Source of the DNA: Paenibacillus brasilensis
Lineage (GTDB): Bacteria > Bacillota > Bacilli > Paenibacillales > Paenibacillaceae
Assembly (NCBI RefSeq): GCF_009363115.1
Contig: NZ_CP045298.1
Location: 2,076,001-2,140,000, forward strand
Direction of reading: 5' to 3'
Length of the DNA stretch: 64,000 nt
The position numbers were made by a program, and so were the translations under genes. Every line of letters begins with the position of its first letter. Within the stretch, counting starts at the first letter, position 1. The notes beneath the pieces are model-generated. The model did not search any database. It had not been told where the DNA came from and worked only from the letters and a program-made list of their open reading frames with translations. Below are positions 1 through 64,000 of the stretch, in pieces.

Positions 1-60
1 CTGAAAACATCTGGTTTGGGGATAACCAGTAAACTCTAGTATGAGAAACAGCGTGTAGCC

Positions 61-90
61 GGAGCCTTTCCTAAAGGCTCCTTTCTTTGT
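61..90 (+). terminator. Intrinsic terminator of a gene left of the window
   Basis: A 9-bp stem (GGAGCCTTT paired with AAAGGCTCC) is followed by a T-rich tract. It would end a plus-strand transcript entering from the left edge. Confidence 0.6.
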
Positions 91-154
91 ATACAGGGTT
101 GAAAAATATAAAACGCCTTGCCGGAAAGGAAATTACCAGCAAAGCGCATAATGA

Positions 155-334
155 TCACCTGTCTGCATCATTTACAAACGTATCATCAATTAAATGAAGA
201 CTTTCTTTACTGATTACGGTTGGTACGATAAGCTCTGGAGTAGTCTGCTTAGCCTGTATAAAATAGTCTGCAACTCCCACCATCAGAGCAATGCCGATAA
301 ATAGCACGATCCAACTACGATTCCTTTTCATCAT
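155..334 (-). CDS. Small single-pass membrane protein (59 aa), unknown function
   Basis: This short reading frame begins with two Met codons followed by KRNRSW and a hydrophobic stretch (IVLFIGIALMVGVADYFI), then about 35 polar residues ending VNDADR. The likely topology is one N-terminal membrane anchor with a short outer tail. A good ribosome binding site (GAGGGG) lies about 7 bases upstream of the first ATG. It starts 10 bases after the stop of the 190-aa gene, so it is the third gene of an operon with the two membrane/unknown genes to its right. No family was recognised; the call rests on the start, the binding site and the tight spacing. Confidence 0.55.
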   Translation of the reverse strand: MMKRNRSWIVLFIGIALMVGVADYFIQAKQTTPELIVPTVISKESLHLIDDTFVNDADR

Positions 335-343
335 CTGTACCCC

Positions 344-916
344 TCATTCTTCACTCCGCCCGTTCAGCCACTTGAACCAGTGGAGCAAATGACTGAAACG
401 ATACTCATGCTGGGAAGCATACGTCCATACCTCCGGTTCTTCACCAGACTCCTTCCAGACGAGCATGGAAAAGTGACCTTCCTCCTCATTGGCAACCGAC
501 AGCAGCGAAAGACGATCATCACCAAATCGGTAAGGAGCCGATTCTACCCAGTAATTCCGCATATCGCTGATCCAGCTGCGAAATTGCTCTGTACCTGCGA
601 TCCGCAGAATTTCATCAGGCAGGGGCAGATGCTCACCGATGTCCTTCCAGTCTCCCACATAGCGGTACCGGGCTGCCAGCAGCGGACTAAGCGGCCGGGT
701 TTTACCGGGAGCTAACGTAGGCATGCTGACGACGGGAATGACCGGACCAATGCTCTGGATCGCATAGGAGTCAGCCTCTGCCTCACTCATTCCGCAGGAC
801 AAAGCCTCCGTGATAAACTGGTTCCGTCGTGTACCAAACTGATACCGATACTGTGACATTTCATCCTGTAGCTCCAATACCATCCCTTGTACTGCATCTG
901 TTCCGATCACTCTCAA
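344..916 (-). CDS. Hypothetical cytoplasmic protein (190 aa)
   Basis: The protein has no signal peptide or membrane segment. The C-terminal half is rich in Trp and acidic residues (for example HFSMLVWKESGEEPEVWTYA and a final LLHWFKWLNG), a texture that resembles SMI1/KNR4 (SUKH)-type domains, but that is only an impression. It lies 7 bases downstream of the DUF4173-like membrane protein and 10 bases upstream of the 59-aa membrane peptide, all on the minus strand, so the three are probably co-transcribed. No function can be assigned from sequence alone. Confidence 0.6.
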   Translation of the reverse strand: MRVIGTDAVQGMVLELQDEMSQYRYQFGTRRNQFITEALSCGMSEAEADSYAIQSIGPVIPVVSMPTLAPGKTRPLSPLLAARYRYVGDWKDIGEHLPLPDEILRIAGTEQFRSWISDMRNYWVESAPYRFGDDRLSLLSVANEEEGHFSMLVWKESGEEPEVWTYASQHEYRFSHLLHWFKWLNGRSEE

Positions 917-923
917 GCACCTC

Positions 924-2435
924 TCATTCCAAAATATAATCCTGCAGCTCCTGCCGCGCTCGATACGTAGCCCAATTGAACGCAGGCCAGGCCGTTTCCT
1001 CCCTTGTCATGCTTATCAGACGCCCTTGTAGGGACTCATCCATCGCTCCGTGTTCCTTACGGCTAAATTCAATTAATAACGGAATGGCATCCGCCGATAA
1101 CCCACTCAGGTATTCCTTATCTATCACCGATGTCGTACGATACCGTTCGAGATTATTTTCGGCAATACGTACATCAATCCCCACATAGTTCACGACGACA
1201 TAAGCCACCAGCGCAAGTACAATATAATATTTCGCCAACGGCAGCTGGCGGATTTGAATGCGAACAGCTGCAATGAGCAGCAGCAAGCCCAGAAAAATCA
1301 TAAACGCGTGTACCAGATAACGGGTGTACGTATAACCGTATGCTTCTTCGTACATCACCAGCCGGGTATATCCTGAATAGAGCATCACACCCGAGCAGCC
1401 AACGAGTATATACAGCAGACCGCTGTTGATTTTTTGCAATAGGCTGGAGCTGAATTCAGTCCACTTCAACACACTGATCATCAACACAAAATTGATACCT
1501 GTTACCATAACCAGCTCCCCGAATCCCCTTCTTGCATATTCTGCATACGAGGTTCCTTCGGGTAAAGCTCCTTCCCATGCACCAAACAAATACCCGAACT
1601 GAAGCACCACAAACACGACATACACCAGATTCATGACGATCAGCACGGTAGCCGTGATGACTGGATCAAACTTGATTGCTACTGGCTCGTGATAAGGTAC
1701 TGTTGATGACTGAATTTCCCTCTCTGTTTGGCGCGGGGCGGGCTGTACGAATCCCCACAAATAACAGAAGAAACAGAAGGTAAAAAAGCAGGTCCAGATC
1801 AGCCGCAGCATCCCGCTTCCAAAGGACCACGTTCCAATCCATGCAGGTATGCCGGATAATAGCTCCTCAAACATTCCATCTGCCGAAGCCAGCAGGGATA
1901 CAATGATGAACAGCAACGGCAAGGCGATGAGCAAACCGATCATCACCTTGCCCAATACACGCTTACGCTCATCCTTAACATTCCGAAAGGCTGCCCTTTT
2001 GAACATACGAAACGGAGTCACGATATGGCGCATATTTTGATAAAACCAATGGCTTAACGCCTGACCGATCATGCCAGGCTCCGACCAGCCATACCTCTTC
2101 TCCCCCAACAGCAGCACCATATGTACGCTAATCAGAGCAGGTATAGCCAGCGCATTTAACACATATAGAACCGGGTTATTGAACAGTGCATACGTCAATG
2201 CCAGCATGATAATGGTGACAGACAGCAAACGCCCTATCCATGAACCCAGTTGGATGCGATCTCGATTGAAGACATACATATAGGCGTAAAATACAATGAC
2301 AAAAATAGGCATAGACACGCCCAGCCCATGTCCGTAAAACAGATATTGATGAACCAGCGCTAACACAATTGCACCAGCAAAGGCCGACAAAAACGACGGT
2401 TCCGGCAAAGACGTTCCACTCATCTTGTCATGCAT
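924..2435 (-). CDS. DUF4173-type polytopic membrane protein
   Basis: This is a protein of about 500 residues with many hydrophobic segments separated by short basic loops. An example is the cluster LLIALPLLFIIVSLLASADG around residue 175. The layout fits the DUF4173 family of Firmicute membrane proteins, whose function is unknown. The reading frame opens with GTG at 2450, but that GTG is part of the binding site GTGGAGG; the ATG at 2435 (MHDKMSG) is correctly spaced and is preferred. It heads an operon with the 190-aa and 59-aa genes and is divergent from the SgrR-like regulator, sharing a 146-bp intergenic region. Confidence 0.75.
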   Translation of the reverse strand: MHDKMSGTSLPEPSFLSAFAGAIVLALVHQYLFYGHGLGVSMPIFVIVFYAYMYVFNRDRIQLGSWIGRLLSVTIIMLALTYALFNNPVLYVLNALAIPALISVHMVLLLGEKRYGWSEPGMIGQALSHWFYQNMRHIVTPFRMFKRAAFRNVKDERKRVLGKVMIGLLIALPLLFIIVSLLASADGMFEELLSGIPAWIGTWSFGSGMLRLIWTCFFTFCFFCYLWGFVQPAPRQTEREIQSSTVPYHEPVAIKFDPVITATVLIVMNLVYVVFVVLQFGYLFGAWEGALPEGTSYAEYARRGFGELVMVTGINFVLMISVLKWTEFSSSLLQKINSGLLYILVGCSGVMLYSGYTRLVMYEEAYGYTYTRYLVHAFMIFLGLLLLIAAVRIQIRQLPLAKYYIVLALVAYVVVNYVGIDVRIAENNLERYRTTSVIDKEYLSGLSADAIPLLIEFSRKEHGAMDESLQGRLISMTREETAWPAFNWATYRARQELQDYILE

Positions 2436-2581
2436 GGTAAATACCTCCACAAATATGCTTTATAACCCTTATTGTAGATGATAAAATAAGAAGATAAAGA
2501 GAAATTAATCGGAACAAAATTTCCTATTTTATAAAAACAGGTGCGCCTTAATTACGTATAAAGGAAACGGAGCGACTATGA

Positions 2582-4321
2582 ATGAAACTTCATGCCCAAT
2601 TTTTGCAGCTTCACTCACACACCGCTGACGATAAAAATGAGAATCATACCGTGGAGATTACGTTGGATGAGCTGGCGGCTATTTTTGACTGCACCCATCG
2701 CAACGCCTTGATGATCGTCCAGAAAATGGAGCAGCATGACTGGATTCAATGGACTCCCCGCCGGGGCCGGGGCCGCCGCTCCAGCCTGCGCTTTCTGATC
2801 CAGCCGGAGGACATTGCCGTGCAGTCCATGATGCAGGCCATTGACCGCCATGACATTAAGCGTGCGCTGGATGAAATCCGGGCCCATTCACGCTCCTCCA
2901 CAATGCAGGAGCATTTGCAGGGCTGGCTGCTGAATTACTTCGGCCATCACGCGGAGGTGCGCAGCGATCAGCAGCAGATCGACACGCTGCGTCTGCCTAT
3001 TCGCCAGCAGCTCTATACGCTGGACCCGCTGTATTTGAACTGGCTGGCCGAGTCCTTCGTATCCAGCCACGTCTTTGATGGGCTGGCCCGCCGCGCGAAT
3101 GAAAGCGGCGAGATTTTGCCAGGGCTGGCGCATGCCTGGGAGGTCGACGCCACCCGTACACAGTGGACCTTTTTCCTGCGCAAGGAAGTGCTGTTTCATA
3201 ACGGCAAAATATTAACCGCTGATGACGTCGTTTATACCTTTGAGCGACTGCGTCGCGCGCCGGGAAGGAGACTGTACCATTTTATCGTCCGGCAAATTCA
3301 GCACGTACAGGCACTAAGTCCGACCATGGTACGCTTCGAGCTGAAGGAGCCGAACGAGCTGTTTCTGTCCTTTCTGTGTACCAGTCGGGCTGCGATTGTG
3401 CCGCGTGAGCTGAATCAGGCTGGAGAGGCTGCCTTTGGCATCCGACCTGTCGGTACAGGCGCGTTCAAGGTCACAGAGATGAATGAAAGCCTCTGTACGC
3501 TGGAAGCTTTTGCGCCTTATTTTCAAGGCCGGGCACATCTGGATCGAGTGGAGATCGTACAGCTCCCGTGGGCGGCCAAGATGGAATCGTCGGATATGGA
3601 GGATATCGCTTCTTCATTTCATATCATCCACAATCCAGTATCGGCGGGAGGTACAGATGCCGCATGGAGCCAAATTCACTCGGCGGCCTCGGTACGCAAA
3701 TTTATCACATGCAATACACACAAGGATGGGCCGCTACGCAATCCGGACGTGCGCGCCCGAATCGTAGCGTGCCTGGAGCAGCGCAGCCTTTCTTCCCAAG
3801 AGGTGGGGGCGTCTGACGATGCATATGAATCACTGGCGGCGTTGCAAATCGCCACTATTCCCGAGTATAGAGCGGATGCAGACCGGGTCGCGACCCGGCT
3901 AGAAGCCTGGGGGTATACCTGTAATATCGTAGCCGCGTCCATGAATGAGTTTAAAAGCTCATCAATTCGCATGGAGTCGGATCTGATCATCTTCTCTCTA
4001 TTTCGTGATCGTGATGAGCAATTGCGCTTATTTGATCTGTATCTCAATGTGTCCGGGCACGTGGAGCCGCATAGTCGCGTCGATATCGAAAGACTGCTGC
4101 GTGAAATTGCACGCGAAGCCGATCATACCATCAGGGCACGTCAATTCGAGCATATTGAAACACGGCTTATCCAGGAGCATCAACTGCATATTTTATACGA
4201 AAAACCCGTTCAGACGGCCTATCTCCCCTCTGTGCGTGGCGTATCTTTTAATAGCCAGGGCTGGGTGGATCTGCGTCACGTCTGGTTTCCACCCGCTTTA
4301 CCTCCATCCGCCAATCCTTGA
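2582..4321 (+). CDS. SgrR-family transcriptional regulator (HTH plus solute-binding domain)
   Basis: The first 115 residues form an SgrR_N-type winged helix (EITLDELAAIFDCTHRNALM, then a basic stretch RRGRGRRSS). Residues from about 150 to the end match a family-5 periplasmic solute-binding fold used as an intracellular ligand sensor (LDPLYLNWL, FVSSHVFDGLARR, VLFHNGKILTADDVVYTFER). Length (579 aa) is normal for SgrR-like proteins. There is no signal peptide, so it acts in the cytoplasm. Members often control a neighbouring transporter, but the divergent gene here is a DUF4173 membrane protein, so the target is unknown. The stop is followed closely by a shared bidirectional terminator. Confidence 0.85.
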   Translation: MKLHAQFLQLHSHTADDKNENHTVEITLDELAAIFDCTHRNALMIVQKMEQHDWIQWTPRRGRGRRSSLRFLIQPEDIAVQSMMQAIDRHDIKRALDEIRAHSRSSTMQEHLQGWLLNYFGHHAEVRSDQQQIDTLRLPIRQQLYTLDPLYLNWLAESFVSSHVFDGLARRANESGEILPGLAHAWEVDATRTQWTFFLRKEVLFHNGKILTADDVVYTFERLRRAPGRRLYHFIVRQIQHVQALSPTMVRFELKEPNELFLSFLCTSRAAIVPRELNQAGEAAFGIRPVGTGAFKVTEMNESLCTLEAFAPYFQGRAHLDRVEIVQLPWAAKMESSDMEDIASSFHIIHNPVSAGGTDAAWSQIHSAASVRKFITCNTHKDGPLRNPDVRARIVACLEQRSLSSQEVGASDDAYESLAALQIATIPEYRADADRVATRLEAWGYTCNIVAASMNEFKSSSIRMESDLIIFSLFRDRDEQLRLFDLYLNVSGHVEPHSRVDIERLLREIAREADHTIRARQFEHIETRLIQEHQLHILYEKPVQTAYLPSVRGVSFNSQGWVDLRHVWFPPALPPSANP

Positions 4322-4356
4322 GCCAAGCAGTCATTCGAGTGTAAGGGCAAGATCCA

Positions 4357-4390
4357 AAAAAGGTATCCTCTTTACAAGAGAATACCTTTT
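4357..4390. terminator. Bidirectional terminator between convergent genes
   Basis: The inverted repeat AAAGGTATCCTCT / AGAGAATACCTTT has an A run on the left and a T run on the right. It can end both the SgrR-like gene from the left and the receptor/pro-peptide transcript from the right. Confidence 0.75.
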
Positions 4391-4413
4391 GGGATACCGC
4401 TATCCAGAGCTTT

Positions 4414-4566
4414 TCAAACAGACGTATCAATAGATGAAGAGTTCCACCCTCCCAATCCATGACTGTGAACCTCGCTAGGATCTTCTAGTGGTGGGGTAAC
4501 GAGTGGAGAATTCAATAGGATAAAAACATTAAATGCGAGCAGAGAAAAAACGATCTTTTTTATCAT
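4414..4566 (-). CDS. aloP: Alo-type secreted quorum-sensing pro-peptide (50 aa)
   Basis: The frame starts at an ATG inside the 3' end of the receptor gene (38-bp overlap, different frame). It encodes MIKKIVFSLLAFNVFILLNS, a short Sec-type signal with a Lys-Lys N-terminus and hydrophobic core. The tail runs PLVTPPLEDPSEVHSHGLGG and then WNSSSIDTSV. Size, signal peptide and overlap with an upstream HTH-TPR receptor are the hallmarks of RRNPP pro-peptides (Phr, PapR, NprX). From memory, an Alo peptide of P. polymyxa has the mature form SHGRGG, so SHGLGG at residues 35-40 is the likely signal. A terminator follows directly. The cleavage site is inference. Confidence 0.8.
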   Translation of the reverse strand: MIKKIVFSLLAFNVFILLNSPLVTPPLEDPSEVHSHGLGGWNSSSIDTSV

Positions 4567-5938
4567 GGATGTACTCTACCTCTCCAAGTAAGTTTTTATA
4601 TTCCTCTTTGTCCTCAGAAGAAGCAGTATGCCGATACTTTTCGAATAATCCCACACATTTGATGGTGACAGGATTACCATTCAGCATTACGGAATAAGAA
4701 AGGCTCTCCAGCAAGAATTTCATTCCTTTGGTATAACGATCTTTATTGAGATCATAACAAGCCATCTCTGCCAAAAATCGTGCATAGAGATCTGCTGACA
4801 TTTGCTCTGTATAGGTTCCTAACTTGGCATGCTGATCTGCTAATGCCTCAATTTGTTTTTCAAAACGCTGCAGTACATGATCGACATTAAAATCGTAACG
4901 GTTGGCCGCCACCATAATTTTATGCAGCCCTGCCAGAATTTCGCCTTCGTTTTTCTCCAAATAGTCTACATACTGTGGAATTACATCCAGGCTGCCGGAC
5001 ATCAACTGATAGAGATACCCGTTGGCCTCAGCCCAGTTGCTACAAAGGGCCTTCAAACGACGTGCTTCTTCCGTGTCCTCTTTTACCCAGCTCAAATCCG
5101 AGTACAAGGATACATATTCCAGTGCCTTCTGATAATCCCCACGCTCATCACATACCCCGGCGCGCAGCACATAAGAGTATACAATATACATAAACAAAGG
5201 ACTCTTGGGTTCCTTGCCACGCTCTGATCTTCTGGTATTTCCATATTTTTGTTCGTATTGCACCTTGGCTTTTTGACACATTTTCTCAGCCAGCCATTCT
5301 ACTTTATCCCAACGTCGCAAGGAGGCATAGGTATTAGCCAGGTCTCTTAAGGCATCCAGCTGGTCTGCTTCACCCAGTCGGTCCACAAAGCTTTCAAAGT
5401 GTGTAGCCGCCCATAAAGTTTCGTCCTGATCATCACCAATGGCAATCGTAAATAACCGATACTGGCAAAGAGCCAGACGCTCGGAATGTTGGTACTTCTC
5501 GCTTTCTGAAACATTTTTATAGATAATGGCCGCAGCCTCGTACTTGCCTTTTCCGAATAGCTCTTCTGCCGTCTCAAATAAAGCCGGGGCGTATATGAGA
5601 TAGTCCATCATAAACTCCACGACCTGCTTAATACAATCCAGTTTGTTCAGCTCTGCACAGCGATGCAAAAATGGACGAACCCGTCGCCAATTCGGTGCTG
5701 TATTCCGTATAAACTCATCAATATACAACTCATAGAGGCTCCCTTCCTCAAGCCCCATGCCTGCGGCAATCCGATCCAACAGGAGCATCGCGATCGGCCG
5801 ATTGCCGTTAATGATGGCACTGATCGTTCCTGCATTAATACCTGTGTTCTCCCCAAACTTGCTAATCGTAATTCCTTCTCGTCTAATATACTGCTCCAGC
5901 TCTGCGCGAATTGTGGTTGTTTCCTTCAAATCAGGCAC
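4529..5938 (-). CDS. aloR: RRNPP-family peptide receptor (XRE HTH plus TPR), AloR type
   Basis: Residues 8-60 form an XRE/Cro helix-turn-helix (IRREGITISKFGENTGINAG, TISAIINGNRPIAMLLLDRI). The remaining 400 residues are helical repeats of TPR type (for example GKGKYEAAAIIYKNVSES, LRDLANTYASLRRWDKVEWL). This is the architecture of RRNPP receptors, which bind re-imported short peptides and change DNA binding. The downstream overlapping pro-peptide gene makes the pair complete. The first start is GTG at 5938; the TTG at 5929 (LKETTT) is better spaced from a GGGGGTG binding site, so the true start is uncertain by three codons. The regulated genes are unknown; the divergent DUF6953-like gene is one candidate. 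Confidence 0.85.
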   Translation of the reverse strand: MPDLKETTTIRAELEQYIRREGITISKFGENTGINAGTISAIINGNRPIAMLLLDRIAAGMGLEEGSLYELYIDEFIRNTAPNWRRVRPFLHRCAELNKLDCIKQVVEFMMDYLIYAPALFETAEELFGKGKYEAAAIIYKNVSESEKYQHSERLALCQYRLFTIAIGDDQDETLWAATHFESFVDRLGEADQLDALRDLANTYASLRRWDKVEWLAEKMCQKAKVQYEQKYGNTRRSERGKEPKSPLFMYIVYSYVLRAGVCDERGDYQKALEYVSLYSDLSWVKEDTEEARRLKALCSNWAEANGYLYQLMSGSLDVIPQYVDYLEKNEGEILAGLHKIMVAANRYDFNVDHVLQRFEKQIEALADQHAKLGTYTEQMSADLYARFLAEMACYDLNKDRYTKGMKFLLESLSYSVMLNGNPVTIKCVGLFEKYRHTASSEDKEEYKNLLGEVEYIHDKKDRFFSARI

Positions 5939-6141
5939 CCCCAGGGATTACTTACATGTTTCAATAAAAAAAAGAAAATTCCCGTGAATATTCCCTTAAT
6001 TATACAAAAGAAAGCCCACTTCGCCAACCGCCCAGGTGAATTTATTTCAAAAATTTCAATAATTCTCCGAATTGCCGTATACTACGGGGAGGTGAGCCGA
6101 ACGGCTGCACTCAATCGGTATGCAGGAAAGGATACAAAAAA

Positions 6142-6387
6142 ATGGACAATTCCCCTACAACAGAACAACAAATCGCACAATGGATGGTCGCGCAGATCCG
6201 TGAAGTAGGCACCCTGAAGCAGGAAGATGCAATTGCATATGTACGCTCTGCGTATGGAGAGCAGTATGTGTTTATAAGCGAGCATGGTCATGAATCTCTG
6301 GAAAAAGAAATCAAAAAAGCATTCCGCAAGCTTCATGGCGGCAGAATAGCCTGGGACCGTGATGGATTCCTCTGGGCCTGGACTTAA
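6142..6387 (+). CDS. Small conserved protein, DUF6953-like (81 aa)
   Basis: A compact soluble protein reading MDNSPTTEQQIAQWMVAQIR and ending GRIAWDRDGFLWAWT, a pattern seen in the small DUF6953 family of Firmicutes; function unknown. It has an AGGAAAGGA binding site and a terminator straight after the stop. It is divergent from the peptide receptor, with about 200 bp between them that must carry both promoters. Confidence 0.65.
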   Translation: MDNSPTTEQQIAQWMVAQIREVGTLKQEDAIAYVRSAYGEQYVFISEHGHESLEKEIKKAFRKLHGGRIAWDRDGFLWAWT

Positions 6388-6397
6388 CAAGCAAAAG

Positions 6398-6423
6398 CAT
6401 CTGCCCGTGGGCAGGTGTTTTTC
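6398..6423 (+). terminator. Intrinsic terminator
   Basis: A 9-bp stem CATCTGCCC / GGGCAGGTG with a 2-base loop and T5 follows the small DUF6953-like gene. Confidence 0.75.
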
Positions 6424-6631
6424 TAAATTCCTGCATATAGCTTTTGGAGTCGGCTGATTTGTTCCTTCACAAACTGTCGAAGTGCCGCAGGCTCCATAAT
6501 CTCACCCCGGCCGATCCAATCCATAGCATCGCGGCAAGCCGCTTCATAACTATACATATTGACTGTCAGATCTAAATAACCCTCTCCCTGCACGGACTGG
6601 ATGATTTCCAGCCTGTTCGCTATGATTCCAG
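6423..6631 (-). pseudogene. C-terminal remnant of a WYL-domain (YafY-type) regulator
   Basis: The minus strand encodes about 65 residues without a usable start: ANRLEIIQSVQGEGYLDLTV, then YEAACRDAMDWIGRGEIMEP, then AALRQFVKEQISRLQKLYAG and a stop. This matches the end of WYL-domain HTH regulators (compare the intact one at 52.6 kb, which ends LEPETLRERVRAEVEKML). The N-terminal HTH and most of the WYL domain are gone. The cut lies next to the 5' truncation of the divergent oxidoreductase, so a single deletion probably removed both 5' ends and the promoters between them. Confidence 0.65.
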
Positions 6632-7468
6632 CTTGAGCTGCAAAAGCTGAGAGAGGAACTGAACGTTGAAGTCACACAAAATATAGAGGATATTTTGCTG
6701 GATTCAGACGTGGATATCGTCGATCTGTGCCTGCCCTCCCACCTGCATAAGTCATATGCCATTGCTGCGCTCAAGCGCGGAAAGCATGTGTTTTGTGAAA
6801 CGCCGGTTTGCTTTGACCTCGAAGACGCTCTGCTTATGCAACAAGCTGAAAAGCAATATGGTAAAAAGATTCTGGTCAACCAGTTCATTAAGTTTGATCC
6901 TGCCTATACCTATCTGTACGAGGCTCATCGTCAGCAAAAGTACGGGAAGCTTATTTCCTTGTCCTTGAAAAGGGAAACGCCTCCCTTGTGGGGCGATCTT
7001 GGACTAAGCTCCATCCCTACTCAGTTCATGATTCATGAACTGGATTTATTGGCATGGCTGCTGGGCCCCTGTGACCCATGCACGGTCTGGGGTACAGAGG
7101 TTGCCCATCCTGAACAGGCGCAGGTCCGGGCTTATTTTCAGCCGCAGGATACGTTCACAGAAGTCATTGCCTCTTCCCATATGCCGGCAAGCTATCCATT
7201 CACGGTAGCCTATGAAGCTTACTTTGAAAAGGCCAAGCTGGTATTCCATGAAAGCAACGAAAATGATCCTATATCTACTGCATTATATGAGTATACCGCA
7301 TCAGGGCAGCAAAAAATCAACCTCGAATCCGCCAATCCGTACGAAAAAAGTCTGGATCATGGCCTTGAATGCTTTGATGGGCATGCGGAATGCCTGATTC
7401 CACTGGAACAAGCCATTCAATCGTTGGAAATGGCTATTAAGATTAAGCATAGATTAGAGCAATCTTAG
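6632..7468 (+). pseudogene. 5'-truncated Gfo/Idh/MocA-family oxidoreductase
   Basis: The frame runs from about 6632 (LELQKLREELNVEVTQNIED) through ILLDSDVDIVDLCLPSHLHK and KRGKHVFCETPVCFDLEDAL, typical of the second half of the Rossmann domain. The C-terminal substrate domain follows (FMIHELDLLAWLLGP). The first 50-60 residues, which hold the GxGxxG dinucleotide motif, are missing, and no start with a binding site is present; a first Met codon at 6695 would start inside a core strand. The product would lack the NAD(P) binding loop, so it is almost certainly inactive. Confidence 0.75.
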
Positions 7469-7510
7469 CGTTAACCCGATGTCTCCAGCAGTTACGGTCG
7501 TCAACCTCCC

Positions 7511-8527
7511 TTACAGGGAGGTTGTGTCCGTAGGCAAGGAAACTTCGTCCACATAGTTGGTTGCCATAATCTTGGCTACCCCTGCGGGGTCGGTGGTCTG
7601 GCCTAACGCCCACATCATTTTTGTTACAAGCGCCTCCGTAGTCATGTCATACCCCGGAATAACACCCTTCTCCAGTACCTTCTGCCCGACCTCGTAAATC
7701 GTCAGATCCCCGCCCTCATAGGGACATTGAGTAGTCACGACAATACTCATGCCGTCCTTCATCAATTCCTCGATTTTGCTGATCAGGCTTCTTTCCTTGA
7801 AAGGTACGCCGCCCATGCCAAAGCCCTCAATGACGATACCTTTATAGCCTAAGCTCTGAATAGCATCAAAAATCGCCGGATTCGTACCCGGAATCAGCCT
7901 GAGCAAAAATACCTCCGCAGCATACCCGTCATTATACGGGTAGCGAATGGTACTACGATTAGCAAATACGCCGTCCGAATAGACCACCTTGCCGTTCTCC
8001 ACGAGTCCAATGTATGGATAGTTAATACTCTCAAAAGCATTATAGCTGCGTGTTCTGATTTTGGAGCTGCGGCTGCCGTTAATAATTTTGCCGTTAAATA
8101 CGACAAAAACCCCTGCCACCTCGCCACATGCGGTCAGGAATGAGTCGATTACATTTTTTTTGGAATCGCTGTGCTCGGCCAAAATGGACACCTGTGAACC
8201 TGTCACAACGACGGGCTTGTCTACGCTTCCCAGCATGAAGCTCAAGGCAGAAGCTGTATAAGCCATTGTATCCGTGCCATGTGCAATGACGATACCATCG
8301 TATTGATCGAGGGAACGGTGTACCATCCGGGCAATTGAAGCCCAATCCTCCGGTTGTGTATTGGTGCTATCAATGCTCATCAGATTGTGGGCATCAATAT
8401 CGCAAATTTCCTTGAGCTCCGGAATTTCCGCCAGAATATTCTCAGCCGATTGGGTCGGAGTCAGGCCGTTTTCCTGGTAGGAGGAAGAAATCGTTCCACC
8501 TGTGTTGATGAACAAAACCTTTTTCAT
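7511..8527 (-). CDS. ansA: L-asparaginase (type I-like)
   Basis: The 338-aa enzyme hydrolyses L-asparagine to aspartate and ammonia in the cytoplasm; no signal peptide is present. The two asparaginase signatures are visible: TGGTIS at residues 9-14 with the nucleophilic Thr, and HGTDTM at 83-88 with the second catalytic Thr-Asp pair. The length is normal. A small inverted repeat (AACCTCCC / GGGAGGTT, 7503-7523) spans the stop codon. The gene stands alone, followed on the same strand only by nothing within 100 bp and preceded by the amino-acid ABC operon. Confidence 0.9.
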   Translation of the reverse strand: MKKVLFINTGGTISSSYQENGLTPTQSAENILAEIPELKEICDIDAHNLMSIDSTNTQPEDWASIARMVHRSLDQYDGIVIAHGTDTMAYTASALSFMLGSVDKPVVVTGSQVSILAEHSDSKKNVIDSFLTACGEVAGVFVVFNGKIINGSRSSKIRTRSYNAFESINYPYIGLVENGKVVYSDGVFANRSTIRYPYNDGYAAEVFLLRLIPGTNPAIFDAIQSLGYKGIVIEGFGMGGVPFKERSLISKIEELMKDGMSIVVTTQCPYEGGDLTIYEVGQKVLEKGVIPGYDMTTEALVTKMMWALGQTTDPAGVAKIMATNYVDEVSLPTDTTSL

Positions 8528-8636
8528 GTGCCAATGTTCCTTCCCGATTACATCTTCACTTTATTGTTTTTAGAATTTATCATGAATAAGTGTGATAAGC
8601 TACTTTGCTATGGAAAAGAATTGTTGAAGGATGGTG

Positions 8637-8705
8637 CCAAAAAAGCACGTCAGACAAACGCAGGTTCTCATTTCTCCCGCGATGGGTCTAGCGTGCTTTT
8701 TACTC
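8637..8705 (-). terminator. Terminator of the amino-acid ABC operon
   Basis: Read on the minus strand, AAAAAGCACG pairs with CGTGCTTTTTT and an inner AGAC/GTCT helix supports it; a T run follows. The loop is long (about 45 bases). Confidence 0.55.
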
Positions 8706-8764
8706 TATAAACAACACTTACTCTAAAGACAACCACTCTTGACCTACCCTTATTCTGCGACATT

Positions 8765-9532
8765 TTACGGAGTTACCGGTTGCACCTGTAGTGTTCTTTG
8801 TCCCAACGCTTTCCCCAGGAACTGGCGGGTCCGTTCTTCCTTCGGATTGGTGAAAAACTGCTCCACCGGACCCTGCTCCACAATGACGCCATGCTCCATC
8901 AGCACGACCCGATCCGCTACATCCCTCGCAAAACCAAGCTCATGTGTGACAATAATCATCGTATTGCCTTCACTTGCTACTTTTTGAATGACAGACAGCA
9001 CTTCATCCACCAGTTCAGGGTCGAGTGAGGAAGTCGGTTCGTCGAACAACAGCACTTGCGGATTCAGCGCCAAAGCCCGGGCTATGGCAACACGCTGCTG
9101 CTGTCCACCCGAAAGCTGGGCAGGATAGTGGCTCATGCGATCCTTTAATCCGACCTTTTCCAAAATTCCTTCACTGATCTCCCTCGCCTGCTTGCGATCC
9201 AGCTTTTTTACACTGGTCAGACCGATCATCACATTATGGAGTGCATTCAGGTTTTTGAACAGCTGGTATTGCTGAAATACCATCGCCGTTGCCATACGCA
9301 GCCCGAGAATGTCCTTTTTACTCGCCTTGGTCGCATCTACCTTTACATTGTCAATTTCAATGATACCGCTCGTCGGCTGCTCCAAAAAGTTAATACTGCG
9401 CAGCAGCGTGGACTTCCCCGATCCGCTCGGGCCCAGGATCACCACAACTTCTCCCTTGCCTACGGTCAGGTCTATACCCTTTAACACATGATGCTGTCCA
9501 AAATGCTTATGGATTTGATGAAGTTGAATCAT
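8765..9532 (-). CDS. Polar amino-acid ABC transporter, ATP-binding protein
   Basis: The ATPase has Walker [10 protein letters not shown] at residues 34-42, signature [15 protein letters not shown] near residue 140 and Walker [12 protein letters not shown]. It belongs to the PAAT (GlnQ/TcyC/TcyN) group. The frame extends upstream to 9583 inside the permease gene, but the ATG at 9532 ([12 protein letters not shown]) has a binding site (AAGGG) and fits the family start. It lies 4 bp after the permease stop and is the last gene of a binding protein-permease-ATPase operon. The substrate is probably a polar amino acid such as cystine; this is inference. Confidence 0.88.
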
Positions 9533-9536
9533 GCCC

Positions 9537-10253
9537 TTACTCACTTCTTTCGTAAATTCGAATCCGCTTCTCCAGCACGACAAGCCCGCGTTCGATAATG
9601 ATACACACCAGCCAGTAGATTAGAGACACCGCAACATACACCTCAAAGAAAGCCAGCGCCCGCGCACCCATAATTTTGGCTTGTCCCATCATATCGACGA
9701 CACCGATCATAAAAATAAAAGATGTATCCTTCACCGTACTAATCAGCGTGTTCCCCAGATTGGGCAAAGCTACCGTTAACGCCTGTGGTAGTACAATTTT
9801 GAGCATAATCTGCGTCTGACTCATCCCGATGGAATTGGCAGCCTCAAATTGGCCCCGGTCGACTGAATTAATCGCCGCCCGGAACGTCTCCGACAGATAC
9901 CCCCCGAGGTTCAACGAAAATGACAGCAGCGCGAACAGCTCAGGTGGAATCACGTAGACATTAAATTGCTGCAAGAACCCATATTCGCTCTGAAAATAAT
10001 ACAGAAACTTGGGTATTCCGTAATATACGAGGAACAACTGCACGATAAGCGGCGTTCCTCGGATGTAGGAGACATACAGCGTAGACAATTGTGCCAAAAC
10101 AGGCACCTTGTATATCCGAATTAAGGCCGTGGCCAACCCGATGATCGAACCCAGCAGCATGGACAATAACGCAATCCAGAGTGTTACGGGGAGATACTCC
10201 ACAATCTGGGGAAGGCTTTTCAGCATATAATCAAGGTCAAACAGCTTTTCCAT
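9537..10253 (-). CDS. Polar amino-acid ABC transporter permease
   Basis: A 238-aa inner-membrane protein of the HisM/TcyL type with about five membrane segments. The EAA loop typical of this family is visible as EAANSIGMSQTQIMLKIVLP, near residue 135, followed by QALTVALPNLGNTLISTVKD. It starts 31 bp after the lipoprotein gene and ends 4 bp before the ATPase gene. A GTGGGG binding site precedes the ATG. It forms the channel with the ATPase at 8765-9532. Confidence 0.88.
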   Translation of the reverse strand: MEKLFDLDYMLKSLPQIVEYLPVTLWIALLSMLLGSIIGLATALIRIYKVPVLAQLSTLYVSYIRGTPLIVQLFLVYYGIPKFLYYFQSEYGFLQQFNVYVIPPELFALLSFSLNLGGYLSETFRAAINSVDRGQFEAANSIGMSQTQIMLKIVLPQALTVALPNLGNTLISTVKDTSFIFMIGVVDMMGQAKIMGARALAFFEVYVAVSLIYWLVCIIIERGLVVLEKRIRIYERSE

Positions 10254-10283
10254 AGGTACCCCACTTTACCCTTTACATTGTTG

Positions 10284-11093
10284 TTACTGAGGAATAAATT
10301 CTCCGCCTGTCCATTGTTCAGACAGCTTTTTCAGCGTTCCGTCTGTTTTAAGCTCTTTAATAATCGGGTCGATTTTCGCTTTCAGCTCCTCACCCTGCTT
10401 ATCCTTTTTGAGCACCAGGTTAATGTTGTCACTTTGTACCGGATCGCCCACAGCTTCCACCTGCAAGCCTTCCTTTTTAATCGTTGCCGCCACCATAACC
10501 GGATCATTCACATAGGCATCCACCCGGCCATTTTGCACATCCTGCAGGTTGTCGGACGAAGTGCCTGTATCATTATATTTCAAAATGATTTTATTTCCGT
10601 TCTTCGCATTATACTGCTCTAGCAATTGTGTGTAGGAATCACCTACCGAGGCGGCCACCTTCTTGCCTTCCAAATCCTTGAGAGAATGAATATCGGTTCT
10701 ACCCTTTTTCACAACAATGACGGATTGCGCCTGGAAGTAGGATTCATCCGAAAACAGGTATTTTTGCTCGCGCTCGGGATTTTTGGCAACTTCATCTGCC
10801 ACCACCTGAATTTTGTTCGCATCCAGTGCAAGGAATATGGCATCCCAGCCCGAAGGTACAAACTCAAACTTGTAGCCGTCCAGCTTCTTGTCAATCTCCT
10901 TAATGACGTCCACATCGTATCCGGTCAGTTCATTTTTATCATTCACAAAAGCAAATGGCGGGTAGTCATTTTGTGTGCCGACATAGATCACCTTATCCCC
11001 CGATGCCGCTTCCTTCGAGGAACATCCGCTCAAGGCTCCGGTCAGTAACACAAGAGAAAGGCCAAGCGCTGCAACAAAAGCAGATTTTTTCAT
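10284..11093 (-). CDS. Amino-acid-binding lipoprotein of the ABC transporter
   Basis: The N-terminus has a lipoprotein signal (MKKSAFVAALGLSLVLLTGA then LSGCSSKE, lipobox L-S-G-C). The mature part is a family-3 solute-binding protein: YPPFAFVNDKNELTGYDVDV, GWDAIFLALDANKIQVVADE and GTLKKLSEQWTGG at the end. The resemblance is to TcyJ/TcyK cystine-binding proteins, but ligand cannot be decided from the residues seen. First gene of the three-gene operon. No sulfur-related riboswitch (SAM box or T-box) was seen in the 140 bp upstream. Confidence 0.85.
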   Translation of the reverse strand: MKKSAFVAALGLSLVLLTGALSGCSSKEAASGDKVIYVGTQNDYPPFAFVNDKNELTGYDVDVIKEIDKKLDGYKFEFVPSGWDAIFLALDANKIQVVADEVAKNPEREQKYLFSDESYFQAQSVIVVKKGRTDIHSLKDLEGKKVAASVGDSYTQLLEQYNAKNGNKIILKYNDTGTSSDNLQDVQNGRVDAYVNDPVMVAATIKKEGLQVEAVGDPVQSDNINLVLKKDKQGEELKAKIDPIIKELKTDGTLKKLSEQWTGGEFIPQ

Positions 11094-11232
11094 ATGTGAT
11101 GTCCCTTCTTAATCCAAGTGATTTACTATGATTTTATATTATAGCGGGTTATTCAAATAATACAACAGATAAATTTGATTTCAATTACTTATCCATATGC
11201 TGCACAAAAGGAACCCTTTGAAGTTACCCGTT

Positions 11233-12018
11233 CTAATTTTCGACCGCTAACGTCTGAAATAAGGCGCGCGTGTATTCATGCTCTAGCAGGCTTTGATCCC
11301 CATCCTTGAATATTTCCACGATTTCACCCTGATACATAACAGCAATCCGATCACAAAACGGGCGGGTGGATTGAAGATCGTGAGTGATGAAAAGGTAGGA
11401 TAACTGGCGTTCTATCTGCACTTTCTTGAGCACGTCGAGCACGGAGGACTGCGTTGCCGTATCGAGATTAGCGACCGATTCGTCGAACAGGATGATTTCC
11501 GGCTCCACCGCCAGCGCACGGGCGATGCATACCCGCTGCTTTTGTCCGCCGCTTAGCTGCGTTGGATATTTCTCCAGGCTGTCAGCCTCCAAGCCTACCG
11601 ATTCCAGCAGGGATAGGCAAATATCCAGCGCTTGCGCTTTTCGCTCAGGAAAATAGTTGCGGATCGGCTCCAGCAAAATATCCCGAATAGTCATACGGGG
11701 ATGCAGCGAGGAAGACGAGTCCTGCGCGACCAACTGGATTCGCTTGTACAGATGAATATCCTTCATCCTTCCAGTATGAATGGGCCGATGATCCAGCCAA
11801 ATCTCCCCCGAGGTCAACGTTTCCAGTCCTAGAATACATCGTGCCAGCGTACTTTTGCCGCTTCCACTCTCACCAACCAGCCCGAGGCATTCCCCCCGTT
11901 GCAGTTCCAGGCTCACCTGCTTCACGGCGGCCTGCTCGCCAGCCTGCTGGTTGAACCAGCCTTTCCTCCGTTTGCGGACTGGATAAGCCTTGGTCACTTG
12001 CCTCAATTCCAGTATCAT
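11233..12018 (-). CDS. Ni/peptide-type ABC transporter ATPase 2 (NikE/OppF-like)
   Basis: This ATPase has Walker A GESGSGKST near residue 52, signature LSGGQKQRVCIARAL and Walker B IILFDESVANLD (with Ser in place of the usual Pro after Glu). It belongs to the OppF/DppF/NikE group. The start codon overlaps the stop of the partner ATPase by 4 bp (ATGA), indicating translational coupling. It is the last gene of a five-gene operon that begins behind a cobalamin riboswitch. Confidence 0.85.
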   Translation of the reverse strand: MILELRQVTKAYPVRKRRKGWFNQQAGEQAAVKQVSLELQRGECLGLVGESGSGKSTLARCILGLETLTSGEIWLDHRPIHTGRMKDIHLYKRIQLVAQDSSSSLHPRMTIRDILLEPIRNYFPERKAQALDICLSLLESVGLEADSLEKYPTQLSGGQKQRVCIARALAVEPEIILFDESVANLDTATQSSVLDVLKKVQIERQLSYLFITHDLQSTRPFCDRIAVMYQGEIVEIFKDGDQSLLEHEYTRALFQTLAVEN

Positions 12019-12995
12019 TCGTGCATCCTTCCTTCCGGGCTCATCTCCAGCACACGATCTGCCACACGGCCTATGCCCTGACGGTCATGAGAAATCAACA
12101 AAATGGTGAGATTAAAGTCCTCTCTCAGCTGTTGGAGCAGTGCCAGAACCTTATCCCGATTGATGACATCCAGTGCTGTAGTAGGCTCGTCGGCAATAAA
12201 AAGGCGCGGACCCGAGCTTAACATGGCCGCCAGCAGCACTCTTTGACACATTCCCCCACTTAATTCAAATGGATACGACGACAAAATACGCTCCGGGTCC
12301 GCAAACCCGACCTTGCTGAGCAGCGCGTGCAGATAAGCCTCCTGCGATTGCATCGCGCGACCTCCAGCCATCTCAGCTACGCGGCTTATCGTCTGCCTTA
12401 TCCGCGACAGCGGGCCCTGTAGGGCGGCCTGCCGCGGGGCAGCCAGGGACGGGGCAGCATTAGCGTGCCCCGCCCCCTTCTGTACATGCGGCATCTGGCG
12501 CCGCCCATGCAGCCTTAACGTATCCGTCAACTGTGTACGGACGGTACGAATCGGGTTCAACCCGCTCAGCGATTGTTGAATGAGCAGAGCAATATCCTCA
12601 CGGCGCAGCCTTTGCCAGCGTCGTTCATGGAACGGGACGATGTCTTCCCCGTTATAGTAAATATGCCCTTTCGTAACACCGATTCCCGGCTCCAGCATGC
12701 CTGCGATTGCGTGCGCAGTTAGGCTCTTGCCGCATCCGCTCGGTCCGGTCAGAGCCACAATTTCCCCCGGATATATAGTAAAGCTCACATCTCGCAGCAG
12801 CGGTTGATGTCCACTGTTCCGCGTTGTTTCCCCGTTCGCTTCCGATTTTCTACTTGCATCCGAACCTTTTCCCTTCCCAATGGCTATTCCTGCTCCTGTA
12901 CGGCCTATCTCCAAATGTTCCACGTGTAACAGAGATTTGCGCCCGTCCACTCGCTCTAGCATATCGTTTCGACCCATGTCAGTCCGATCCTCCAC
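12015..12995 (-). CDS. Ni/peptide-type ABC transporter ATPase 1 (NikD/OppD-like)
   Basis: Walker A is GPSGCGKSL, the signature is LSGGMCQRVLLAA and Walker B is RLFIADEPTTALD. Two features are unusual. The N-terminus carries a 60-residue basic/Gly-rich extension before the ATPase core. A GC-rich, low-complexity insert (about residues 175-220, including GAGHANAAPSLAAPRQ) lies between the Q-loop region and the signature. Both look like expanded linkers and make the protein longer (326 aa) than NikD. Its start overlaps the permease stop by one base and its stop overlaps the next ATPase by 4 bp. Confidence 0.8.
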   Translation of the reverse strand: MEDRTDMGRNDMLERVDGRKSLLHVEHLEIGRTGAGIAIGKGKGSDASRKSEANGETTRNSGHQPLLRDVSFTIYPGEIVALTGPSGCGKSLTAHAIAGMLEPGIGVTKGHIYYNGEDIVPFHERRWQRLRREDIALLIQQSLSGLNPIRTVRTQLTDTLRLHGRRQMPHVQKGAGHANAAPSLAAPRQAALQGPLSRIRQTISRVAEMAGGRAMQSQEAYLHALLSKVGFADPERILSSYPFELSGGMCQRVLLAAMLSSGPRLFIADEPTTALDVINRDKVLALLQQLREDFNLTILLISHDRQGIGRVADRVLEMSPEGRMHE

Positions 12996-13810
12996 TATTT
13001 CGCCGCCTCCTTCTCCGAAAAGCGGTCACCCAGCAGCTGGCACGCAAGTACAAACAGCATAATCGCCAAGCCCGGGAAAATCATGACATGCGGAGCCACC
13101 TGAAAATACGAGGTTGCATCATGCAGCATCACGCCCCACTCTGGCTTGGGTGGCTGTACACCCAGTCCAAGAAAAGAGAGCCCGGCGATCATCAGCACCA
13201 CGCGCCCGATATCCCATACCGCATAAACAAACAGCTGCGGCTGCACTTGTGGTAATACATAGCGTCTCAGGATGCGTACGTGTGAATTGCCGGAAAGACG
13301 GGCATATCGCACATAGTCCTCCTGACAGGCTTTTTGAACCAGGCTGCGGATATAGCGGACATAGCCTGCCCACCGTACCGCAATAATAGCCAAGGTCATG
13401 TTAACAAAACCCGGGCCCAAAATCCCTACAATCGCCACCGTCAAAATAATATCGGGAAAAGCCAGCACGCCGTCGATTCCCCGCATAATCAGCTGATCCA
13501 CACGCCCACGCACATAGCCAATGAGCAAACCTATCGGCAGACTGACACTCAGCGTAGCTACAGTAATCGCACACGCGATTAACACACTCGTCCGAATTCC
13601 GTAAATCAGCCGTGACAGTACATCCCGCCCCAGATGATCCGTACCAAAGGGATATTCCCGGCTCGGTGGAGCCAGACGGTTCAGAAGGTCCACGTTCAGA
13701 GGATCATGAGGAGCAACCCATGGAGCCAGCACACCGAGCAGCACGATCAAGCCAAACAGCACACCGCCTGTCAGCAAGCTTCCTTTGGAGGAAAGCCGTA
13801 TCCTTTTCAT
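12995..13810 (-). CDS. Ni/peptide-type ABC transporter permease 2 (NikC/OppC-like)
   Basis: A membrane protein with the OppC-type N-terminal motif (PFGTDHLGRDVLSRLIYGIR) and the conserved cytoplasmic loop KACQEDYVRYARLSGNSHVR followed by ILRRYVLP. The open frame extends to 13984 but that part overlaps the previous permease; the ATG at 13810 (MKRIRLSSKG) with a GGGGCTGG binding site is the proper start, giving 271 aa. It lies 14 bp after the partner permease gene. Confidence 0.85.
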   Translation of the reverse strand: MKRIRLSSKGSLLTGGVLFGLIVLLGVLAPWVAPHDPLNVDLLNRLAPPSREYPFGTDHLGRDVLSRLIYGIRTSVLIACAITVATLSVSLPIGLLIGYVRGRVDQLIMRGIDGVLAFPDIILTVAIVGILGPGFVNMTLAIIAVRWAGYVRYIRSLVQKACQEDYVRYARLSGNSHVRILRRYVLPQVQPQLFVYAVWDIGRVVLMIAGLSFLGLGVQPPKPEWGVMLHDATSYFQVAPHVMIFPGLAIMLFVLACQLLGDRFSEKEAAK

Positions 13811-13824
13811 TTCCAGCCCCTCCC

Positions 13825-14763
13825 CTAACGCAAACGCAGCCTCGGATCTATCGCCGTCTGGACCACATCTACCAAACACTGAACGCCTACAATTAAAAAT
13901 GAAGCAAAAATAACATATCCTTGAATCACCGGGTAATCCCGCTGCGTAATTGCATCTATAAAATACTTGCCCAAACCCGGCCATGAAAAAATCGTCTCCA
14001 CGATAACATTACCTGCAAGCATAAATGACAGATTCGTACCTAACAGCGTAATAATAGGCAGAATGGCATGCTTAAATACCTCAAAAAACAGAATATGCAT
14101 ATGTGAGAAACCTCTAGCTCTCGCCGCTTTCACAAAATTCCGATCGCCCAGCTCCAGCATTTGTGCACGCAGCACACGAGCTTGTACGGCCCCCAAGCCC
14201 GCACCAAGGGTCAGGGCTGGCAGCACTAGATTTGTCCAGTTCTCTCTGCCCATGGATGGAAGCCAGCCCAGACAAACGGAAAACAAATAGATCAACAGAA
14301 AGCCAAGCCAAAAGGAAGGAATGGACGAGCCCAGCAGAGCCAAAAGTCTGCTCAGACGATCCAATGGGCCGCTGGATTTTACCGAGGCGGCTAGTCCCAT
14401 CCCCAGAGTCAGCACGGTCATAACGGTAAAGCCCGCCGAGGCCAGCTCTACGGTAGCAGGCAGTCTGTTCCACAGTTCAGCCAGCACAGACTCCTTGGAT
14501 ACATACGAGGTGCCCCAATGCCCTGTGAACACATCCCGCAGCCAGTTCACATACTGAATATGAAGCGGCTCGTTCAAACCCAGCTCCTTCCGCAGCGCCG
14601 TCAGCGCCTCCTCAGAGGCAGGTACATCATGTGCGGTAAGCAGAATGGTAGCAGGGTCCCCCGGAGCCAGTCTCATCAGTACAAAAGTCACCGTGGAGAC
14701 GGCGAATACAATGATGACCAGCTGCGCCGCACGTTCCAGAATAAAACGAATCATAGGATGCAC
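13825..14763 (-). CDS. Ni/peptide-type ABC transporter permease 1 (NikB/OppB-like)
   Basis: A 312-aa permease with the OppB N-terminal pattern (FILERAAQLVIIVFAVSTVT, then APGDPATILL) and the EAA-type loop FVKAARARGFSHMHILFFEV. The end reads VQCLVDVVQTAIDPRLRLR, the usual closing motif of NikB/DppB permeases. It lies 6 bp downstream of the binding-protein gene and 14 bp upstream of the second permease. Confidence 0.87.
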   Translation of the reverse strand: MHPMIRFILERAAQLVIIVFAVSTVTFVLMRLAPGDPATILLTAHDVPASEEALTALRKELGLNEPLHIQYVNWLRDVFTGHWGTSYVSKESVLAELWNRLPATVELASAGFTVMTVLTLGMGLAASVKSSGPLDRLSRLLALLGSSIPSFWLGFLLIYLFSVCLGWLPSMGRENWTNLVLPALTLGAGLGAVQARVLRAQMLELGDRNFVKAARARGFSHMHILFFEVFKHAILPIITLLGTNLSFMLAGNVIVETIFSWPGLGKYFIDAITQRDYPVIQGYVIFASFLIVGVQCLVDVVQTAIDPRLRLR

Positions 14764-14769
14764 AGCCCG

Positions 14770-16350
14770 TTATTTCGCAATATCGGATTGCGCTGTAATG
14801 TAGTAGTATTCAATCGGATGGGGCGTGAAGCCCTGCACCCCTTTTTTTACACCAAATACATTGTCAGGATGCACAATGAACGACTGCGGCAAATCCGTAT
14901 TAATGATGTCTAACGCTTGCAGTGTCTCCGTATTGCGCTCTGCGGTATTCTTCGCCAGCTTCAGCTTGCCAAGAATGTTCTCCAGCGGTTTGGAGACATA
15001 TCGGCTCACGTTAGCTTCGCTTTTCGAGGAATAAAAGGTATCCATAAAATATTGCGGCTCCCCTGTATGGGCCGTCAGCATGCTGTACATGGCAAAATCC
15101 CAATCGTTTTTGGTTAACGCCTCGTCGATATTTTCCACCTTGCGAATCTTGACCTGGATACCCTCTTTCAGCAATTGGCTCTGAATGACCTCAGCCATCA
15201 CAGATAGCTCCGGACGCTGAGGAAAGGTCAGCAGTGTAACCTCGAACGGCTTGCCTTGCCTGGTCCATGTGCCTTGGGCGTCCTTTTGCCAGCCATCCTT
15301 CGTCAGCAATTGCTCCGGGGTTCCGTCCAGCGCTTTACGTTCAACCTTCCCGAAGGGAAGAATACTCGGAAATGGACTGCTTGCCTCCGTGCCAAAGCCC
15401 CTCATGATGGCGCTCACAATGGATGCGCGTGGAATCAGACTATCCACGACCTTGCGGTTGGCTGCATCCTTGAACACAGGCGACTCCATATTGTACACGA
15501 TCATGTGGGTACGCAGGGAAGGAGCCGACAGCACCTGCAGCTTGTCGTTTTTTTTCAAGATCTCCGCGTTATCCACCGGAATATCCGTCGCTACATCCAC
15601 CTCGCCGGATTGCAGCGCCATCAGGCGCGAATTGCCATCCGTAATGAACTTCATCGTCGCTTCAGCCAGCCGAGCCTTCTCTCCCCAATAGCCGTCATAG
15701 CGTTCCACGACCAAGGATTGATCCTTGTTGAATGCTTTGATTTTAAAAGCACCGGTCATCGCAGGATAGCTCTGCTCATCTTTCATAGATGCCACGTCCA
15801 GCACAATCGTTGACGGATCAGCCAGATTGGACACCAACGCCGCGTTCGGCTGGTTTGTCGTAATTTTCAAAGCCAACGGGCCACTTACGTCAATGGACTT
15901 CACATCCAGTAAATCCTTTGCCAGATGGCTCTTCTCGATAGAGCGCAGCAGGGAAGCCTTCACGCTTGCTGCATCCATACGCTTTCCATTGTGAAAAGTA
16001 ACCTTATCCTGCAAGCTGAACGTCCAGACGGTAGGACTGTCCTGCTTCCATCCTTTCGCCAGCCAAGCCACAGGCTCCAACTTTTCATTCAAACGGACAA
16101 GTGTCTCACCTGCACCGGATCGCATAACATCCCAGCTACTATCTCCATGTGGGTCAACGCCTGACGGCTTCCAGGTGTACGCCATCACCAGCTTTTTATC
16201 CGCTGCGTTCTGTTGGATAGGTGTCTGCCCGTTCTTGGTAGAGTCGGCCGTTTGATCGGGTGTGGAGCATGATGCCAGAGCCATTACGGCCATAAGCAGC
16301 ATCAATCCCGTACATATAAACCGTGAACGCCTCCTACGATTGCTTATCAT
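14770..16350 (-). CDS. Ni/Co or peptide-binding lipoprotein (NikA/OppA-like), first gene of a B12-riboswitch operon
   Basis: The N-terminus has a basic region and a hydrophobic core ending LASC (lipobox). The body is a family-5 solute-binding protein: VDPHGDSSWDVMRSGAGETL, VTFHNGKRMDAASVKASL and TGAFKIKAFNKDQSLVVERY. The sequence resembles NikA-type proteins more than oligopeptide-binding ones. Because the operon sits behind a cobalamin riboswitch with its own terminator, the cargo is probably cobalt or nickel. The frame opens at 16368, but the ATG at 16350 is correctly spaced from GGAGGGG and is preferred. Confidence 0.82.
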   Translation of the reverse strand: MISNRRRRSRFICTGLMLLMAVMALASCSTPDQTADSTKNGQTPIQQNAADKKLVMAYTWKPSGVDPHGDSSWDVMRSGAGETLVRLNEKLEPVAWLAKGWKQDSPTVWTFSLQDKVTFHNGKRMDAASVKASLLRSIEKSHLAKDLLDVKSIDVSGPLALKITTNQPNAALVSNLADPSTIVLDVASMKDEQSYPAMTGAFKIKAFNKDQSLVVERYDGYWGEKARLAEATMKFITDGNSRLMALQSGEVDVATDIPVDNAEILKKNDKLQVLSAPSLRTHMIVYNMESPVFKDAANRKVVDSLIPRASIVSAIMRGFGTEASSPFPSILPFGKVERKALDGTPEQLLTKDGWQKDAQGTWTRQGKPFEVTLLTFPQRPELSVMAEVIQSQLLKEGIQVKIRKVENIDEALTKNDWDFAMYSMLTAHTGEPQYFMDTFYSSKSEANVSRYVSKPLENILGKLKLAKNTAERNTETLQALDIINTDLPQSFIVHPDNVFGVKKGVQGFTPHPIEYYYITAQSDIAK

Positions 16351-16394
16351 TTTATTAATCCCCTCCATCTTGTAATTCCATCTATATCTAACGC

Positions 16395-16440
16395 GAAAAA
16401 AGCATCCCCGACCGCATGATCAGCAGTCAGAAATGCTTTC
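16395..16440 (-). terminator. Riboswitch-controlled terminator
   Basis: On the minus strand GAAAGCAT pairs with ATGCTTTTTT, with an inner GACTGC/GCGGTC helix. It lies between the cobalamin aptamer and the first transporter gene and is the expected expression platform. Confidence 0.75.
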
Positions 16441-16562
16441 ATTATAAAATGCCAAAGCTCACCCTCAGCACCCTCTAAAAAAGGGGGATCGGTCGGTTTC
16501 AGACATTCCGTATGCAGCACGCCTAACCACCTCCCCAGCATCCCGTGGGTCTAACAGTGATG

Positions 16563-16792
16563 TTAAAACAGGCAGGTCTCCTGACTCCAGGCTTGTCCTT
16601 CAGGCCTTCCCGGTTCTTCACAGTTCCAGTGGCTATTCCGAAAGCTACAGCATGCTCCTGCTGATACCTGTATACAGTGGCGGGTCCGTGTCGGAATCTA
16701 CCGAACTTCCCTTTTAAGCGAACACGTAACCCATCACTACAAGGCTTCAATAAAACCCTGTATGTGGAAAGTTCGGCTCACACCTGTTTTCT
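16563..16792 (-). promoter_or_regulatory. Cobalamin riboswitch
   Basis: The minus strand shows the aptamer hallmarks in order: ACAGGTG at the 5' end, AAGGGAAGTTCGGT, the near-universal core GACCCGCCACTGT, and at the 3' end GAGTCAGGAGACCTGCCTGT. These match the conserved B12-box and P1-closing elements of adenosylcobalamin riboswitches. With the downstream terminator it should switch off the Ni/Co-type ABC operon when cobalamin is plentiful. Confidence 0.92.
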
Positions 16793-16975
16793 TCCTTTAT
16801 TCCTTTATATTACGATTTAGGATTATCTTATTTTGTTGTTACAGGCTTGTCAACAATGCAGCATAATAATTTAAATTTTAATGATACAGCAAGAACCAAC
16901 GCTATAGTTCTTCAATTGCGTGCGCGCAATTGAAGTGCTAAAATTAGGTATAGCAATAACCACCGTGTCCATATA

Positions 16976-17125
16976 CTAAAAAGAGTCTTCGCCGCGCCAA
17001 CGGCAAAGACTCTTAAGACTTGAAAGGCTGTGGATCACCACCACGGCGCGCTGCATAACTGAATGTTAATGCAAACGAAACCCACCGTTAGGGGCCTAAC
17101 CTAATTACGCGGTGGGTTTGCGCTT
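16976..17125. repeat. Two strong hairpins in a 600-bp gene-free stretch
   Basis: Between the riboswitch and the secreted-protein gene (16800-17418) no coding frame could be supported. It holds two hairpins. 16981-17014 pairs AAGAGTCTTCGCCG with CGGCAAAGACTCTT. 17078-17119 pairs AAACCCACCG with CGGTGGGTTT and has an inner GTTAGG/CCTAAC helix. Neither follows a gene, so they may be terminators of lost genes or remains of a mobile element. Confidence 0.5.
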
Positions 17126-17418
17126 GTTCCGAAATTTTTACACCTGTCTCTTCCTACCACTCTAGCAATTACTCCCAGTAGATTATCAAGCCCCTAATAT
17201 TCATTTGAGAAATACCTTCAACTTCTTGGCTCTTGCTAAACTATCAATTCCAACGTCATTAAGGCTATCAATAAATGTCGTATATATCCAACTAATGGGC
17301 TATTGCTAATACAAATACAGATAAATATATTCATATATTCCATAAAAAGGTTGAAAATGTTGATAGACTCATTTATGCTATTTGCGGATTTACAAATTTT
17401 TCAAGGAGGGGTTTTGTT

Positions 17419-18157
17419 ATGAAAGTAAAATTTCTACCACAAGCTTTTCTAGCTGCAACGTTACTCATTCCTTGGGGAGTCGCCAGTCCAGCAATCTCCC
17501 ATGCTGAGAAAGGAGAGAAAATCCCTGGCCAAATGTTAGCGGGTACAATCATCCAATATGATGAGAACAATAACATGGTTGTATTGGAAAAAGGAACTCC
17601 GGTACCTGAACAGCAAAAATCTCTAGCTGAACAAAAGGCTAAGATAGAAAAGGCAAAACAACTGGATAAAGAGTTCGAAGAAGAAGACAAATCACTGCCG
17701 GTATACCACATTGATAACCCTGACCCTCAGCCTGGTTTAAAAGTAATTTATGACGGCGAAGGTTTTATCAAAGATATTATCTTGCCTGATCAAAAGGAAA
17801 TCAACTGGGACTTATACATATGGAGATCATGATAATGAAATTAAAATTCACGGAACATCTGATGGCTATGTTCGAGGCGTAGGGAGAGGAACAAACTTCA
17901 CAGACACGTATGGGGAAAATTCCAATAGGCTCCATAGAGGTGACTGTGCAACAAAAGGGGAAATTGATAATCCCGATTTTGGGACAGAAATTCGGGTAAG
18001 GAATTATGATAATGATACCGTAACTAATTTTTATAAAGCTGATAATGGGAGACTTCCAGATGCAGTCATTGATATTTGGAAAACGGGTGTAGAGAAGTTA
18101 GGTTTAGAATGGAATCCGTACGTCTCATTTTCAGCAAGATATTCCTATGATTTTTAA
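17419..18157 (+). pseudogene. Secreted protein of unknown function, frameshifted
   Basis: The first part (17419 to about 17805) encodes a signal peptide (MKVKFLPQAFLAATLLIPWG, cleavage near SHA) and a Lys/Glu-rich region that ends PGLKVIYDGEGFIKDIILPD. The rest continues in the next frame: TYTYGDHDNEIKIHGTSDGY through YNPYVSF-like residues to RYSYDF at 18157. The two halves join smoothly if one G of the GGG at about 17803 is removed (NWTYTYGDHD). So it was a single exported protein of about 245 aa. The family was not recognised. Either a real mutation or a sequencing error; a terminator follows the second half only. Confidence 0.65.
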
Positions 18158-18169
18158 TATCTTTATACC

Positions 18170-18203
18170 AAAAAAGGATAGGATCTCGCGTCCTATCCTT
18201 CCC
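18170..18203 (+). terminator. Intrinsic terminator
   Basis: Stem AAGGATAGGA / TCCTATCCTT with a 7-base loop, after the frameshifted secreted-protein gene. The flanking T-rich tract is broken by C residues. Confidence 0.65.
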
Positions 18204-18258
18204 CTTTTCGTTATCATATTCAGTTTGATTCATCTTATCTCAGAAAGGATGCTTCATT

Positions 18259-19338
18259 TTGAGAACAAGCAGCTACAAATTCTTTAGATTCTTTATACTT
18301 TCCCTGCTCGTGCCAGCTTTATTGTCATCCTGCTCTCCCTCTTCTACTCCACCAGCAGAATCATCTGTACCCAAAAAGACCCAATCAAATGAAAAAGTAG
18401 CGTCGGCCGGGAAAGGCCAGTATCTATCCATGACTTATACAGAATATGTTAATGGAAAAAATTCAGATCAAGGCATGGTTATGCGAGTTATGACATACGA
18501 CTTAAACAGTAAAAAATTGACCAAACTGTCCGATGTTCCTTATACCTCTCAATACCCGCTTTCTGTAGTGTCCTTGCCTGATCACAAAATTTATTACTCT
18601 GCCGATGTTGGTGATAAGGGAGACCAATTATTTTCGTATGACTTGAATACAAAAAAAACCGAACAGCTTTCCGATAATTTGTTTGCCATTAATCGTATCG
18701 TACCAACTACTCCAGATGGCCCACTTGTTCTGGTTGCGGTCAAAAAAGGAGAGCGGACACTTAAAACTATTTTCTACAATAAATCAACGCGTACCATGAA
18801 ATTTATGCATGATGAAAACCAAGATGAACACACTTGGTCTATAGCCTATAATTCAGCAAAAAATACAATTTACAATACACAGTATTCGGAGAAGGAAGAG
18901 CGTAAAGAATTCGACATTGCCTCAAAAGAAAATACTAATTCAAGACCTCCAGACTACAAGGTTACAGAAATCAATAACGTCACCAAGCAAGAGCGTTCTA
19001 TCATCACACTAAAAAAAGAGGAAATAACTTCAATGTCCAGCAGTAATGATAAGCTGCTCCTCGTAACTTCTAATTTAACTAATTTCGGAAAAATTGAGTA
19101 TAGTCTGGTTGATATTGCAACAGGTAAACGTACCAAAATAAAGTTGCCCTTTTTATCCCGCCAATTTGTCTATATGTCCCCGGACGGCAAGGGGGTCTAT
19201 TATTTGGGCAGCACTTCTCAGAAAAATCAGAAAGAAAGACGCGGCGTATACTATTATGACTTCACTTCGAAAATCCAAACCCCGATTTTCATACAGAAAG
19301 AGGGTTTTATCAATAACTTCATGCTGCTGAACAAATAA
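18259..19338 (+). CDS. Lipoprotein with beta-propeller-like repeats (359 aa)
   Basis: It starts at TTG with an AGAAAGGATG binding site. The signal ends LLSSC (lipobox), so the protein is anchored to the outer face of the membrane. The mature part has repeated blade-like segments (MRVMTYDLNSKKLTKLSDVP, QLFSYDLNTKKTEQLSDNLF, EYSLVDIATGKRTKIKLPFL), in the style of TolB or DPP-IV N-terminal propellers. Function unknown. It follows the frameshifted secreted protein on the same strand but after a terminator, so it probably has its own promoter. Confidence 0.75.
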   Translation: MRTSSYKFFRFFILSLLVPALLSSCSPSSTPPAESSVPKKTQSNEKVASAGKGQYLSMTYTEYVNGKNSDQGMVMRVMTYDLNSKKLTKLSDVPYTSQYPLSVVSLPDHKIYYSADVGDKGDQLFSYDLNTKKTEQLSDNLFAINRIVPTTPDGPLVLVAVKKGERTLKTIFYNKSTRTMKFMHDENQDEHTWSIAYNSAKNTIYNTQYSEKEERKEFDIASKENTNSRPPDYKVTEINNVTKQERSIITLKKEEITSMSSSNDKLLLVTSNLTNFGKIEYSLVDIATGKRTKIKLPFLSRQFVYMSPDGKGVYYLGSTSQKNQKERRGVYYYDFTSKIQTPIFIQKEGFINNFMLLNK

Positions 19339-19360
19339 TCAGTTTCGAATAAATATGCCA

Positions 19361-19404
19361 AAAAGCCGGAAAAAGAGGCTTATGCCTTCTTTCCGGCTCT
19401 CTTT
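19361..19404. terminator. Bidirectional terminator
   Basis: AAGCCGGAAA and its complement TTTCCGGCT enclose a short loop between the convergent lipoprotein and pbuX genes; A and T tracts flank it. Confidence 0.65.
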
Positions 19405-19416
19405 ACCCATTTCTAA

Positions 19417-20727
19417 TCATCCAACCTTCTGTGGAACCTCCGACACATTCTCGCCTTTGACCGATTCGCTTTGTTTTCTCGTTAAAACGATATTCAAGAC
19501 AATGGCCGTAATCGAGCCGGATACGATGCCGTTTTGCAGCAGCATCTTAGCAAAGCTCGGCAATTGGTCGAACATTTGCGGTAGAACGGCAGAGCCAAGG
19601 CCCACGGCAATACTGCATGCCGCGATCAGCAGATTGCTTTCCTTCCGCAGGTCTACTTCGGACAAAATAGACATGCCGGATGCAGCTACCGAACCGAACA
19701 TGACGATCATCGCACCGCCCAGCACGGCGTTAGGAATGACGGTCGTCAAGGCAGCCAGCTTGGGCAACAAACCAAGAACAACCATGATGCCCCCTGCTGC
19801 AAAAATTACGTTACGCGATTTGACGCGAGTCAGCGAGATCAGGCCGACATTTTGCGAAAAAGCTGTGTAAGGGAACGCATTAAAAATACCGCCCAGCATA
19901 ATCGCAAGTCCTTCGGAACGCAGTCCATTGACGATTTGCTTCTGCTCCACCTTCTGATCAATCGCCTTGCCTACTGCCAGATAAACTCCCGTCGATTCAA
20001 CCATGCTCACAATATTGACGATAATCATCGTACATACCGCCATAATGCTAAACTCCGGCTTGCCAAAATAAAATGGCTGCGCCACACTCACCCATGAGGC
20101 ATCCGCCACGGGAGCAAAATGTACCATTCCCATCGCATAAGCGACCACAGTACCCGCAAACAAACCGATGAGTACAGAAATCGAGCGTAAAAAGCCCTTG
20201 GCCACTCGATTTACAAGCAGAATAACCAGTAATGTAATCAACGCCAGCAACAAATTACGCGGCTGTCCAAAATCTGCGCTGCCCTGTCCGCCAGCTACAT
20301 TATTCATCGCTACCGGGATAAGGGACAAACCGATAATGGTCACAACCGAGCCGGTCACCACGGTCGGGAAAAAGCGTAGCAGCTTGCCATACAGCGGTGC
20401 CGCAAGCACCACGAATATACCGGACAAAATAATGGCCCCATACGCGGTCGCCAAATTCGAGGTCGAGGCAATTGCGATCAGCGGTCCTACCGCCGTAAAC
20501 GTACAGCCTAGAATGACCGGTAATCTGCTGCCGAAAAACCGTGTGCCCATAATCTGTAGCAACGTGGCAATCCCACAGGTGAACAGATCCGCAGCTACCA
20601 AATAGGCCATCTGAGCTGGTGTCAGGTGTAACGCTCCTCCTACAATCAGAGGTACGGCTATCGCTCCGGCGTACATCGCCATGACATGCTGGAAGCCCAG
20701 CGCAAATAACTTTTGTTTGCTTAACAT
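19417..20727 (-). CDS. pbuX: Xanthine permease (NCS2 nucleobase transporter)
   Basis: A 436-aa polytopic membrane protein of the nucleobase:cation symporter-2 family, with the start LFALGFQHVMAMYAGAIAVP and the NCS2 motif region NVGLISLTRVKSRNVIFAAG. Proteins of this branch import xanthine by proton symport. It overlaps the xpt stop codon by 7 bp, so the two are translationally coupled and share the guanine riboswitch. Assignment to xanthine rather than uric acid rests on the xpt neighbour. Confidence 0.9.
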   Translation of the reverse strand: MLSKQKLFALGFQHVMAMYAGAIAVPLIVGGALHLTPAQMAYLVAADLFTCGIATLLQIMGTRFFGSRLPVILGCTFTAVGPLIAIASTSNLATAYGAIILSGIFVVLAAPLYGKLLRFFPTVVTGSVVTIIGLSLIPVAMNNVAGGQGSADFGQPRNLLLALITLLVILLVNRVAKGFLRSISVLIGLFAGTVVAYAMGMVHFAPVADASWVSVAQPFYFGKPEFSIMAVCTMIIVNIVSMVESTGVYLAVGKAIDQKVEQKQIVNGLRSEGLAIMLGGIFNAFPYTAFSQNVGLISLTRVKSRNVIFAAGGIMVVLGLLPKLAALTTVIPNAVLGGAMIVMFGSVAASGMSILSEVDLRKESNLLIAACSIAVGLGSAVLPQMFDQLPSFAKMLLQNGIVSGSITAIVLNIVLTRKQSESVKGENVSEVPQKVG

Positions 20728-21338
20728 CCCACATTCTCCTTAACGGAAGGAATCACCGCATCAGCTTCCTCTATAAAATGAACCTCGCCTGGTGCCATGG
20801 AAGCGATACGTGCAAGAGAGCGCACAGCAATGCCCCTCTGCTCCAATAGCCCCCGGCCTTCCTGAAAGCTCTTTTCGATAACACATCCAACCCCGGCCAG
20901 TTCCGCTCCTGCTTCCTTCACAATATCCGTAAGCCCAACCAAGGCAGCACCAGTAGCCAGAAAATCATCCACGATCAGCACATGGTCGCTGGCATCCAGA
21001 TATTTTTGGGAAATACTCACCTGATAGGTTTCCTGCCGTGTGAACGAATGAACCTCAGCGAAGTATACCTGCTCATTCAGCGTGATCGCCTTCTTTTTCT
21101 TTGCATAAATGAACGGGACACCCAAGGCAATGGCTGTAGCCATGGCAAATTGAATACCACTTGCTTCAATCGTAAGTACCTTGGTAATCGGGGCGCTGCC
21201 GAACAGGCGTGCGAATTCCTTACCAATGTCCAGTGCTAACGCTGTATCCACCTGATGATTCAAAAATGAATCTACCTTTAATACGGTGTCAGATAAAATC
21301 TGTCCTTCTTGACGAATACGTTCCTCCAAAGCTTTCAT
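20721..21338 (-). CDS. xpt: Xanthine phosphoribosyltransferase
   Basis: The enzyme converts xanthine and PRPP to XMP in purine salvage. The PRPP-binding motif VLIVDDFLATGAA is at residues 120-132 and the N-terminal LKVDSFLNHQVD is typical of Xpt. The frame is open to 21515 but that part runs through the riboswitch and terminator; the ATG at 21338 (MKALEER) gives 205 aa, close to the family length, with an AAGGAG site somewhat far upstream (13 bases). First gene of xpt-pbuX. Confidence 0.92.
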   Translation of the reverse strand: MKALEERIRQEGQILSDTVLKVDSFLNHQVDTALALDIGKEFARLFGSAPITKVLTIEASGIQFAMATAIALGVPFIYAKKKKAITLNEQVYFAEVHSFTRQETYQVSISQKYLDASDHVLIVDDFLATGAALVGLTDIVKEAGAELAGVGCVIEKSFQEGRGLLEQRGIAVRSLARIASMAPGEVHFIEEADAVIPSVKENVGC

Positions 21339-21393
21339 TACGCCGATATCGCTCCTTCTGTAATTGAAAATAGAATAAAACCTGCCAAAAACC

Positions 21394-21443
21394 AAAAAAG
21401 GACAGGCTCCCTTGAGTTGTTTCTCAAGTGAAGCCCTGTCCTT
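21394..21443 (-). terminator. Terminator of the guanine riboswitch
   Basis: On the minus strand AAGGACAGGGCTTC and its complement GGAGCCTGTCCTT, plus ACTTGAG/CTCAAG, form a long stem followed by T6, between the aptamer and xpt. Confidence 0.85.
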
Positions 21444-21513
21444 GGGATTCTCGTCCCTTGACGGATTGGGGCACAAATAAATGTCCGCATTCATCCGAAG
21501 CCGATGCGCTATC

Positions 21514-21585
21514 ACTCATAGTCGGATGATTACAGTGGTCATCCGGTAGAAACTTTTGGGCCATATCCCCAATATTATACGAGTC
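21514..21585 (-). promoter_or_regulatory. Guanine riboswitch (purine aptamer)
   Basis: The minus strand reads TATAATATTGGGGATATGGC, then CAAAAGTTTCTACCGGATGA, then TCATCCGACTATGAGT, the conserved purine aptamer. The base before TATG in the 3' strand (GACTATG) is C, the guanine/hypoxanthine specificity base. ACTCGTA and TATGAGT close P1. With the downstream terminator this should repress xpt-pbuX when guanine is plentiful. Confidence 0.95.
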
Positions 21586-21818
21586 ATATGAAATTGATAC
21601 CTTGTATACTACACCCTCTGGCTGGCGGCTTCAAGACCATTTTTCATATAAACAGCGGCATCTGGAGAGCCTTCCACAATTTGAATATCGCAACAACACA
21701 TAGATCCCTATTTGAGGGTTATATATGGTGGAAAACGGATATCAAAAAACGTAAAACCACACAAAACAACATTTAATTTTATTTATAATTTTAAAAACAA
21801 AATAAAACCAAAAAATAT

Positions 21819-21855
21819 ACTTCCGTTTCTGTTGACTACACAGACAAACGGAAGT
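21819..21855. repeat. Inverted repeat upstream of rhaB
   Basis: ACTTCCGTTT (21819-21828) and AAACGGAAGT (21846-21855) are a perfect 10-bp inverted repeat, about 75 bp before the rhaB start. It could be an operator for the rhamnose regulator or a leader hairpin. The rest of 21590-21928 is AT-rich and shows no gene. Confidence 0.5.
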
Positions 21856-21928
21856 GGTATGGAGTTAGTTAAGAATAAAAGGCAGACTTTCAGGTTGCCG
21901 GGATTTCATCCATGCAAGGAGAATAGAT

Positions 21929-23402
21929 ATGAGCAACTATCTTGCTGTTGATATTGGAGCTTCAAGCGGAAGGCTCGTGAGTGCAACTCTACAAGGTGAA
22001 CAAATTCACTTGCAAGAGCTTCATCGGTTCAACAACTCCTTTTCTGAGAAGAACGGACATGATTACTGGAATATCGACGATCTATTTGATGAGATCATCC
22101 AGGGACTGCAAAAAGCCAAACAAAACGGGATTGGCTCCTGTACGCTCGGTATTGATACATGGGCTGTAGATTATGTGCTGCTTGATAAGGAGGGTAACCG
22201 CATTCATGGCGTATACGCTTACCGGGATGCACGCACCCTTCATGCGCCCGACAGGCTGCACCAGCTCATCAGTCGAGAAGATGTATATGAGAAAACAGGC
22301 ATTCAGGAATTAAACTTTAATACGCTGTATCAACTGTTCGTTCATGATCGGGAACAGCTTGCCCAGGCAGATAAAATATTGATGGTTCCCGATTATCTGT
22401 ACTACCGCCTAACAGGCATCATGATCAATGAAATGACGAATGCATCCACGATGCAGCTTCTCAACGTGAACACCCGCGAGTTTGATGAAGACCTGCTGTC
22501 CCTGCTCCAGCTTCGGCGCGACCAATTTTCGGAGCTTGCCGAGCCTGGACGGATTCTGGGTTCTCTTTTGCCGGAGCTTGTTCAGAAGTACGATCTTCCA
22601 GACTGTCAGATCATTCTTGTGCCCACGCACGACACCGCATCGGCTGTTGCAGGGGTTCCATCACAGCGGCAAGAATCCTGGGCTTATATTAGCAGCGGAA
22701 CGTGGTCACTACTGGGAATGGAACGATCCGAGGCCTTGAATACCAAGGCAGCCATGCAGGCGAATTACACCAATGAGTAGGGCGCTTACGGTACGTACCG
22801 TTTTCTGAAATATTATGGGATTATGGATGATTCAGGAGGTGAGAAGAGAAAGTGGCTCCGCGTATAGCTTTGCCGAATTGGCCCAACTGGCTTCAGCAGA
22901 GACACCGTTTGCCAGTCTCGTCCTCTGCAACCAGCCCTCATTCTTAAATCCGGATAGTATGACCCTTGAGATTCAGCGATTCTGCGAAGAAACGGGGCAG
23001 CCCATCCCACACACACCGGGTGCGCTTGCCCGCTGTATTTTTGACAGTCTGGCCTTAAGCTACCGGGATGCCTTGCATGAGCTACAAAGTTTAACAAACG
23101 AAACGGTTACCAAATTGCACGTTGTCGGTGGAGGCGCTAACAACGAATTACTATGCCAGCTAACAGCCGATCTTTTAGAAATTGAGGTTCAGGCAGGACC
23201 TTCCGAATCGACGGCCATCGGCAATATTGTCGTGCAATTAATTAGCTCTGGTGCTCTTGGAGATCTCAAAGCTGCTGGCCGAACCATTGCCAGCTCCTTC
23301 CCGACTCGGCTATATGAGCCGCAATCGGTGGAAGGCATGGAAGAGCTGCTGGATCGCTGGAAAAACCTCAAGATACAAGCAACATCCCTATTCACACCTT
23401 AA
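21929..23402 (+). pseudogene. rhaB: Rhamnulokinase, broken by a stop and a frameshift
   Basis: The N-terminal part (MSNYLAVDIGASSGRLVSAT, then WAYISSGTWSLLGME) is a complete FGGY-kinase domain I up to the family segment TNEGGAYGTYRFLK. There the sequence reads TNE, TAG stop, GAYGTYRFLK. A few codons on, the frame shifts by about 2 bases at AAATATTATGGG; the next frame continues IMGLWMIQEVRRES to the end, including KLHVVGGGANNELLCQLTAD. Two independent lesions make this a real pseudogene. Rhamnulokinase phosphorylates L-rhamnulose in rhamnose breakdown. It has an AAGGAGAA binding site and is followed after 15 bp by the rhaA'-'rhaD chimera. Confidence 0.88.
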
Positions 23403-23417
23403 TAAAGGAGTAAAGCC

Positions 23418-23774
23418 ATGAACAAAGCCATTGAAACGAGTTATAACGAAGCGAAAAAGCTGTACGCCCGCCACGGTATTCAGGTGGATGACGTTTTACG
23501 CAAGCTTTCAGACATCAAAATATCCTTACACTGCTGGCAGGGGGACGATGTGCAGGGATTCCTGTTCAAAGATAAACAGCTTAGCGGAGGAATTGCCGTA
23601 ACAGGCAGCTCCATTGATGAAGCGTTTGGTCTGATTGAAACGATTGAAAAGGCAGCGCAAATTTATATGCTCATTGCTCACCATGATATTCAGCAACGGA
23701 TTACGGATCAGGAATTGGCCGATCTGGCCAAAGCCTTTAACGTCACTCCAAAAAAAGGAATCCTGAACGTATAA
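23418..23774 (+). pseudogene. In-frame rhaA'-'rhaD deletion chimera (118 aa)
   Basis: Residues 1 to about 62 ([20 protein letters not shown], then [19 protein letters not shown] and SGGIAVTG) are the N-terminus of L-rhamnose isomerase. From about residue 65 the sequence ([20 protein letters not shown], then [17 protein letters not shown]) is the C-terminus of rhamnulose-1-phosphate aldolase. The junction is in frame. A deletion with end points inside rhaA and rhaD removed the rest of both genes, including the metal sites of each. The product cannot be either enzyme. A good AAAGGAG site precedes it and a terminator follows, so it may still be expressed. Confidence 0.8.
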
Positions 23775-23806
23775 ACATAAGGCTAACCTATAGCTAGCTC
23801 AACTAT

Positions 23807-23846
23807 AAAAGCTCCACGGCTTGTCTTCATTAGCCATGGGGCTTTT
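23807..23846 (+). terminator. Terminator of the rha operon
   Basis: AAAAGCTCCACGGCT pairs with AGCCATGGGGCTTTT (two mismatches), 33 bp after the chimera stop. Confidence 0.7.
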
Positions 23847-24004
23847 GTCATCAATCGTGTCGTCACCTTTATGCTGACGGCATAAGGAGCTTTGTTTCGA
23901 CTTTAAAACCACAAATTCCCATGAATTAACTTGTAATTATACCTTTCTTTATATACAATAAACTCAAAATCCCCTTATCTCCACCAAAGGAGAGGTGACG
24001 TGTT

Positions 24005-24898
24005 ATGAAAAGAGTAAAAAATGAAGATCACTTCGACATCGTGGAAGACCATTACTTCACAGCTACCGAACTGGAAAAATCCAGTGCCGTATGGCCAGTC
24101 CGACTCGGGATGGATATCTCAAAAACCAGCTGTCATGTAGGCCCTAAGGCTGTGCCCTATTTTTATTTCATTTTTGTACTTGAAGGTCAGGCAGAGTTTA
24201 TTTATAAGCAGAAGAAGTACCGTGTCCAGAAGTCCGATTTATTCTGCTTCTTTCCGCATCTTGCCCATGAATATTACACGGATCAGGAGCACCCGTTGCA
24301 AAAGGTATGGATTGCCTTTGAGGGACCCAAATCTCTGGCGCTATTGGAGCGGATCGGGATTAAGCCTTGTACGCCTTTTTTGGCTAACGCAGTAAGCGAG
24401 GAAATTCTCGAGCTTATCTCCCACCTCTTTTCCATTGTAAATGACAGCAGCAGACAGGGCAGCGATCTAGCCCGCTTGATTACACTGCACCAGATTTTCG
24501 AGGAGCTGTCCCGGGACAAGTCTGACGTGCTTCGCAGCCTGGTATGCTCCGATTATTGGCTCCAGCAGGGGAAAGATTACATTGATATGCATTACTGTGA
24601 CCGCATTACCATTGAACAAATTGCCGAGCATGTAGGGGTGGATCGTGCGCATTTTTCACGTAAATTCCATTCTACCTTCCTTATCTCCCCCGCCAAGTAT
24701 TTGCAAAACCTCAAGATTGACCAAGCCAAAAGATTACTGGAGAAGACGACTTACAACTTGTCGATCATTGCCCAATCCATCGGCTACACCGATATGTCCA
24801 CCTTTTCCAAGGCATTTAAGAAAACAGCAGGAATTCCGCCACGTGAGTATCGCTTCCGGCATCAATCCCGGCAAGAGATTCGTACCGCCAACGCTTAA
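24005..24898 (+). CDS. AraC-family regulator with cupin sensor, probable rhamnose regulator
   Basis: The N-terminal 150 residues form an AraC-binding cupin (FYFIFVLEGQAEFIYKQKKY, SDLFCFFPHLAHEYYT). The last 100 hold the two helix-turn-helix motifs (ITIEQIAEHVGVDRAHFSRK and NLSIIAQSIGYTDMSTFSKA), ending with the family signature FKKTAGIPPREYR. Intact, 297 aa, with a GGAGAGG binding site. Its position next to rhaB and the rhaA/rhaD remnant suggests it controlled them; if so it is now a regulator without a working pathway in this segment. A GC-rich hairpin with T7 follows near 24970. Confidence 0.85.
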   Translation: MKRVKNEDHFDIVEDHYFTATELEKSSAVWPVRLGMDISKTSCHVGPKAVPYFYFIFVLEGQAEFIYKQKKYRVQKSDLFCFFPHLAHEYYTDQEHPLQKVWIAFEGPKSLALLERIGIKPCTPFLANAVSEEILELISHLFSIVNDSSRQGSDLARLITLHQIFEELSRDKSDVLRSLVCSDYWLQQGKDYIDMHYCDRITIEQIAEHVGVDRAHFSRKFHSTFLISPAKYLQNLKIDQAKRLLEKTTYNLSIIAQSIGYTDMSTFSKAFKKTAGIPPREYRFRHQSRQEIRTANA

Positions 24899-25046
24899 CT
24901 GGAGTTCTGCACCGATACAGGAGAATAACCGAAGGGGAACAACCGTATGTCGGTGGCTCTCCTTTTTTTATGACCTACTCCTAATTCGCACTTGGTTCTC
25001 AGCCCTTTCAACGCTATAATAGGCATCAAACCAACAGGAAAGGTAC

Positions 25047-27350
25047 GTGAACTTAATGCTGCGATTCAATGCGATACGTACGGGCTATCTGCTGGGCATC
25101 TCACTGGTACTGGCCGCGATCATTTATTTCTTTGCCTCTAATTGGGGAGGACTGGATCGGACGGTCAAAATTGTGCTGGCTGCTGCGCTTATTGTTCTGT
25201 TCTATGGCTTGTCCTTTGTATTTGCACGTCTACGTGCCATTCCCGGTCAACAAGTTTTTCTCTCCAATGTATTTCTGGTGGCTGGCTGTATTGCCTTTGG
25301 CGTTTCTGTGGCGTTGCTCGGTCAAATTTATAATTCCCACGCGGACAGTTACGGGTTGTTTTTGATTTGGTCCGTCCCGGCTCTGCTGCTTAGCTGGATT
25401 ACCCGTTACAATCCTTTTTATGTGCTATCCTATGTCCTGATCCACCTCGGCTTGTGGCTTTATTTTTACCCTACGATGCAAGGCGCATCTTATAGCGAAC
25501 TGGAATCACTATCTATAGCCGGGGTGTTCGCACTGGTCAATCTCGGATTGTTTCTGTTCATGTTCCTTCACCGTCTAAGCTCTACACCGCTAAAATATAT
25601 AAGCTTTATCGTTTTCCATATAGCCTTGCTGACCATGACTAACTCTTTTGCATTTGACGAATATGGGCTCGTCATGAATATACCGTGTATCGCTGTGATT
25701 GCTATTGGATTTTATGTATTTATTAAAATTCGACTGAACAAAACGCTGCTGACCTTGAATGCATTGGCGGCCTCTGCCTTTGCTGTCTTTAAATTTATCG
25801 AACTGACGGAGGCCTACTTCTCTTCTTTGTTTTTTGTTTTTGGTTTAATTTTTGTGGCGCTCCTGCTGACAGGTAATGTATGGTTTTTCCGTTATTTAAA
25901 CCGCTTGGGCAAATCGAATGCTGCGAAGCCTCATGCAGAGACAACAGACACTCCGGACTTGAGTGCACCGGAGGCTGAAACAACGGTTTCCGAGGAACGC
26001 GGCAGTGAATGGATCAGCAAAGCTGTATCCCGTATGATCAAGGTGGTCGGAGTGCTGATCGGCAGTATATCTCTAATCGGGCTAATTACCATTAGCGCAA
26101 ATGTAAACCACACTGAATATGTACTGCTGAGCGTGTCTTTGCTGCTTATGATTTCGATGATCGTTATTCCCGACTCCAAGCTTGATTCTGTCATACGTTA
26201 TACCTTGCTGACCATCAGCTATATTACAGGTTGGGCTGCCATTCTATGGTCAGATCAGTCGTTACTTTCGGTGCTGTTTCTGATCGTTTCTATCGCGGGA
26301 TGGTTTCGCTCCAGGGGGAAACGGCAGCTATTTTTCGCCTACACCTTTGTGAACCTGAATCTGGCGACCATTTTATTTCAGCAGTTTCAGGAATGGGAGC
26401 ACTGGAACTGGACCTATGAGCTCATTATCTTTTCTCTCTTCCTCGTCAATGCCGTGTTATATGGAATAAGCTACTTTGTATTCAAAGCAGGTCTACGAGA
26501 GCATCTCAGGGGTAGCTCGTTATTTTTCAGCTTGTTATTCCTGTTTTGGGCGACGTTTTTCGAGGATGTCATCCCACACTCTTATATGCTGATTAACATT
26601 TTTTATTTTGTTGTTGTCACAGGGATGGTCTTCGTCTTTATCCGTCTAAAACAAAAATCGGCAGCAATAACAAGTGTGGTGTTCTGGTTTATTTTTATCG
26701 GCTTCAAATACTATGACTTATTGTGGACGCTTTTGTATAAGTCGTTTACGCTGGCGCTGCTGGGCATCATTGCACTCGGCATTACCTGGTGGCTGGATCG
26801 CCGGACGCCTCATAGTGGCAAGACAGCGTTCGAGGCGGATCATCACATCTTTAGCTTTATGCGTTTAAGCCCGCTGCTCATCGCCATCGTTATCGCGCTG
26901 CAGTTGGGTATCATCGGCTTTCAAACCGTCAGAAGCGAAAATCTGCTCGCCACAGGTGCTTCCATTAAGCTCAAGCTGGCCCCTGTAGACCCGCGTTCCC
27001 TGCTGCAAGGCGATTACGTTATGCTGAATTACGATATTTCTACCCCGCCTCCTTCTTCAAGGACCCCTCTTCAGGAGGAAGATTGGATGCGCGGCAAAGT
27101 TAAAGTCGTCCTCACGCCGGGTAGCCAAGGGGTATATATCGCTAATCGCCTGTACCAGGATGGTGAAAAGCTTGCCAATCATGAGATTGTCTTGAACGGG
27201 CAGTGGGATGGTTCCCGCATTCAGTACGGTATTGAGAATTATTTCATTCCGGAAGGGACCGGACGTACTGTTGAACAGAACGCTCATTACGCTTATATTC
27301 GGGTCAGCCGTAATGGTGATGCATTGCTGGAACGTTTGGCGGAAAGCTGA
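25047..27350 (+). CDS. DUF2157/DUF4401 membrane protein with C-terminal GDYXXLXY domain
   Basis: A 767-aa protein starting at GTG with an AGGAAAGG binding site. About twenty hydrophobic segments fill the first 640 residues in the style of DUF2157 and DUF4401 membrane proteins; a charged loop (KPHAETTDTPDLSAPEAETT) splits them near residue 300. The last 130 residues form the GDYXXLXY domain (SLLQGDYVMLNYDIS), predicted to face outward. In many bacteria these two modules are separate adjacent genes; here they are one polypeptide. Function unknown. It stands alone. Confidence 0.8.
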   Translation: MNLMLRFNAIRTGYLLGISLVLAAIIYFFASNWGGLDRTVKIVLAAALIVLFYGLSFVFARLRAIPGQQVFLSNVFLVAGCIAFGVSVALLGQIYNSHADSYGLFLIWSVPALLLSWITRYNPFYVLSYVLIHLGLWLYFYPTMQGASYSELESLSIAGVFALVNLGLFLFMFLHRLSSTPLKYISFIVFHIALLTMTNSFAFDEYGLVMNIPCIAVIAIGFYVFIKIRLNKTLLTLNALAASAFAVFKFIELTEAYFSSLFFVFGLIFVALLLTGNVWFFRYLNRLGKSNAAKPHAETTDTPDLSAPEAETTVSEERGSEWISKAVSRMIKVVGVLIGSISLIGLITISANVNHTEYVLLSVSLLLMISMIVIPDSKLDSVIRYTLLTISYITGWAAILWSDQSLLSVLFLIVSIAGWFRSRGKRQLFFAYTFVNLNLATILFQQFQEWEHWNWTYELIIFSLFLVNAVLYGISYFVFKAGLREHLRGSSLFFSLLFLFWATFFEDVIPHSYMLINIFYFVVVTGMVFVFIRLKQKSAAITSVVFWFIFIGFKYYDLLWTLLYKSFTLALLGIIALGITWWLDRRTPHSGKTAFEADHHIFSFMRLSPLLIAIVIALQLGIIGFQTVRSENLLATGASIKLKLAPVDPRSLLQGDYVMLNYDISTPPPSSRTPLQEEDWMRGKVKVVLTPGSQGVYIANRLYQDGEKLANHEIVLNGQWDGSRIQYGIENYFIPEGTGRTVEQNAHYAYIRVSRNGDALLERLAES

Positions 27351-27429
27351 CCGGAGACCGTGGAGTTTAATGTACTATCGTGTCAAGTGAGATGCTGTCC
27401 CGCTGTTAGACAGGCGATACGCCGTTAAG

Positions 27430-27445
27430 CTAACGGGCAGGTTAG
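27430..27445 (+). repeat. Dispersed repeat, 3' module only (copy A)
   Basis: CTAACGGGCAGGTTAG, itself a 5-bp hairpin (CTAAC/GTTAG, loop GGGCAG). The 5' module and central hairpin of the full repeat were not found upstream. Confidence 0.6.
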
Positions 27446-27521
27446 TAGTAATTATAGTAAAATGGGTTGAGGCAGCAAGTTCATTTTTGCAGGACGTACC
27501 CACCCGACAAAGGAGTTAGCC

Positions 27522-28458
27522 ATGTGAAAACAACGTAAGATTATTTTTACCATAACCATACTCTATACAATTTTGATTCTTTATTTTATATTTCTCGCCT
27601 TCGGTAGAATAGGTGCCGCAGAGCGAACGACTGGCTACACCTTTATTTTTTACCCGACAATTTCTTTAAGTTGCCAACTATATCTGATCTTCTACATCCT
27701 ACCCTCATGGATTTTGTAGGATTTGGAAACATCATAGCCTTCATCCCTTTCGGTATATTGATTCCATTGTTATATCGGATCACCTTTGTTCGATTCATTA
27801 CATTGTTCTTTCTGTCGATTATCGTGATGGAAACTATACAGGCACTTTCGTTTCTCGGCAGCTTCGATGTTAACGACGCCATTCAAAACTCATTAGGCGC
27901 AGCAGTCGGTTTTGGGGCGTACAAGCTTGGTGTTCGTTCAAAAAACGGTTTGCGCAATATTGTGACAACCGCCATTTCCTGTATGGTTCTTTTATCAGGG
28001 GTATGGGGATTGTGTGGGATTGTGGATAAAGCGTTAACCAAAGAAGAAGGTCCCTTTGTGGCGATAAACAAATTGATAGACAGCTCTGGAAATTCATCAA
28101 CTGAAAAAAAACGAATAGCTTTAAAATAAGCACTCAAAACGTAAAACCTCGCTATAATATGTATGGCGTCGAAGGTGGAAATCTAGAAACGTTCACGTAT
28201 ACGTATAAAGAGGAGATTATTTTCTCCATGTATTACGGGATACCTGAACAAACGGATTATTCCGGAAGCATCCGTGTTTCCGTCGATGGACGCGAGGTAT
28301 TGGCCAGCTCTGGAGAGGATCAACGCCGTGATCCGGAACTGTTCCCGGCGATGTTTGAGATTCCTATCGAGGCGGGGAGCGAGCTCACGATAACCATTAA
28401 GGGGAACGAAAAAATATGGGATGTTGGGTATAGGAAGATGGAATACTTCTGGAACTGA
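27522..28458 (+). pseudogene. VanZ-family membrane protein with C-terminal domain, three lesions
   Basis: The intact ancestor would start at the ATG at 27522 (AAAGGAG site 6 bases upstream), but codon 2 is TGA. The same frame then reads QRKIIFTITILYTILILYFI. At a T6 run (27646) it shifts to PTISDLLHPTLMDFVGFGNI and the rest of a VanZ domain (NDAIQNSLGAAVGFGAYKLG). At an A8 run (28104) it shifts again to KISTQNVKPRYNMYGVEGGN and a 100-residue domain ending MEYFWN. VanZ-like proteins are membrane proteins tied to cell-envelope phenotypes. Two of the three lesions are in homopolymers; the TGA at codon 2 is not. Confidence 0.75.
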
Positions 28459-28477
28459 GTCCATAGATGTGACTCAA

Positions 28478-28542
28478 TTAACGGGATACGATAACCCAAT
28501 GAAATCACGAAAGCAGCCGATCACGTCGATCGGCTGCTTTTG
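28478..28542 (+). repeat. Dispersed repeat, 5' module and hairpin (copy B)
   Basis: ATTAACGGGATACGATAAC (a variant of the 5' module) is followed by the stem AAGCAGCCGATC / GATCGGCTGCTT with T4, which would also act as terminator for the gene before it. The 3' module is missing. The following 330 bases (to 28879) hold no gene that could be supported. Confidence 0.6.
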
Positions 28543-28879
28543 TTCAATGTTTTCCGACGACGATTTGAGCTGTAGTAAAGAGAATTTTTATCGAGGAATA
28601 AAGTGTAGTACTTCAATTATAAACGAGGAACTATAGGTCAATAATAATAAGATGTTATTACTGAAAGAAACTTTGACGGGGATCATATGAGCGTAGTTTC
28701 GGCACTGTTTGTTGGCCCCATTTCCAAACGGAACTTGGTTCGTTGACTTACCTCCATGTTTGCATCCATATTGTTTCTTAGAAATTTAGAGTAAGTCACC
28801 TCCAAGCTAGACGTTCTGACATTAGGTCGCTAGCGTGGAGGGAAAAGTGGGTTACCTCTTTATCAACAGTTTTAAAATT

Positions 28880-29353
28880 TCAAACTGAATCACCTTGAAT
28901 TAACCCCTTTATCGACGATATTCCTCTCGTTTCTATAATTCCATCCTCGACCAGATGTTCTATTGTAATGCCTGACAATTCGTTTTCCACGGTCGCTTGC
29001 ACTTGAGAGTATACTCCATGTAATAAATGAGGCATTTTACTTCCCACCGGACACGTGGGATTTGTATTTTGGTGAATGATAAAAGGTTCTTGATGATCTT
29101 CAACAGTAGCACGGTATACATCCAATAGTGTAATGTCATTTGCATTTTTGGCAAGCTGTATCGCTGCATTGGTTCCAAGCGTGGATGTAATAAGACCTGT
29201 TTTAGTTAGTTTTCTCATAATTCTGCGAATAACTGCCGAATTCGCGTTCACACTCATCGCAAGTAACTCCGATGTGGTTCGTCCGTTTTTATTGAATTCA
29301 AGAAAGCATAAGATATGAACGGCTACAGAGAACTGTTGGCTTCGATTTCCCAT
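28880..29353 (-). CDS. Rrf2-family transcriptional regulator
   Basis: A 157-aa protein with the Rrf2 winged helix at the N-terminus (SQQFSVAVHILCFLEFNKNG, SVNANSAVIRRIMRKLTKTG). Only one Cys (NTNPTCPVGSK) lies in the region where Fe-S members have three, so an Fe-S cluster is unlikely; it resembles YwnA-type members. It is divergent from the alpha/beta hydrolase at 29520, and a palindrome in the shared region is a likely operator. Confidence 0.85.
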   Translation of the reverse strand: MGNRSQQFSVAVHILCFLEFNKNGRTTSELLAMSVNANSAVIRRIMRKLTKTGLITSTLGTNAAIQLAKNANDITLLDVYRATVEDHQEPFIIHQNTNPTCPVGSKMPHLLHGVYSQVQATVENELSGITIEHLVEDGIIETRGISSIKGLIQGDSV

Positions 29354-29440
29354 TTTTGCACGGTCCTTCTTTCTTATTCATGCTTATTTTAGTGTATTGA
29401 TTTTCAAGAGCCAAATCAAACTAAAAATGTTACAAGAAAA

Positions 29441-29495
29441 TTGACATTTAATTGATGACCTGATATCTTATAAAAAAAGTAACAGTAACTGTTAC
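29441..29495 (+). promoter_or_regulatory. Promoter and palindromic operator of the hydrolase gene
   Basis: TTGACA (29441-29446) and TATCTT (29464-29469) are separated by 17 bp. Ten bases downstream lies GTAACAGTAACTGTTAC (29479-29495), a perfect 8-bp palindrome about a single central base. Its place next to the -10 element suits a repressor site for the divergent Rrf2 regulator. A fair SD (AAGGAG) follows. Confidence 0.6.
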
Positions 29496-29519
29496 AGATA
29501 CTATTAAGGAGTGATTTTG

Positions 29520-30290
29520 ATGTTCTATCGTGTAAATGGACTCGATCTTCATGTTGAAGAACAAGGACAAGGAGATACCGCGCTTGTGTTTTTGCACTTT
29601 TACGGAGGGTCAACACGAACCTGGAGTAAAATGATTGACGTTTTAAAAGAAAAACACCGTTGTATAGCTTATGACCAACGCGGATGGGGGGGCTCTGATA
29701 AGTCTGCTGCATCTTATACGATTGAAGACCTGGCTGATGATGCACATGCTCTTATTCAAGAGCTTGGTTTGAAACGTTATGTGCTTGTTGGACATTCCAT
29801 GGGTGGCAAAGCAGCACAGTTATTGGCCTCGCGTAATCCTTCTGGTTTAGAAGCCTTAATCTTAGTTGCACCATCTCCTCCAAGTCCTCAAAATATGCCA
29901 CAAGAACTAAGGAATGCAATGGTGCATTTTTATGATAATCGTGAGGGGGCAGAGACTGCTCTTAGTAATCTTGCGTTACTGCCTTTAGAAGAACATATTC
30001 GCGAAATGGTGCTTGAAGATATGCAAAACAGTGCACCGTTAGCTCGTGCAGCATGGCCAAAAACTGCCATGCAAGAGGACATATCCGCAGAAGTGAAAAA
30101 CATCAATGTACCCACACTAGTTCTAGCAGGAGAATCTGATCCCGTGGATCGATTAGAAAGTATGACAAGTGAATTATTGCCACGTATACCTCATGCAGAA
30201 CTACATGTTATTTCTCAAACCGGCCATCTTTCTCCTTTGGAAGTACCTGACCGCCTCTGTGAGAAAATTTCTGAATTTCTATCCGAGTGA
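29520..30290 (+). CDS. Alpha/beta hydrolase
   Basis: The fold is clear from the nucleophile elbow GHSMGG near residue 90, the oxyanion segment LHFYGGSTRTW near residue 27, the acid TLVLAGESDPVDRLES and the final histidine SQTGHLSPLE. The start at 29520 (MFYRVNG) is 8 bases after AAGGAG and preferred over the upstream GTG at 29511. Substrate unknown. It is divergent from, and probably repressed by, the Rrf2 regulator. Confidence 0.85.
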   Translation: MFYRVNGLDLHVEEQGQGDTALVFLHFYGGSTRTWSKMIDVLKEKHRCIAYDQRGWGGSDKSAASYTIEDLADDAHALIQELGLKRYVLVGHSMGGKAAQLLASRNPSGLEALILVAPSPPSPQNMPQELRNAMVHFYDNREGAETALSNLALLPLEEHIREMVLEDMQNSAPLARAAWPKTAMQEDISAEVKNINVPTLVLAGESDPVDRLESMTSELLPRIPHAELHVISQTGHLSPLEVPDRLCEKISEFLSE

Positions 30291-30461
30291 TCCTTAAAGT
30301 GTTTTAGTCAAGACTTCTAGAGTCTTAGAATCAAGGGATATGGGCTTGGGCCTACCTGATAGGAGTGGAATGAATCAGCGCATTTCAGTTCACAGCAGAT
30401 CATCGATAGATACCTTCCGTTCCTTCGTGATGACTCGGAGGTTAAGTGTAATCTCATTAAG

Positions 30462-30537
30462 CTAACGGGAAACGATAGCACAAAGAAGAACACAGGCTGC
30501 CATAATATCGGCAGCCTGTTGAGCTAACGGGCAGTTA
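30462..30537 (+). repeat. Dispersed repeat, full copy (C)
   Basis: It has all three parts: CTAACGGGAAACGATAG (30462-30478), a hairpin ACAGGCTGCC / GGCAGCCTGT (30492-30519), then GAGCTAACGGGCAGTTATG. The remaining 30291-30755 interval shows no gene. Confidence 0.7.
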
Positions 30538-30755
30538 TGTATGGAAAAATTACTATATAGACACTACACCACGATCCTGCCGCTGGGATGACATGCAGCC
30601 AAACTAATGGGAGGTATGCTAAATTTTTAGAGTGTCATTAACGTTCTATTTATCCGGATAAACGCCAATCCAAAATTACTAGTGGTATTGGAGTTACAGA
30701 ACTATTTTTGGTAATATTAAACTATCAGCTGAAATTTATTAAAAGGAACAAAAAA

Positions 30756-31361
30756 ATGACTAAAAGTAAACTTACTCACTTTATATTAATTTTTTATATG
30801 GGCTGGACAATTAAGGAGCTAACATTTCATCCCAAAATATCTGATTTGGAGCTTTATCTGATATCCTTCTTGATAAAATTGATTTTTTGGATCGGGCTGG
30901 TGGTCATTTATTTCATATATATTGATCGAGTAAGGCCGCAACAAATCATCGGCTACTTAAAATTAAAACACAATGTTATCAAGGGAGTATTTACAGGCGG
31001 AATTATTGGATTCTTATTGGTAGTAATTGAGCTTGCTATCTTTAAAGGTTTTAGTTTTGACATAGGAATCAGATGGATCATTACACCGTTAGCGGCGTTT
31101 TCTGAAGAAGTAGTGTTCCGGGGATTCATTATGAATAAACTAAGAGACCATCGGGTGAAGGGATATAACTTTATACAAGCGATACTTTTTATGGGGATAC
31201 ACTTTCCAATAGGTATTATTTCAGGATATTCACTTCTTAACTATGTGACCATATTTCTCGTAGGATACATTCTTGGATTTATATATAAAAAGACTTCTTC
31301 AATATGGGCTCCAACAATTGGACATTGTGTTTATAATATTCTTATTTATTTAAGGCAGTGA
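30756..31361 (+). CDS. CPBP-family intramembrane metalloprotease
   Basis: A membrane protein with the glutamate pair and arginine of the CPBP (Abi) family, FSEEVVFRGFI, and the later histidines MGIHFPIG and GHCVYN that complete the metal site. The ATG at 30756 (MTKSKLTHF) follows AAAGGAAC and is preferred over the TTG at 30708. Family members are CAAX-protease homologues, often linked to bacteriocin self-protection; no bacteriocin gene is seen nearby. Confidence 0.8.
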   Translation: MTKSKLTHFILIFYMGWTIKELTFHPKISDLELYLISFLIKLIFWIGLVVIYFIYIDRVRPQQIIGYLKLKHNVIKGVFTGGIIGFLLVVIELAIFKGFSFDIGIRWIITPLAAFSEEVVFRGFIMNKLRDHRVKGYNFIQAILFMGIHFPIGIISGYSLLNYVTIFLVGYILGFIYKKTSSIWAPTIGHCVYNILIYLRQ

Positions 31362-31441
31362 ATGTACCTATTCCTTTTAGGGCGGCAATCATTATTGCAC
31401 TATCGGGGAATGAGAACTCAATTGCAAAAGGGGGTAAGAAT

Positions 31442-31889
31442 GTGGAGAGATGCTCAACATGCTTGGAACCCAAACCAAAAAAAATTAAACTATGGGCATA
31501 CAGCGATATGGAAATACCGGGTCAGGATTGGGAATTAGCTGTGAATTGCTTTGAAAACATACCGATGATATGCAGCTTTGTCGATGACGAAAAATGCAAA
31601 CCTATTCATTTTTTTTCTAAGCAGCCTTTATGTTTTTACCAGTGATGTTGTTAAATCCGGAGAAGAGGAAGTTATAAAAGAATTGGCCTTACTATTAGAA
31701 AAAGTGAGCAATTTCGCTAAGACTGAGCAGCTTAATGCCTGGATTGAACGCTCAAAACACCTTATACAACATCCAAGGGACTATAATTATGATTATTGGG
31801 GCCTAGAATCTAAGTACGTTGATAAATATTTGTATCCTTTTTTACAGTTTAATATTCACGTTATAATGGTTCTGTTTAAGTATACTTAG
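31442..31889 (+). pseudogene. Hypothetical protein split by a frameshift in a T8 run
   Basis: The first frame starts at GTG 31442 after a GGGGG site and reads MERCSTCLEPKPKKIKLWAY, then AVNCFENIPMICSFVDDEKC. At the T8 run near 31608 the sense shifts to the next frame: LSSLYVFTSDVVKSGEEEVI, then LNAWIERSKHLIQHPRDYNY, ending at 31889. A one-base change restores a single protein of about 148 aa. No family was recognised. It may be an assembly error. Confidence 0.5.
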
Positions 31890-31972
31890 GTGAGTAGAGG
31901 CAGGGGATTGACGGGACCACTTAGTAGGTAAAACAATAAGACATCTCGTTGGAATGGTGGAGGGAAACCTTT

Positions 31973-32224
31973 ATGTATAAACAATTTCGAAAAAATCCTT
32001 TATGGTTTGATATACTAGCTCTTACCACAGCAGTAATCGAATTTAGCAGCATATTTTTTGTGAGCAATGCCTATTGCCGAAGTGGTGCCCAATTCACTAT
32101 GGCTATCTTTTGCTGTGCTTATGGAATTAAAGAGCGGAAGAATAACTCTAGAATTTCCATTGCCTTTTTTACTCTAGCAGCTCTTTTCGTTTTTGTATCA
32201 TTGCAAACTTTGGGTACCTACTAG
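31973..32224 (+). CDS. Small membrane protein (83 aa)
   Basis: The ATG at 31973 (MYKQFRKNPLWF) lies 9 bases after GGAGG, better than the upstream frame start. Two or three hydrophobic segments (DILALTTAVIEFSSIFFVSN, ISIAFFTLAALFVFVSL) suggest a small integral membrane protein. Function unknown. A strong terminator follows. Confidence 0.65.
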   Translation: MYKQFRKNPLWFDILALTTAVIEFSSIFFVSNAYCRSGAQFTMAIFCCAYGIKERKNNSRISIAFFTLAALFVFVSLQTLGTY

Positions 32225-32258
32225 TCGTTTCCTGTTTCTGTAATGATTTTTATGAACA

Positions 32259-32296
32259 GCAAATACAACGCAGATACCTATCTGCGTTGTATTTGC
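32259..32296. terminator. Bidirectional terminator
   Basis: An 18-bp perfect stem (GCAAATACAACGCAGATA and its complement) lies between the convergent small membrane protein and the aldo/keto reductase. Confidence 0.8.
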
Positions 32297-32300
32297 TGGT

Positions 32301-33281
32301 TTACTCGTTTATCGGCATCTTGATTCTTGCGGCGCTCGCTGCAATGGTCCGAATCTTAGCCAGCACGGCATCGTCGAGTTTAACATCCACGGCCGGCAGC
32401 GACTTCTGGATATGTTCAGGCTTGCGGACGCCAACGAGCGCGCTCGTTAAAGCCGGATGAGCCAGGACGTAAGCGAGGGCCAGTTGGGCGACTGTAATGC
32501 CGAGGTCCGCCGCCACTTCTTTGAGCTGCCCGACTACCGCGATATTTTGCTTGAAGCCTTCTCCGGAATGGGATGGGGACTTGGAGCGCCAATCCTGTTT
32601 GTCAAATCGGGTGTCCGCGTTGTAGTTTCCGGAGAGTAGACCCGAGGCTAGCGGGCTATAGGCAATCACGCCGATGCCCTGTTTCTGGCTGTAGGGGAGG
32701 AGTTCCTTCTCCGCATCCGCGGCCAGAATGGAGTAGGGCGGCTGTAAGGAATCTACGTGCCGGATCTTCAAAGCCTCTTCCAGCAGCGCAACTGGAAAAT
32801 TGCTGACTCCGACATAGCGGATTTTACCGTCCTGCAGCAGTTTTTCAAGGGCGCGTATCGTTTCCTCTACCGACGCTTTGGCGTCCGTATCCGGCCAGTG
32901 CATTTGATACAGGTCAATATAGTCGGTGCCGAGACGGCGCAGGGAAGCCTCGACCTCGCGAAGGATCGACGCATAGGTGCCGTTGCGCGAGACATTGCCC
33001 TGTTCATCCCAAACGAGGCCGAATTTGGTGGCGATGACCGCTTTATCGCGGTCGCCTTTCAGTGCTTTGCCGATCACTTCTTCGGAGTGGCCCAAGCCGT
33101 AAACTGCAGCCGTATCGAAGAAATTAATCCCTGCATCCAGCGCCGCGCGGATGCTGTTATGCGATAGCCGATCTTCCTGATTACCCCAGGTGTAATTCCA
33201 ATTTCCTCCGCCGATGGCCCAAGCGCCGAAGCCGATCACCGAAATAACTGGTCCGTTTTTTCCTAATTTCCGATATTGCAT
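32301..33281 (-). CDS. Aldo/keto reductase
   Basis: A 326-aa NADPH-dependent oxidoreductase of the AKR superfamily. The N-terminal motif is VIGFGAWAIGGGNWN. The catalytic set is DTAAVYGLGHSEE (Asp and Tyr), IATKFG (Lys) and YQMHWPD (His). The cofactor site is near the C-terminus (LVGVRKPEHIQ). An AGGAGAG site precedes the ATG. It is divergent from the MmyB-like regulator at 33468, which may control it. Confidence 0.88.
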   Translation of the reverse strand: MQYRKLGKNGPVISVIGFGAWAIGGGNWNYTWGNQEDRLSHNSIRAALDAGINFFDTAAVYGLGHSEEVIGKALKGDRDKAVIATKFGLVWDEQGNVSRNGTYASILREVEASLRRLGTDYIDLYQMHWPDTDAKASVEETIRALEKLLQDGKIRYVGVSNFPVALLEEALKIRHVDSLQPPYSILAADAEKELLPYSQKQGIGVIAYSPLASGLLSGNYNADTRFDKQDWRSKSPSHSGEGFKQNIAVVGQLKEVAADLGITVAQLALAYVLAHPALTSALVGVRKPEHIQKSLPAVDVKLDDAVLAKIRTIAASAARIKMPINE

Positions 33282-33467
33282 CTTACATCTCTCCTTGAGT
33301 TCTTTTGTTTCTGCACAGTATGGCGTTTGCTATGTTATGATTATGGCACGGGTGTCAAAGGGATAACGAGGAGCTTATTTATCATAGGTGTAATAACACC
33401 AGTTAGAATGGAACGGCATTTCCCAAATTAACCGGGGATTACTTTACGGTAAAGGAGTTGATTAAAC

Positions 33468-34346
33468 CTGGGCAAGAACAGTCGTCGAGTTGAGCTAGGG
33501 GATTTTTTAAGAACGCGAAGAGAGCGGCTTGACCCGCAGGAATACGGCTTTCCCGCAGGAGGAAGACGAAGAACTACTGGGTTAAGAAGAGAGGAGCTCG
33601 CACAGGTTGCTGGCGTCGGTGTTTCTTGGTACACCTGGCTGGAACAAGGGCGCGATATTAACGTTTCGCCGCAGGTGCTGGACAGCATAGCCCGGGCGCT
33701 GCAGCTGGACTGGGTGGAGCGCAGACATATGTTCGATCTTGCAATAGATCCGGCCGCCCGCGAGCTTCCAAACCAGGGATCGACGTATGATCCCGTATTA
33801 CAAGGCATATTGGATTCCTGGGGATGGTGCCCTGCATACGCCGTGGACCGCAGGTGGAACTATGTGGCCTGGAACGAAGCTGCAAGCGAGGTGTTTGCCG
33901 ATTATGGGAAGCTTACCGGACGGGATCGCAATTTGGTCTGGTACCTGTTCACTCATCCTTCACAGCGCCAGCTTCTCGTGCATTGGGAGAGGGAAGCGCG
34001 GAAATGTCTGGCTTTGTTTCGGGCGAGCAGTGATCAGTTTGCGGATGATCCGTGGTTCAGGGAATTCAGCCACGAATTAAGCGAAGCCAGTCCGGAATTT
34101 AGGGAATGGTGGCCGCTGCACGATATCCGGATCGCGCATACCGGCCATAAAGAGCTGAATCATCCTGTTGCAGGAAAACTGTCCCTGCGACCGACGACAC
34201 TAATGCCGGCCGAGTTTCCCGAGCTGAAAATTTTATTGTATATACCACTTCCTCAGGAGAATACGGCGGAGAAGCTTCAGCGGCTCGCTCCGTCCGGACG
34301 GTGGTCAGGAGCGCTGGAGCTTCAACTTGATCCGGCAAAATCATAA
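33468..34346 (+). CDS. XRE/MmyB-type transcriptional regulator with an apparent CTG start
   Basis: The frame is open from a TGA at 33459 and reads GKNSRRVELGDFLRTRRERL, then LRREELAQVAGVGVSWYTWL (HTH with the MmyB-family EQGRD), then the MmyB ligand-binding domain (VDRRWNYVAWNEAA, NLVWYLFTHP, LLYIPLP). No ATG, GTG or TTG precedes the conserved N-terminus in this frame. CTG at 33468 is 10 bases after AAAGGAG, exactly where ATG would be. Either CTG is used or the start was mutated. An internal GTG at 33675 would lose the DNA-binding domain. Divergent from the aldo/keto reductase, its likely target. Confidence 0.75.
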   Translation: MGKNSRRVELGDFLRTRRERLDPQEYGFPAGGRRRTTGLRREELAQVAGVGVSWYTWLEQGRDINVSPQVLDSIARALQLDWVERRHMFDLAIDPAARELPNQGSTYDPVLQGILDSWGWCPAYAVDRRWNYVAWNEAASEVFADYGKLTGRDRNLVWYLFTHPSQRQLLVHWEREARKCLALFRASSDQFADDPWFREFSHELSEASPEFREWWPLHDIRIAHTGHKELNHPVAGKLSLRPTTLMPAEFPELKILLYIPLPQENTAEKLQRLAPSGRWSGALELQLDPAKS

Positions 34347-34570
34347 ATGGAGTGAAAGATAATCCGAAGGTTCCGAATTAACTTGATCTAAGTTGGTCGG
34401 GCCTTCTTTTGCTCCCGGAACCGATTAACCCGAATCACTCAAAATGAACGGATTCCCCTGCATAGAAAAAGGTCTTAGTTTGTTCAACTATACCAGCTAA
34501 TAGCTTGTCAACATTTCCAGCAAAACAATTTAGAAACCTTATGGTATAGTGAAAAATAAGCATGCCCAAC

Positions 34571-34601
34571 AACCTTCCAATTCGAGTTGCATTGGAAGGT
34601 T
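34571..34601. terminator. Hairpin near the IS110 fragment end
   Basis: AACCTTCCAAT pairs perfectly with ATTGGAAGGTT across a 9-base loop, between the MmyB-like gene and the transposase remnant. The rest of 34347-34618 shows no gene. Confidence 0.6.
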
Positions 34602-34618
34602 ATACTATTAACTTTTTG

Positions 34619-35185
34619 TTATGTCAGACGGAATGATTTCTTACTTTTTAAAATGGCATACAGCCAATGAACCAGCTTATTTGCACATGCCACTAGAGCA
34701 ACTTTGTGAGGCTTTCCTTCGGCTCTCTTACGGTCGTAAAAATCTTTAATCCGAGTGTTGTGAGAACGGATCAACCCACACTGCACGGCCATAACTAGGA
34801 CATATCGAAGCTGCCGGGAACCGCGTTTGGTGATTCGATTTCGAGTTGCTGTGAACTTACCTGAAGCAAAAACAACTGGGGTCAATGCCAGCAAACGCGA
34901 CCAGTTTCTTTGGATGGTCAAATCGGTCGACTTCTCCAATTTCCGATAAAATTGTTGCAGCAATTTTATGGCCAATACCGGGAATAGACTGGATTAAATC
35001 ATACTCTTCGATCTCTTTAGCCAGGGCATCTATGTTCTGTTCTAACTCAGCAAGATGCTCCTGGTACTGAAGAATACGGGCGATCAGGATCTTTAGATTA
35101 ATCAAGTGGCTTGAGTACATCGTTTGCTGAAAGGGATTTTGTTTTGCTGCATCGAGCAATCGTTGGACTCGTAATAAAAATAAGT
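34619..35185 (-). mobile_element. IS110-family transposase fragment
   Basis: The minus strand encodes the C-terminal half of an IS110/IS116/IS902 transposase: LAKEIEEYDLIQSIPGIGHK, KKLVAFAGIDPS, then after a frameshift near 34865 FTATRNRITKRGSRQLRYVL and HWLYAILKSKKS. The N-terminal DEDD catalytic domain is missing and the frame is broken, so it is a dead fragment. Its truncated end at about 35185 lies just before the DinB-like remnant, so an arrival and later deletion may have shaped this locus. Confidence 0.8.
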
Positions 35186-35205
35186 TTACAGAGGGGGAAA
35201 TGGTC

Positions 35206-35416
35206 ATGCCAGACCTAATAAAGCATGTACTCGAAGACATGAACAAGCAGCTCGATCGAATTATAAAGAGCATAAACCCGCTTGATGATGATTTGATTTG
35301 GAAGAAAATGAAGGATTCCATGAACAGCATCGGTAATCTTTGCTTACATTTAGCAGGTGTTACTCTCCAAAATACTGAAAGATGCGAATGAACACATTAC
35401 AGGCCAGTATCATTGA
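35206..35416 (+). pseudogene. DUF1572/DinB-like protein with internal deletion
   Basis: After a GAGGGGG site the ATG at 35206 opens MPDLIKHVLEDMNKQLDRII, then NPLDDDLIWKKMKDSMNSIG and NLCLHLAG, which matches the N-terminal 50 residues of DUF1572 proteins. The sequence then jumps, out of frame, to ILKDANEHITGQYH and a stop, which looks like the C-terminus of the same family. About 100 residues between them are lost. Confidence 0.6.
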
Positions 35417-35436
35417 TGATTCATTCTACAGGAATT

Positions 35437-35512
35437 CTAACGGGAAACGATAGTTGAGGAGCTTCCTTTGCGGTAGTTCCTTATTCTTTTGTTAACTTAA
35501 CGGGCAGGATAG
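35437..35512 (+). repeat. Dispersed repeat, full copy (D)
   Basis: 5' module CTAACGGGAAACGATAG (35437-35453) and 3' module CTTAACGGGCAGGATAG (35496-35512). The central part is a weaker hairpin than in copies C and G. Confidence 0.7.
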
Positions 35513-35618
35513 TTTGGTGGCTGCCTTAAATAGATGGAGTAACAAACTTCTTTGAAATTCGCATTAATCGAAATCATGAAGATTCCATTATAGGTTCAAC
35601 AATAGGAGGTTTTCAAAA

Positions 35619-36707
35619 CTGCTTGAGACAGAATTAACACGTACCCTCAAAATTCAATACCCGATCTTCCTAGCGCCGATGGCAGGTGGACCTACGACTC
35701 CTGAATTGGTAGCAGCAATTTCAAACGCCGGGGGTCTAGGCAACTTAGGTGCCGGATACTTAACACCAGAACAACTCCGGAGCATGATACGAGAGATCAA
35801 ACAACTAACGGATCAGCCGTTTGGAGTCAACTTGTTTGTACCTGAGCAACGAATAGAATCGGAAGAAACGATCGGACAAATGGCAGATCATCTCAATATT
35901 TATCGCGTCGAACTTGGCATTGCACAAAATCCAGCGATCCAGAAATATTCGGAGTCGTTTGAAGAGCAGGTGCAAGTATTACTGGATGAAGAAATCCCGG
36001 TGTTTAGTTTTACCTTTGGCATACCACCGCAAGATGTGATCCAAACGATGAAGCAGCGTGGAACAATTGTAATTGGTACAGCAACAACAATTGAAGAAGC
36101 CAAACAATTGGAAGCGGCTGGTGTAGACGCAATTGTAGCCCAGGGAAGTGAAGCTGGGGGACATCGCGGCACATTCTTGAAGAGCGTTTCCGACACTCAG
36201 ATAGGCACCATGGCTCTTGTTCCGCAGATCGTGGATCATGTAACAATTCCAGTCATCGCATCGGGAGGCATCATGGATGGAAGGGGGCTTGTAGCAAGCC
36301 TCGCATTAGGAGCCGCCGCCGTACAAATGGGAACTGCCTTTCTGGCGTGTCCCGAAAGCGGTGCTCATACAACGTACAAACAGAAGATTCTTTCAGGAAA
36401 TGAGGATTGCACCGAAATTACTCGCGTGTACTCTGGCAAAGCCGCACGAGGTATTCGAACAGAATTTATGAATGACATGCATCGGTATCCCGGAAATATT
36501 CCTGCCTACCCAATTCAAAACGCAATGACGAGGGACATTCGCCAGGCAGCTGCAAAAGCGAATAACCCTGAGTACATGTCACTCTGGGCGGGCCAAGGTC
36601 TTCGGTTAGCCACCGATCGCTCTGCCGCTGTAACTGTCAAACAGACGATCGATCAAGCAAATGTGCTTGTCAAACTAATCTTTAATCTTCGAAGAGTCGG
36701 AGACTAA
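35619..36707 (+). CDS. Nitronate monooxygenase (NMO/2-nitropropane dioxygenase family), apparent CTG start
   Basis: An FMN-dependent TIM-barrel enzyme that oxidises nitronates. Motifs are PMAGGPTTPELVAAISNAGG near the N-terminus, AQGSEAGGHRG (phosphate/flavin and catalytic His region) and IASGGIMDGRGLVASLALGA. Conserved N-terminal residues (LETELTRTLKIQYPIFLAPM) lie upstream of the first ATG (35679), so that ATG is not the start. CTG at 35619 is 9 bases after GGAGG and in frame, giving 362 aa. This is the second apparent CTG start within 2.2 kb. Confidence 0.82.
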   Translation: MLETELTRTLKIQYPIFLAPMAGGPTTPELVAAISNAGGLGNLGAGYLTPEQLRSMIREIKQLTDQPFGVNLFVPEQRIESEETIGQMADHLNIYRVELGIAQNPAIQKYSESFEEQVQVLLDEEIPVFSFTFGIPPQDVIQTMKQRGTIVIGTATTIEEAKQLEAAGVDAIVAQGSEAGGHRGTFLKSVSDTQIGTMALVPQIVDHVTIPVIASGGIMDGRGLVASLALGAAAVQMGTAFLACPESGAHTTYKQKILSGNEDCTEITRVYSGKAARGIRTEFMNDMHRYPGNIPAYPIQNAMTRDIRQAAAKANNPEYMSLWAGQGLRLATDRSAAVTVKQTIDQANVLVKLIFNLRRVGD

Positions 36708-36728
36708 TACAATTAACTGGACATTACG

Positions 36729-36765
36729 CTAACGGGAAACGATAGCACAATTACAAATAGGCTGC
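36729..36765 (+). repeat. Dispersed repeat, 5' module and half hairpin (copy E)
   Basis: CTAACGGGAAACGATAG is followed by ACAAATAGGCTGCC, the left arm of the hairpin seen in copy C; the right arm and 3' module are absent here, but a lone 3' module lies at 37665 beyond the VOC gene. Confidence 0.6.
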
Positions 36766-36830
36766 CAGCAACAGCGAAGATCGCGAAATAGATCCATTTC
36801 TCTAAAATTAATGAAGTACCTAGATAAAAT

Positions 36831-36864
36831 GAAGAGACCATAGCTCGTCGCTATGGTCTCTTTC
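36831..36864. terminator. Bidirectional terminator
   Basis: GAAGAGACCATAGC pairs with GCTATGGTCTCTTTC between the convergent NMO and VOC genes. Confidence 0.75.
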
Positions 36865-36908
36865 AGCAGTCAGTAAAATTACTAATTACGAAATTCGCCC
36901 CACTCACT

Positions 36909-37325
36909 TCAACTGTCCGTCAGCGACCTACCGCTGAACCGTTTGATCGCTTCCTCGGTCACCGGCGCGAAGAGGTTAACCAGGTTGCCGTCGGGATCGC
37001 GAAACAGCACAGCACGGTTCCCCCACGGCATCGTGGTTGGTTTCTTTACCCACTCGTTGACAAACGGCTTCAAGCGCTCGTATTCGGCATCGACATCGTG
37101 GACGCGAAACTCGATGATGACAGTGTGATTGTCGGCTGCCACTGCGGAACCAGCGCCGAACAGTCGCACCGTCTGGGAGTGGCCGATCGCCAGGGTGCAC
37201 GATGGCACAACGAGTTCGGCAAAGACAGGCGCGGGGCGTTCCGCCGAAACACCCATGACTTTCTCATAGAACTCGACGAGACGATCCACATCGTCGGTAA
37301 TGATGCGTACAGAAGCAAAATTCAC
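36909..37325 (-). CDS. VOC/glyoxalase-family protein
   Basis: A 138-aa two-module vicinal oxygen chelate protein: FASVRIITDDVDRLVEFYEK at the start and NRAVLFRDPDGNLVNLFAPV near the end, with the usual GxE-like metal positions partly visible. Members include glyoxalases, dioxygenases and drug-binding resistance proteins; the substrate here is unknown. Upstream on the same strand lie a small palindrome (37351) and the 3' remnant of a WYL regulator, so this gene probably once formed a regulator-target pair. Confidence 0.8.
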   Translation of the reverse strand: MNFASVRIITDDVDRLVEFYEKVMGVSAERPAPVFAELVVPSCTLAIGHSQTVRLFGAGSAVAADNHTVIIEFRVHDVDAEYERLKPFVNEWVKKPTTMPWGNRAVLFRDPDGNLVNLFAPVTEEAIKRFSGRSLTDS

Positions 37326-37350
37326 GAGATACCATCCTTCCTATAATTAA

Positions 37351-37370
37351 ATGATACAATACGGTATCAT
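37351..37370. promoter_or_regulatory. Palindrome upstream of the VOC gene
   Basis: ATGATAC and GTATCAT form a perfect 7-bp inverted repeat around 6 bases, 26 bp before the VOC start. The position suits an operator; the cognate regulator is unknown. Confidence 0.5.
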
Positions 37371-37444
37371 ATCATTTTGGGTCAGAATACTTCGCATTTA
37401 TCTCCCATTCCTTTACGGTTACTTACTCCGAGTATAAAATAGCG

Positions 37445-37525
37445 CTACTGACAACAGTATGTCAGTAGTGTTCTAACATTTTTTTGGGCTTCCTCCCGAA
37501 TTCGATTTCGGAATGCGTCAGTACA
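37445..37525 (-). pseudogene. Last codons of a lost WYL regulator, with hairpin over the stop codon
   Basis: The minus strand reads AFRNRIREEAQK, then shifts in an A7 run to MLEHY and a stop. The intact regulator at 52.6 kb ends RERVRAEVEKMLKCY. Over the stop codon both loci carry the same inverted repeat, CTACTGACA / TGTCAGTAG (37445-37468 here). The rest of the regulator is gone; no other gene was found in 37526-37743. Confidence 0.6.
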
Positions 37526-37664
37526 CGATATGTCTTGATTCTTATCTTTCCAGAACTGCCCACATTATGGATTACAGTGATTAGTGATTACGGGTGCGGC
37601 ATTGATTGTCATATCGAACAGTATGAGGCTACTAAGGGTTAAAAATTAATGCCTATTGATTCAA

Positions 37665-37676
37665 CTAACGGGCAGA
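37665..37676 (+). repeat. Dispersed repeat, 3' module only (copy F)
   Basis: TTCAACTAACGGGCAG matches the start of the 3' module. With copy E it brackets the VOC gene and the WYL remnant (0.9 kb). Confidence 0.5.
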
Positions 37677-37743
37677 TTTGCTCAATCATCGGGCATTATC
37701 GGACTATATTTATGGGGAGCGATGGTGCGGCTAATCCGAGTCG

Positions 37744-38559
37744 TTATGCAAAAGAAGATAATAATTGGTTGAATCTATCGCGCTCCTCTAAAAAAGCGCA
37801 ATGGCCGCTGTATTGGAACGGAACTAGCTTCGAATTTTTGATCAGCTTATTTGTTTCCTCAGCTTGGGTAAACGGAACGACTTTATCATGAATTCCGTGA
37901 ATAATTAATGTGGGTACATTGATCTGACCGAGATCATTGTAAACATTTTCATCTCTAAGCGTGACCATAATGGCGGAAGTCGCCCAATTTGCCGCTTGTA
38001 ATCCCATTAAAACGAACCAATCGGATTTCGGTTCGGAAATATACTGAAAGAAAAAAATTCCCGTTTGGTCTTGCAGCATTTGCGGTCGGTCATGATTTGT
38101 ATCTTCGATGATTTTATTTGTAAATTCTTTTGGAACGCTAGATGGAGAGGCAGCGTCGATCAGGACGAGTTTAGATATCCCATACCCTTTGTAACGAGCC
38201 ATATAACGAATCGAGATCGCGCCTCCTGTAGAGTGTCCTGCCAGTGTTATGTTTCTTAACTGTAACGTCTCGATGACCATGCGGACATCATCTGCTAATC
38301 TATCGAAACTGTAACCGCTAAAAGGTTTATCCGAATTGCCATATCCCCTCCAGTCCATTCCGATACAACGATATCCAAGCGTTGGAAGGAAGTTGAATTG
38401 ATATTCGAACTGGTTATGGTTTAGCGGCCATCCATGAATAAAAAGTATCGTTTTATTTCCCTTCGGATTGATGTCCTCTATAAATACGTTGACGCCCGGT
38501 TCGACAGTTACAAAGTATCCCAAGTATATCGCCTCATTTTTTAAAATGTACTTCCCCAT
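37744..38559 (-). CDS. Alpha/beta hydrolase (haloperoxidase/esterase-like)
   Basis: The protein carries the oxyanion motif LFIHGWPLNHNQFEYQ, nucleophile elbow AGHSTGG, acid TLIIHGIHDKVVPF and final histidine SGHCAFLEE. The start is taken at ATG 38559 (MGKYILKN) after an AGGGCG site; the frame is open to a TTG at 38580. Substrate unknown. It ends close to copy F of the repeat and starts close to copy G. Confidence 0.8.
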   Translation of the reverse strand: MGKYILKNEAIYLGYFVTVEPGVNVFIEDINPKGNKTILFIHGWPLNHNQFEYQFNFLPTLGYRCIGMDWRGYGNSDKPFSGYSFDRLADDVRMVIETLQLRNITLAGHSTGGAISIRYMARYKGYGISKLVLIDAASPSSVPKEFTNKIIEDTNHDRPQMLQDQTGIFFFQYISEPKSDWFVLMGLQAANWATSAIMVTLRDENVYNDLGQINVPTLIIHGIHDKVVPFTQAEETNKLIKNSKLVPFQYSGHCAFLEERDRFNQLLSSFA

Positions 38560-38677
38560 TAAGATATTCGCCCTAGGCAAGGTGAATGCCTAATTTCGGC
38601 GTCAAATTGGGTTTAGATAGTACGTAGAGATTTCTGAGGAATAGCTTGAGTGAAACAATTTCTTCAGATCATTGAGC

Positions 38678-38763
38678 TAACGGGAAACGATAACTCAATG
38701 TTACCAAGAAAGCAGCTGATCAATGTGATCGGCTGCTTTTATTCAACTAACGGGCAGGTTAAT
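38678..38763 (+). repeat. Dispersed repeat, full copy (G)
   Basis: 5' module CTAACGGGAAACGATAAC, hairpin AAAGCAGCTGATC / GATCGGCTGCTTT (38710-38740), and 3' module CTAACGGGCAGGTTAAT from 38748. This is the cleanest copy. Confidence 0.75.
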
Positions 38764-38832
38764 TGAAATCGCACTCAAAGAGGGAAAATGCTGAGTTGGA
38801 CACCGCCGGAAAATCCGGTCAATTGAACGTTA

Positions 38833-39420
38833 TCAGCTGTTTCTAAATACCTCCTCAAGCATATTTAAATAACCCCTCTTAATAGTCTTCTTATCTTTCA
38901 GCTTTAATAATAATTGATAAAAACCTTTTCTATAATCGGAATGGTAGGAGATGTTCGCTTTTTCCATCATTGCTGCAAATCGTTTTTCAAACTGTGGTGC
39001 ATCACGCATCATATACTTGAAGTTCATCACCCATAGCTTCATCAGATGAATCCATTGATCATTTTCAAACAGTTTTTTGTCATAGACCAAATTCTTATCA
39101 CTGTTTAGGATACCGATATCATAAAATGTAAAAGGATTGTCTCCTCCAATAAATGTGGATACTAAAAATTTATCAGGCAACAGGCTGTTTGCAAAATCAT
39201 ACCACGCCGGTTGGAACTTCGCTTTTACACTTTCGGTCACTTCGTACAATGCGATATGCGGAGTAATATCTTTAATTGTTAGCAATAAATCTACATCCGA
39301 GTAAGCGTCTGAGGTTTGTTCAACACGACTTCCAATTACATCTATCCGGGTTATAAAATCCAACCCATTTAAATGGTCTATTAACTGTTCGGTCAAACCT
39401 TCACTAGTCGACGTTCCCAT
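38833..39420 (-). CDS. Nucleotidyltransferase, aminoglycoside 6-adenylyltransferase-like
   Basis: The N-terminal NTP-transferase core has GSRVEQTSDAYSDVDLLLTI near residue 30, with the GS and DxD metal ligands of the Pol-beta fold. The C-terminal helical part (KLWVMNFKYMMRDAPQFEKR) fits AadE/ANT(6)-like or related chromosomal enzymes. It is shorter (195 aa) than true ANT(6) enzymes (about 280 aa), so a resistance role is doubtful. Start supported by GGAGGGG. Confidence 0.75.
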   Translation of the reverse strand: MGTSTSEGLTEQLIDHLNGLDFITRIDVIGSRVEQTSDAYSDVDLLLTIKDITPHIALYEVTESVKAKFQPAWYDFANSLLPDKFLVSTFIGGDNPFTFYDIGILNSDKNLVYDKKLFENDQWIHLMKLWVMNFKYMMRDAPQFEKRFAAMMEKANISYHSDYRKGFYQLLLKLKDKKTIKRGYLNMLEEVFRNS

Positions 39421-39664
39421 TATATCCCCTCCGCTAAACTCCTGTTTGTCTTGCCTGCGTTAATATATAAATATTGCTAATACAACATACCAATCTTTGC
39501 TTGTGGTAGATTTAGTGATTGTATCCGTTGAGGTGCAGATCTATAAAGTTAGATTTCGCACAAGAGAGGATGAATATATGGAAGGTGTTCATTTGTCCAC
39601 AAGATTGAACTAACGGCAGCCTAGGGCTTTATTTTCTTTGAATAACTAGTCGTCATGACAAAAT

Positions 39665-39726
39665 AGCAGGCTGAACCAAGCTTCTCCATTGCTGGATGAC
39701 AACTTGGTTCAGCCTGCTTGTTTTTT
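39665..39726. terminator. Bidirectional terminator
   Basis: AGCAGGCTGAACCAAG pairs perfectly with CTTGGTTCAGCCTGCT, with T6 to the right and A-rich sequence to the left. The 39421-39664 stretch shows only a partial repeat (ACTAACGGCAG at 39610) and no gene. Confidence 0.75.
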
Positions 39727-39781
39727 CGGGACAATCGAGGGAGTCTCCTTATGGGCAACCTCCCCCTAACCTCGTCTCCGT

Positions 39782-40729
39782 TTATACCTCTCTCGACCAT
39801 GCCACTATTTCTTTAATATCCTGCGGCTGAGTCCGGCAGCAACCGCCAATCAGACGGGCTCCCACTTCATACCATTGGCGGGCATTCTGCCCGAACGTCT
39901 CTGCACAAGTGGTGCCGTGCCATGTTTTGGTGACCGGGTCATATTCCTCCCCCAGATTGGGGTACACCACCACAGGCTTATCCGTATGGCTGCGCATTTC
40001 ATGAATAAGCGATGGAATGAATTGCGGCAGAGTGCAATTGATTCCCACAGCTGCCACCTGCTCGTGGTCATTCAGCCATTCAGCGCAAGCGGCGGCAGAT
40101 TCGCCGTTACTGATGTGCTGGCCGTCCTTTGCACTAAAGCTGATCCAGGCATACGTGCCGGGGAACTCCTTCAGCAATCGGGCAATGGCCTTGGCTTCGA
40201 CCAGACAAGGTATCGTTTCACAAGCCAATATATCCGCCCCCGCCTCAATGAGAGCCTTCATCCGCGGTCGATGAAACTCGACGAGCTCTTCTTCGCTCAG
40301 CTTGTAATCACCGCGATACTCTGAGCCATCCGCCAAAAACGCCCCATAGGGTCCGACAGAGGCCGCGACTAGCGGCTTGGGGCGATGCTGCTGATTTGCC
40401 TCATTCGTAACTTCGGCCCAAAATTCATCCCGTGCCTGCACAGCAATCCGCACCGATGATTGAATCATCTCCAGCGCCTCATTTTCGCTCAGCCCCCGTT
40501 GAACATAGCCTTCCACGGTAGCCTGATAGCTCGCAGTAATCGCGCAGTCTGCCCCGGCTTCAAAATAATCCCTGTGTACGCGCTTGATGGACTCCGGATG
40601 CTCATGGAGTATTTTAGCTGACCATAAGCTATCGTTCAGATCATGCCCATGACGTTCCAGTTCGGTCGCCATTGCGCCATCCAGTACGATCAGCTGAAAT
40701 TCGTCCAGTATATGTTGTATCGGATTCAT
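39782..40729 (-). CDS. mmuM: Homocysteine S-methyltransferase
   Basis: The 315-aa enzyme transfers a methyl group from S-methylmethionine (or AdoMet) to homocysteine, making methionine. The zinc ligands are visible: VGINCT in the middle and GGCCRTQPQDI near the C-terminus. The N-terminal LDGAMATELERHGHDLNDSL is typical of MmuM/YbgG. It stands alone, without a neighbouring S-methylmethionine permease and without an S-box upstream. Confidence 0.9.
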   Translation of the reverse strand: MNPIQHILDEFQLIVLDGAMATELERHGHDLNDSLWSAKILHEHPESIKRVHRDYFEAGADCAITASYQATVEGYVQRGLSENEALEMIQSSVRIAVQARDEFWAEVTNEANQQHRPKPLVAASVGPYGAFLADGSEYRGDYKLSEEELVEFHRPRMKALIEAGADILACETIPCLVEAKAIARLLKEFPGTYAWISFSAKDGQHISNGESAAACAEWLNDHEQVAAVGINCTLPQFIPSLIHEMRSHTDKPVVVYPNLGEEYDPVTKTWHGTTCAETFGQNARQWYEVGARLIGGCCRTQPQDIKEIVAWSREV

Positions 40730-40887
40730 GCGGCCCCTCCTGCTCGCTTTTCTTTTTAACCCACTGATCAGGTTGGAATTAATTCCTTATATTATAGCCT
40801 TTGTTTGAAATAAAACAATATGCTGAATAAGGAAGAACCAATTCTCCATAATAAGGACGTATACCTAACGAAATGGAGGACAATCGG

Positions 40888-41070
40888 ATGATTGACAATC
40901 TCGAAAGTAATTACAACTGCGCCCATGCAGGGCAGGATCTTCATCAGCTCAAGCAGGAGCTCGCTGCGCTTCAGGCACAAGGTAGCAACGACCAAGCTTC
41001 CAAGGAAGCCATTCATCGGCTGGAAAATCAAATTTCGTTTATCTTGAACAAATGCGATATTAACAATTAG
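40888..41070 (+). CDS. Small conserved protein, DUF2524-like (60 aa)
   Basis: The ATG at 40888 (MIDNLESNYNCAHAGQDLHQ) follows GGAGG by 8 bases and is preferred to the in-frame ATG at 40873. The protein is a short helical, Gln-rich coil (LKQELAALQAQGSNDQASKE). It resembles small Bacillus proteins of the DUF2524 group; function unknown. A strong terminator follows. Confidence 0.65.
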   Translation: MIDNLESNYNCAHAGQDLHQLKQELAALQAQGSNDQASKEAIHRLENQISFILNKCDINN

Positions 41071-41100
41071 TTGAGCTTGACTGTTTCGGTATAATAAAAT

Positions 41101-41138
41101 ACACAACCGGCTTGCCTTAGAAGACAAGCCGGTTGTGT
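41101..41138. terminator. Bidirectional terminator
   Basis: ACACAACCGGCTTG pairs perfectly with CAAGCCGGTTGTGT between the convergent DUF2524-like and pyrD genes. Confidence 0.85.
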
Positions 41139-41168
41139 ACGCTTAAGTTTATGGAAACAGGTACGAAA

Positions 41169-42101
41169 TTACAAGATTCCCCGTATCTCATCCAACGACT
41201 GCACCTTTTCCTGCTGCATCCATTGTTCGAGTCCGTATACCAGCTCGGCCCCTGCATGCAAATGGACAAAATTATACGTTCCCACCTGAATGGCAGCGGC
41301 CCCTGCCATAATGAATTCAATAATGTCCTCCACCGAACTGATGCCGCCCATGCCGATTACCGGAATTGACACCGCCTGCGCCACCTGATGAACCATGCGC
41401 AAGGCAATTGGCTTGATTGCCGGGCCGGAAAGACCCGCATACGTGTTGGCGAAGACACTCCGACGACGACGTATATCAATTTTCATCGCAGAAAATGTAT
41501 TGATCAGCGAAACACCATCTGCGCCTTCTTCTTCGCACATAACCGCCATCTGTGTAATGTTCTCTGCATTGGGAGACAGCTTGACGACCAGCGGGAGCGC
41601 CGTTACGTTACGCACCTGCCGCACAACGTCCCGCGCGACCTCCGTCTGGATACCGAATTGCATCCCGCCCTGCTTGACATTGGGACATGAAATGTTCAAT
41701 TCCAGCATATCAACGCCCCTGCGATTCATCGTGCGGCGTTTTTGCGCATTTTCCGTAATCATAGCTACGGCCTGAACGTATTCCTCCAGGTTGGAGCCGC
41801 CTACGTTGGCAATAACAGCCGTGTTCCAGCGAGTCATGTCATCCAGTTCATCCTTCAAAAAGGCGGCAACCCCCGGATTCTCCAGCCCCACACTATTGAG
41901 CATGCCGGATGCAGTCTCATGTATTCGTGATCCCGTATTACCAGCCTTTGGATGAAGGGTCAGTCCCTTGCCGACGATGCCGCCCAATAACTCAGGAGAA
42001 TAAAATTCTGCATATTCACGCCCGAAGCCAAACGTCCCGGAAGCCATAATGATCGGGTTCTTGAACGGTACACCCGCAATATTACACGCCATGGAGATCA
42101 T
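41169..42101 (-). CDS. pyrD: Dihydroorotate dehydrogenase, class 1B catalytic subunit
   Basis: The FMN enzyme oxidises dihydroorotate to orotate in pyrimidine synthesis. The class-1 active-site cysteine is in [13 protein letters not shown], and the flavin phosphate motif is [20 protein letters not shown]. The frame extends upstream inside pyrK to 42203; the start at 42101 ([10 protein letters not shown]) follows GGAGGTGGAG and gives 310 aa. It overlaps pyrK by 20 bp, so the pair is translationally coupled, as expected for the heterotetrameric 1B enzyme. No other pyr gene is nearby. Confidence 0.92.
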
Positions 42102-42783
42102 CAAACTCCACCTCCTCCACCGGGAATACAGGCCCTTCCTTACATACCCTACGATTGCCTTCACGGGTACGCATTGTGCAGCCCAGACATGCGCCAATAC
42201 CACAGGCCATGTGTCTTTCTGTTGAAATATATAAACGCGACGATGTCCCCTCCGTTTTTATCGCGAGCGCTTGTAGCATTGGCGTCGGCCCGCAGGAAAA
42301 CATATTCACATAGAGAGCCGGATCGACCTGTTCAATGATGCTTCCTCCAACCTTGACTTGCACAGATGCCGCCACAGCTTCAAATGCCTCAACCCCGAAG
42401 GCTTGCTGTGCAAACCCCAGATAAACGTGCGCATGCGGGTAATGCTTCGCAGCCAGCAGCAATGGAGCCGTCCCCATTCCACCGCCAACTAAAGCCAGGC
42501 TTCCCTCTACCTGCGGAAAACCATTGCCGAACGGTCCTTCCAGTTGAATCTCCTGACCCGGCTGTAGCTGGGAAAACAGGCTTGTCCCCTCTCCAACAAC
42601 CCGGTACAAAAAAGAAATATGATCTTCCCCGATATCATAAATGCTAATAGGTCTGGGTAGCAGTGGGTAATTCATTCCGCTGCGCAGCATGTAGAACTGC
42701 CCCATTTTTCCTTTAAAGGTCCCCTCAATTTTCATCACATAGATGCCCGGAACAAGTGCCACATTTGAAATTACGTTAGCCAT
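42082..42783 (-). CDS. pyrK: Dihydroorotate dehydrogenase electron-transfer subunit
   Basis: A ferredoxin-reductase-like subunit that binds FAD and a 2Fe-2S cluster and passes electrons from PyrD to NAD. Visible motifs are RPISIYD (FAD), [13 protein letters not shown] (nucleotide) and the cluster cysteines CGIGACLGC followed by VCKEGPVF. Start has GGAGGGG upstream. First gene of a two-gene pyrKD unit, apart from the rest of the pathway. Confidence 0.93.
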
Positions 42784-42893
42784 ATAACCCCTCCACTAAC
42801 CACTCACTATAACGTAAAAGCAGCAACTGTTACGTGACTATTTTCACAATTTCAGATGATGTTTTGTCCTCTGGTCCGTGATACAAAAAAAAA

Positions 42894-43113
42894 GCGTACT
42901 CCTGTAAGAGAGTACGCCCAGGCTGTCGAGAAACCCCCTGTTTTTTTAATGAGGTTTAAAATGGCTCTTTTGATCAAATAAAAATGGGTCCTCAGATCGT
43001 TTTAAATCGATTTTTGTTTTAAAAGTTGAGTCTCCCCAAACAAAAAATAAAGTGCCGGAAAGTCCGTTGGACTTTCTCGACACTCTGAGCGTACTCCTGT
43101 AAGAGAGTACGCC
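42894..43113. mobile_element. Short element between duplicated hairpins
   Basis: Two identical copies of a 25-bp hairpin (GCGTACTC, CTGTAAGA, GAGTACGC) lie at 42894-42918 and 43089-43113. Between them is a 165-bp segment bounded by inverted ends, CTGTCGAGAAA (from 42923) and TTTCTCGACAC (to about 43083), which recall IS1182-type termini. It has no intact gene. It may be a miniature element or decayed insertion sequence within the terminator region of rlmN. Confidence 0.5.
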
Positions 43114-43120
43114 TGTAGAT

Positions 43121-44218
43121 TTAACTAATGGCTTCGCGTTCCGAATTGCGACTGCCTTGGGAGTCCTTGCGAATCTGCTTGCTGCGCAGCTGTCCGCAGG
43201 CCGCGTCAATGTCGGTCCCATGTTCCAGCCGGACGCTACAGCTAATGCCCTGCTTTTTCAATACATCATAGAAACCGGTAATGGATTCCGACTCGCTCCG
43301 CTGGTACTGGCTATGCTCATCCACCGGATTGTAAGGAATCAGGTTCACGTTCGCCAGATTGCGACGGTGGCCTACCAGCTCAGCCAGCTCCAGCGCATGC
43401 TCCTTACCGTCATTAACATCCTTCAGCAAGATGTATTCCAGCGTAATCCGACGATTCGTTTTGTCCAGATAATAATCAATCGCCTGCATGAGCTTTTCAA
43501 TCGGAATCGCCCGGTTGATCTTCATAATGCGGGTACGAATCTCGTCATTCGGCGCATGGAGTGAAATCGCCAAATTGACATGCAGATCGGAATCTGCAAA
43601 TTCAATAATTTTATCGGCAAGTCCACTTGTAGAAACGGTAATATGCCGAGGGCCAATCGCCAGTCCTTTGTGATCCTTAATGACCCGAATAAAATCGGAC
43701 AGGTTCACAAAGTTATCAAATGGCTCGCCAATCCCCATCACAACAACGTGAGTGACCCGGTCGCCCGGACGTTCTTTGTCCAGATACAGCTGCACCTTCA
43801 TAATTTGCTCTACAATTTCACCGCTGGACAGGTCACGACTTTTCTTCAACAGTCCGCTCGCACAGAAGCTGCATCCAATGTTACAGCCCACCTGCGTCGT
43901 CACACATACAGACAGTCCAAACTTATGCCGCATCAGTACAGTCTCTATTAAATTACCATCTTGTAGCCTGAACAAAAACTTGACTGTCCCGTCTGCTGAC
44001 TGCTGCTTTACATGTTCCTCCAACGTTTCAATAGAAAAATGCTCTTCCAGCAGGCGAACGCAGCTCTCATGAACCTCCGTCATCGCTGCAAAATCAGTAA
44101 TCCGCTTCCGGTACAATGCGTCCCATACCTGCAACGCACGAGATTTCTTATGTCCATGCTCCATGAGCCATGCTGTCAATTGGTCTAGCGTTAATCCATA
44201 AATGGATTCTTTTTTCAT
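43121..44218 (-). CDS. rlmN: RlmN-type radical SAM rRNA/tRNA methyltransferase
   Basis: The radical-SAM motif is Cys112-xxx-Cys116-xx-Cys119 ([12 protein letters not shown]). The C-terminal catalytic motif is DIDAACGQL, whose Cys resolves the methyl intermediate, and [12 protein letters not shown] is the GGE-like SAM segment. RlmN methylates C2 of A2503 in 23S rRNA and A37 of some tRNAs; Cfr methylates C8 of A2503. The sequence reads as RlmN, but the two cannot be separated by eye with certainty. The ATG at 44218 (MKKESIYG) follows AGAGGATCG; the frame's TTG at 44236 overlaps that site. Confidence 0.85.
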
Positions 44219-44429
44219 GTTCGATCCTCTTTTCAAAGCATTAAAATTCGTATTTCTATATATAAACCCTAGCCATCACGACTCGTCTCAACTATCATTG
44301 CATCATAGCATGTTTGAGCGCTCTGCGCTATTCAAACACTTCTTCTATTGTCCCAAATTTTAATTATGAACACAAGGGGGCAGGCTGTTGGTATCCTGTT
44401 CAACAAAGGCACGTAAAGACAGGATTACG

Positions 44430-44653
44430 GACACCGTCAATGATATGATTACAACCAAGGAAGGTGCTGCCAGCTTAACTCAGACGGCACATCAGATCGG
44501 ATTCATGCCTTGGGAACAGGTGATGATATACTCGGAATATGTCTGGACATGAAGCATGGGGGATTGCCGTGCAGAGGATTACCGATGTGAAGTATGGATT
44601 CCGATTATGAAAAAATAAGCAAATGAACCGACTGCATACAACAGTCGGTTCAA
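44430..44653 (+). other. Possible effector-binding-domain remnant and terminator
   Basis: In the gene-free stretch 44219-44676 the plus strand shows broken coding-like pieces (HQIGFMPWEQVMIYSEYVWT, then after a stop EDYRCEVWIPIMKK). The ending EVWIPI is typical of GyrI/AraC effector-binding domains. No start and no continuous frame. A hairpin, AACCGACTG / CAGTCGGTT (44627-44653), follows and would serve as terminator. Confidence 0.35.
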
Positions 44654-44676
44654 TCTCTTTCATCCCCTACCCTGCC

Positions 44677-45573
44677 TTAATGCGCCTCGGATAACTCCCC
44701 AAGCTCCTGCTTCAACACGGAATACAGCCTTGCACCTGCCAGCTTTAGCGCAGCCTCTGTTGCTTTACACAGAAGACCGAAGGTCATATCAATCAAACTG
44801 CCGCTTAATTCCTTCACCACTGTTCCTGCCGGGACAGGACTGACCAGAATTTGCGGCACAAGGGCAATACCCAAATCGCTTTCCACATAAGATTTCAGAG
44901 CGGTCATGCTGCCAATTTCCATCGTATCCAACGTGGTTATTCCATATTCCTTCATGACCATTTCAAGCTTGCGACGATAAGGACAGATGGTTGACGTAAT
45001 AAGCAAGCGATGCCCCTGCAAATCTGCTGGTCCAATGCATTCCTTTTCTGCAAGCGGATGATGTTCAGGCATCAAAACCACAAAATTCTCCTTAAACAAA
45101 GGTTCAAAATATAGCTCTGTGCCCAAATCCGGTGCAGAGCATAACGCGACATCCATATCCCCTTTAAGAATACGCTCGCTTAGCGTGGGTGTATTCCCAA
45201 ACTCAACCGATATACGAATGTTCGGGTAATTCGATAAGAACCGTTTTAGAATCCTCGGTAGTCGGTAGCTGGCGGTTGGTTCGGTCACTCCTATACGAAT
45301 ATGACCTGCGGTCCCCGTTTGCAGCTCCTCCATGTTCTTCTGCAATTGCTCCATGTCCTGTACAATATGCAGGCTCTGCTCATACAGCAGCCTGCCCGCT
45401 TCGGTTAGTTTTATTTTCTTGCCCCGTTCCATCAGTTGAACTCCCATATCGGCTTCAAGCTTCTGCATTTGCATCGTCACTGTAGATTGTGCATAATTCA
45501 TCTCTTCCGCTGCACGAACAAAACTACTGTACTTCACAATCATTTGAAATGTTTTCAGCATTTTAATATCCAT
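44677..45573 (-). CDS. LysR-family transcriptional regulator
   Basis: The N-terminal HTH is MLKTFQMIVKYSSFVRAAEE followed by MNYAQSTVTMQMQKLEADMG. The C-terminal co-inducer domain has IRIGVTEPTASYRLPRILKR and LGIALVPQILV. Length 298 aa is normal. It is divergent from the SDR gene at 45681, with about 107 bp between them, so it probably controls that gene in the usual LysR way. Confidence 0.9.
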   Translation of the reverse strand: MDIKMLKTFQMIVKYSSFVRAAEEMNYAQSTVTMQMQKLEADMGVQLMERGKKIKLTEAGRLLYEQSLHIVQDMEQLQKNMEELQTGTAGHIRIGVTEPTASYRLPRILKRFLSNYPNIRISVEFGNTPTLSERILKGDMDVALCSAPDLGTELYFEPLFKENFVVLMPEHHPLAEKECIGPADLQGHRLLITSTICPYRRKLEMVMKEYGITTLDTMEIGSMTALKSYVESDLGIALVPQILVSPVPAGTVVKELSGSLIDMTFGLLCKATEAALKLAGARLYSVLKQELGELSEAH

Positions 45574-45680
45574 ATGCTTACTCCTAATATGAATTCAATT
45601 TTATTGAATCATCTGTTCATATAATTCAATTATACAGAACTAAACACATAATCTACAATGATAAATAAGGAGTGATGAAG

Positions 45681-46421
45681 ATGGATTTACAACAAACGAT
45701 AGCACTAGTTACGGGCGGAGGTACAGGGATTGGGAGAGCTATTTGCCTGGCGTTGGCACATCGAAAGGCGACGGTAGTCGTCAACTACTCGCGCTCTAAA
45801 CAGGAAGCCGAGGAAACGGTGCGTATGATTCTTGAACAAGGTGGACGTGCTGTCGCATTGCGGGCGGATGTCTCCCAGGACAAGGAGATCCGAAGCATGG
45901 TCGATCAAATTGTTCAGCAATTTGGAACAGTAGATATACTCGTGAATAACGCCAGTATTACACAGCATATTCCTATGGAAGATCTGGAAGCAGCCACTGA
46001 GGAAGTTTGGGATGCACTTTTGGATGTAAATGTAAAAGGTATGTTTTACTGTGCCAGGGCCGTAGCTCCTTTTATGAAAAAAAGCAAACGAGGCGCTGTT
46101 GTCAATCTGGGAAGTATCGCGGGACAAACAGGCTTAGGCTCCTCACTGCCCTATGCCGTATCCAAAGCAGCCGTTCATGGACTGACGAAATCGTTAGCAC
46201 GGGTTTTGGCACCGGAGATTCGGGTCAATTGCATCGTGCCTGGAGCGGTAGCGACAAGATGGTGGGCAGGCAGGGAGGAACAGATGAAACAACTGGCTCC
46301 TCATTTACTTCTACAGCGCATTTCCACACCTGATGATATCGCCAGCATGGTGTGTTCTGCCTTGGAGCAGGAAGCCATGACAGGCCAGATTATTACGGTA
46401 GACAGCGGACAAACGCTGTAA
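45681..46421 (+). CDS. Short-chain dehydrogenase/reductase (SDR)
   Basis: A classical SDR: cofactor motif TGGGTGIGRAI near residue 10, NNAS near residue 87, and catalytic Ser/Tyr/Lys in GSIAGQTGLGSSLPYAVSKA. The likely substrates are carbonyls or alcohols; the FabG-like sequence does not define one. The ATG at 45681 is 8 bases after AAGGAG and preferred to the GTG at 45672. Divergent from the LysR regulator. Its terminator is AACCGCCTTC / GAAGGCGGTT at 46430-46456. Confidence 0.88.
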   Translation: MDLQQTIALVTGGGTGIGRAICLALAHRKATVVVNYSRSKQEAEETVRMILEQGGRAVALRADVSQDKEIRSMVDQIVQQFGTVDILVNNASITQHIPMEDLEAATEEVWDALLDVNVKGMFYCARAVAPFMKKSKRGAVVNLGSIAGQTGLGSSLPYAVSKAAVHGLTKSLARVLAPEIRVNCIVPGAVATRWWAGREEQMKQLAPHLLLQRISTPDDIASMVCSALEQEAMTGQIITVDSGQTL

Positions 46422-46429
46422 TCAAAACA

Positions 46430-46456
46430 AACCGCCTTCCCAGCAAGAAGGCGGTT
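46430..46456 (+). terminator. Intrinsic terminator of the SDR gene
   Basis: Perfect 10-bp stem AACCGCCTTC / GAAGGCGGTT with a 7-base loop. Confidence 0.75.
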
Positions 46457-46595
46457 GTTAATGCTATCGTACTCCGTCATTGACTCCTTTTAAGCTTACA
46501 GGTGTCGCAATTCTTGCAGCTTTAACGAATTTAGCAAATAAAAACCGAACAAGCAGCCCCATAATTAAGAGTTGTAGAGGAAAGTTGGCGATCCC

Positions 46596-46946
46596 TCAAT
46601 GATCTGCTTTTAAATCTAGGCCAAATCTCTTCAGCTCAATAAAAATACCCTCCAGTCGCTTCCCTTTTTCCGTTAACGAATATTCGACACGCGGGGGAAC
46701 CTCGGGATAAACCTTCCTCTCCAACAAACCATTGTCTTCAAGCTCCTTCAGGCGTAGGGAAAGCGTTTTGGGACTAATCCCCTTCATGGACTTCAAAAGC
46801 TGGCTAAATCGCAATGTTCCTTCGATAAGAAGGTCACGAATGATTAAAAAGGTCCATTTCGTTCCAATTAAATCAAGCGTCTGGGCAATAGGGCATGGCT
46901 CGCCTGGTATCCCTTTGGTTAATTCAATGGGCTCTTGAACGTGCAT
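46596..46946 (-). CDS. HxlR-family transcriptional regulator
   Basis: The protein has the HxlR signature: CPIAQTLDLIGTKWTFLIIR, then LRFSQLLKSMKGISPKTLSL, RLKELEDNGLLERKVYPEVP and PRVEYSLTEKGKRL. The N-terminal Cys is in the position used for redox or electrophile sensing in this family. The frame runs to 47030, but the ATG at 46946 (MHVQEPIE) is 9 bases after GGGAGG. It is divergent from a flavodoxin-fold reductase and an SDR gene, its likely targets. Confidence 0.88.
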   Translation of the reverse strand: MHVQEPIELTKGIPGEPCPIAQTLDLIGTKWTFLIIRDLLIEGTLRFSQLLKSMKGISPKTLSLRLKELEDNGLLERKVYPEVPPRVEYSLTEKGKRLEGIFIELKRFGLDLKADH

Positions 46947-47000
46947 AGGAACCATCCTCCCAATAATATCTGCTAAACCCAATAGTATCACAATAATTCC

Positions 47001-47042
47001 TTTAGGGAAACTATATGAATTAAATATCACTACTTCCCTAAA
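47001..47042. promoter_or_regulatory. Inverted repeat, candidate HxlR operator
   Basis: TTTAGGGAA (47001-47009) and TTCCCTAAA (47034-47042) are exact inverted copies with 24 bases between, each followed or preceded by ATATGAATT/TGAATT-like sequence, in the region between the divergent HxlR and reductase genes. Confidence 0.5.
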
Positions 47043-47158
47043 TGAATTTAATACATATACAATATCGTTGTAGCAGAGAACACGTTCTCTAACATAAGGA
47101 GGTAATTAACCGTTGGGAACAGGGGTAACAAAGACAGTAGGAAAAGGGGATGGAGAAA

Positions 47159-47710
47159 ATGAAAAATATACTCATCATTAATGGTCATCAAAAGTATGAT
47201 GCGGCCGAAGGAAAATTGAACCAAACCTTGATGGACAATATGGTGCGGCTCTTAAGTAAAGAGAACAACATCAAAACAACGATTATTCAAAACGGCTATA
47301 CGATTAGCGAGGAACACGAAAAGTTCCTATGGGCGGATGTGGTCATCTACCAAACGCCTATCTATTGGTTCAGTGTTCCAGGATTATTGAAGACTTATAT
47401 GGATGAAGTTTACGCTTACGGTCTATTCTTCACGGGTGCTCGTGAATATGGAAACGGCGGCTTGTTAACCGACAAAAAATATATGTTCTCAACGACCTGG
47501 AATGCCCCGGAAAAAGCCTTTAATGATCCAGCTCGCTTTTTTAATGGCGATAGCTTGGAAGGAGCGCTCCGTCATTTGCATTCTGCACATACATTTCTCG
47601 GCATGAAGCCTCTGAAGAGCTTTGCATGCTATGACGTCGTTAAAAACCCGAATATCCCCCAATTTATTACCAACCTTGATACACATCTACAAGCCGTATT
47701 CAATGATTAA
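47159..47710 (+). CDS. NAD(P)H-dependent oxidoreductase, flavodoxin-like fold (MdaB type)
   Basis: The protein starts ILIINGHQKYDAAEGKLNQT and carries WADVVIYQTPIYWFSVPGLL (the FMN-binding PxYW region) and the MdaB/KefF-like LKTYMDEVYAYG. Such enzymes reduce quinones by two electrons. Start at 47159 (MKNIL) after GGGGATGGAG. It is 30 bp ahead of an SDR gene and forms an operon with it, under probable HxlR control, so a quinone/electrophile stress response is plausible. Confidence 0.85.
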   Translation: MKNILIINGHQKYDAAEGKLNQTLMDNMVRLLSKENNIKTTIIQNGYTISEEHEKFLWADVVIYQTPIYWFSVPGLLKTYMDEVYAYGLFFTGAREYGNGGLLTDKKYMFSTTWNAPEKAFNDPARFFNGDSLEGALRHLHSAHTFLGMKPLKSFACYDVVKNPNIPQFITNLDTHLQAVFND

Positions 47711-47740
47711 TACATTCAGCTAACATAGGAGGTTATTGAA

Positions 47741-48451
47741 TTGAAAAATCAAAAAATTGTGATTATTGGTGGAAGCTCTGGTATTGGTTTAGAGACAGCC
47801 AAGCAAGTCATTTCGCTGGGTGCGGAAGTGGTTATCGCCAGCCGCTCGGAAGATAAATTGCACAAGGCCAAAGAAATGCTGGGCCCACGGGCTGCAGCGT
47901 ATGTGCTCGATACGACAGATGAGCAGCAGGTAAAGTCCTTTTTTGAACAAGTCGGCGGATATGATCATTTGGTCATTAGTGCAGCAGAAACATCCGGTGG
48001 ATCATTTCTCCAGTTGGAAACGGATCAAGCGCGCAAGCTATTCGAAAACAAGTTTTGGGGCCAATATTATGCAGCTAAGTACGGAGCACCGAAGCTCTCA
48101 GCCCAGGGGTCCATTACCCTATTTTCCGGTGTGGTGGCATACAAACCGATGATTGGGTCCTCAGCGCTTGGAGCTGTTAATGCAGCCGTTTCAAATCTGG
48201 GGCAAACCTTGGCGCTGGAGCTTGCTCCGATCCGCGTGAATATCGTCTCACCCGGCATTATTGATACACCTTCCCGCAGCAAAATGCCTGAAAATGCACG
48301 TAATCAGTTCTATGATACGGTGGCAAACAAGCTCCCTGTAAAACGAGTGGGGCATCCGGAGGATGTTGCACAAGGCGTACTTTATTTAATCCAAAATCAT
48401 TTTGTGACCGGAACCATTCTCCATGTGGATGGAGGGCACTCTCTAACATAA
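47741..48451 (+). CDS. Short-chain dehydrogenase/reductase (SDR)
   Basis: A 236-aa SDR starting at TTG after AGGAGG. The cofactor motif is GGSSGIGLETAK near residue 9 and a late LSPG-like loop is IVSPGIIDTPSR. The expected catalytic region reads LFSGVVAYKPMIGSSALGAV: the usual YxxxK Tyr is not in register, so catalysis may differ from classical SDRs. Second gene of the HxlR-linked operon. Confidence 0.82.
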   Translation: MKNQKIVIIGGSSGIGLETAKQVISLGAEVVIASRSEDKLHKAKEMLGPRAAAYVLDTTDEQQVKSFFEQVGGYDHLVISAAETSGGSFLQLETDQARKLFENKFWGQYYAAKYGAPKLSAQGSITLFSGVVAYKPMIGSSALGAVNAAVSNLGQTLALELAPIRVNIVSPGIIDTPSRSKMPENARNQFYDTVANKLPVKRVGHPEDVAQGVLYLIQNHFVTGTILHVDGGHSLT

Positions 48452-48547
48452 ATGCTCTACTAAAAATGATCCCTGGCTAGAGCACAGCTTGAACTTAACA
48501 AACGGAGAACGCTCCCGCGCCTTTGCTTGGGCGTCCTCCTTCTTAGC

Positions 48548-49294
48548 TCACCAATGAGCTTTATTCCAACGCTGAATCCGACGTTTGTTTCTCAAAATAG
48601 TGTGAATCATCTTATGATTGGGGAGCTGCTTGAACAACTTATGTCCGGGATGCGGATTGGCCTCGATAATCCAGATTTGACCACTCTTCTCAATAGCAAG
48701 ATCAATCCCCAGCTCGCGAAACGGATGATTTTTATCTATCGTGTCGGCAACCATTTTAGAAAGTTCAACGATCTGGTCCAGAATCTCTTTCATTTTCGTT
48801 CTGTCATGTTTAAAGACCTTTAAAAGCACCTTGGACAACGGTGCCGCATGTCCCCCTTTGCGGTAATTGGTAACCACTTTTCGGGGTGCGGCAACACGGC
48901 CAGTTATTCCTGAAATGATCCATTCCGACTCCGGCTTCTGCATATATACCCTGGCATCAAAAATCGAACCTTTGTACTTAGCTAACCGAAGCCCTTGCTG
49001 TACCAAATAACGGCGGTGGGGCATCCGAAAGGTTCTGATCGCTTTTCTCACTTTGTGGGCTCTGACTATTCTTCGACTGGAGCCGCAGCGAATCTCATAC
49101 CTCCTCCCCAGCTTTTTGGCCCGTATGATACCAGTCCCTCCGCTTCCAAAATTAGGCTTAATGAAAACCGTCCGATGTTCGTCCAGCATACGCAATGTCC
49201 TTGCATTGCTTATCCAACGGGTTTCCGGCAAATGAGAACTTAAAACGGGATGTTGTCGCATTTCCTTATATTGAATCATCTTTCCAATGGGCAC
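48548..49294 (-). CDS. YheC/YheD-family ATP-grasp protein (copy 1)
   Basis: The ATP-grasp core is visible as VFIKPNFGSGGTGIIRAKKL (glycine loop), YLVQQGLRLAKYKGSIFDAR and the metal-site end ELGIDLAIEKSGQIWIIEAN. YheC/YheD proteins are associated with endospore coat in Bacillus. The start is GTG 49294 (PIGKMIQYKEM), after GAGGGATACTC, matching the start of the paralogue at 58.8 kb. It and that paralogue are closely similar (shared HPVL-HLPET), so they arose by duplication. It is convergent with the HxlR-linked SDR. Confidence 0.82.
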   Translation of the reverse strand: MPIGKMIQYKEMRQHPVLSSHLPETRWISNARTLRMLDEHRTVFIKPNFGSGGTGIIRAKKLGRRYEIRCGSSRRIVRAHKVRKAIRTFRMPHRRYLVQQGLRLAKYKGSIFDARVYMQKPESEWIISGITGRVAAPRKVVTNYRKGGHAAPLSKVLLKVFKHDRTKMKEILDQIVELSKMVADTIDKNHPFRELGIDLAIEKSGQIWIIEANPHPGHKLFKQLPNHKMIHTILRNKRRIQRWNKAHW

Positions 49295-49558
49295 GAGTAT
49301 CCCTCTATTCTGTGGGTTTTTGCACGCATTACATGAATATGCATCCATAATCTACCTTGGTAACGGCGAATGCCACAGTTTGCTATAAAAGAGGCAAACT
49401 CCTCCTATCCTACCTTTTTTGATTCAATAGAGATGCGTAATGTGTGCATTACACGGCGCATTATTGGATGTGCCTATAAATGTGATTCCAATTATATATT
49501 AGACCAATACCAGCTTCGGATATATGATGTTAAAAATACCGTGAGGAGGAGCACTAAC

Positions 49559-49977
49559 ATGTCCATTTATGATTTCCAGGCAACCACCATTTACGGGAAA
49601 CCAGTTGAATTCTCAGAGTATAGAGGAAAAGTTCTCCTTATTGTAAATACAGCCAGCAAATGCAGGTAATTTACCAAAATGAACATGGCTTAACGTTCCC
49701 GCTATTTGAGAAAACAGACGTCAGAGGTCCTTCTTCCCTCCCATTATTTCAGTATCTGACGCAGCAGGCACCCTTTCAAGGCTTCGATCCCCAGACCAAG
49801 GAAGGCCGATTCATGGATAGCTTTCTTCGGGATAAGCATCCAGAAATATACGCTGACGACGGGATCAAGTGGAACTTCTCCAAATTTCTGATTGATCGTG
49901 ATGGTCATGTAAGAGGAAGGTTTGAAGTAACGACAGAGCTCTCTGCCATAGAAGCTGTCATCCAATCACTGTTATAG
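49559..49977 (+). pseudogene. Glutathione peroxidase-like gene with internal deletion
   Basis: The ATG at 49559 after GGAGGAG opens MSIYDFQATTIYGKPVEFSE, then GKVLLIVNTASKC with the peroxidatic Cys, then stops at TAA. In the next frame QNEHGLTFPLFEKTDVRGPS to the end is the C-terminal half of the same family (IKWNFSKFLIDRDGHV). About 40 residues are missing between them, including the segment with the catalytic Gln. The enzyme cannot work. Confidence 0.8.
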
Positions 49978-50011
49978 CTTCTCTGCTGTCTCCTTTAAAT
50001 ATTTTCAGAAA

Positions 50012-50055
50012 AGAGTATCAAGTGACAAATATTATTTTTTGTCATTTGATACTCT
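50012..50055. terminator. Long inverted repeat between gpx remnant and TetR gene
   Basis: AGAGTATCAAGTGACAAA and TTTGTCATTTGATACTCT form a stem with one mismatch. It may end the gpx transcript; being just upstream of a TetR gene it could also be an operator. Confidence 0.6.
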
Positions 50056-50110
50056 TTGTGTTATCCTGATTGCAAGGAGGTGAATTACACGGCAAATACG
50101 TCGTGTTTCT

Positions 50111-50707
50111 ATGGAAAAACTCTCAGAAGTGTTAACTAAGGAACAGATTCTTAGCGCGACAGAAGAAACGCTCAAGCGTTTTGGTATAGCCAAAACCTCC
50201 GTGACCGATGTGGCTAAAGTATTAGGTGTGAGTCATGGCACCATCTACCGACATTTTAATAGCAAAGCTGAACTTCTCGAAGGTGTAACCGAAAAATGGC
50301 TGAATGAAAAGATTATCGCTCCACTGTCGAAGGTGTGCCTGGATTCATCCTTAACAGGCGCATCCCTTTTAAAACGATATTTACAGACTTTGGTCGAACT
50401 CAAGCATTACTACGCCCGTGATGACGAGGAGATGTTTCGGATGTACACCCGGGTCACCGAGCAAGCGGCTGATTTAATCGAGCAGCATATAGACCATATT
50501 GTTAGGCAACTCGCTGATATCATTACACGGGAGGGCATCACATCGGATCAGCCAGCTCAACTGGCTCGTACTCTTTTTTATGCTACAGCCCGCTTTCATC
50601 ACCCTGCTCATGCTTATGAATGGAAGAATCCTAAAATAGATCAAGAGTTTTTGGATGTGTGGGCGCTTTTGGAAAATGGAATCTCTTCAAAAATATATGG
50701 AAGGTAG
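50111..50707 (+). CDS. TetR-family transcriptional regulator
   Basis: The N-terminal HTH is ILSATEETLKRFGIAKTSVT followed by DVAKVLGVSHGTIYRHFNSK. The C-terminal ligand domain is diverse. The best binding site (AAGGAGG, 50076) is over 25 bases from the ATG, so initiation may be weak or the site serves a leader. It is 11 bp upstream of an SDR gene and begins a TetR-SDR-Crp cluster. Confidence 0.88.
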   Translation: MEKLSEVLTKEQILSATEETLKRFGIAKTSVTDVAKVLGVSHGTIYRHFNSKAELLEGVTEKWLNEKIIAPLSKVCLDSSLTGASLLKRYLQTLVELKHYYARDDEEMFRMYTRVTEQAADLIEQHIDHIVRQLADIITREGITSDQPAQLARTLFYATARFHHPAHAYEWKNPKIDQEFLDVWALLENGISSKIYGR

Positions 50708-50718
50708 GTTGAATACGC

Positions 50719-51459
50719 ATGAAACAATTGGACGGAAAAATAGCGATTGTCACCGGATCATCAAGAGGAATTGGACGTGTCATTGCGGAGCAACTGGCGG
50801 AACTGGGCGCTCATGTAGTCATTAATTATGCCAGCAGCCCGGATAAAGCCCAACAGGTCGTAGAAGGTATTATTGAAAAAGGCGGCAAAGCTATCGCGCT
50901 CCACGCCGATCTGGGCAAGATAAGTGATATTGAAGCATTATTTACGAATACCATTGCTGAATTTGGCAGATTAGATATTCTGGTTAACAATGCCGGACTG
51001 ATGATTACCAAGCCGCTTGCAGACGTGACAGAAGCCGATTTTGACAAACAGTTTGCACTGAATGTAAAAGGCACCTTCTTTGCTTGCCAGCAGGCGATGA
51101 AGCACATGGAGAACTACGGAAGAATCGTAAACCTGTCCACGTCCGTAATTGGACAAATGTTCCCGGCCTACAGCGTATACGCAGGTACTAAAGGTGCCGT
51201 TGAACAATTTACCCGCCAGCTTGCGAAAGAGTTCGGAAATAAACATATTACGATTAATGCCGTGGCTCCCGGCCCTGTAAATACCGAGCTTTTTCAAGAA
51301 GGGAAAACCGCGCAGCAAATCGAAGGTATGAAAAAGCTGAATGCGTTCGGCCGTCTAGGTGAACCCGAGGATATTGCAGATGTGATTGAGTTTCTGGTCA
51401 GCGCCAAATCACAATGGGTTACCGGGCAGACGATCCGCGTCAACGGGGGATTTATCTAA
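50719..51459 (+). CDS. Short-chain dehydrogenase/reductase (SDR)
   Basis: A classical 246-aa SDR: TGSSRGIGRVIAEQLAELGA near residue 12, NNAGL near 88, and the catalytic Tyr/Lys in YSVYAGTKGAVEQFTRQLAK. The PG motif is VAPGPVNTELF. Third SDR of the window. It is probably under the control of the TetR regulator upstream. Confidence 0.9.
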   Translation: MKQLDGKIAIVTGSSRGIGRVIAEQLAELGAHVVINYASSPDKAQQVVEGIIEKGGKAIALHADLGKISDIEALFTNTIAEFGRLDILVNNAGLMITKPLADVTEADFDKQFALNVKGTFFACQQAMKHMENYGRIVNLSTSVIGQMFPAYSVYAGTKGAVEQFTRQLAKEFGNKHITINAVAPGPVNTELFQEGKTAQQIEGMKKLNAFGRLGEPEDIADVIEFLVSAKSQWVTGQTIRVNGGFI

Positions 51460-51517
51460 AAAATTGAAATCGAATGATGCAAAATGCAGGTACATGGAAT
51501 GGAGGCTGCACACGTTC

Positions 51518-52054
51518 ATGATATTACACAAAGGTGAAACCCTATTTCGACAAGGGGAATCCGGCCCTCTGTATCGGCTAAAGAGCGGCTTGTTAAAAAT
51601 CATCCGAGTCCACGAGGATGGCTCGCAAATTTTAGTCAACGTTATTGTGCCCGATGAAATCATCCCGCATCACTCCCTAATCAGCCCCAATCCGTATTAT
51701 GGTACAGCGATCGCACTGGTATCCTGTGAGATTGAGGTTCTGTCACAAAAGGAATGGTACCAATCGCTAGAGCAGGACCCGACGCAATGCCGGGCTATCG
51801 CTTTGCAGCTACAAGACAAACTGCGCATGATGCAGCAGCGGATCGACCAGCTCACTGAAGTTTCGCCTGCTGAAAAGCTTCGGAAACTTCAGAACTGGTT
51901 CCACTCCTATATTGCACCCGCCACATTAACGGACGTGCTGACACAAGAGGAAATCGGACAATTCATCGGGCTGCGCCGGGAAACGATTAACCGGCTATTG
52001 CGTGCTTCAAACGCTCCTTCTGCAAGAGATGATGCCGATAATGCATCTCGATAA
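51518..52054 (+). CDS. Crp/Fnr-family regulator
   Basis: An N-terminal cyclic-nucleotide-binding-like barrel (LHKGETLFRQGESGPLYRLK, SGLLKIIRVHEDGSQILVNV) and a C-terminal HTH (LTQEEIGQFIGLRRETINRL). The frame runs back to 51386; ATG 51518 and ATG 51494 are both possible starts, the former 12 bases after GGAGG. The N-terminus has no FNR-type cysteine cluster. Its 3' end overlaps the convergent DinB gene by 68 bp. YeiL/Crp-like function unknown. Confidence 0.8.
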   Translation: MILHKGETLFRQGESGPLYRLKSGLLKIIRVHEDGSQILVNVIVPDEIIPHHSLISPNPYYGTAIALVSCEIEVLSQKEWYQSLEQDPTQCRAIALQLQDKLRMMQQRIDQLTEVSPAEKLRKLQNWFHSYIAPATLTDVLTQEEIGQFIGLRRETINRLLRASNAPSARDDADNASR

Positions 52055-52508
52055 GCATAAACCACTCCCTGGCATTCAGCGCACCAAATCTGGGATGAGG
52101 GATGGTACACCCTTCTGACGATTTACGGAGGACAGGTTCAACCTCTCTCATTTGGCGGACCACAGCCTGTAATCCCTCCACAATGTCTTCTTTGCTCGTC
52201 GGTTGCGGAGGAGTGTACTGCGAAGATGGTGGGACCTGGATACGCACTGGCGGAAAGCCTCCCAGATCAAAAACGGCTGTGCCCGCCTCCGTTTTAGCCC
52301 CCATCTCACCATCTGGCTTTAGGCAAAGCTCGATATTTTTAAGCTGCATATGAAGGGCAGAATTCACCAAGTGGAGGTACATTTGCCCAAGTGACCATTC
52401 ACCCTCCTGCGGTGTATACTGCAATTGCTCCAAGCTAAAGCTGTCCAATTCATGGAGATAGTGTTGTACCGTTTCTTCAAAACGCTGTAAAGTTTCAATT
52501 GTATTCAT
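51987..52508 (-). CDS. DinB-family protein
   Basis: A four-helix DinB/YfiT-like protein of 173 aa: TVQHYLHELDSFSLEQLQYT, WSLGQMYLHLVNSALHM (first metal His) and WFMLIEMHYRHHLLQKERL (second pair). The start at 52508 (MNTIETLQRF) follows AAGGGG; the open frame goes to 52535. It lies 67 bp downstream of a WYL regulator on the same strand with a shared palindrome between them, so the two are probably a regulator-target pair. Confidence 0.82.
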   Translation of the reverse strand: MNTIETLQRFEETVQHYLHELDSFSLEQLQYTPQEGEWSLGQMYLHLVNSALHMQLKNIELCLKPDGEMGAKTEAGTAVFDLGGFPPVRIQVPPSSQYTPPQPTSKEDIVEGLQAVVRQMREVEPVLRKSSEGCTIPHPRFGALNAREWFMLIEMHYRHHLLQKERLKHAIAG

Positions 52509-52555
52509 ATACTTAAATACACCCCTTTTCATCAAGTAGCTTTACTATACACAAA

Positions 52556-52583
52556 TGCTACTGACAGCAGTATGTCAGTAGCA
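52556..52583. promoter_or_regulatory. Palindrome over the WYL regulator stop codon
   Basis: TGCTACTGACA (52556-52566) and TGTCAGTAGCA (52573-52583) form a perfect 11-bp inverted repeat. It covers the last codons of the WYL regulator and lies 48 bp before the DinB start. Almost the same palindrome covers the stop of the WYL remnant upstream of the VOC gene (37445-37468). Confidence 0.65.
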
Positions 52584-53519
52584 TTTCAACATTTTTTCGA
52601 CTTCTGCACGTACTCGCTCTCGAAGGGTCTCAGGCTCCAGAACGACCATATCCGCACCCCATCCGAGTATCCATTGCAGTAATTCCTCCGGCTGCCTCAC
52701 GCGAAAGAGTACATGCAATCCATCTGCACGCTCCTCCATGGTCTCCATGTAAAAATTGCTCGCTTCCCTCACTTTATCTGCGATATGTGGATGAGCTAAT
52801 ATACGAACATACACATGACGGTCATCGACTTGCTTGTAATCCTGTAAATTAAAATCGACAGGGAGCTGAAACCTGTCCTCCAGCACGGTCAGCTCGTCCA
52901 TACGGGACAAGCGGAAGTGGCGAAGCTGCTGCCGTAATTCACATTGCCCCATCAAAACCCACGAACCATGAAACAGTACAAGACCGTAGGGTGCAACTAC
53001 ACGCACACTTTGACGATTCCCATCGGCCTCTGGCATTCTTTTGGAGTAGCTGAAGCGTACCTTTTGTTTTTCCAATATCGCGAGACGCAGCGTTTCCAGA
53101 TAGGTTTTTTCTCTAGGATCTACTCCTTTACCCCCTGCGAACAGCCTGATGGTGGTACGCACCCGCGAAACCTCCCTGCGAATGCTCTCCGGTAAAATAG
53201 CTTCGATCTTCCGTCGGGAAGATTGCGCCTTGCTGCCGTATTCTGTATCAAATTTCTGCTCGACAAAATCTGTTCCTATCAGCAACGCTACGGCCTCTTC
53301 CACGTTAAAGCTCACTGGCGGCAGGAAGTAGCCCTCCATTAAGGAATATCCGATGCCTGGTGCTCCCACAATCGGTACACCCGATTCGCTTAAAGCCTGT
53401 ATATCCCGATAGATGGTTCTTACACTCGTTTCAAATATAGCCGCCAAATCCTCTGCCCGTAAAATATGCTTGCGTTGCAGCTCTAGCACAATCGCTAGCA
53501 AACGGTCTGTTTTATTCAT
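52575..53519 (-). CDS. WYL-domain (YafY-type) transcriptional regulator
   Basis: An N-terminal HTH_11 (LLAIVLELQRKHILRAEDLA, SVRTIYRDIQALSESGVPIV) and a WYL ligand domain (KVRFSYSKRM, VVAPYGLVLFHGSWVLMGQC, FRLSRMDELTVLEDRF). The end LEPETLRERVRAEVEKML is the standard WCX ending. The start at 53519 (MNKTDRLLA) follows GAGGGGG; the frame is open to 53585. The DinB gene downstream is its likely target. Confidence 0.88.
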   Translation of the reverse strand: MNKTDRLLAIVLELQRKHILRAEDLAAIFETSVRTIYRDIQALSESGVPIVGAPGIGYSLMEGYFLPPVSFNVEEAVALLIGTDFVEQKFDTEYGSKAQSSRRKIEAILPESIRREVSRVRTTIRLFAGGKGVDPREKTYLETLRLAILEKQKVRFSYSKRMPEADGNRQSVRVVAPYGLVLFHGSWVLMGQCELRQQLRHFRLSRMDELTVLEDRFQLPVDFNLQDYKQVDDRHVYVRILAHPHIADKVREASNFYMETMEERADGLHVLFRVRQPEELLQWILGWGADMVVLEPETLRERVRAEVEKMLKCY

Positions 53520-53560
53520 ACCAGGGAACCCCCTCTGGAGGAATCTACATGTACTAATAA

Positions 53561-53609
53561 TAAAAGAGCAATAAGGGCAGTACAACTACTGCAGCTTATT
53601 GCTCTTTTA
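53561..53609. terminator. Terminator after the GIY-YIG gene
   Basis: TAAAAGAGCAATAAG pairs perfectly with CTTATTGCTCTTTTA. Confidence 0.75.
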
Positions 53610-53631
53610 TATTGCATACCGGGTCACTCCA

Positions 53632-53988
53632 TTACTTGAAAAACACTTTTTCGACGTTATACTTGGCCTTTTGTGAATTGATGATGTAGGTTTCATAAAT
53701 TTCTCGTTCTACCGCATCTTCCACAATACAAACCTCGATAAGCGCCACTTCATTCCGATACGCTTTCATCGGCGATACCGTATCTTCAAAATGCTTTTTA
53801 ATTCTTTGTCTCAGCTTTCTTGCTTTACCAACGAACAGCAATTCCTCCTGTGCGTTATAGAACATAAAGATACCAGCCTTGTCTCTAGGGATCAGGTGAA
53901 AATCTGTAAATCCGTAAATATGGCTGAGCTCAGGGTTAACCTGCTTGGTAATCGTAATGTCCGGGGTGGGAATCGTTATATTGATCAT
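53632..53988 (-). CDS. GIY-YIG-family nuclease-like protein
   Basis: A 118-aa protein with a degenerate GIY-YIG core: AGIFMFYNAQEELLFVGKAR (GIF in place of GIY, LFVGKA in place of YIGKA), followed by LRQRIKKHFED with the catalytic Arg, and the Glu region EREIYETYII. Stand-alone single-domain GIY-YIG proteins are common and of unknown function. Start at ATG 53988; terminator follows. Confidence 0.8.
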   Translation of the reverse strand: MINITIPTPDITITKQVNPELSHIYGFTDFHLIPRDKAGIFMFYNAQEELLFVGKARKLRQRIKKHFEDTVSPMKAYRNEVALIEVCIVEDAVEREIYETYIINSQKAKYNVEKVFFK

Positions 53989-54145
53989 TGTGTCACTTCC
54001 TCATTGTATATAGGTGTACATACTATCACAAATATGAAGGTAACACCATTGAAGATCGTCAAAGGGACGGACCAACGATGACAAATAACCCAGGCAGAAG
54101 CCTCTTTCGTAATCTGTTCACGAGAGAAGGTACAGTCATTTTGTA

Positions 54146-54886
54146 TCAACCGTTTTTGTAATCCGTAATGCGATGATACATCGTTTTATCCTTCAGCTTA
54201 CGGAAATGGGATCTTGCCGGAAAAAGATTAGCTTCAATAATCCCGACACGTCCTTTTCGGTCTATTCCAATGTCCAGTCCATATATACGGTGCCCCGGGA
54301 AAAAAGTGCTTAATCTCTTCGCGGAACGGATGGAAACACGATCAATATGGGACTCTAATGCACTGGCAGACAGGTGTCGAATGGAGGATTGTCGAATGCC
54401 GGATTTAAAATGGTATAATGTTCCCTTACTCCGTGTATTGTTGGAAACAAAATAGCCTTTGCCTGCAACTTTGATAACCTTGCCTGTGACTACCCATACA
54501 GATGAGTTAATTCTCCGTTGAATGATGACTCTCATATCAAAAGGGCGTTTGTTGATGGTCGGACGGGTAATTCTGCGTTGAATCATATAACTGGCGTTCC
54601 CGATTTTTCTTCTAATATAATGATACGTATTGGTTCTGCCCCGTACTAAAGTTCTTTTATTCTCGTAGTGTACGATGTACTCATGGTTTCCTACCCAGGA
54701 GACCTGAAAGATCCCCCGGCCACGACTCCCCCACACCGGTTTCACGATAACATGCCCATACTTGGAGAGAAGCTTCGAAAAATTATACCTGTCCAGTAGC
54801 TTCGTTTCGGGGACGTAAGACCTCAGAGACGCATGCCTTCTCAATAACAAATATTTATACCACTTATCCTTTGCTGCTGATGCCAT
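54146..54886 (-). CDS. YheC/YheD-family ATP-grasp protein (copy 3)
   Basis: The ATP-grasp core is GHVIVKPVWGSRGRGIFQVS (glycine loop), ASYMIQRRITRPTINKRPFD, and the metal-binding end YGLDIGIDRKGRVGIIEANL. It is a distinct branch from copies 1 and 2: the N-terminus is MASAAKDKWYKYLLLRRHAS and no VPIGKM is present. Last gene of the AEP operon, 16 bp after the aminotransferase stop (ATG at 54886). The function is probably ATP-dependent ligation; in this setting either a spore-surface role or joining of AEP to another molecule. Confidence 0.82.
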   Translation of the reverse strand: MASAAKDKWYKYLLLRRHASLRSYVPETKLLDRYNFSKLLSKYGHVIVKPVWGSRGRGIFQVSWVGNHEYIVHYENKRTLVRGRTNTYHYIRRKIGNASYMIQRRITRPTINKRPFDMRVIIQRRINSSVWVVTGKVIKVAGKGYFVSNNTRSKGTLYHFKSGIRQSSIRHLSASALESHIDRVSIRSAKRLSTFFPGHRIYGLDIGIDRKGRVGIIEANLFPARSHFRKLKDKTMYHRITDYKNG

Positions 54887-54902
54887 AGGGACTCCACCTT
54901 TC

Positions 54903-56015
54903 TCATCCGCATTTTATGCTACTGAGATAGCGTTCAAGCAATTCCAAAAATAACTCCATTTCCTTATACGTGATATCACCTATATTGGCAATTCGGAACG
55001 TATTTAGTTTCTCAAGTTTGCCGGGATAGATCATAATGCCCTTGCTGTAAAAATAATCATGCATAGATTGAAAATCATAACCTGCACAATGAGGCTCAAG
55101 AATGGAAGTAATGATTTTGGAGTGATGCTCCTCGGGAATGATATAGGTTAGACCTAAGCGGGTTAACCCGTTAATTAAGGTTTTCCAGGATGTCGCGTAC
55201 CTTTCGTACCTTTTATCCACCCCTTCTTGCTTTAATTCCTCAATCGCTTGCCTAAGCGCATATAAGGTTTGGACTGGAGGTGTAAACCGCATCTGTCCAT
55301 GTTCCACAAAATAGTTGTATTGAGCATACAAATCCAAATAATAGCTTCTTGGTTTCTGGCCTTTCAAATGCTCCAATTTGCTTTTTTCGGCGATCACAAA
55401 CGAAACCCCGGCCATTCCCTGTAAGTTTTTGTTGGAGCTTGCCGCCAGGTAGGCAATATTCATTTCCTTTAATTGAATTGGAATGGCCGCAAATGAGCTC
55501 ATGGCATCCACGATCATGTCGATTTGATACCTTTTGCATAATTCTCCGATATCCTTCACCTTGTTAAGCAGGCCAGTTGTCGTCTCGTGATGAACGACGG
55601 CCAGATGGGAGACGGTGCGTTCAGAAGATTGGATATACCTCTCTAATTCAGCCAAATCAATAGCATCATCGGGAGGACTCTTGAATTCAAAATATTCCAC
55701 TCCATAAACCTTCGCTATCTCGCACATCCGTTTTCCATAGGCTCCATTGCTGACAATGATCACCGCATCGTGATTCGGCACCGAACTGATGATGGACTCC
55801 ACCGCTGCAGTACCCGACCCGCCAAACAATACGGTCGCATAATGATCCGGGTCTGCGACCAGCCGGGTAAGCTCTGTAGAAATATACTCCATGATTTGGC
55901 CAAACTCGGCTTCACGAGGACAAATATCCGGAACCACCTGTGACCATTTCACACTTTCTGTAGTCGTTGCCGGACCAGGGGTAAGCAAAATGTTTTTCTT
56001 GACGGGAGAACTCAT
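54903..56015 (-). CDS. phnW: 2-aminoethylphosphonate aminotransferase (PhnW/AepZ-type)
   Basis: A class-V PLP enzyme that interconverts phosphonoacetaldehyde and AEP. The PLP lysine is K196 in AASSNKNLQG, the phosphate-loop glycines are GGSGTAAVE near residue 66, and the N-terminal LTPGPATTTESVKWSQ is typical of PhnW. In catabolism PhnW pairs with PhnX (phosphonatase), but here the partners are PepM and Ppd, so it works in the biosynthetic direction. Start overlaps the decarboxylase stop by 4 bp (ATGA). Confidence 0.9.
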   Translation of the reverse strand: MSSPVKKNILLTPGPATTTESVKWSQVVPDICPREAEFGQIMEYISTELTRLVADPDHYATVLFGGSGTAAVESIISSVPNHDAVIIVSNGAYGKRMCEIAKVYGVEYFEFKSPPDDAIDLAELERYIQSSERTVSHLAVVHHETTTGLLNKVKDIGELCKRYQIDMIVDAMSSFAAIPIQLKEMNIAYLAASSNKNLQGMAGVSFVIAEKSKLEHLKGQKPRSYYLDLYAQYNYFVEHGQMRFTPPVQTLYALRQAIEELKQEGVDKRYERYATSWKTLINGLTRLGLTYIIPEEHHSKIITSILEPHCAGYDFQSMHDYFYSKGIMIYPGKLEKLNTFRIANIGDITYKEMELFLELLERYLSSIKCG

Positions 56016-57172
56016 GAACCGCTCACTTCCTTGCCCTTCAAAGGACTGTTATGAATAAACCGCTGCAGACGTTCTTTTACTTCATAAGGCTTCATATGCG
56101 GACGAGCAAGCTGATCCTTGGAATACTTGGATATTTTCAGGTACAAAAACGTAAGTCCTTTATCCACTTTCCATTCTTGTAAACAGGCCCTCAGTTCCTC
56201 GAGACTGTGAACATGAATCGACTTTGTATACCCGCAGGAAGCGGCAATGTCTATGAAATCGACATTATGGGATACCGTACTCTGCCCGCCTGTTGATTCA
56301 TGAGCGTTATTATCGAGCAGAATATGAACCATATTGGCTGGATGATAATAGCCGTTGGTTGCCAGGCTCCCCATACGCATCAACAGAGATCCGTCTCCGT
56401 CAATCACGACGATATCTTTGCTTGGTTGGCTCAGAGCCAAACCAAACCCCAAGGAACCGATGCATCCCATAGAACCTACCATGTACAGGTTGTTAGCCGC
56501 ATCTTCAATTTCATACAGCTCACGCCCGGTTTTACCAGTTGTTGCGAGCTGTATGGTATCGTCGTCTTTCATGGAGTTAATCGCTGATAATGCATCATAC
56601 CGTGTAGGCATTTGATGGTCCGCATGACCATGCTGTCGGATCTGATTTAAATGAATGGAGGTTTGCAGTTTTTGCAATGGCTCTTTGTCGAACGTCCCTT
56701 TCTTAACAACAAAAAAGAACGAGCGACGCCGGGCAATTTGCTCATTAGCCTGGATCAGCTGATTTTTGGCCTCTTCTAAATCCTTGGAGAGATATTGCCA
56801 TTCCACATTCATCACATCCAGCATTTGCGTTGTAATCCGGCCCATCAGTTCATGCTGAGGTTCGTCAGGTATCCCCGGTTCTCCGCGCAGGCTGACAAAT
56901 CCAAGCAGCGGAATATGAAAAGGGTAATTAAGAGAGGTCAATGGCGAAATAGCGTTGGTCAGCCCTGAATTTTGCATAAGGACTACCGACTTCTTCCCAC
57001 CTATATAAGCTCCAGATGCAATGGCGACCGCATCCCCTTCGTTAGCCGCTGCAACATAATCACATTCGTTTATCGCATAATTGATCAAGCTTTTCAAGAA
57101 AGAGCATGGAACACCGCTGAAAAAGGTGAAACCTAATTTTTTCAGCTCTTCTCCTAACAATTTCGTGTCCAT
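56012..57172 (-). CDS. ppd: Phosphonopyruvate decarboxylase (AepY-type)
   Basis: A ThDP enzyme that decarboxylates phosphonopyruvate to phosphonoacetaldehyde, making the PEP phosphomutase step irreversible. The N-terminal pyrimidine domain has NEGDAVAIASGAYIGG (residues 44-59) and RGEPGIPDEPQHELMG (96-111). The C-terminal pyrophosphate domain has the GDGS motif (259-262) and NNAHESTGGQ (288-297). The ATG overlaps the stop of pepM (TAATG), so translation is coupled. 386 aa, normal length. Confidence 0.92.
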   Translation of the reverse strand: MDTKLLGEELKKLGFTFFSGVPCSFLKSLINYAINECDYVAAANEGDAVAIASGAYIGGKKSVVLMQNSGLTNAISPLTSLNYPFHIPLLGFVSLRGEPGIPDEPQHELMGRITTQMLDVMNVEWQYLSKDLEEAKNQLIQANEQIARRRSFFFVVKKGTFDKEPLQKLQTSIHLNQIRQHGHADHQMPTRYDALSAINSMKDDDTIQLATTGKTGRELYEIEDAANNLYMVGSMGCIGSLGFGLALSQPSKDIVVIDGDGSLLMRMGSLATNGYYHPANMVHILLDNNAHESTGGQSTVSHNVDFIDIAASCGYTKSIHVHSLEELRACLQEWKVDKGLTFLYLKISKYSKDQLARPHMKPYEVKERLQRFIHNSPLKGKEVSGS

Positions 57173-58071
57173 TATACGTGCTCACCCGAATCCGGTTCTG
57201 ACGATGGGAGGTATTTTCGTTCCGCAGCTTGCAGCTCCTCGACCCCTTGAAGCCGGAATACTTCTTCGAGGGTTGCAACTCTCTTTTCGATATGGACAAG
57301 GCTTTCATCCCGATAAATTCGGTCAGATAATTGTTTCATGGCTCGGATGGATGCTCTCAAATTATGGTTTGCCCAAATCACAAGGCTGATTCCCATCTCC
57401 TGAAACCTGACGGTTGGGGTTGTATAGTATTTGGTAGGCACGATCACTACCGGCAATCTTCCGGCCCATTCCTTCATGAACGCTTCAATCTCTGTGACAT
57501 CCGATCTTTTGCTGTGTATAAATACGGCATCGGCTCCTGCCTTCCGGTAGGCCTCCGCCCTTTGCAGCGCCTCTTTAAGCCCTTTCCCGGCAATAAATGC
57601 CTCTACTCTGGCCACCACCGTAAAATCCGCGTCCGTTTGTGTATCCTTCATCGCTTTAATTTTCCCGGAAAACTCCTCGATATCAGCCAAAGCCTGCTCT
57701 CGACCGCTAATGAAAGAATTCGTTTTGGGAAACCGCTTATCCTCGATGCATACCCCAGCAATATGACGCTGCTCCAGTTTCCTCACCAGCCGCCTTGCAT
57801 TATTGAAGTTGCCGTACCCCGTATCTCCGTCCAGCAAAATCGGGATGGAGGTAGCATCACTCATGAATTCCAAAACATCCAAAACCTGCGTCCATGAGGC
57901 CTCATTGCTGTCCCTTACTCCCATCGCTGCAGAGATGGATAACCCGCTGGCCCAAATTCCTTTAAACCCCGCCTCCTCCACAATTCTAGCTGACAAACCA
58001 TTATGGGCTTCCATGATAAACTCCAGTGTTTGAGAATGGACCAAATCTCTAAGTTGCTTTGTTTTTTTCAT
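57172..58071 (-). CDS. pepM: Phosphoenolpyruvate phosphomutase
   Basis: The enzyme rearranges PEP into phosphonopyruvate, the entry step of nearly all phosphonate synthesis. The diagnostic motif [10 protein letters not shown] (residues 110-119; EDKxxxKxNS) separates it from isocitrate lyase and other superfamily members, and the Mg-binding DGDTGYGN is at 81-88. The frame is open to 58221, but the ATG at 58071 ([10 protein letters not shown]) after GGAGAAGGAGAAG is the true start, giving 299 aa. It lies 41 bp after the upstream ATP-grasp gene and overlaps the decarboxylase gene. Confidence 0.95.
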
Positions 58072-58112
58072 TGAAGCTTCTCCTTCTCCCCTAAAAATAA
58101 CGTGCAAGGAAT

Positions 58113-58841
58113 CTACTTCCAAATAATACTCTTGTTTCTCATGATCGTGTTGATCATAGTAGGATCGGGAAGCTGAGTAAACAGCATATGTCCGGGGTGT
58201 GAGTTGGCCTCTATAATCCAAATACGGCCTTTTTTATCTATGGCAATATCGACCCCCAATTCGCGAACCGGATGCCGTTTATTAATCGTTTTGGCAATGA
58301 TGACGGATAACTTGGAGATTCTACGATAATAGGCATCTGCTTTCGTACGGTTGTGCTTAAAAAGGCTGAAAAGAGCTTGATGCAAAGATACTGCATGCCC
58401 GCCTTTAAGATAATTGGTAACATACTTATGAGGTGCCGCGACACGGGCGGCCGCGCCAGAAATTACCCATTTTCTCCCTGGTTTCTGTAAGTATATCCTG
58501 GTGTCAAAAATCGACCCGTGATACTTAGCTAACCGAAGTCCTTTCTGTACTAAATACATGTGTCTGGATTTCTGGTATGACTTAATTGCTTTTAAAACAA
58601 AACGAGATCCAACAATCCTTCGGCTTGAGCCCCTACGAACCTCATATCCTTTTTTCAATCTTTTGACCCGGATGATCCCGCTACCACCACTTCCGTGATT
58701 GGGTTTTATGAAGACCGATGAATAGGTATTCAGCATCCGCGAGGTCCTCGAATCCGTAAACCAGTGGGTTTCAGGTAAATGCGGACGCAAAACGGGATGT
58801 TGCAGCATTTCTTTATACTTTTTCATTTTTCCAATGGGCAC
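58113..58841 (-). CDS. YheC/YheD-family ATP-grasp protein (copy 2), first gene of the AEP operon
   Basis: A 242-aa paralogue of the protein at 48.5 kb: it starts at GTG ([11 protein letters not shown]) with GAGGGATGA upstream, and shares HPVL-HLPET, the glycine loop [40 protein letters not shown] and the end [20 protein letters not shown]. As the first gene it sets the transcription of pepM, ppd, phnW and the third ATP-grasp gene. In Bacillus such proteins are found at the spore coat; enzymatic ligase activity is inferred from the fold. Confidence 0.82.
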
Positions 58842-59046
58842 TAGTCATCCCTCTTATCTTTTTTGATTTTTGCGCATACCGTATGCATATGCACCTAGTC
58901 CTCCTCCTGCGTGGGCCGCTACCTCTGTTAGAAACGAAGATATATGTCACAAACAGCATGTCCCACCTGTTATAAATATGAATCCCCCAAGGAGATAGCC
59001 TTTCGGACAGGCTCGGGGTCTGGGGTCCGGACTTTAGAAAATAGAC

Positions 59047-59110
59047 TGTCACCAAATAACAAAAGATCCGCAACCTCTTTCGGTAGCGGATCTTTTGTTA
59101 TTTGGTGACA
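59047..59110. terminator. 25-bp perfect inverted repeat, bidirectional terminator
   Basis: The arms (59047-59071 and 59086-59110) are exact complements over 25 bases, with ATAACAAAAGATCCGC at the loop side and a 14-base loop. It lies downstream of the b561-like gene on the minus strand. The remaining sequence of 58842-59046 shows no gene. Confidence 0.7.
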
Positions 59111-59167
59111 CAACCTGCTCTCGTGCCAAGTGATATATGACTCATGGCCGAATGGCTGCTTGTCCAA

Positions 59168-59830
59168 TTATCGGCTCCCCGGGACAGGCTTCGTCGTTTT
59201 CCCCACGCTTTTTTCCAGTACCCAAACAAGAACCCCCACCGCAAGGCTGGCGATGACCGCCGTGATCGCGGACCCGCCAGCATGTAGCAGCAACACGGGA
59301 ACCCACAGCAGTCCGAGTGAACGATGCACGGTCCGCATCCACTTGTTACGAACTTTGTTAATAAAGAAGCCATATCCGGCGAGCGCCAGCAGAATGGCAA
59401 AGCTCGCAAGCCCGCTGTAAGTTTTGTGATCTTGAAGCTTGGTCATCAAAAAATAGACACCGTGGACGGCAATCAGGATTAAGGTTGCCCAACCCAGCAG
59501 CTTATGCATGGAATGCAACAACTTCCCGGCCTTTCTAACCAACACCGATGGCGATCTCAACTTCTTCTTAAACCAGAACCAAGAGAAAGCAGCCGCCCCA
59601 AGGAACACAGAGATAGTACCCAACGTCTTGAATATTTCCCCGTTGCCTCCATGCCCCTCCCCTCCGGGAGGACGACCCATCTGTCCTGCGTTGCTTACGC
59701 CGCCTTTTGGTGGTCGTGGGCCAAGCTCTCCGCCGGAAACTGAAGACATGTAGTAATAGTAGATTACGAACAAAGCTGCTACTATAACTGCAATCATTGC
59801 CGGAATCCAAACGGTCTTTTTCGTGTTCAT
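59168..59830 (-). CDS. b561/ferric-reductase-like membrane protein
   Basis: The protein has an N-terminal membrane anchor, a Gly/Pro-rich external loop (LGPRPPKGGVSNAG), then four hydrophobic segments with paired histidines (LLHSMHKLLGWATLILIAVH, MRTVHRSLGLLWVPVLLLHA) in the spacing used for heme ligation in cytochrome b561 or ferric reductase-like proteins. Function probably in trans-membrane electron transfer, inferred only. Start at ATG 59830 with a GGGGAGG site. It stands alone. Confidence 0.7.
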   Translation of the reverse strand: MNTKKTVWIPAMIAVIVAALFVIYYYYMSSVSGGELGPRPPKGGVSNAGQMGRPPGGEGHGGNGEIFKTLGTISVFLGAAAFSWFWFKKKLRSPSVLVRKAGKLLHSMHKLLGWATLILIAVHGVYFLMTKLQDHKTYSGLASFAILLALAGYGFFINKVRNKWMRTVHRSLGLLWVPVLLLHAGGSAITAVIASLAVGVLVWVLEKSVGKTTKPVPGSR

Positions 59831-60018
59831 TCGTTATACATCCTCCCCAGGAAAATTGCCTTGATTGTACCCGGCCAAGATGAAGGCAAGATTAAAGCTA
59901 GCTGAAAGTATACCTTTTAATGAATATAAAAATACTTGGAATAATACTCATTTTGACCGAAAATATAAAGGGTAATTTTGTAATAAATTCCACTATTTTA
60001 TCAGGGAGAGTGTGTAAT

Positions 60019-60090
60019 ATGCCAAACATCTTTAATCGGAAGGTCAGGCTCAGCTTGTTGCTCGTAGCTATCATTGCGTTTGTTATTCAA
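60019..60090 (+). pseudogene. Orphan signal-peptide coding start
   Basis: After GGGAGAG the ATG opens MPNIFNRKVRLSLLLVAIIA then FVIQG, a clear secretion signal. The frame then runs into sequence that is coding on the other strand (beta-helix fragment), so it is the 5' end of a gene cut at about 60090. The 59831-60018 stretch before it is AT-rich with no gene. Confidence 0.5.
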
Positions 60091-60685
60091 GGTTCTACAG
60101 GTGACATCCATGTGGCCCATGAAGAATTGGTTTGGATAAATTCATTATCCGTAAAGGTATTGCCATCCGATTGGACCAGCAGACCTTGCAGGGATGCATT
60201 TTTCACCGTATTCCCGTATACGTTGTTACCTGTAGCTCCAGTCAGTACAAAGATTCTGCGCGGATAATTTTCAATTACATTATTGTTGACGATATTGTTA
60301 GCACCATTATTAGGGATGCGAATGCCTGCGTAGCCGTCAGATTGATGGGTTTTGTTGATAATTTGGTTCCCGGTAACCGTCGTGTAGGTTGCACGTGACA
60401 GATTGATTCCACTGCCGCCGCCCGAATTGGTAATCTGGTTATTCGTAATTTTGACGTTACGGAACTCACCTGCCGGGAAGCTTTTATGTCCGGTGGCAAT
60501 GGCATGTCCATTATTCCGGTCAAAGCGGCTGTTGGTAATCTCTGAATCTCTCGTTCTGCGAAGAAGAGCTCCAATCGTGGTATCGCAAATCTCATAATCG
60601 GTAGCAGAATTATGCACTATGCGAGTACGTCCGTTTCCGTTACAATATGTCAGTGTGATTCTGGCATCGGCAGATTGACGCGTAC
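60087..60685 (-). pseudogene. Right-handed beta-helix protein, C-terminal fragment
   Basis: The minus strand carries parallel beta-helix coils, such as RNVKITNNQITNSGGGSGIN, YTTVTGNQIINKTHQSDGYA and NVYGNTVKNASLQGLLVQSD, as in NosD/pectate-lyase-like proteins. The frame is open to about 60685 without signal peptide; an internal GTG at 60617 is the first start. The N-terminus and export signal are missing. The left border meets a signal peptide in the opposite direction at 60087, which suggests an inversion. Not likely functional. Confidence 0.65.
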
Positions 60686-60715
60686 TTGAACATTATTGGA
60701 GGCTTGTATTTTTTC

Positions 60716-61340
60716 ATGCAAAACGAATCTCATTCTAACGTAAAAATCGTAACGGCCGATCCGAGTGCGATCGGTCTGTTTGGCTTGGCTATTGTCACGC
60801 TTGTGGCTTCTTCCCAAAAGCTCGGCCTCACTGAAGGCCTGAGTTTTATTATCCCTTGGGCTATTTTCCTCGGTGCCTTCGCACAGCTGTTTGCCTGCAT
60901 TCAGGATGCAAAGCATAACAACACCTTTGGCATGACGGCATTTGGTGCTTATGCCTTCTTCTGGTTAGCCGTAGCCAGTAGCTGGATGATTAAAATGGGC
61001 GTGTTCGGATCAGAACTGGCATCTGCTGTAGATGGCAAGCAGCTTGGTTTTGCCTTCGCGGGCTATCTTATTTTCACGCTATTCATGACCATTGGCGCCA
61101 TGGAGACACATAAGGTTCTATTCTTTATCTTTGTCCTGATTGATTTTCTATTTCTTGGCCTTAGCTTCGATGCATTCGGCGTTGCTCCAGAGGTGTTCCA
61201 TACCCTCGCAGCCTATGGCCGAAATGGGGATTGGTCTGCTTTCATTGTACGGTACAGGAGCCGCAGTTCTGAATGCCCATTTTGGCCGTACGTTCCTGCC
61301 TGTAGGACGTCCCTTCGGCATTTTCAAACCGCGCCCTTAG
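60716..61340 (+). pseudogene. satP: Acetate/succinate transporter (GPR1/FUN34/YaaH family), frameshifted
   Basis: A six-helix transporter: DPSAIGLFGLAIVTLVASSQ (near the family NPAPLGL motif) and later HNNTFGMTAFGAYAFFWLAV. Up to AAYG near 61215 the frame is normal, then one extra G in TATGGCCG shifts it. The true ending (EMGIGLLSLYGTGAAVLNAH, ending GRPFGIFKPRP) continues in another frame to 61340. Without the shift the protein would be about 208 aa. Start ATG 60716 is 13 bases from GGAGG. Confidence 0.82.
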
Positions 61341-61359
61341 CTGTATATGTAAGCCCCGC

Positions 61360-61401
61360 AAAGCCGCCTTTCGCGCCGATCCGCGTTAAGGACGGCTTTT
61401 T
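61360..61401. terminator. Bidirectional terminator
   Basis: AAGCCGCCTT pairs with AAGGACGGCTT (one bulge) plus T5, between convergent satP and the aldo/keto reductase. Confidence 0.6.
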
Positions 61402-61418
61402 GGGTTATAAAGTTGGAA

Positions 61419-62405
61419 TTATTCGGCTTGCCAATTCGGCATCCGCTCTGCCGCATAACGAAGGCCAGCTGCCATTCCTTTGGGAATGATCTCATTAATA
61501 TTTTCCATTTCCTCCGCGGATAAAGCGATATCGACTGCCCCAGCGTTTTCCTCCAAATAGGCAACCCGCTTGGTGCCTGGAATCGGTACTATGCCCTCTT
61601 GTGCCAGTAGCCATGCCAAGGCCAGCTGAGAAGGCTTAACCCCTTTGCGAGCAGCGAGGTCCTTAATATGCTGCACGAGATCAAGATTCTTCTGGAAATT
61701 CTCAGGCTGAAAGCGTGGCACGGTGCGACGGAAATCATCTTCTGCAAAATCATCAAACTTCTGAATTTGCCCGCTCAAAAAGCCGCGTCCCAGCGGACTA
61801 TACGCTACAAATTCAATGCCCAGCTCCTGGCAAGTAGGTATAACCTCATCTTCCGCTTCGCGACTCCATAAGGAGTATTCTGTTTGCAGGGCCGTGATCG
61901 GGTGAACCTTGTGAGCACGCCGAATGAGTGCAGGAGAAGCTTCGGACAGCCCCAAATAGCGGACTTTTCCCGCCTGAACCAAGTCACTCATCGCGCCAAC
62001 CGTTTCCTCGATAGGTACATTCGGATCAACCCGGTGCTGGTAGTACAAATCAATGACATCTACCCCCAGCCTTTGCAGACTGCGGTCACATGCCTCTTTT
62101 ACATATTCGGGGCGACCGCTGACACCCAGAAATCCCCCATCCTCTCCGCGCATAATGGAGAATTTGGTAGCCAATACCACCTCATCCCGGTGGCTCCGCA
62201 GGACTTGACTGATTAGTTTCTCATTTTTTCCCATACCATAAACATCGGCTGTATCCCAGAAGTTGATTCCCAGCTCCAGCGCACGATGAAGCGTTTTGAT
62301 CGACTCCTGATCATTCAACTCGCCATAATATTCAGACATTCCCATGCAGCCCAGACCCAGTGCGGATACTTGAAGGTCACTTTTACCCAGTTGTTTCTTT
62401 TTCAT
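61419..62405 (-). CDS. Aldo/keto reductase (AKR13/YakC-like)
   Basis: Starts [20 protein letters not shown] then GMSEYYG, typical of this branch. Catalytic residues are in [13 protein letters not shown] (Asp, Tyr), LATKFS (Lys) and LYYQHRVD (His). The cofactor motif is [15 protein letters not shown]. The ATG at 62405 is 8 bases after GGAG; the frame starts at TTG 62414. A MerR-type promoter lies upstream, so it is likely induced by electrophiles such as aldehydes. Confidence 0.88.
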
Positions 62406-62470
62406 TTCAATCACTCCGATCTCAAAGAATAGTCATCGGTCTTTCTAATCACCATCACGTTACATCCAGT

Positions 62471-62501
62471 ATGTTACTACTTAAAGTTAACTTGAAGTCA
62501 A
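62471..62501 (-). promoter_or_regulatory. MerR-type promoter with 19-bp spacer
   Basis: On the minus strand -35 TTGACT (62501-62496) and -10 TAACAT (62476-62471) are 19 bp apart, and the spacer contains the dyad CTTCAAGTTAACTTTAAG. Over-long 19-bp spacers with a central dyad are the hallmark of MerR-activated promoters. It drives the aldo/keto reductase gene. No merR gene is in the window. Confidence 0.6.
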
Positions 62502-62595
62502 GCGGTATCGCGTTACACGCTATATCAAATATCCGAATAAACATAGTTACGCTGGACACCATACCCCATGAGAATCATAAAAGAAGGGTGATCCT

Positions 62596-62847
62596 ATGAT
62601 AAGTCAACAGCCTATATTAGCGGCGCATGAGTCCCTTGAAATTCACGAAGCGCTTAACTTTAAAACGTTATGCTTAGCCAAGTCCAAATTAATGCAGGGG
62701 CTGGTATTCGATCAGGAGCTAAAGGATTTAATGGAAAAAGATGTTCAGCAGTCTATTCAGGCTATTGCCGATTTGCAAGCGGTATATGCTAAAGCACCGT
62801 TTCAAGCACCTGTTCCGGCCTTTCGCCCAACACCAATCTTAAATTGA
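62596..62847 (+). CDS. Small spore-coat-associated protein (83 aa)
   Basis: A short helical protein ([40 protein letters not shown]) with a Pro-rich tail ([14 protein letters not shown]). It resembles the small partner proteins encoded next to CotF-like coat proteins (B. subtilis YraG/YraF type). An AAGAAGGG site precedes the ATG. The gene is followed after 10 bp by the CotF-like gene. Confidence 0.7.
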
Positions 62848-62857
62848 GGTGACCAAT

Positions 62858-63268
62858 GTGACATTAAATGAGACTCAGCCCGCTCATATGGATTATGTCG
62901 ATCCTAGAAATTCATTAAATATGCCGGAAATGGCAGACATGACGTTTGCGATGGATTTTCTGATCCGCGCCAAGGAAGGGGTACGGAACACGGCAGTAGC
63001 TTTGACGGAAACGGTCTCTACGGATGCCAGAACCCTGCTGCGTAATCATTTACATCAAGGCATCGCGCTTCACCAGGAAATCACCGATCTTATGGTGCGA
63101 AAAAAATGGTTTCATCCCTATGATCTGCAACAGCAATACCAATTGGACCAGCTGTCAGCCAATAAGACGATGGATATCAGCAATATGAAGCTGTTCCCGG
63201 ACGATACCACCCGCAAGGGCATGTTTGATCGCACGCCGGACGAGCATATGGGAGGAAACCAGGCATGA
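62858..63268 (+). CDS. CotF-family spore coat protein
   Basis: The protein has the CotF helical core, [40 protein letters not shown] and [20 protein letters not shown]. Members coat the endospore. The start is GTG 62858, 8 bases after GAGG; the GTG at 62849 overlaps that site. Its stop overlaps the start of the alcohol dehydrogenase gene by 4 bp, so the three genes form an operon similar to the yra cluster with adhB of B. subtilis. Confidence 0.8.
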
Positions 63269-64000
63269 AGGCAGTGACTTACCAAGGCATCAAAAACGTG
63301 GTGGTCAAAGAGGTTCCGGACCCAAGTATTCAAAAAGCCGACGATGCGATTATCAAACTGACGACAACTGCCATTTGTGGCTCAGACCTGCATCTCATCC
63401 ACGGGATGATTCCGAATCTACAGGAGAATTATGTTATCGGACACGAGCCGATGGGTGTTGTAGAAGAGGTTGGAAGCGGCGTGACAAACTTAAAAAAGGG
63501 AGATCGCGTGATCATTCCGTTCACCGTTGCGTGTGGTGAATGCTTTTACTGTAAAAACCAATTGGAAAGCCAATGTGATCATTCTAACGAGCATGGAGAT
63601 ATGGGCGGTTTTTTGGGCTATTCGGAAACAACCGGTGGGTATCCGGGTGGACAAGCTGAATATTTACGCGTGCCTTTCGCCAACTTCACTCACTTCAAAA
63701 TTCCCGAGAGCTGCGAGCATCCCGACGAGAAGCTCTGTCTCATCGCTGATGCAATGACTACTGCCTTCTGGAGCGTCGATAATGCCGGGGTGAAGGACGG
63801 AGACACGGTCATCGTCATTGGTTGCGGGCCGGTAGGTCTGCTGGCGCAGAAGTTCGCCTGGTTCAAAGGAGCAAAGCGAGTCATTGCAGCGGACTATCTG
63901 GATTATCGTCTGCAACATGCGAAGCGTACCAACCACGTGGAGATCGTTAATGTGGAATCGCAAGAGAACGTCGGCAACTACCTGAAGGAAATGACCAAGG
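63265..64000 (+). CDS. Zinc-dependent alcohol/formaldehyde dehydrogenase, cut by window end
   Basis: The first 245 residues are present. Catalytic zinc ligands are AICGSDLHL and [16 protein letters not shown]; structural zinc cysteines are [20 protein letters not shown]. The NAD site is [18 protein letters not shown]. It reads as the long MDR group that includes AdhB and glutathione-independent formaldehyde dehydrogenase. Start ATG 63265 after GGAGG, overlapping the CotF stop (ATGA). The coding region is open at position 64000, so the C-terminus is outside the window. Confidence 0.88.

Follow-up and report, generated by a model that had tools for sequence, protein, structure and literature searches.

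A five-gene operon of Paenibacillus brasilensis would make 2-aminoethylphosphonate (AEP), and dedicated ATP-grasp ligases of the YheC/YheD (YheC/D) family encoded beside the AEP genes would couple the AEP amine to a carboxylate, with deposition of the product on the spore by the mother cell. We place the probability of this reading, taken as a whole, at somewhat under one half (approximately 0.45). The findings suggest an undescribed mode of phosphonate attachment, perhaps to the spore surface.

Operon organization and predicted AEP synthesis

The operon is found in a 64,000-nucleotide stretch of DNA, termed here the window, and consists of five packed minus-strand genes at positions 54146-58841. 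These, and a related gene further downstream, are as follows:

58113..58841, minus strand: YheC/D-family ATP-grasp ligase A, 242 aa, GTG start; PF14398, 187.7 bits
57172..58071, minus strand: pepM, phosphoenolpyruvate mutase, 299 aa; TIGR02320, 389.4 bits (cut-off 319.55)
56012..57172, minus strand: ppd, phosphonopyruvate decarboxylase, 386 aa; TIGR03297, 415.6 bits (cut-off 312.5)
54903..56015, minus strand: phnW/aepZ, 2-aminoethylphosphonate aminotransferase, 370 aa; TIGR03301 (PhnW-AepZ), 399.3 bits (cut-off 360.8)
54146..54886, minus strand: YheC/D-family ATP-grasp ligase B, 246 aa; PF14398, 163 bits
48548..49348, minus strand: third YheC/D paralogue (C), ~5 kb downstream of the operon, 61% identical to A

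The gaps between genes, in order from A to B, are 41, -1, -4 and 16 bp. A first-pass annotation of this DNA had described five minus-strand genes with overlaps or short gaps, and the profile scores and gaps bear out the positions, families and order. Comparison with two relatives gives dN/dS values of 0.05-0.30 for all five genes (ligase A 0.11-0.12; pepM 0.13-0.17), and by this measure all are under purifying selection. The pepM start is most likely the ATG at 58071 and not that of a longer TTG open reading frame at 58221, because an RBS precedes this ATG. A precursor peptide gene within the operon is ruled out because the gaps are too short; at other loci, the open reading frames listed were those of ≥60 aa. 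Paralogue C is probably not a module member, since relatives of C occur in genomes without pepM. A GIY-YIG gene (53632-53988) was also considered as a member and rejected; it adjoins the operon only in L050, L051, L084, L091 and L095-L097, which are all close relatives.

PepM converts phosphoenolpyruvate (PEP) to phosphonopyruvate, Ppd converts this to phosphonoacetaldehyde, and PhnW forms AEP. All three enzymes pass their curated cut-offs. PhnW is in addition over the NF010006 cut-off (350.1 vs 296) and below that of TIGR02326 (346.6 vs 400.8), and inspection of PepM reveals the PEP mutase motif EDKxxxxxNS. There is no PhnX gene near the operon, the best PhnX-like protein of the genome scores 181 bits (cut-off 220), and a genome search did not find PhnJ. 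Among PepM-positive genomes, only 8 of 49 have PhnX over the cut-off. The earlier proposal of AEP synthesis and not catabolism is thus supported, and from these profile matches the operon most likely makes AEP.

Conservation of the ligase-phosphonate association

In the Paenibacillaceae, the family of the window, a YheC/D gene is adjacent to 32 of 35 plain PepM-Ppd-PhnW loci, near one, and absent from two (L082, L090). In a sample of 398 Bacilli, ligase B follows phnW in 19 of the 23 loci read, which represent 9 families; L219, L220 and L223 are plain loci of this class sample that have no adjacent ligase. The link between PepM and YheC/D, for which a neighbourhood survey had been proposed, therefore recurs widely and is not a property of one strain. 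In Gorillibacterium the two proteins are fused (PhnW::YheCD, 622 aa, no stop); a 100% match in the class sample is the same genome and not a second case. Ligase B is found at ≥52% identity in at least 23 of 394 genomes, and all 23 have PepM over the cut-off (base rate 49/394). Ligase A is found at ≥65% identity in at least 17 genomes, all PepM-positive. Seven candidates were scored per genome, and both co-occurrence counts are lower bounds.

By gene order, the conserved core is pepM-ppd-phnW-ligase B, which ligase A joins in Paenibacillus and certain relatives. Accordingly, of the ATP-grasp pair first described as enclosing the AEP genes, the ligase B side is conserved, but the ligase A side is more restricted. 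In a FastTree phylogeny of 137 YheC/D domains, proteins of the A and B positions cluster, with 8 and 9 changes against 22.4 and 37.4 on shuffling. Single origins for A or B are not claimed because many branches are weak.

No YheC/D gene was found beside PepM in 27 non-Bacilli loci, two of which carry no class label, but this control is confounded because a longer PepM is present in 23 of the 27 and a few contigs fall below 4 kb. The named loci and those with G handles overlap in organisms. Gene names in a set of 60 loci come from visual reading of representatives, except where a scan was made, and P values are uncorrected for relatedness unless stated. This set holds one organism twice (L045 and L139), and the 58 upstream regions and 12 KamA loci mentioned below are each one copy over.

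Ligase family and predicted fold

The PF14398 (ATPgrasp_YheCD) cut-off of 26.8 bits is far exceeded by both ligases, and AlphaFold models of A (pLDDT 91.5) and B (pLDDT 94.6) have the ATP-grasp fold. Columns with K, D, E and N are invariant in A1 and A2; these conserved residues are the ATP and metal residues of the fold. The ligase B model gives a tubulin-tyrosine ligase as the first Foldseek match (Z 15-16 by VIA), and the best VIA matches are ArgX (Z 17.5), RimK (16.8), and TTLL6 and LysX/ArgX (both 16.7). Identity to these nearest solved folds is ~14-21%, and the model aligns from approximately residue 66-117 of the ArgX/RimK/TTL-type chains, ligase B being without the N-terminal part. The prediction for A and B is of minimal ATP-grasp enzymes whose closest counterparts are ArgX/LysX, RimK and tubulin-tyrosine ligases. 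Enzymes of the ArgX/LysX, RimK and tubulin-tyrosine ligase/TTLL types link an amine with a carboxylate group on a protein; in ligase B, unlike these, the amine would be AEP. Since Ddl and DcsG follow with only slightly lower Z values, the substrate cannot be read from the fold alone.

The B. subtilis YheC and YheD proteins belong to the same Pfam family. Ligases A and B differ from them in having little beyond the ATP-grasp domain and in being tied to phosphonate genes. YheD forms a shell around the spore and its function is given as undetermined (PMC7911427, excerpt), and yheC/yheD are sigma-E genes that are raised by SpoIIID (PMC517825, excerpt). The label 'spore-type' initially given to the ligases is overstated for the family: in a control search PF14398 matched E. 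coli, Synechococcus and two archaea, with four of the five matching controls over the cut-off.

Possible association with sporulation

The spoIVA gene is present in 19 of 19 genomes of the class sample where ligase B is adjacent, compared with a base rate of 229/338. Of 26 PhnW genomes, the one without SpoIVA is of the nucleotidyltransferase type and has no YheC/D. Candidate promoter elements upstream of ligase A are:

58908..58911, minus strand: possible sigma-K-like -35 box CGCA, 16 bp before the -10, one mismatch to MACM; from comparison of related upstream regions
58877..58891, minus strand: possible sigma-K-like -10 region, CATATGCAT overlapping CATACGGTA, with an exact CATANNNTA, ~45 bp before the GTG start
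58953..58981, minus strand: alternative sigma-E-like site TCATATT-N14-CATGCTGT, score 14.5, partly conserved, in close relatives only

The sigma-K-like -10 sequence CATANNNTA is enriched upstream of the module, both in a first set (15/58 vs 44/305) and in a hold-out set (8/14 vs 6/72). The sigma-K score is also raised, with an AUC of 0.643 in the first set (58 vs 305) and 0.705 in the hold-out. Once dereplicated, the first set gives a borderline p of 0.06. The full sigma-K pattern that includes the -35 box displays no enrichment (2/58 vs 17/305), and sigma-A, B and G scores are not significantly raised upstream (sigma-G AUC 0.552, p 0.1, first set). For a sporulation sigma promoter upstream of 58841, which the first-pass annotation had proposed to look for, the -10 enrichment speaks in favour, and the full pattern and the imperfect -35 box of the window speak against. 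Sigma-E was rejected as a rule for the module (AUC 0.454 in 58 loci and 0.453 in 14 hold-out loci). The sigma-E site of the window has the highest score in the sigma-E list, and from this sequence, sigma-E control of the window's operon alone is possible.

In P. terrae-like strains grown in TSB, qPCR detected pepM transcripts in the exponential, transition and stationary phases alike (PMC7829367, excerpt). The published primers fit the orthologous YheC/D-flanked pepM of P. terrae (L096) with 1 and 0 mismatches and give the stated 175-bp product; since all phases were positive, pepM expression is not strictly late. Proteins of an AEP operon, with or without YheC/D neighbours, have been detected by proteomics in P. 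thiaminolyticus (PMC9765702, excerpt). The occurrence of the operon in spoIVA-bearing Bacilli, together with the sigma-K-like -10 boxes, is suggestive of a link to the spore.

Proposed mechanism and alternatives

AEP from PepM, Ppd and PhnW would be passed to the YheC/D ligases. Ligase B most likely converts a carboxylate to its acyl phosphate; this carboxylate may sit on a side chain or at the C-terminus, and the molecule that bears it may be a peptide, a coat protein or a polyamide. Coupling to the AEP amine would leave the phosphonate group free. The role of ligase A is probably to attach or prepare a further building block. An amide is the chemistry that we infer; the most likely course is AEP synthesis followed by coupling of the AEP amine to a carboxylate. 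The product would most likely be deposited on the developing spore by the mother cell, which would explain why the operon has no exporter. A more specific form is offered tentatively, in which mother-cell YheC/D ligases of TTL/RimK type attach AEP (in other lineages, beta-amino acids or further amines from neighbour genes) to carboxylates, borne by coat proteins or by a polyamide of the coat, and create a phosphonate layer on the spore. The lasting ligase-pepM link, the fusion, the co-inheritance and the nearest folds count in favour of ligation to AEP. The five plain loci without an adjacent ligase, and clusters that hold both a ligase and a nucleotidyltransferase (see below), count against the overall reading, as do transcription of pepM in all phases (PMC7829367, excerpt), the P. 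thiaminolyticus proteomics (PMC9765702, excerpt), the full sigma-K pattern, which is not enriched, and the imperfect -35 box of the window.

The ligases might instead couple AEP to amino acids and yield a small diffusible phosphonopeptide, exported by unlinked transporters; we regard this as rather unlikely. Phosphonopeptide pathways, such as those of the argolaphos and pantaphos clusters, use ATP-grasp ligases to build peptides, and the window's operon similarly combines PepM with ATP-grasp ligases. ATP-grasp proteins are so described in PMC12723261 (excerpt), and antiSMASH predicts a phosphonate cluster in the P. terrae-like strains with pepM transcripts in all phases tested (PMC7829367, excerpt). 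Some loci add an aminomutase gene (12 KamA loci in the 60-locus set). ABC-type ATPase genes are found within ~9 kb in 14 of the 60 loci, among them a same-strand pair 2-3 kb ahead of pepM in Thermoactinomyces (L127), but they are diverse, on either strand and in no fixed place. Unlike the phosphonopeptide clusters, the window's operon has no transporter or self-resistance gene (by open reading frame list and profile scans) or further tailoring gene, and the module is found in spoIVA-bearing Bacilli; genes for export or self-resistance can also lie apart from their cluster. This spoIVA link and the sigma-K-like boxes are unexpected for a diffusible product, and the B. subtilis members of the ligase family are mother-cell genes (PMC517825, excerpt).

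A vegetative role, in which a ligase-made amide places AEP on a wall polymer, an exopolysaccharide or a protein and sporulation is not specially involved, seems improbable. Polymers that bear AEP are known, and the exponential-phase transcription of pepM fits such a role (PMC7829367, excerpt), but the 19 of 19 genomes with spoIVA, the 27 non-Bacilli loci (confounded as noted above), and the lack of a glycosyltransferase or wall gene inside the window's operon argue otherwise. For two P. polymyxa strains, degradation or storage has been proposed as the role of pepM, ppd and phnW, with phnX listed in all four strains (PMC4209062, excerpt). A phosphorus store, or genes of AEP breakdown, would leave the conserved ligases unexplained, and in view of the PhnX and PhnJ results we consider this very improbable here. 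The genome has 12 YheC/D matches by profile search (one, at C1 1180560, with an internal stop), and such abundance could place ligases beside AEP genes by chance; recurrence in 9 families, the fixed order, the fusion and the co-inheritance with pepM contradict this, and its likelihood is negligible. Attachment of AEP by the ligases, with deposition on the spore, is the reading that we prefer.

Significance and comparison with CMP-activated pathways

The first-pass annotation knew of no description of this gene combination. None was found in the literature searched either, the ATP-grasp survey of Iyer et al. (2009) lying outside its scope; PMC8939145 has no mention of YheC or of 'phosphon'. YheC and YheD are sporulation proteins of unassigned activity, and the module points to a likely substrate class. 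We know of no earlier substrate for the YheC/D family and of no earlier C-P bonds in a spore coat; the proposal, if true, would provide the first of both. If the product is on spores, phosphorus-carbon bonds become part of spore-surface chemistry.

A PepM-Ppd-PhnW pathway of AEP biosynthesis with CMP activation by a PntC-type nucleotidyltransferase was reportedly described by Rice et al. in 2019. The same three AEP-making enzymes are found in the window's operon, but a scan of the five operon genes and of two flanking genes reveals no nucleotidyltransferase domain, and ATP-grasp ligases are in its place. The main text of the Rice et al. paper (PMC6697681) mentions neither ATP-grasp nor YheC, and the words Paenibacillus, Firmicutes and spore are likewise absent. 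In the Paenibacillaceae, YheC/D is adjacent in none of eight loci with a PepM of ~532 aa (L069-L071, L073, L075-L077 and L083), which are assigned to the nucleotidyltransferase type by a scan of L069, where the extra part is nucleotidyltransferase-like, and by PepM length in the other seven. The mutual exclusion of YheC/D adjacency and 532-aa PepM in the family is what replacement of CMP activation by the ligase would predict. This points to a second use of AEP, as an amide at the amine rather than as a CMP-activated phosphonate, and the two uses are kept apart in the window's family but not in every lineage.

In L111 the PhnW, and not the PepM, matches nucleotidyltransferase. Seven loci of this kind outside the family set have YheC/D and a nucleotidyltransferase-type PhnW in one cluster, and the two routes are therefore not exclusive everywhere. 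The scan of the large YheC/D proteins covered, for this kind, L111 alone, and for the FGase-like kind L113 alone. One of the seven loci, L132, is from a metagenome-assembled genome that NCBI places in the Paenibacillaceae.

Organization of the operon

Five genes are closely packed on the minus strand at 54146-58841, with intergenic spacings of 41, -1, -4 and 16 bp, and this bears out the gene order YheC/D-pepM-ppd-phnW-YheC/D of the first-pass annotation. The module is real, conserved and under selection, and dN/dS relative to two relatives is 0.05-0.30 across all five genes.

Genes of the operon and a related gene in the window
58113-58841, minus strand, ligase A (242 aa), GTG start; above the PF14398 (ATPgrasp_YheCD) cut-off
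57172-58071, minus strand, pepM; above the curated NCBIfam cut-off for PEP mutase
56012-57172, minus strand, ppd; above the curated NCBIfam cut-off for phosphonopyruvate decarboxylase
54903-56015, minus strand, phnW; above the curated NCBIfam cut-off for PhnW-AepZ
54146-54886, minus strand, ligase B (246 aa); above the PF14398 (ATPgrasp_YheCD) cut-off
48548-49348, minus strand, paralogue C, a third YheC/D gene; 61% identity to ligase A

Judged by homology, synthesis of AEP by the operon is a secure assignment. The top PhnX-like protein of the genome scores below the cut-off and is encoded far from the operon, and a search of the genome found no PhnJ; the earlier reading of PepM-Ppd-PhnW as a route of synthesis thus stands. 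Searching the 5.6-Mb genome gives 12 YheC/D matches. Relatives of paralogue C are present in PepM-free genomes, which suggests that C is probably separate from the AEP module. Elsewhere in the genome, five tandem YheC/D genes have one small uncharacterized gene interspersed (L185 5790-12561; C1 4071888-4077951). A GIY-YIG domain protein is encoded 157 bp past ligase B (53632-53988, minus strand) and is matched there in close relatives only.

In the portions of the published accounts available, the AEP genes of P. polymyxa are read as degradation/storage genes (PMC4209062), those of P. thiaminolyticus are described as a three-gene operon (PMC9765702) and an antiSMASH phosphonate cluster is reported (PMC7829367); these portions make no mention of YheC/D ligases. 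The pairing is undescribed in the literature searched, which covered few subscription papers, in keeping with the first-pass statement.

Phylogenetic distribution

PepM exceeds the cut-off in 49 of 394 genomes of the family (52 matches), and with one match below the cut-off, 53 loci were read. These were annotated by BLAST and an HMM made from the window genome's own YheC/D proteins. A YheC/D gene was considered adjacent if on the same strand and at most 500 bp from PepM, Ppd or PhnW. By this rule 34 of the 53 loci show adjacency (two genes in 29, one in 5), one has YheC/D near and 18 are without. Among the 35 loci with plain PepM, Ppd and PhnW, YheC/D is adjacent in 32, near in one and not so in two. 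Adjacency was found in none of the eight family loci with a ∼532-aa PepM and none of the eight without a complete three-gene set (L059-L066). The extra PepM part is nucleotidyltransferase-like in L069, the one scanned of the eight ∼532-aa loci. Two genomes, G090 and G216, each carry a cluster of the YheC/D kind as well as one with the 532-aa PepM. In one P. tyrfis strain, ligase A is broken into two frames (L101 9250-9980).

A named PepM search gave 80 loci, 53 of them from Bacilli. Of these 53, 34 have YheC/D adjacent and 11 have it no farther than 6.5 kb away; the remaining eight are without it, although two of them (L134, L151) have fragmented YheC/D pieces behind phnW. YheC/D was found in none of the other 27 loci. 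Genera with adjacency include Paenibacillus, Cohnella, Gorillibacterium, Chengkuizengella, Thermoactinomyces, Shimazuella, Kroppenstedtia, Neobacillus, Sporosarcina and Evansella.

When 398 Bacilli were searched with the Gorillibacterium PhnW-YheC/D protein, 26 genomes had strong PhnW matches (E at most 3e-131; next 1e-77). The order pepM-ppd-phnW-ligase B is present in 17 of 20 newly read loci and was not found in L219, L220 and L223; L226 keeps the order, but with a 281-bp gap. Three loci were added from an earlier reading: the window, Gorillibacterium L138 and L069 of genome G383, a locus with the 532-aa PepM and no ligase B. Ligase B thus follows phnW in 19 of 23 loci, spanning nine families. 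This count leaves out G469, G731 and G475, whose PhnW frames exceed 600 aa, like the nucleotidyltransferase-PhnW type. PepM beside YheC/D, for which a neighbourhood check had been proposed, therefore extends beyond one strain. By these gene orders, pepM-ppd-phnW-ligase B is the core module, to which Paenibacillus and some relatives add ligase A.

In Gorillibacterium timonense, phnW and ligase B form a single stop-free 622-aa frame (L138 12046-13914), with Pfam matches to both the PhnW and YheC/D parts. The remaining long class-sample matches hold internal stop codons and were rejected as fusions; they represent neighbouring genes.

Co-inheritance with PepM

Ligase B (identity at least 52%) is found in 23 of the 394 family genomes, each with PepM above the cut-off (base rate 49/394), and ligase A (at least 65%) in 17, each PepM-positive. 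Ligase A is ∼20-27 kb away from PepM in G050 and G052. In G287, A and B are neighbours apart from pepM (L181), which suggests that they work as a pair; at its pepM locus (L072) a different YheC/D gene follows phnW. The draft genome G347 has ppd-phnW-ligase B (L180 6533-9572) and no PepM match was found in it, representing either an exception to the pattern or an assembly gap. At L179 6621-7763 a hybrid open reading frame matching pepM and ppd precedes phnW and ligase B, and reflects a deletion or an assembly fault.

Sporulation and expression

spoIVA is present in every one of the 19 genomes in which ligase B follows phnW (Bacilli base rate 229/338). The sole spoIVA-free genome among the 26 with a strong PhnW match is G383, whose 532-aa PepM cluster has no YheC/D.

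Upstream regions (58, vs. 305 same-locus controls) were scored with five fixed sigma consensus models. Their spacings are near those given in a figure legend (PMC517825). The sigma-K score is significantly raised (AUC 0.643), with no significant rise for the other four. The -10 pattern CATANNNTA occurs in 15/58 regions vs. 44/305 controls, borderline once relatives are collapsed (p 0.06). In 14 previously unused hold-out loci, sigma-K alone is raised (AUC 0.705, p 0.008), and CATANNNTA occurs in 8/14 vs. 6/72 (p 1e-4; 5/11, p 0.005, with two genera collapsed), in seven of the eight at 40-67 bp upstream of the ORF start. Exact CATATGATA, spotted post hoc, occurs in 5/58 vs. 0/305 and in 0/14 of the hold-out. 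In the window, CATATGCAT overlaps CATACGGTA ∼45 bp ahead of the operon start, with an imperfect -35; a sigma-E-like site lies farther upstream.

In the suggested check for a sporulation promoter, the sigma-K-like -10 box is enriched across loci, but -35 and -10 taken together are not (2/58 vs. 17/305). As evidence against the spore reading, published qPCR detected transcription of every tested cluster, including the phosphonate one, in exponential, transition and stationary phase (PMC7829367); the pepM primers match the orthologous operon with the correct product size. Proteomics is also reported to have detected AEP enzymes in P. thiaminolyticus (PMC9765702). Thus late expression may not be the whole story. 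The spore surface is a plausible product site.

Ligase fold and chemistry

AlphaFold models are confident (ligase B 94.6, ligase A 91.5). By VIA, the nearest solved folds to ligase B are ArgX, RimK, TTLL6 and LysX/ArgX, closely followed by Ddl and DcsG, whereas Foldseek ranks tubulin-tyrosine ligase first; fold neighbours of ligase A are similar. At the sequence level, the ligase B profile also detects TTLL6 and TTL (E 4e-4 to ∼6e-3). Both ligases are scarcely longer than the ATP-grasp domain. TTL, TTLL6, RimK and ArgX/LysX couple an amino compound to a protein carboxylate. AEP bears an amine and no carboxylate, and would by this model act as the nucleophile, although a shared fold alone is no proof of reaction. 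Coupling of AEP by a ligase is likely.

Variant clusters and neighbouring genes

A KamA-family aminomutase is encoded near the module in 12 of 60 loci, one organism being counted twice, and its presence beside YheC/D and AEP genes points to a beta-amino acid as an additional building block. KamA loci are L137 (11088-12260, the one scanned), L045/L139, L046, L057, L058, L110, L114, L119, L121, L122, L126, L211, L214 and L215. Seven loci of Bacillus and relatives (L111 5889-14464, L112, L113, L118, L132, L133, L140) have a long YheC/D protein and a MurF-like ligase by the AEP genes, with PhnW of 608-620 aa; in L111 the long protein is fused to a COOH-NH2 ligase. These clusters also have a formylglutamate-amidohydrolase-like gene, and six of the seven have a spermidine-synthase-like gene as well. 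Both variants are consistent with a broader system in which YheC/D ligases couple unusual amines, with AEP as one example.

In 14 of the 60 loci there are ABC-type ATPase genes no more than ∼9 kb away; they are diverse and have no fixed position. Two are just ahead of the module in Thermoactinomyces mirandus (L127 7196-8756), a possible exporter in that lineage. An ion-transporter-like protein is found in seven loci, of which five represent one shared position in P. tyrfis and relatives. One gene family recurs near L057, L099, L100 and L137; its member at L137 6713-8602 is a collagen-like repeat protein that resembles exosporium proteins.
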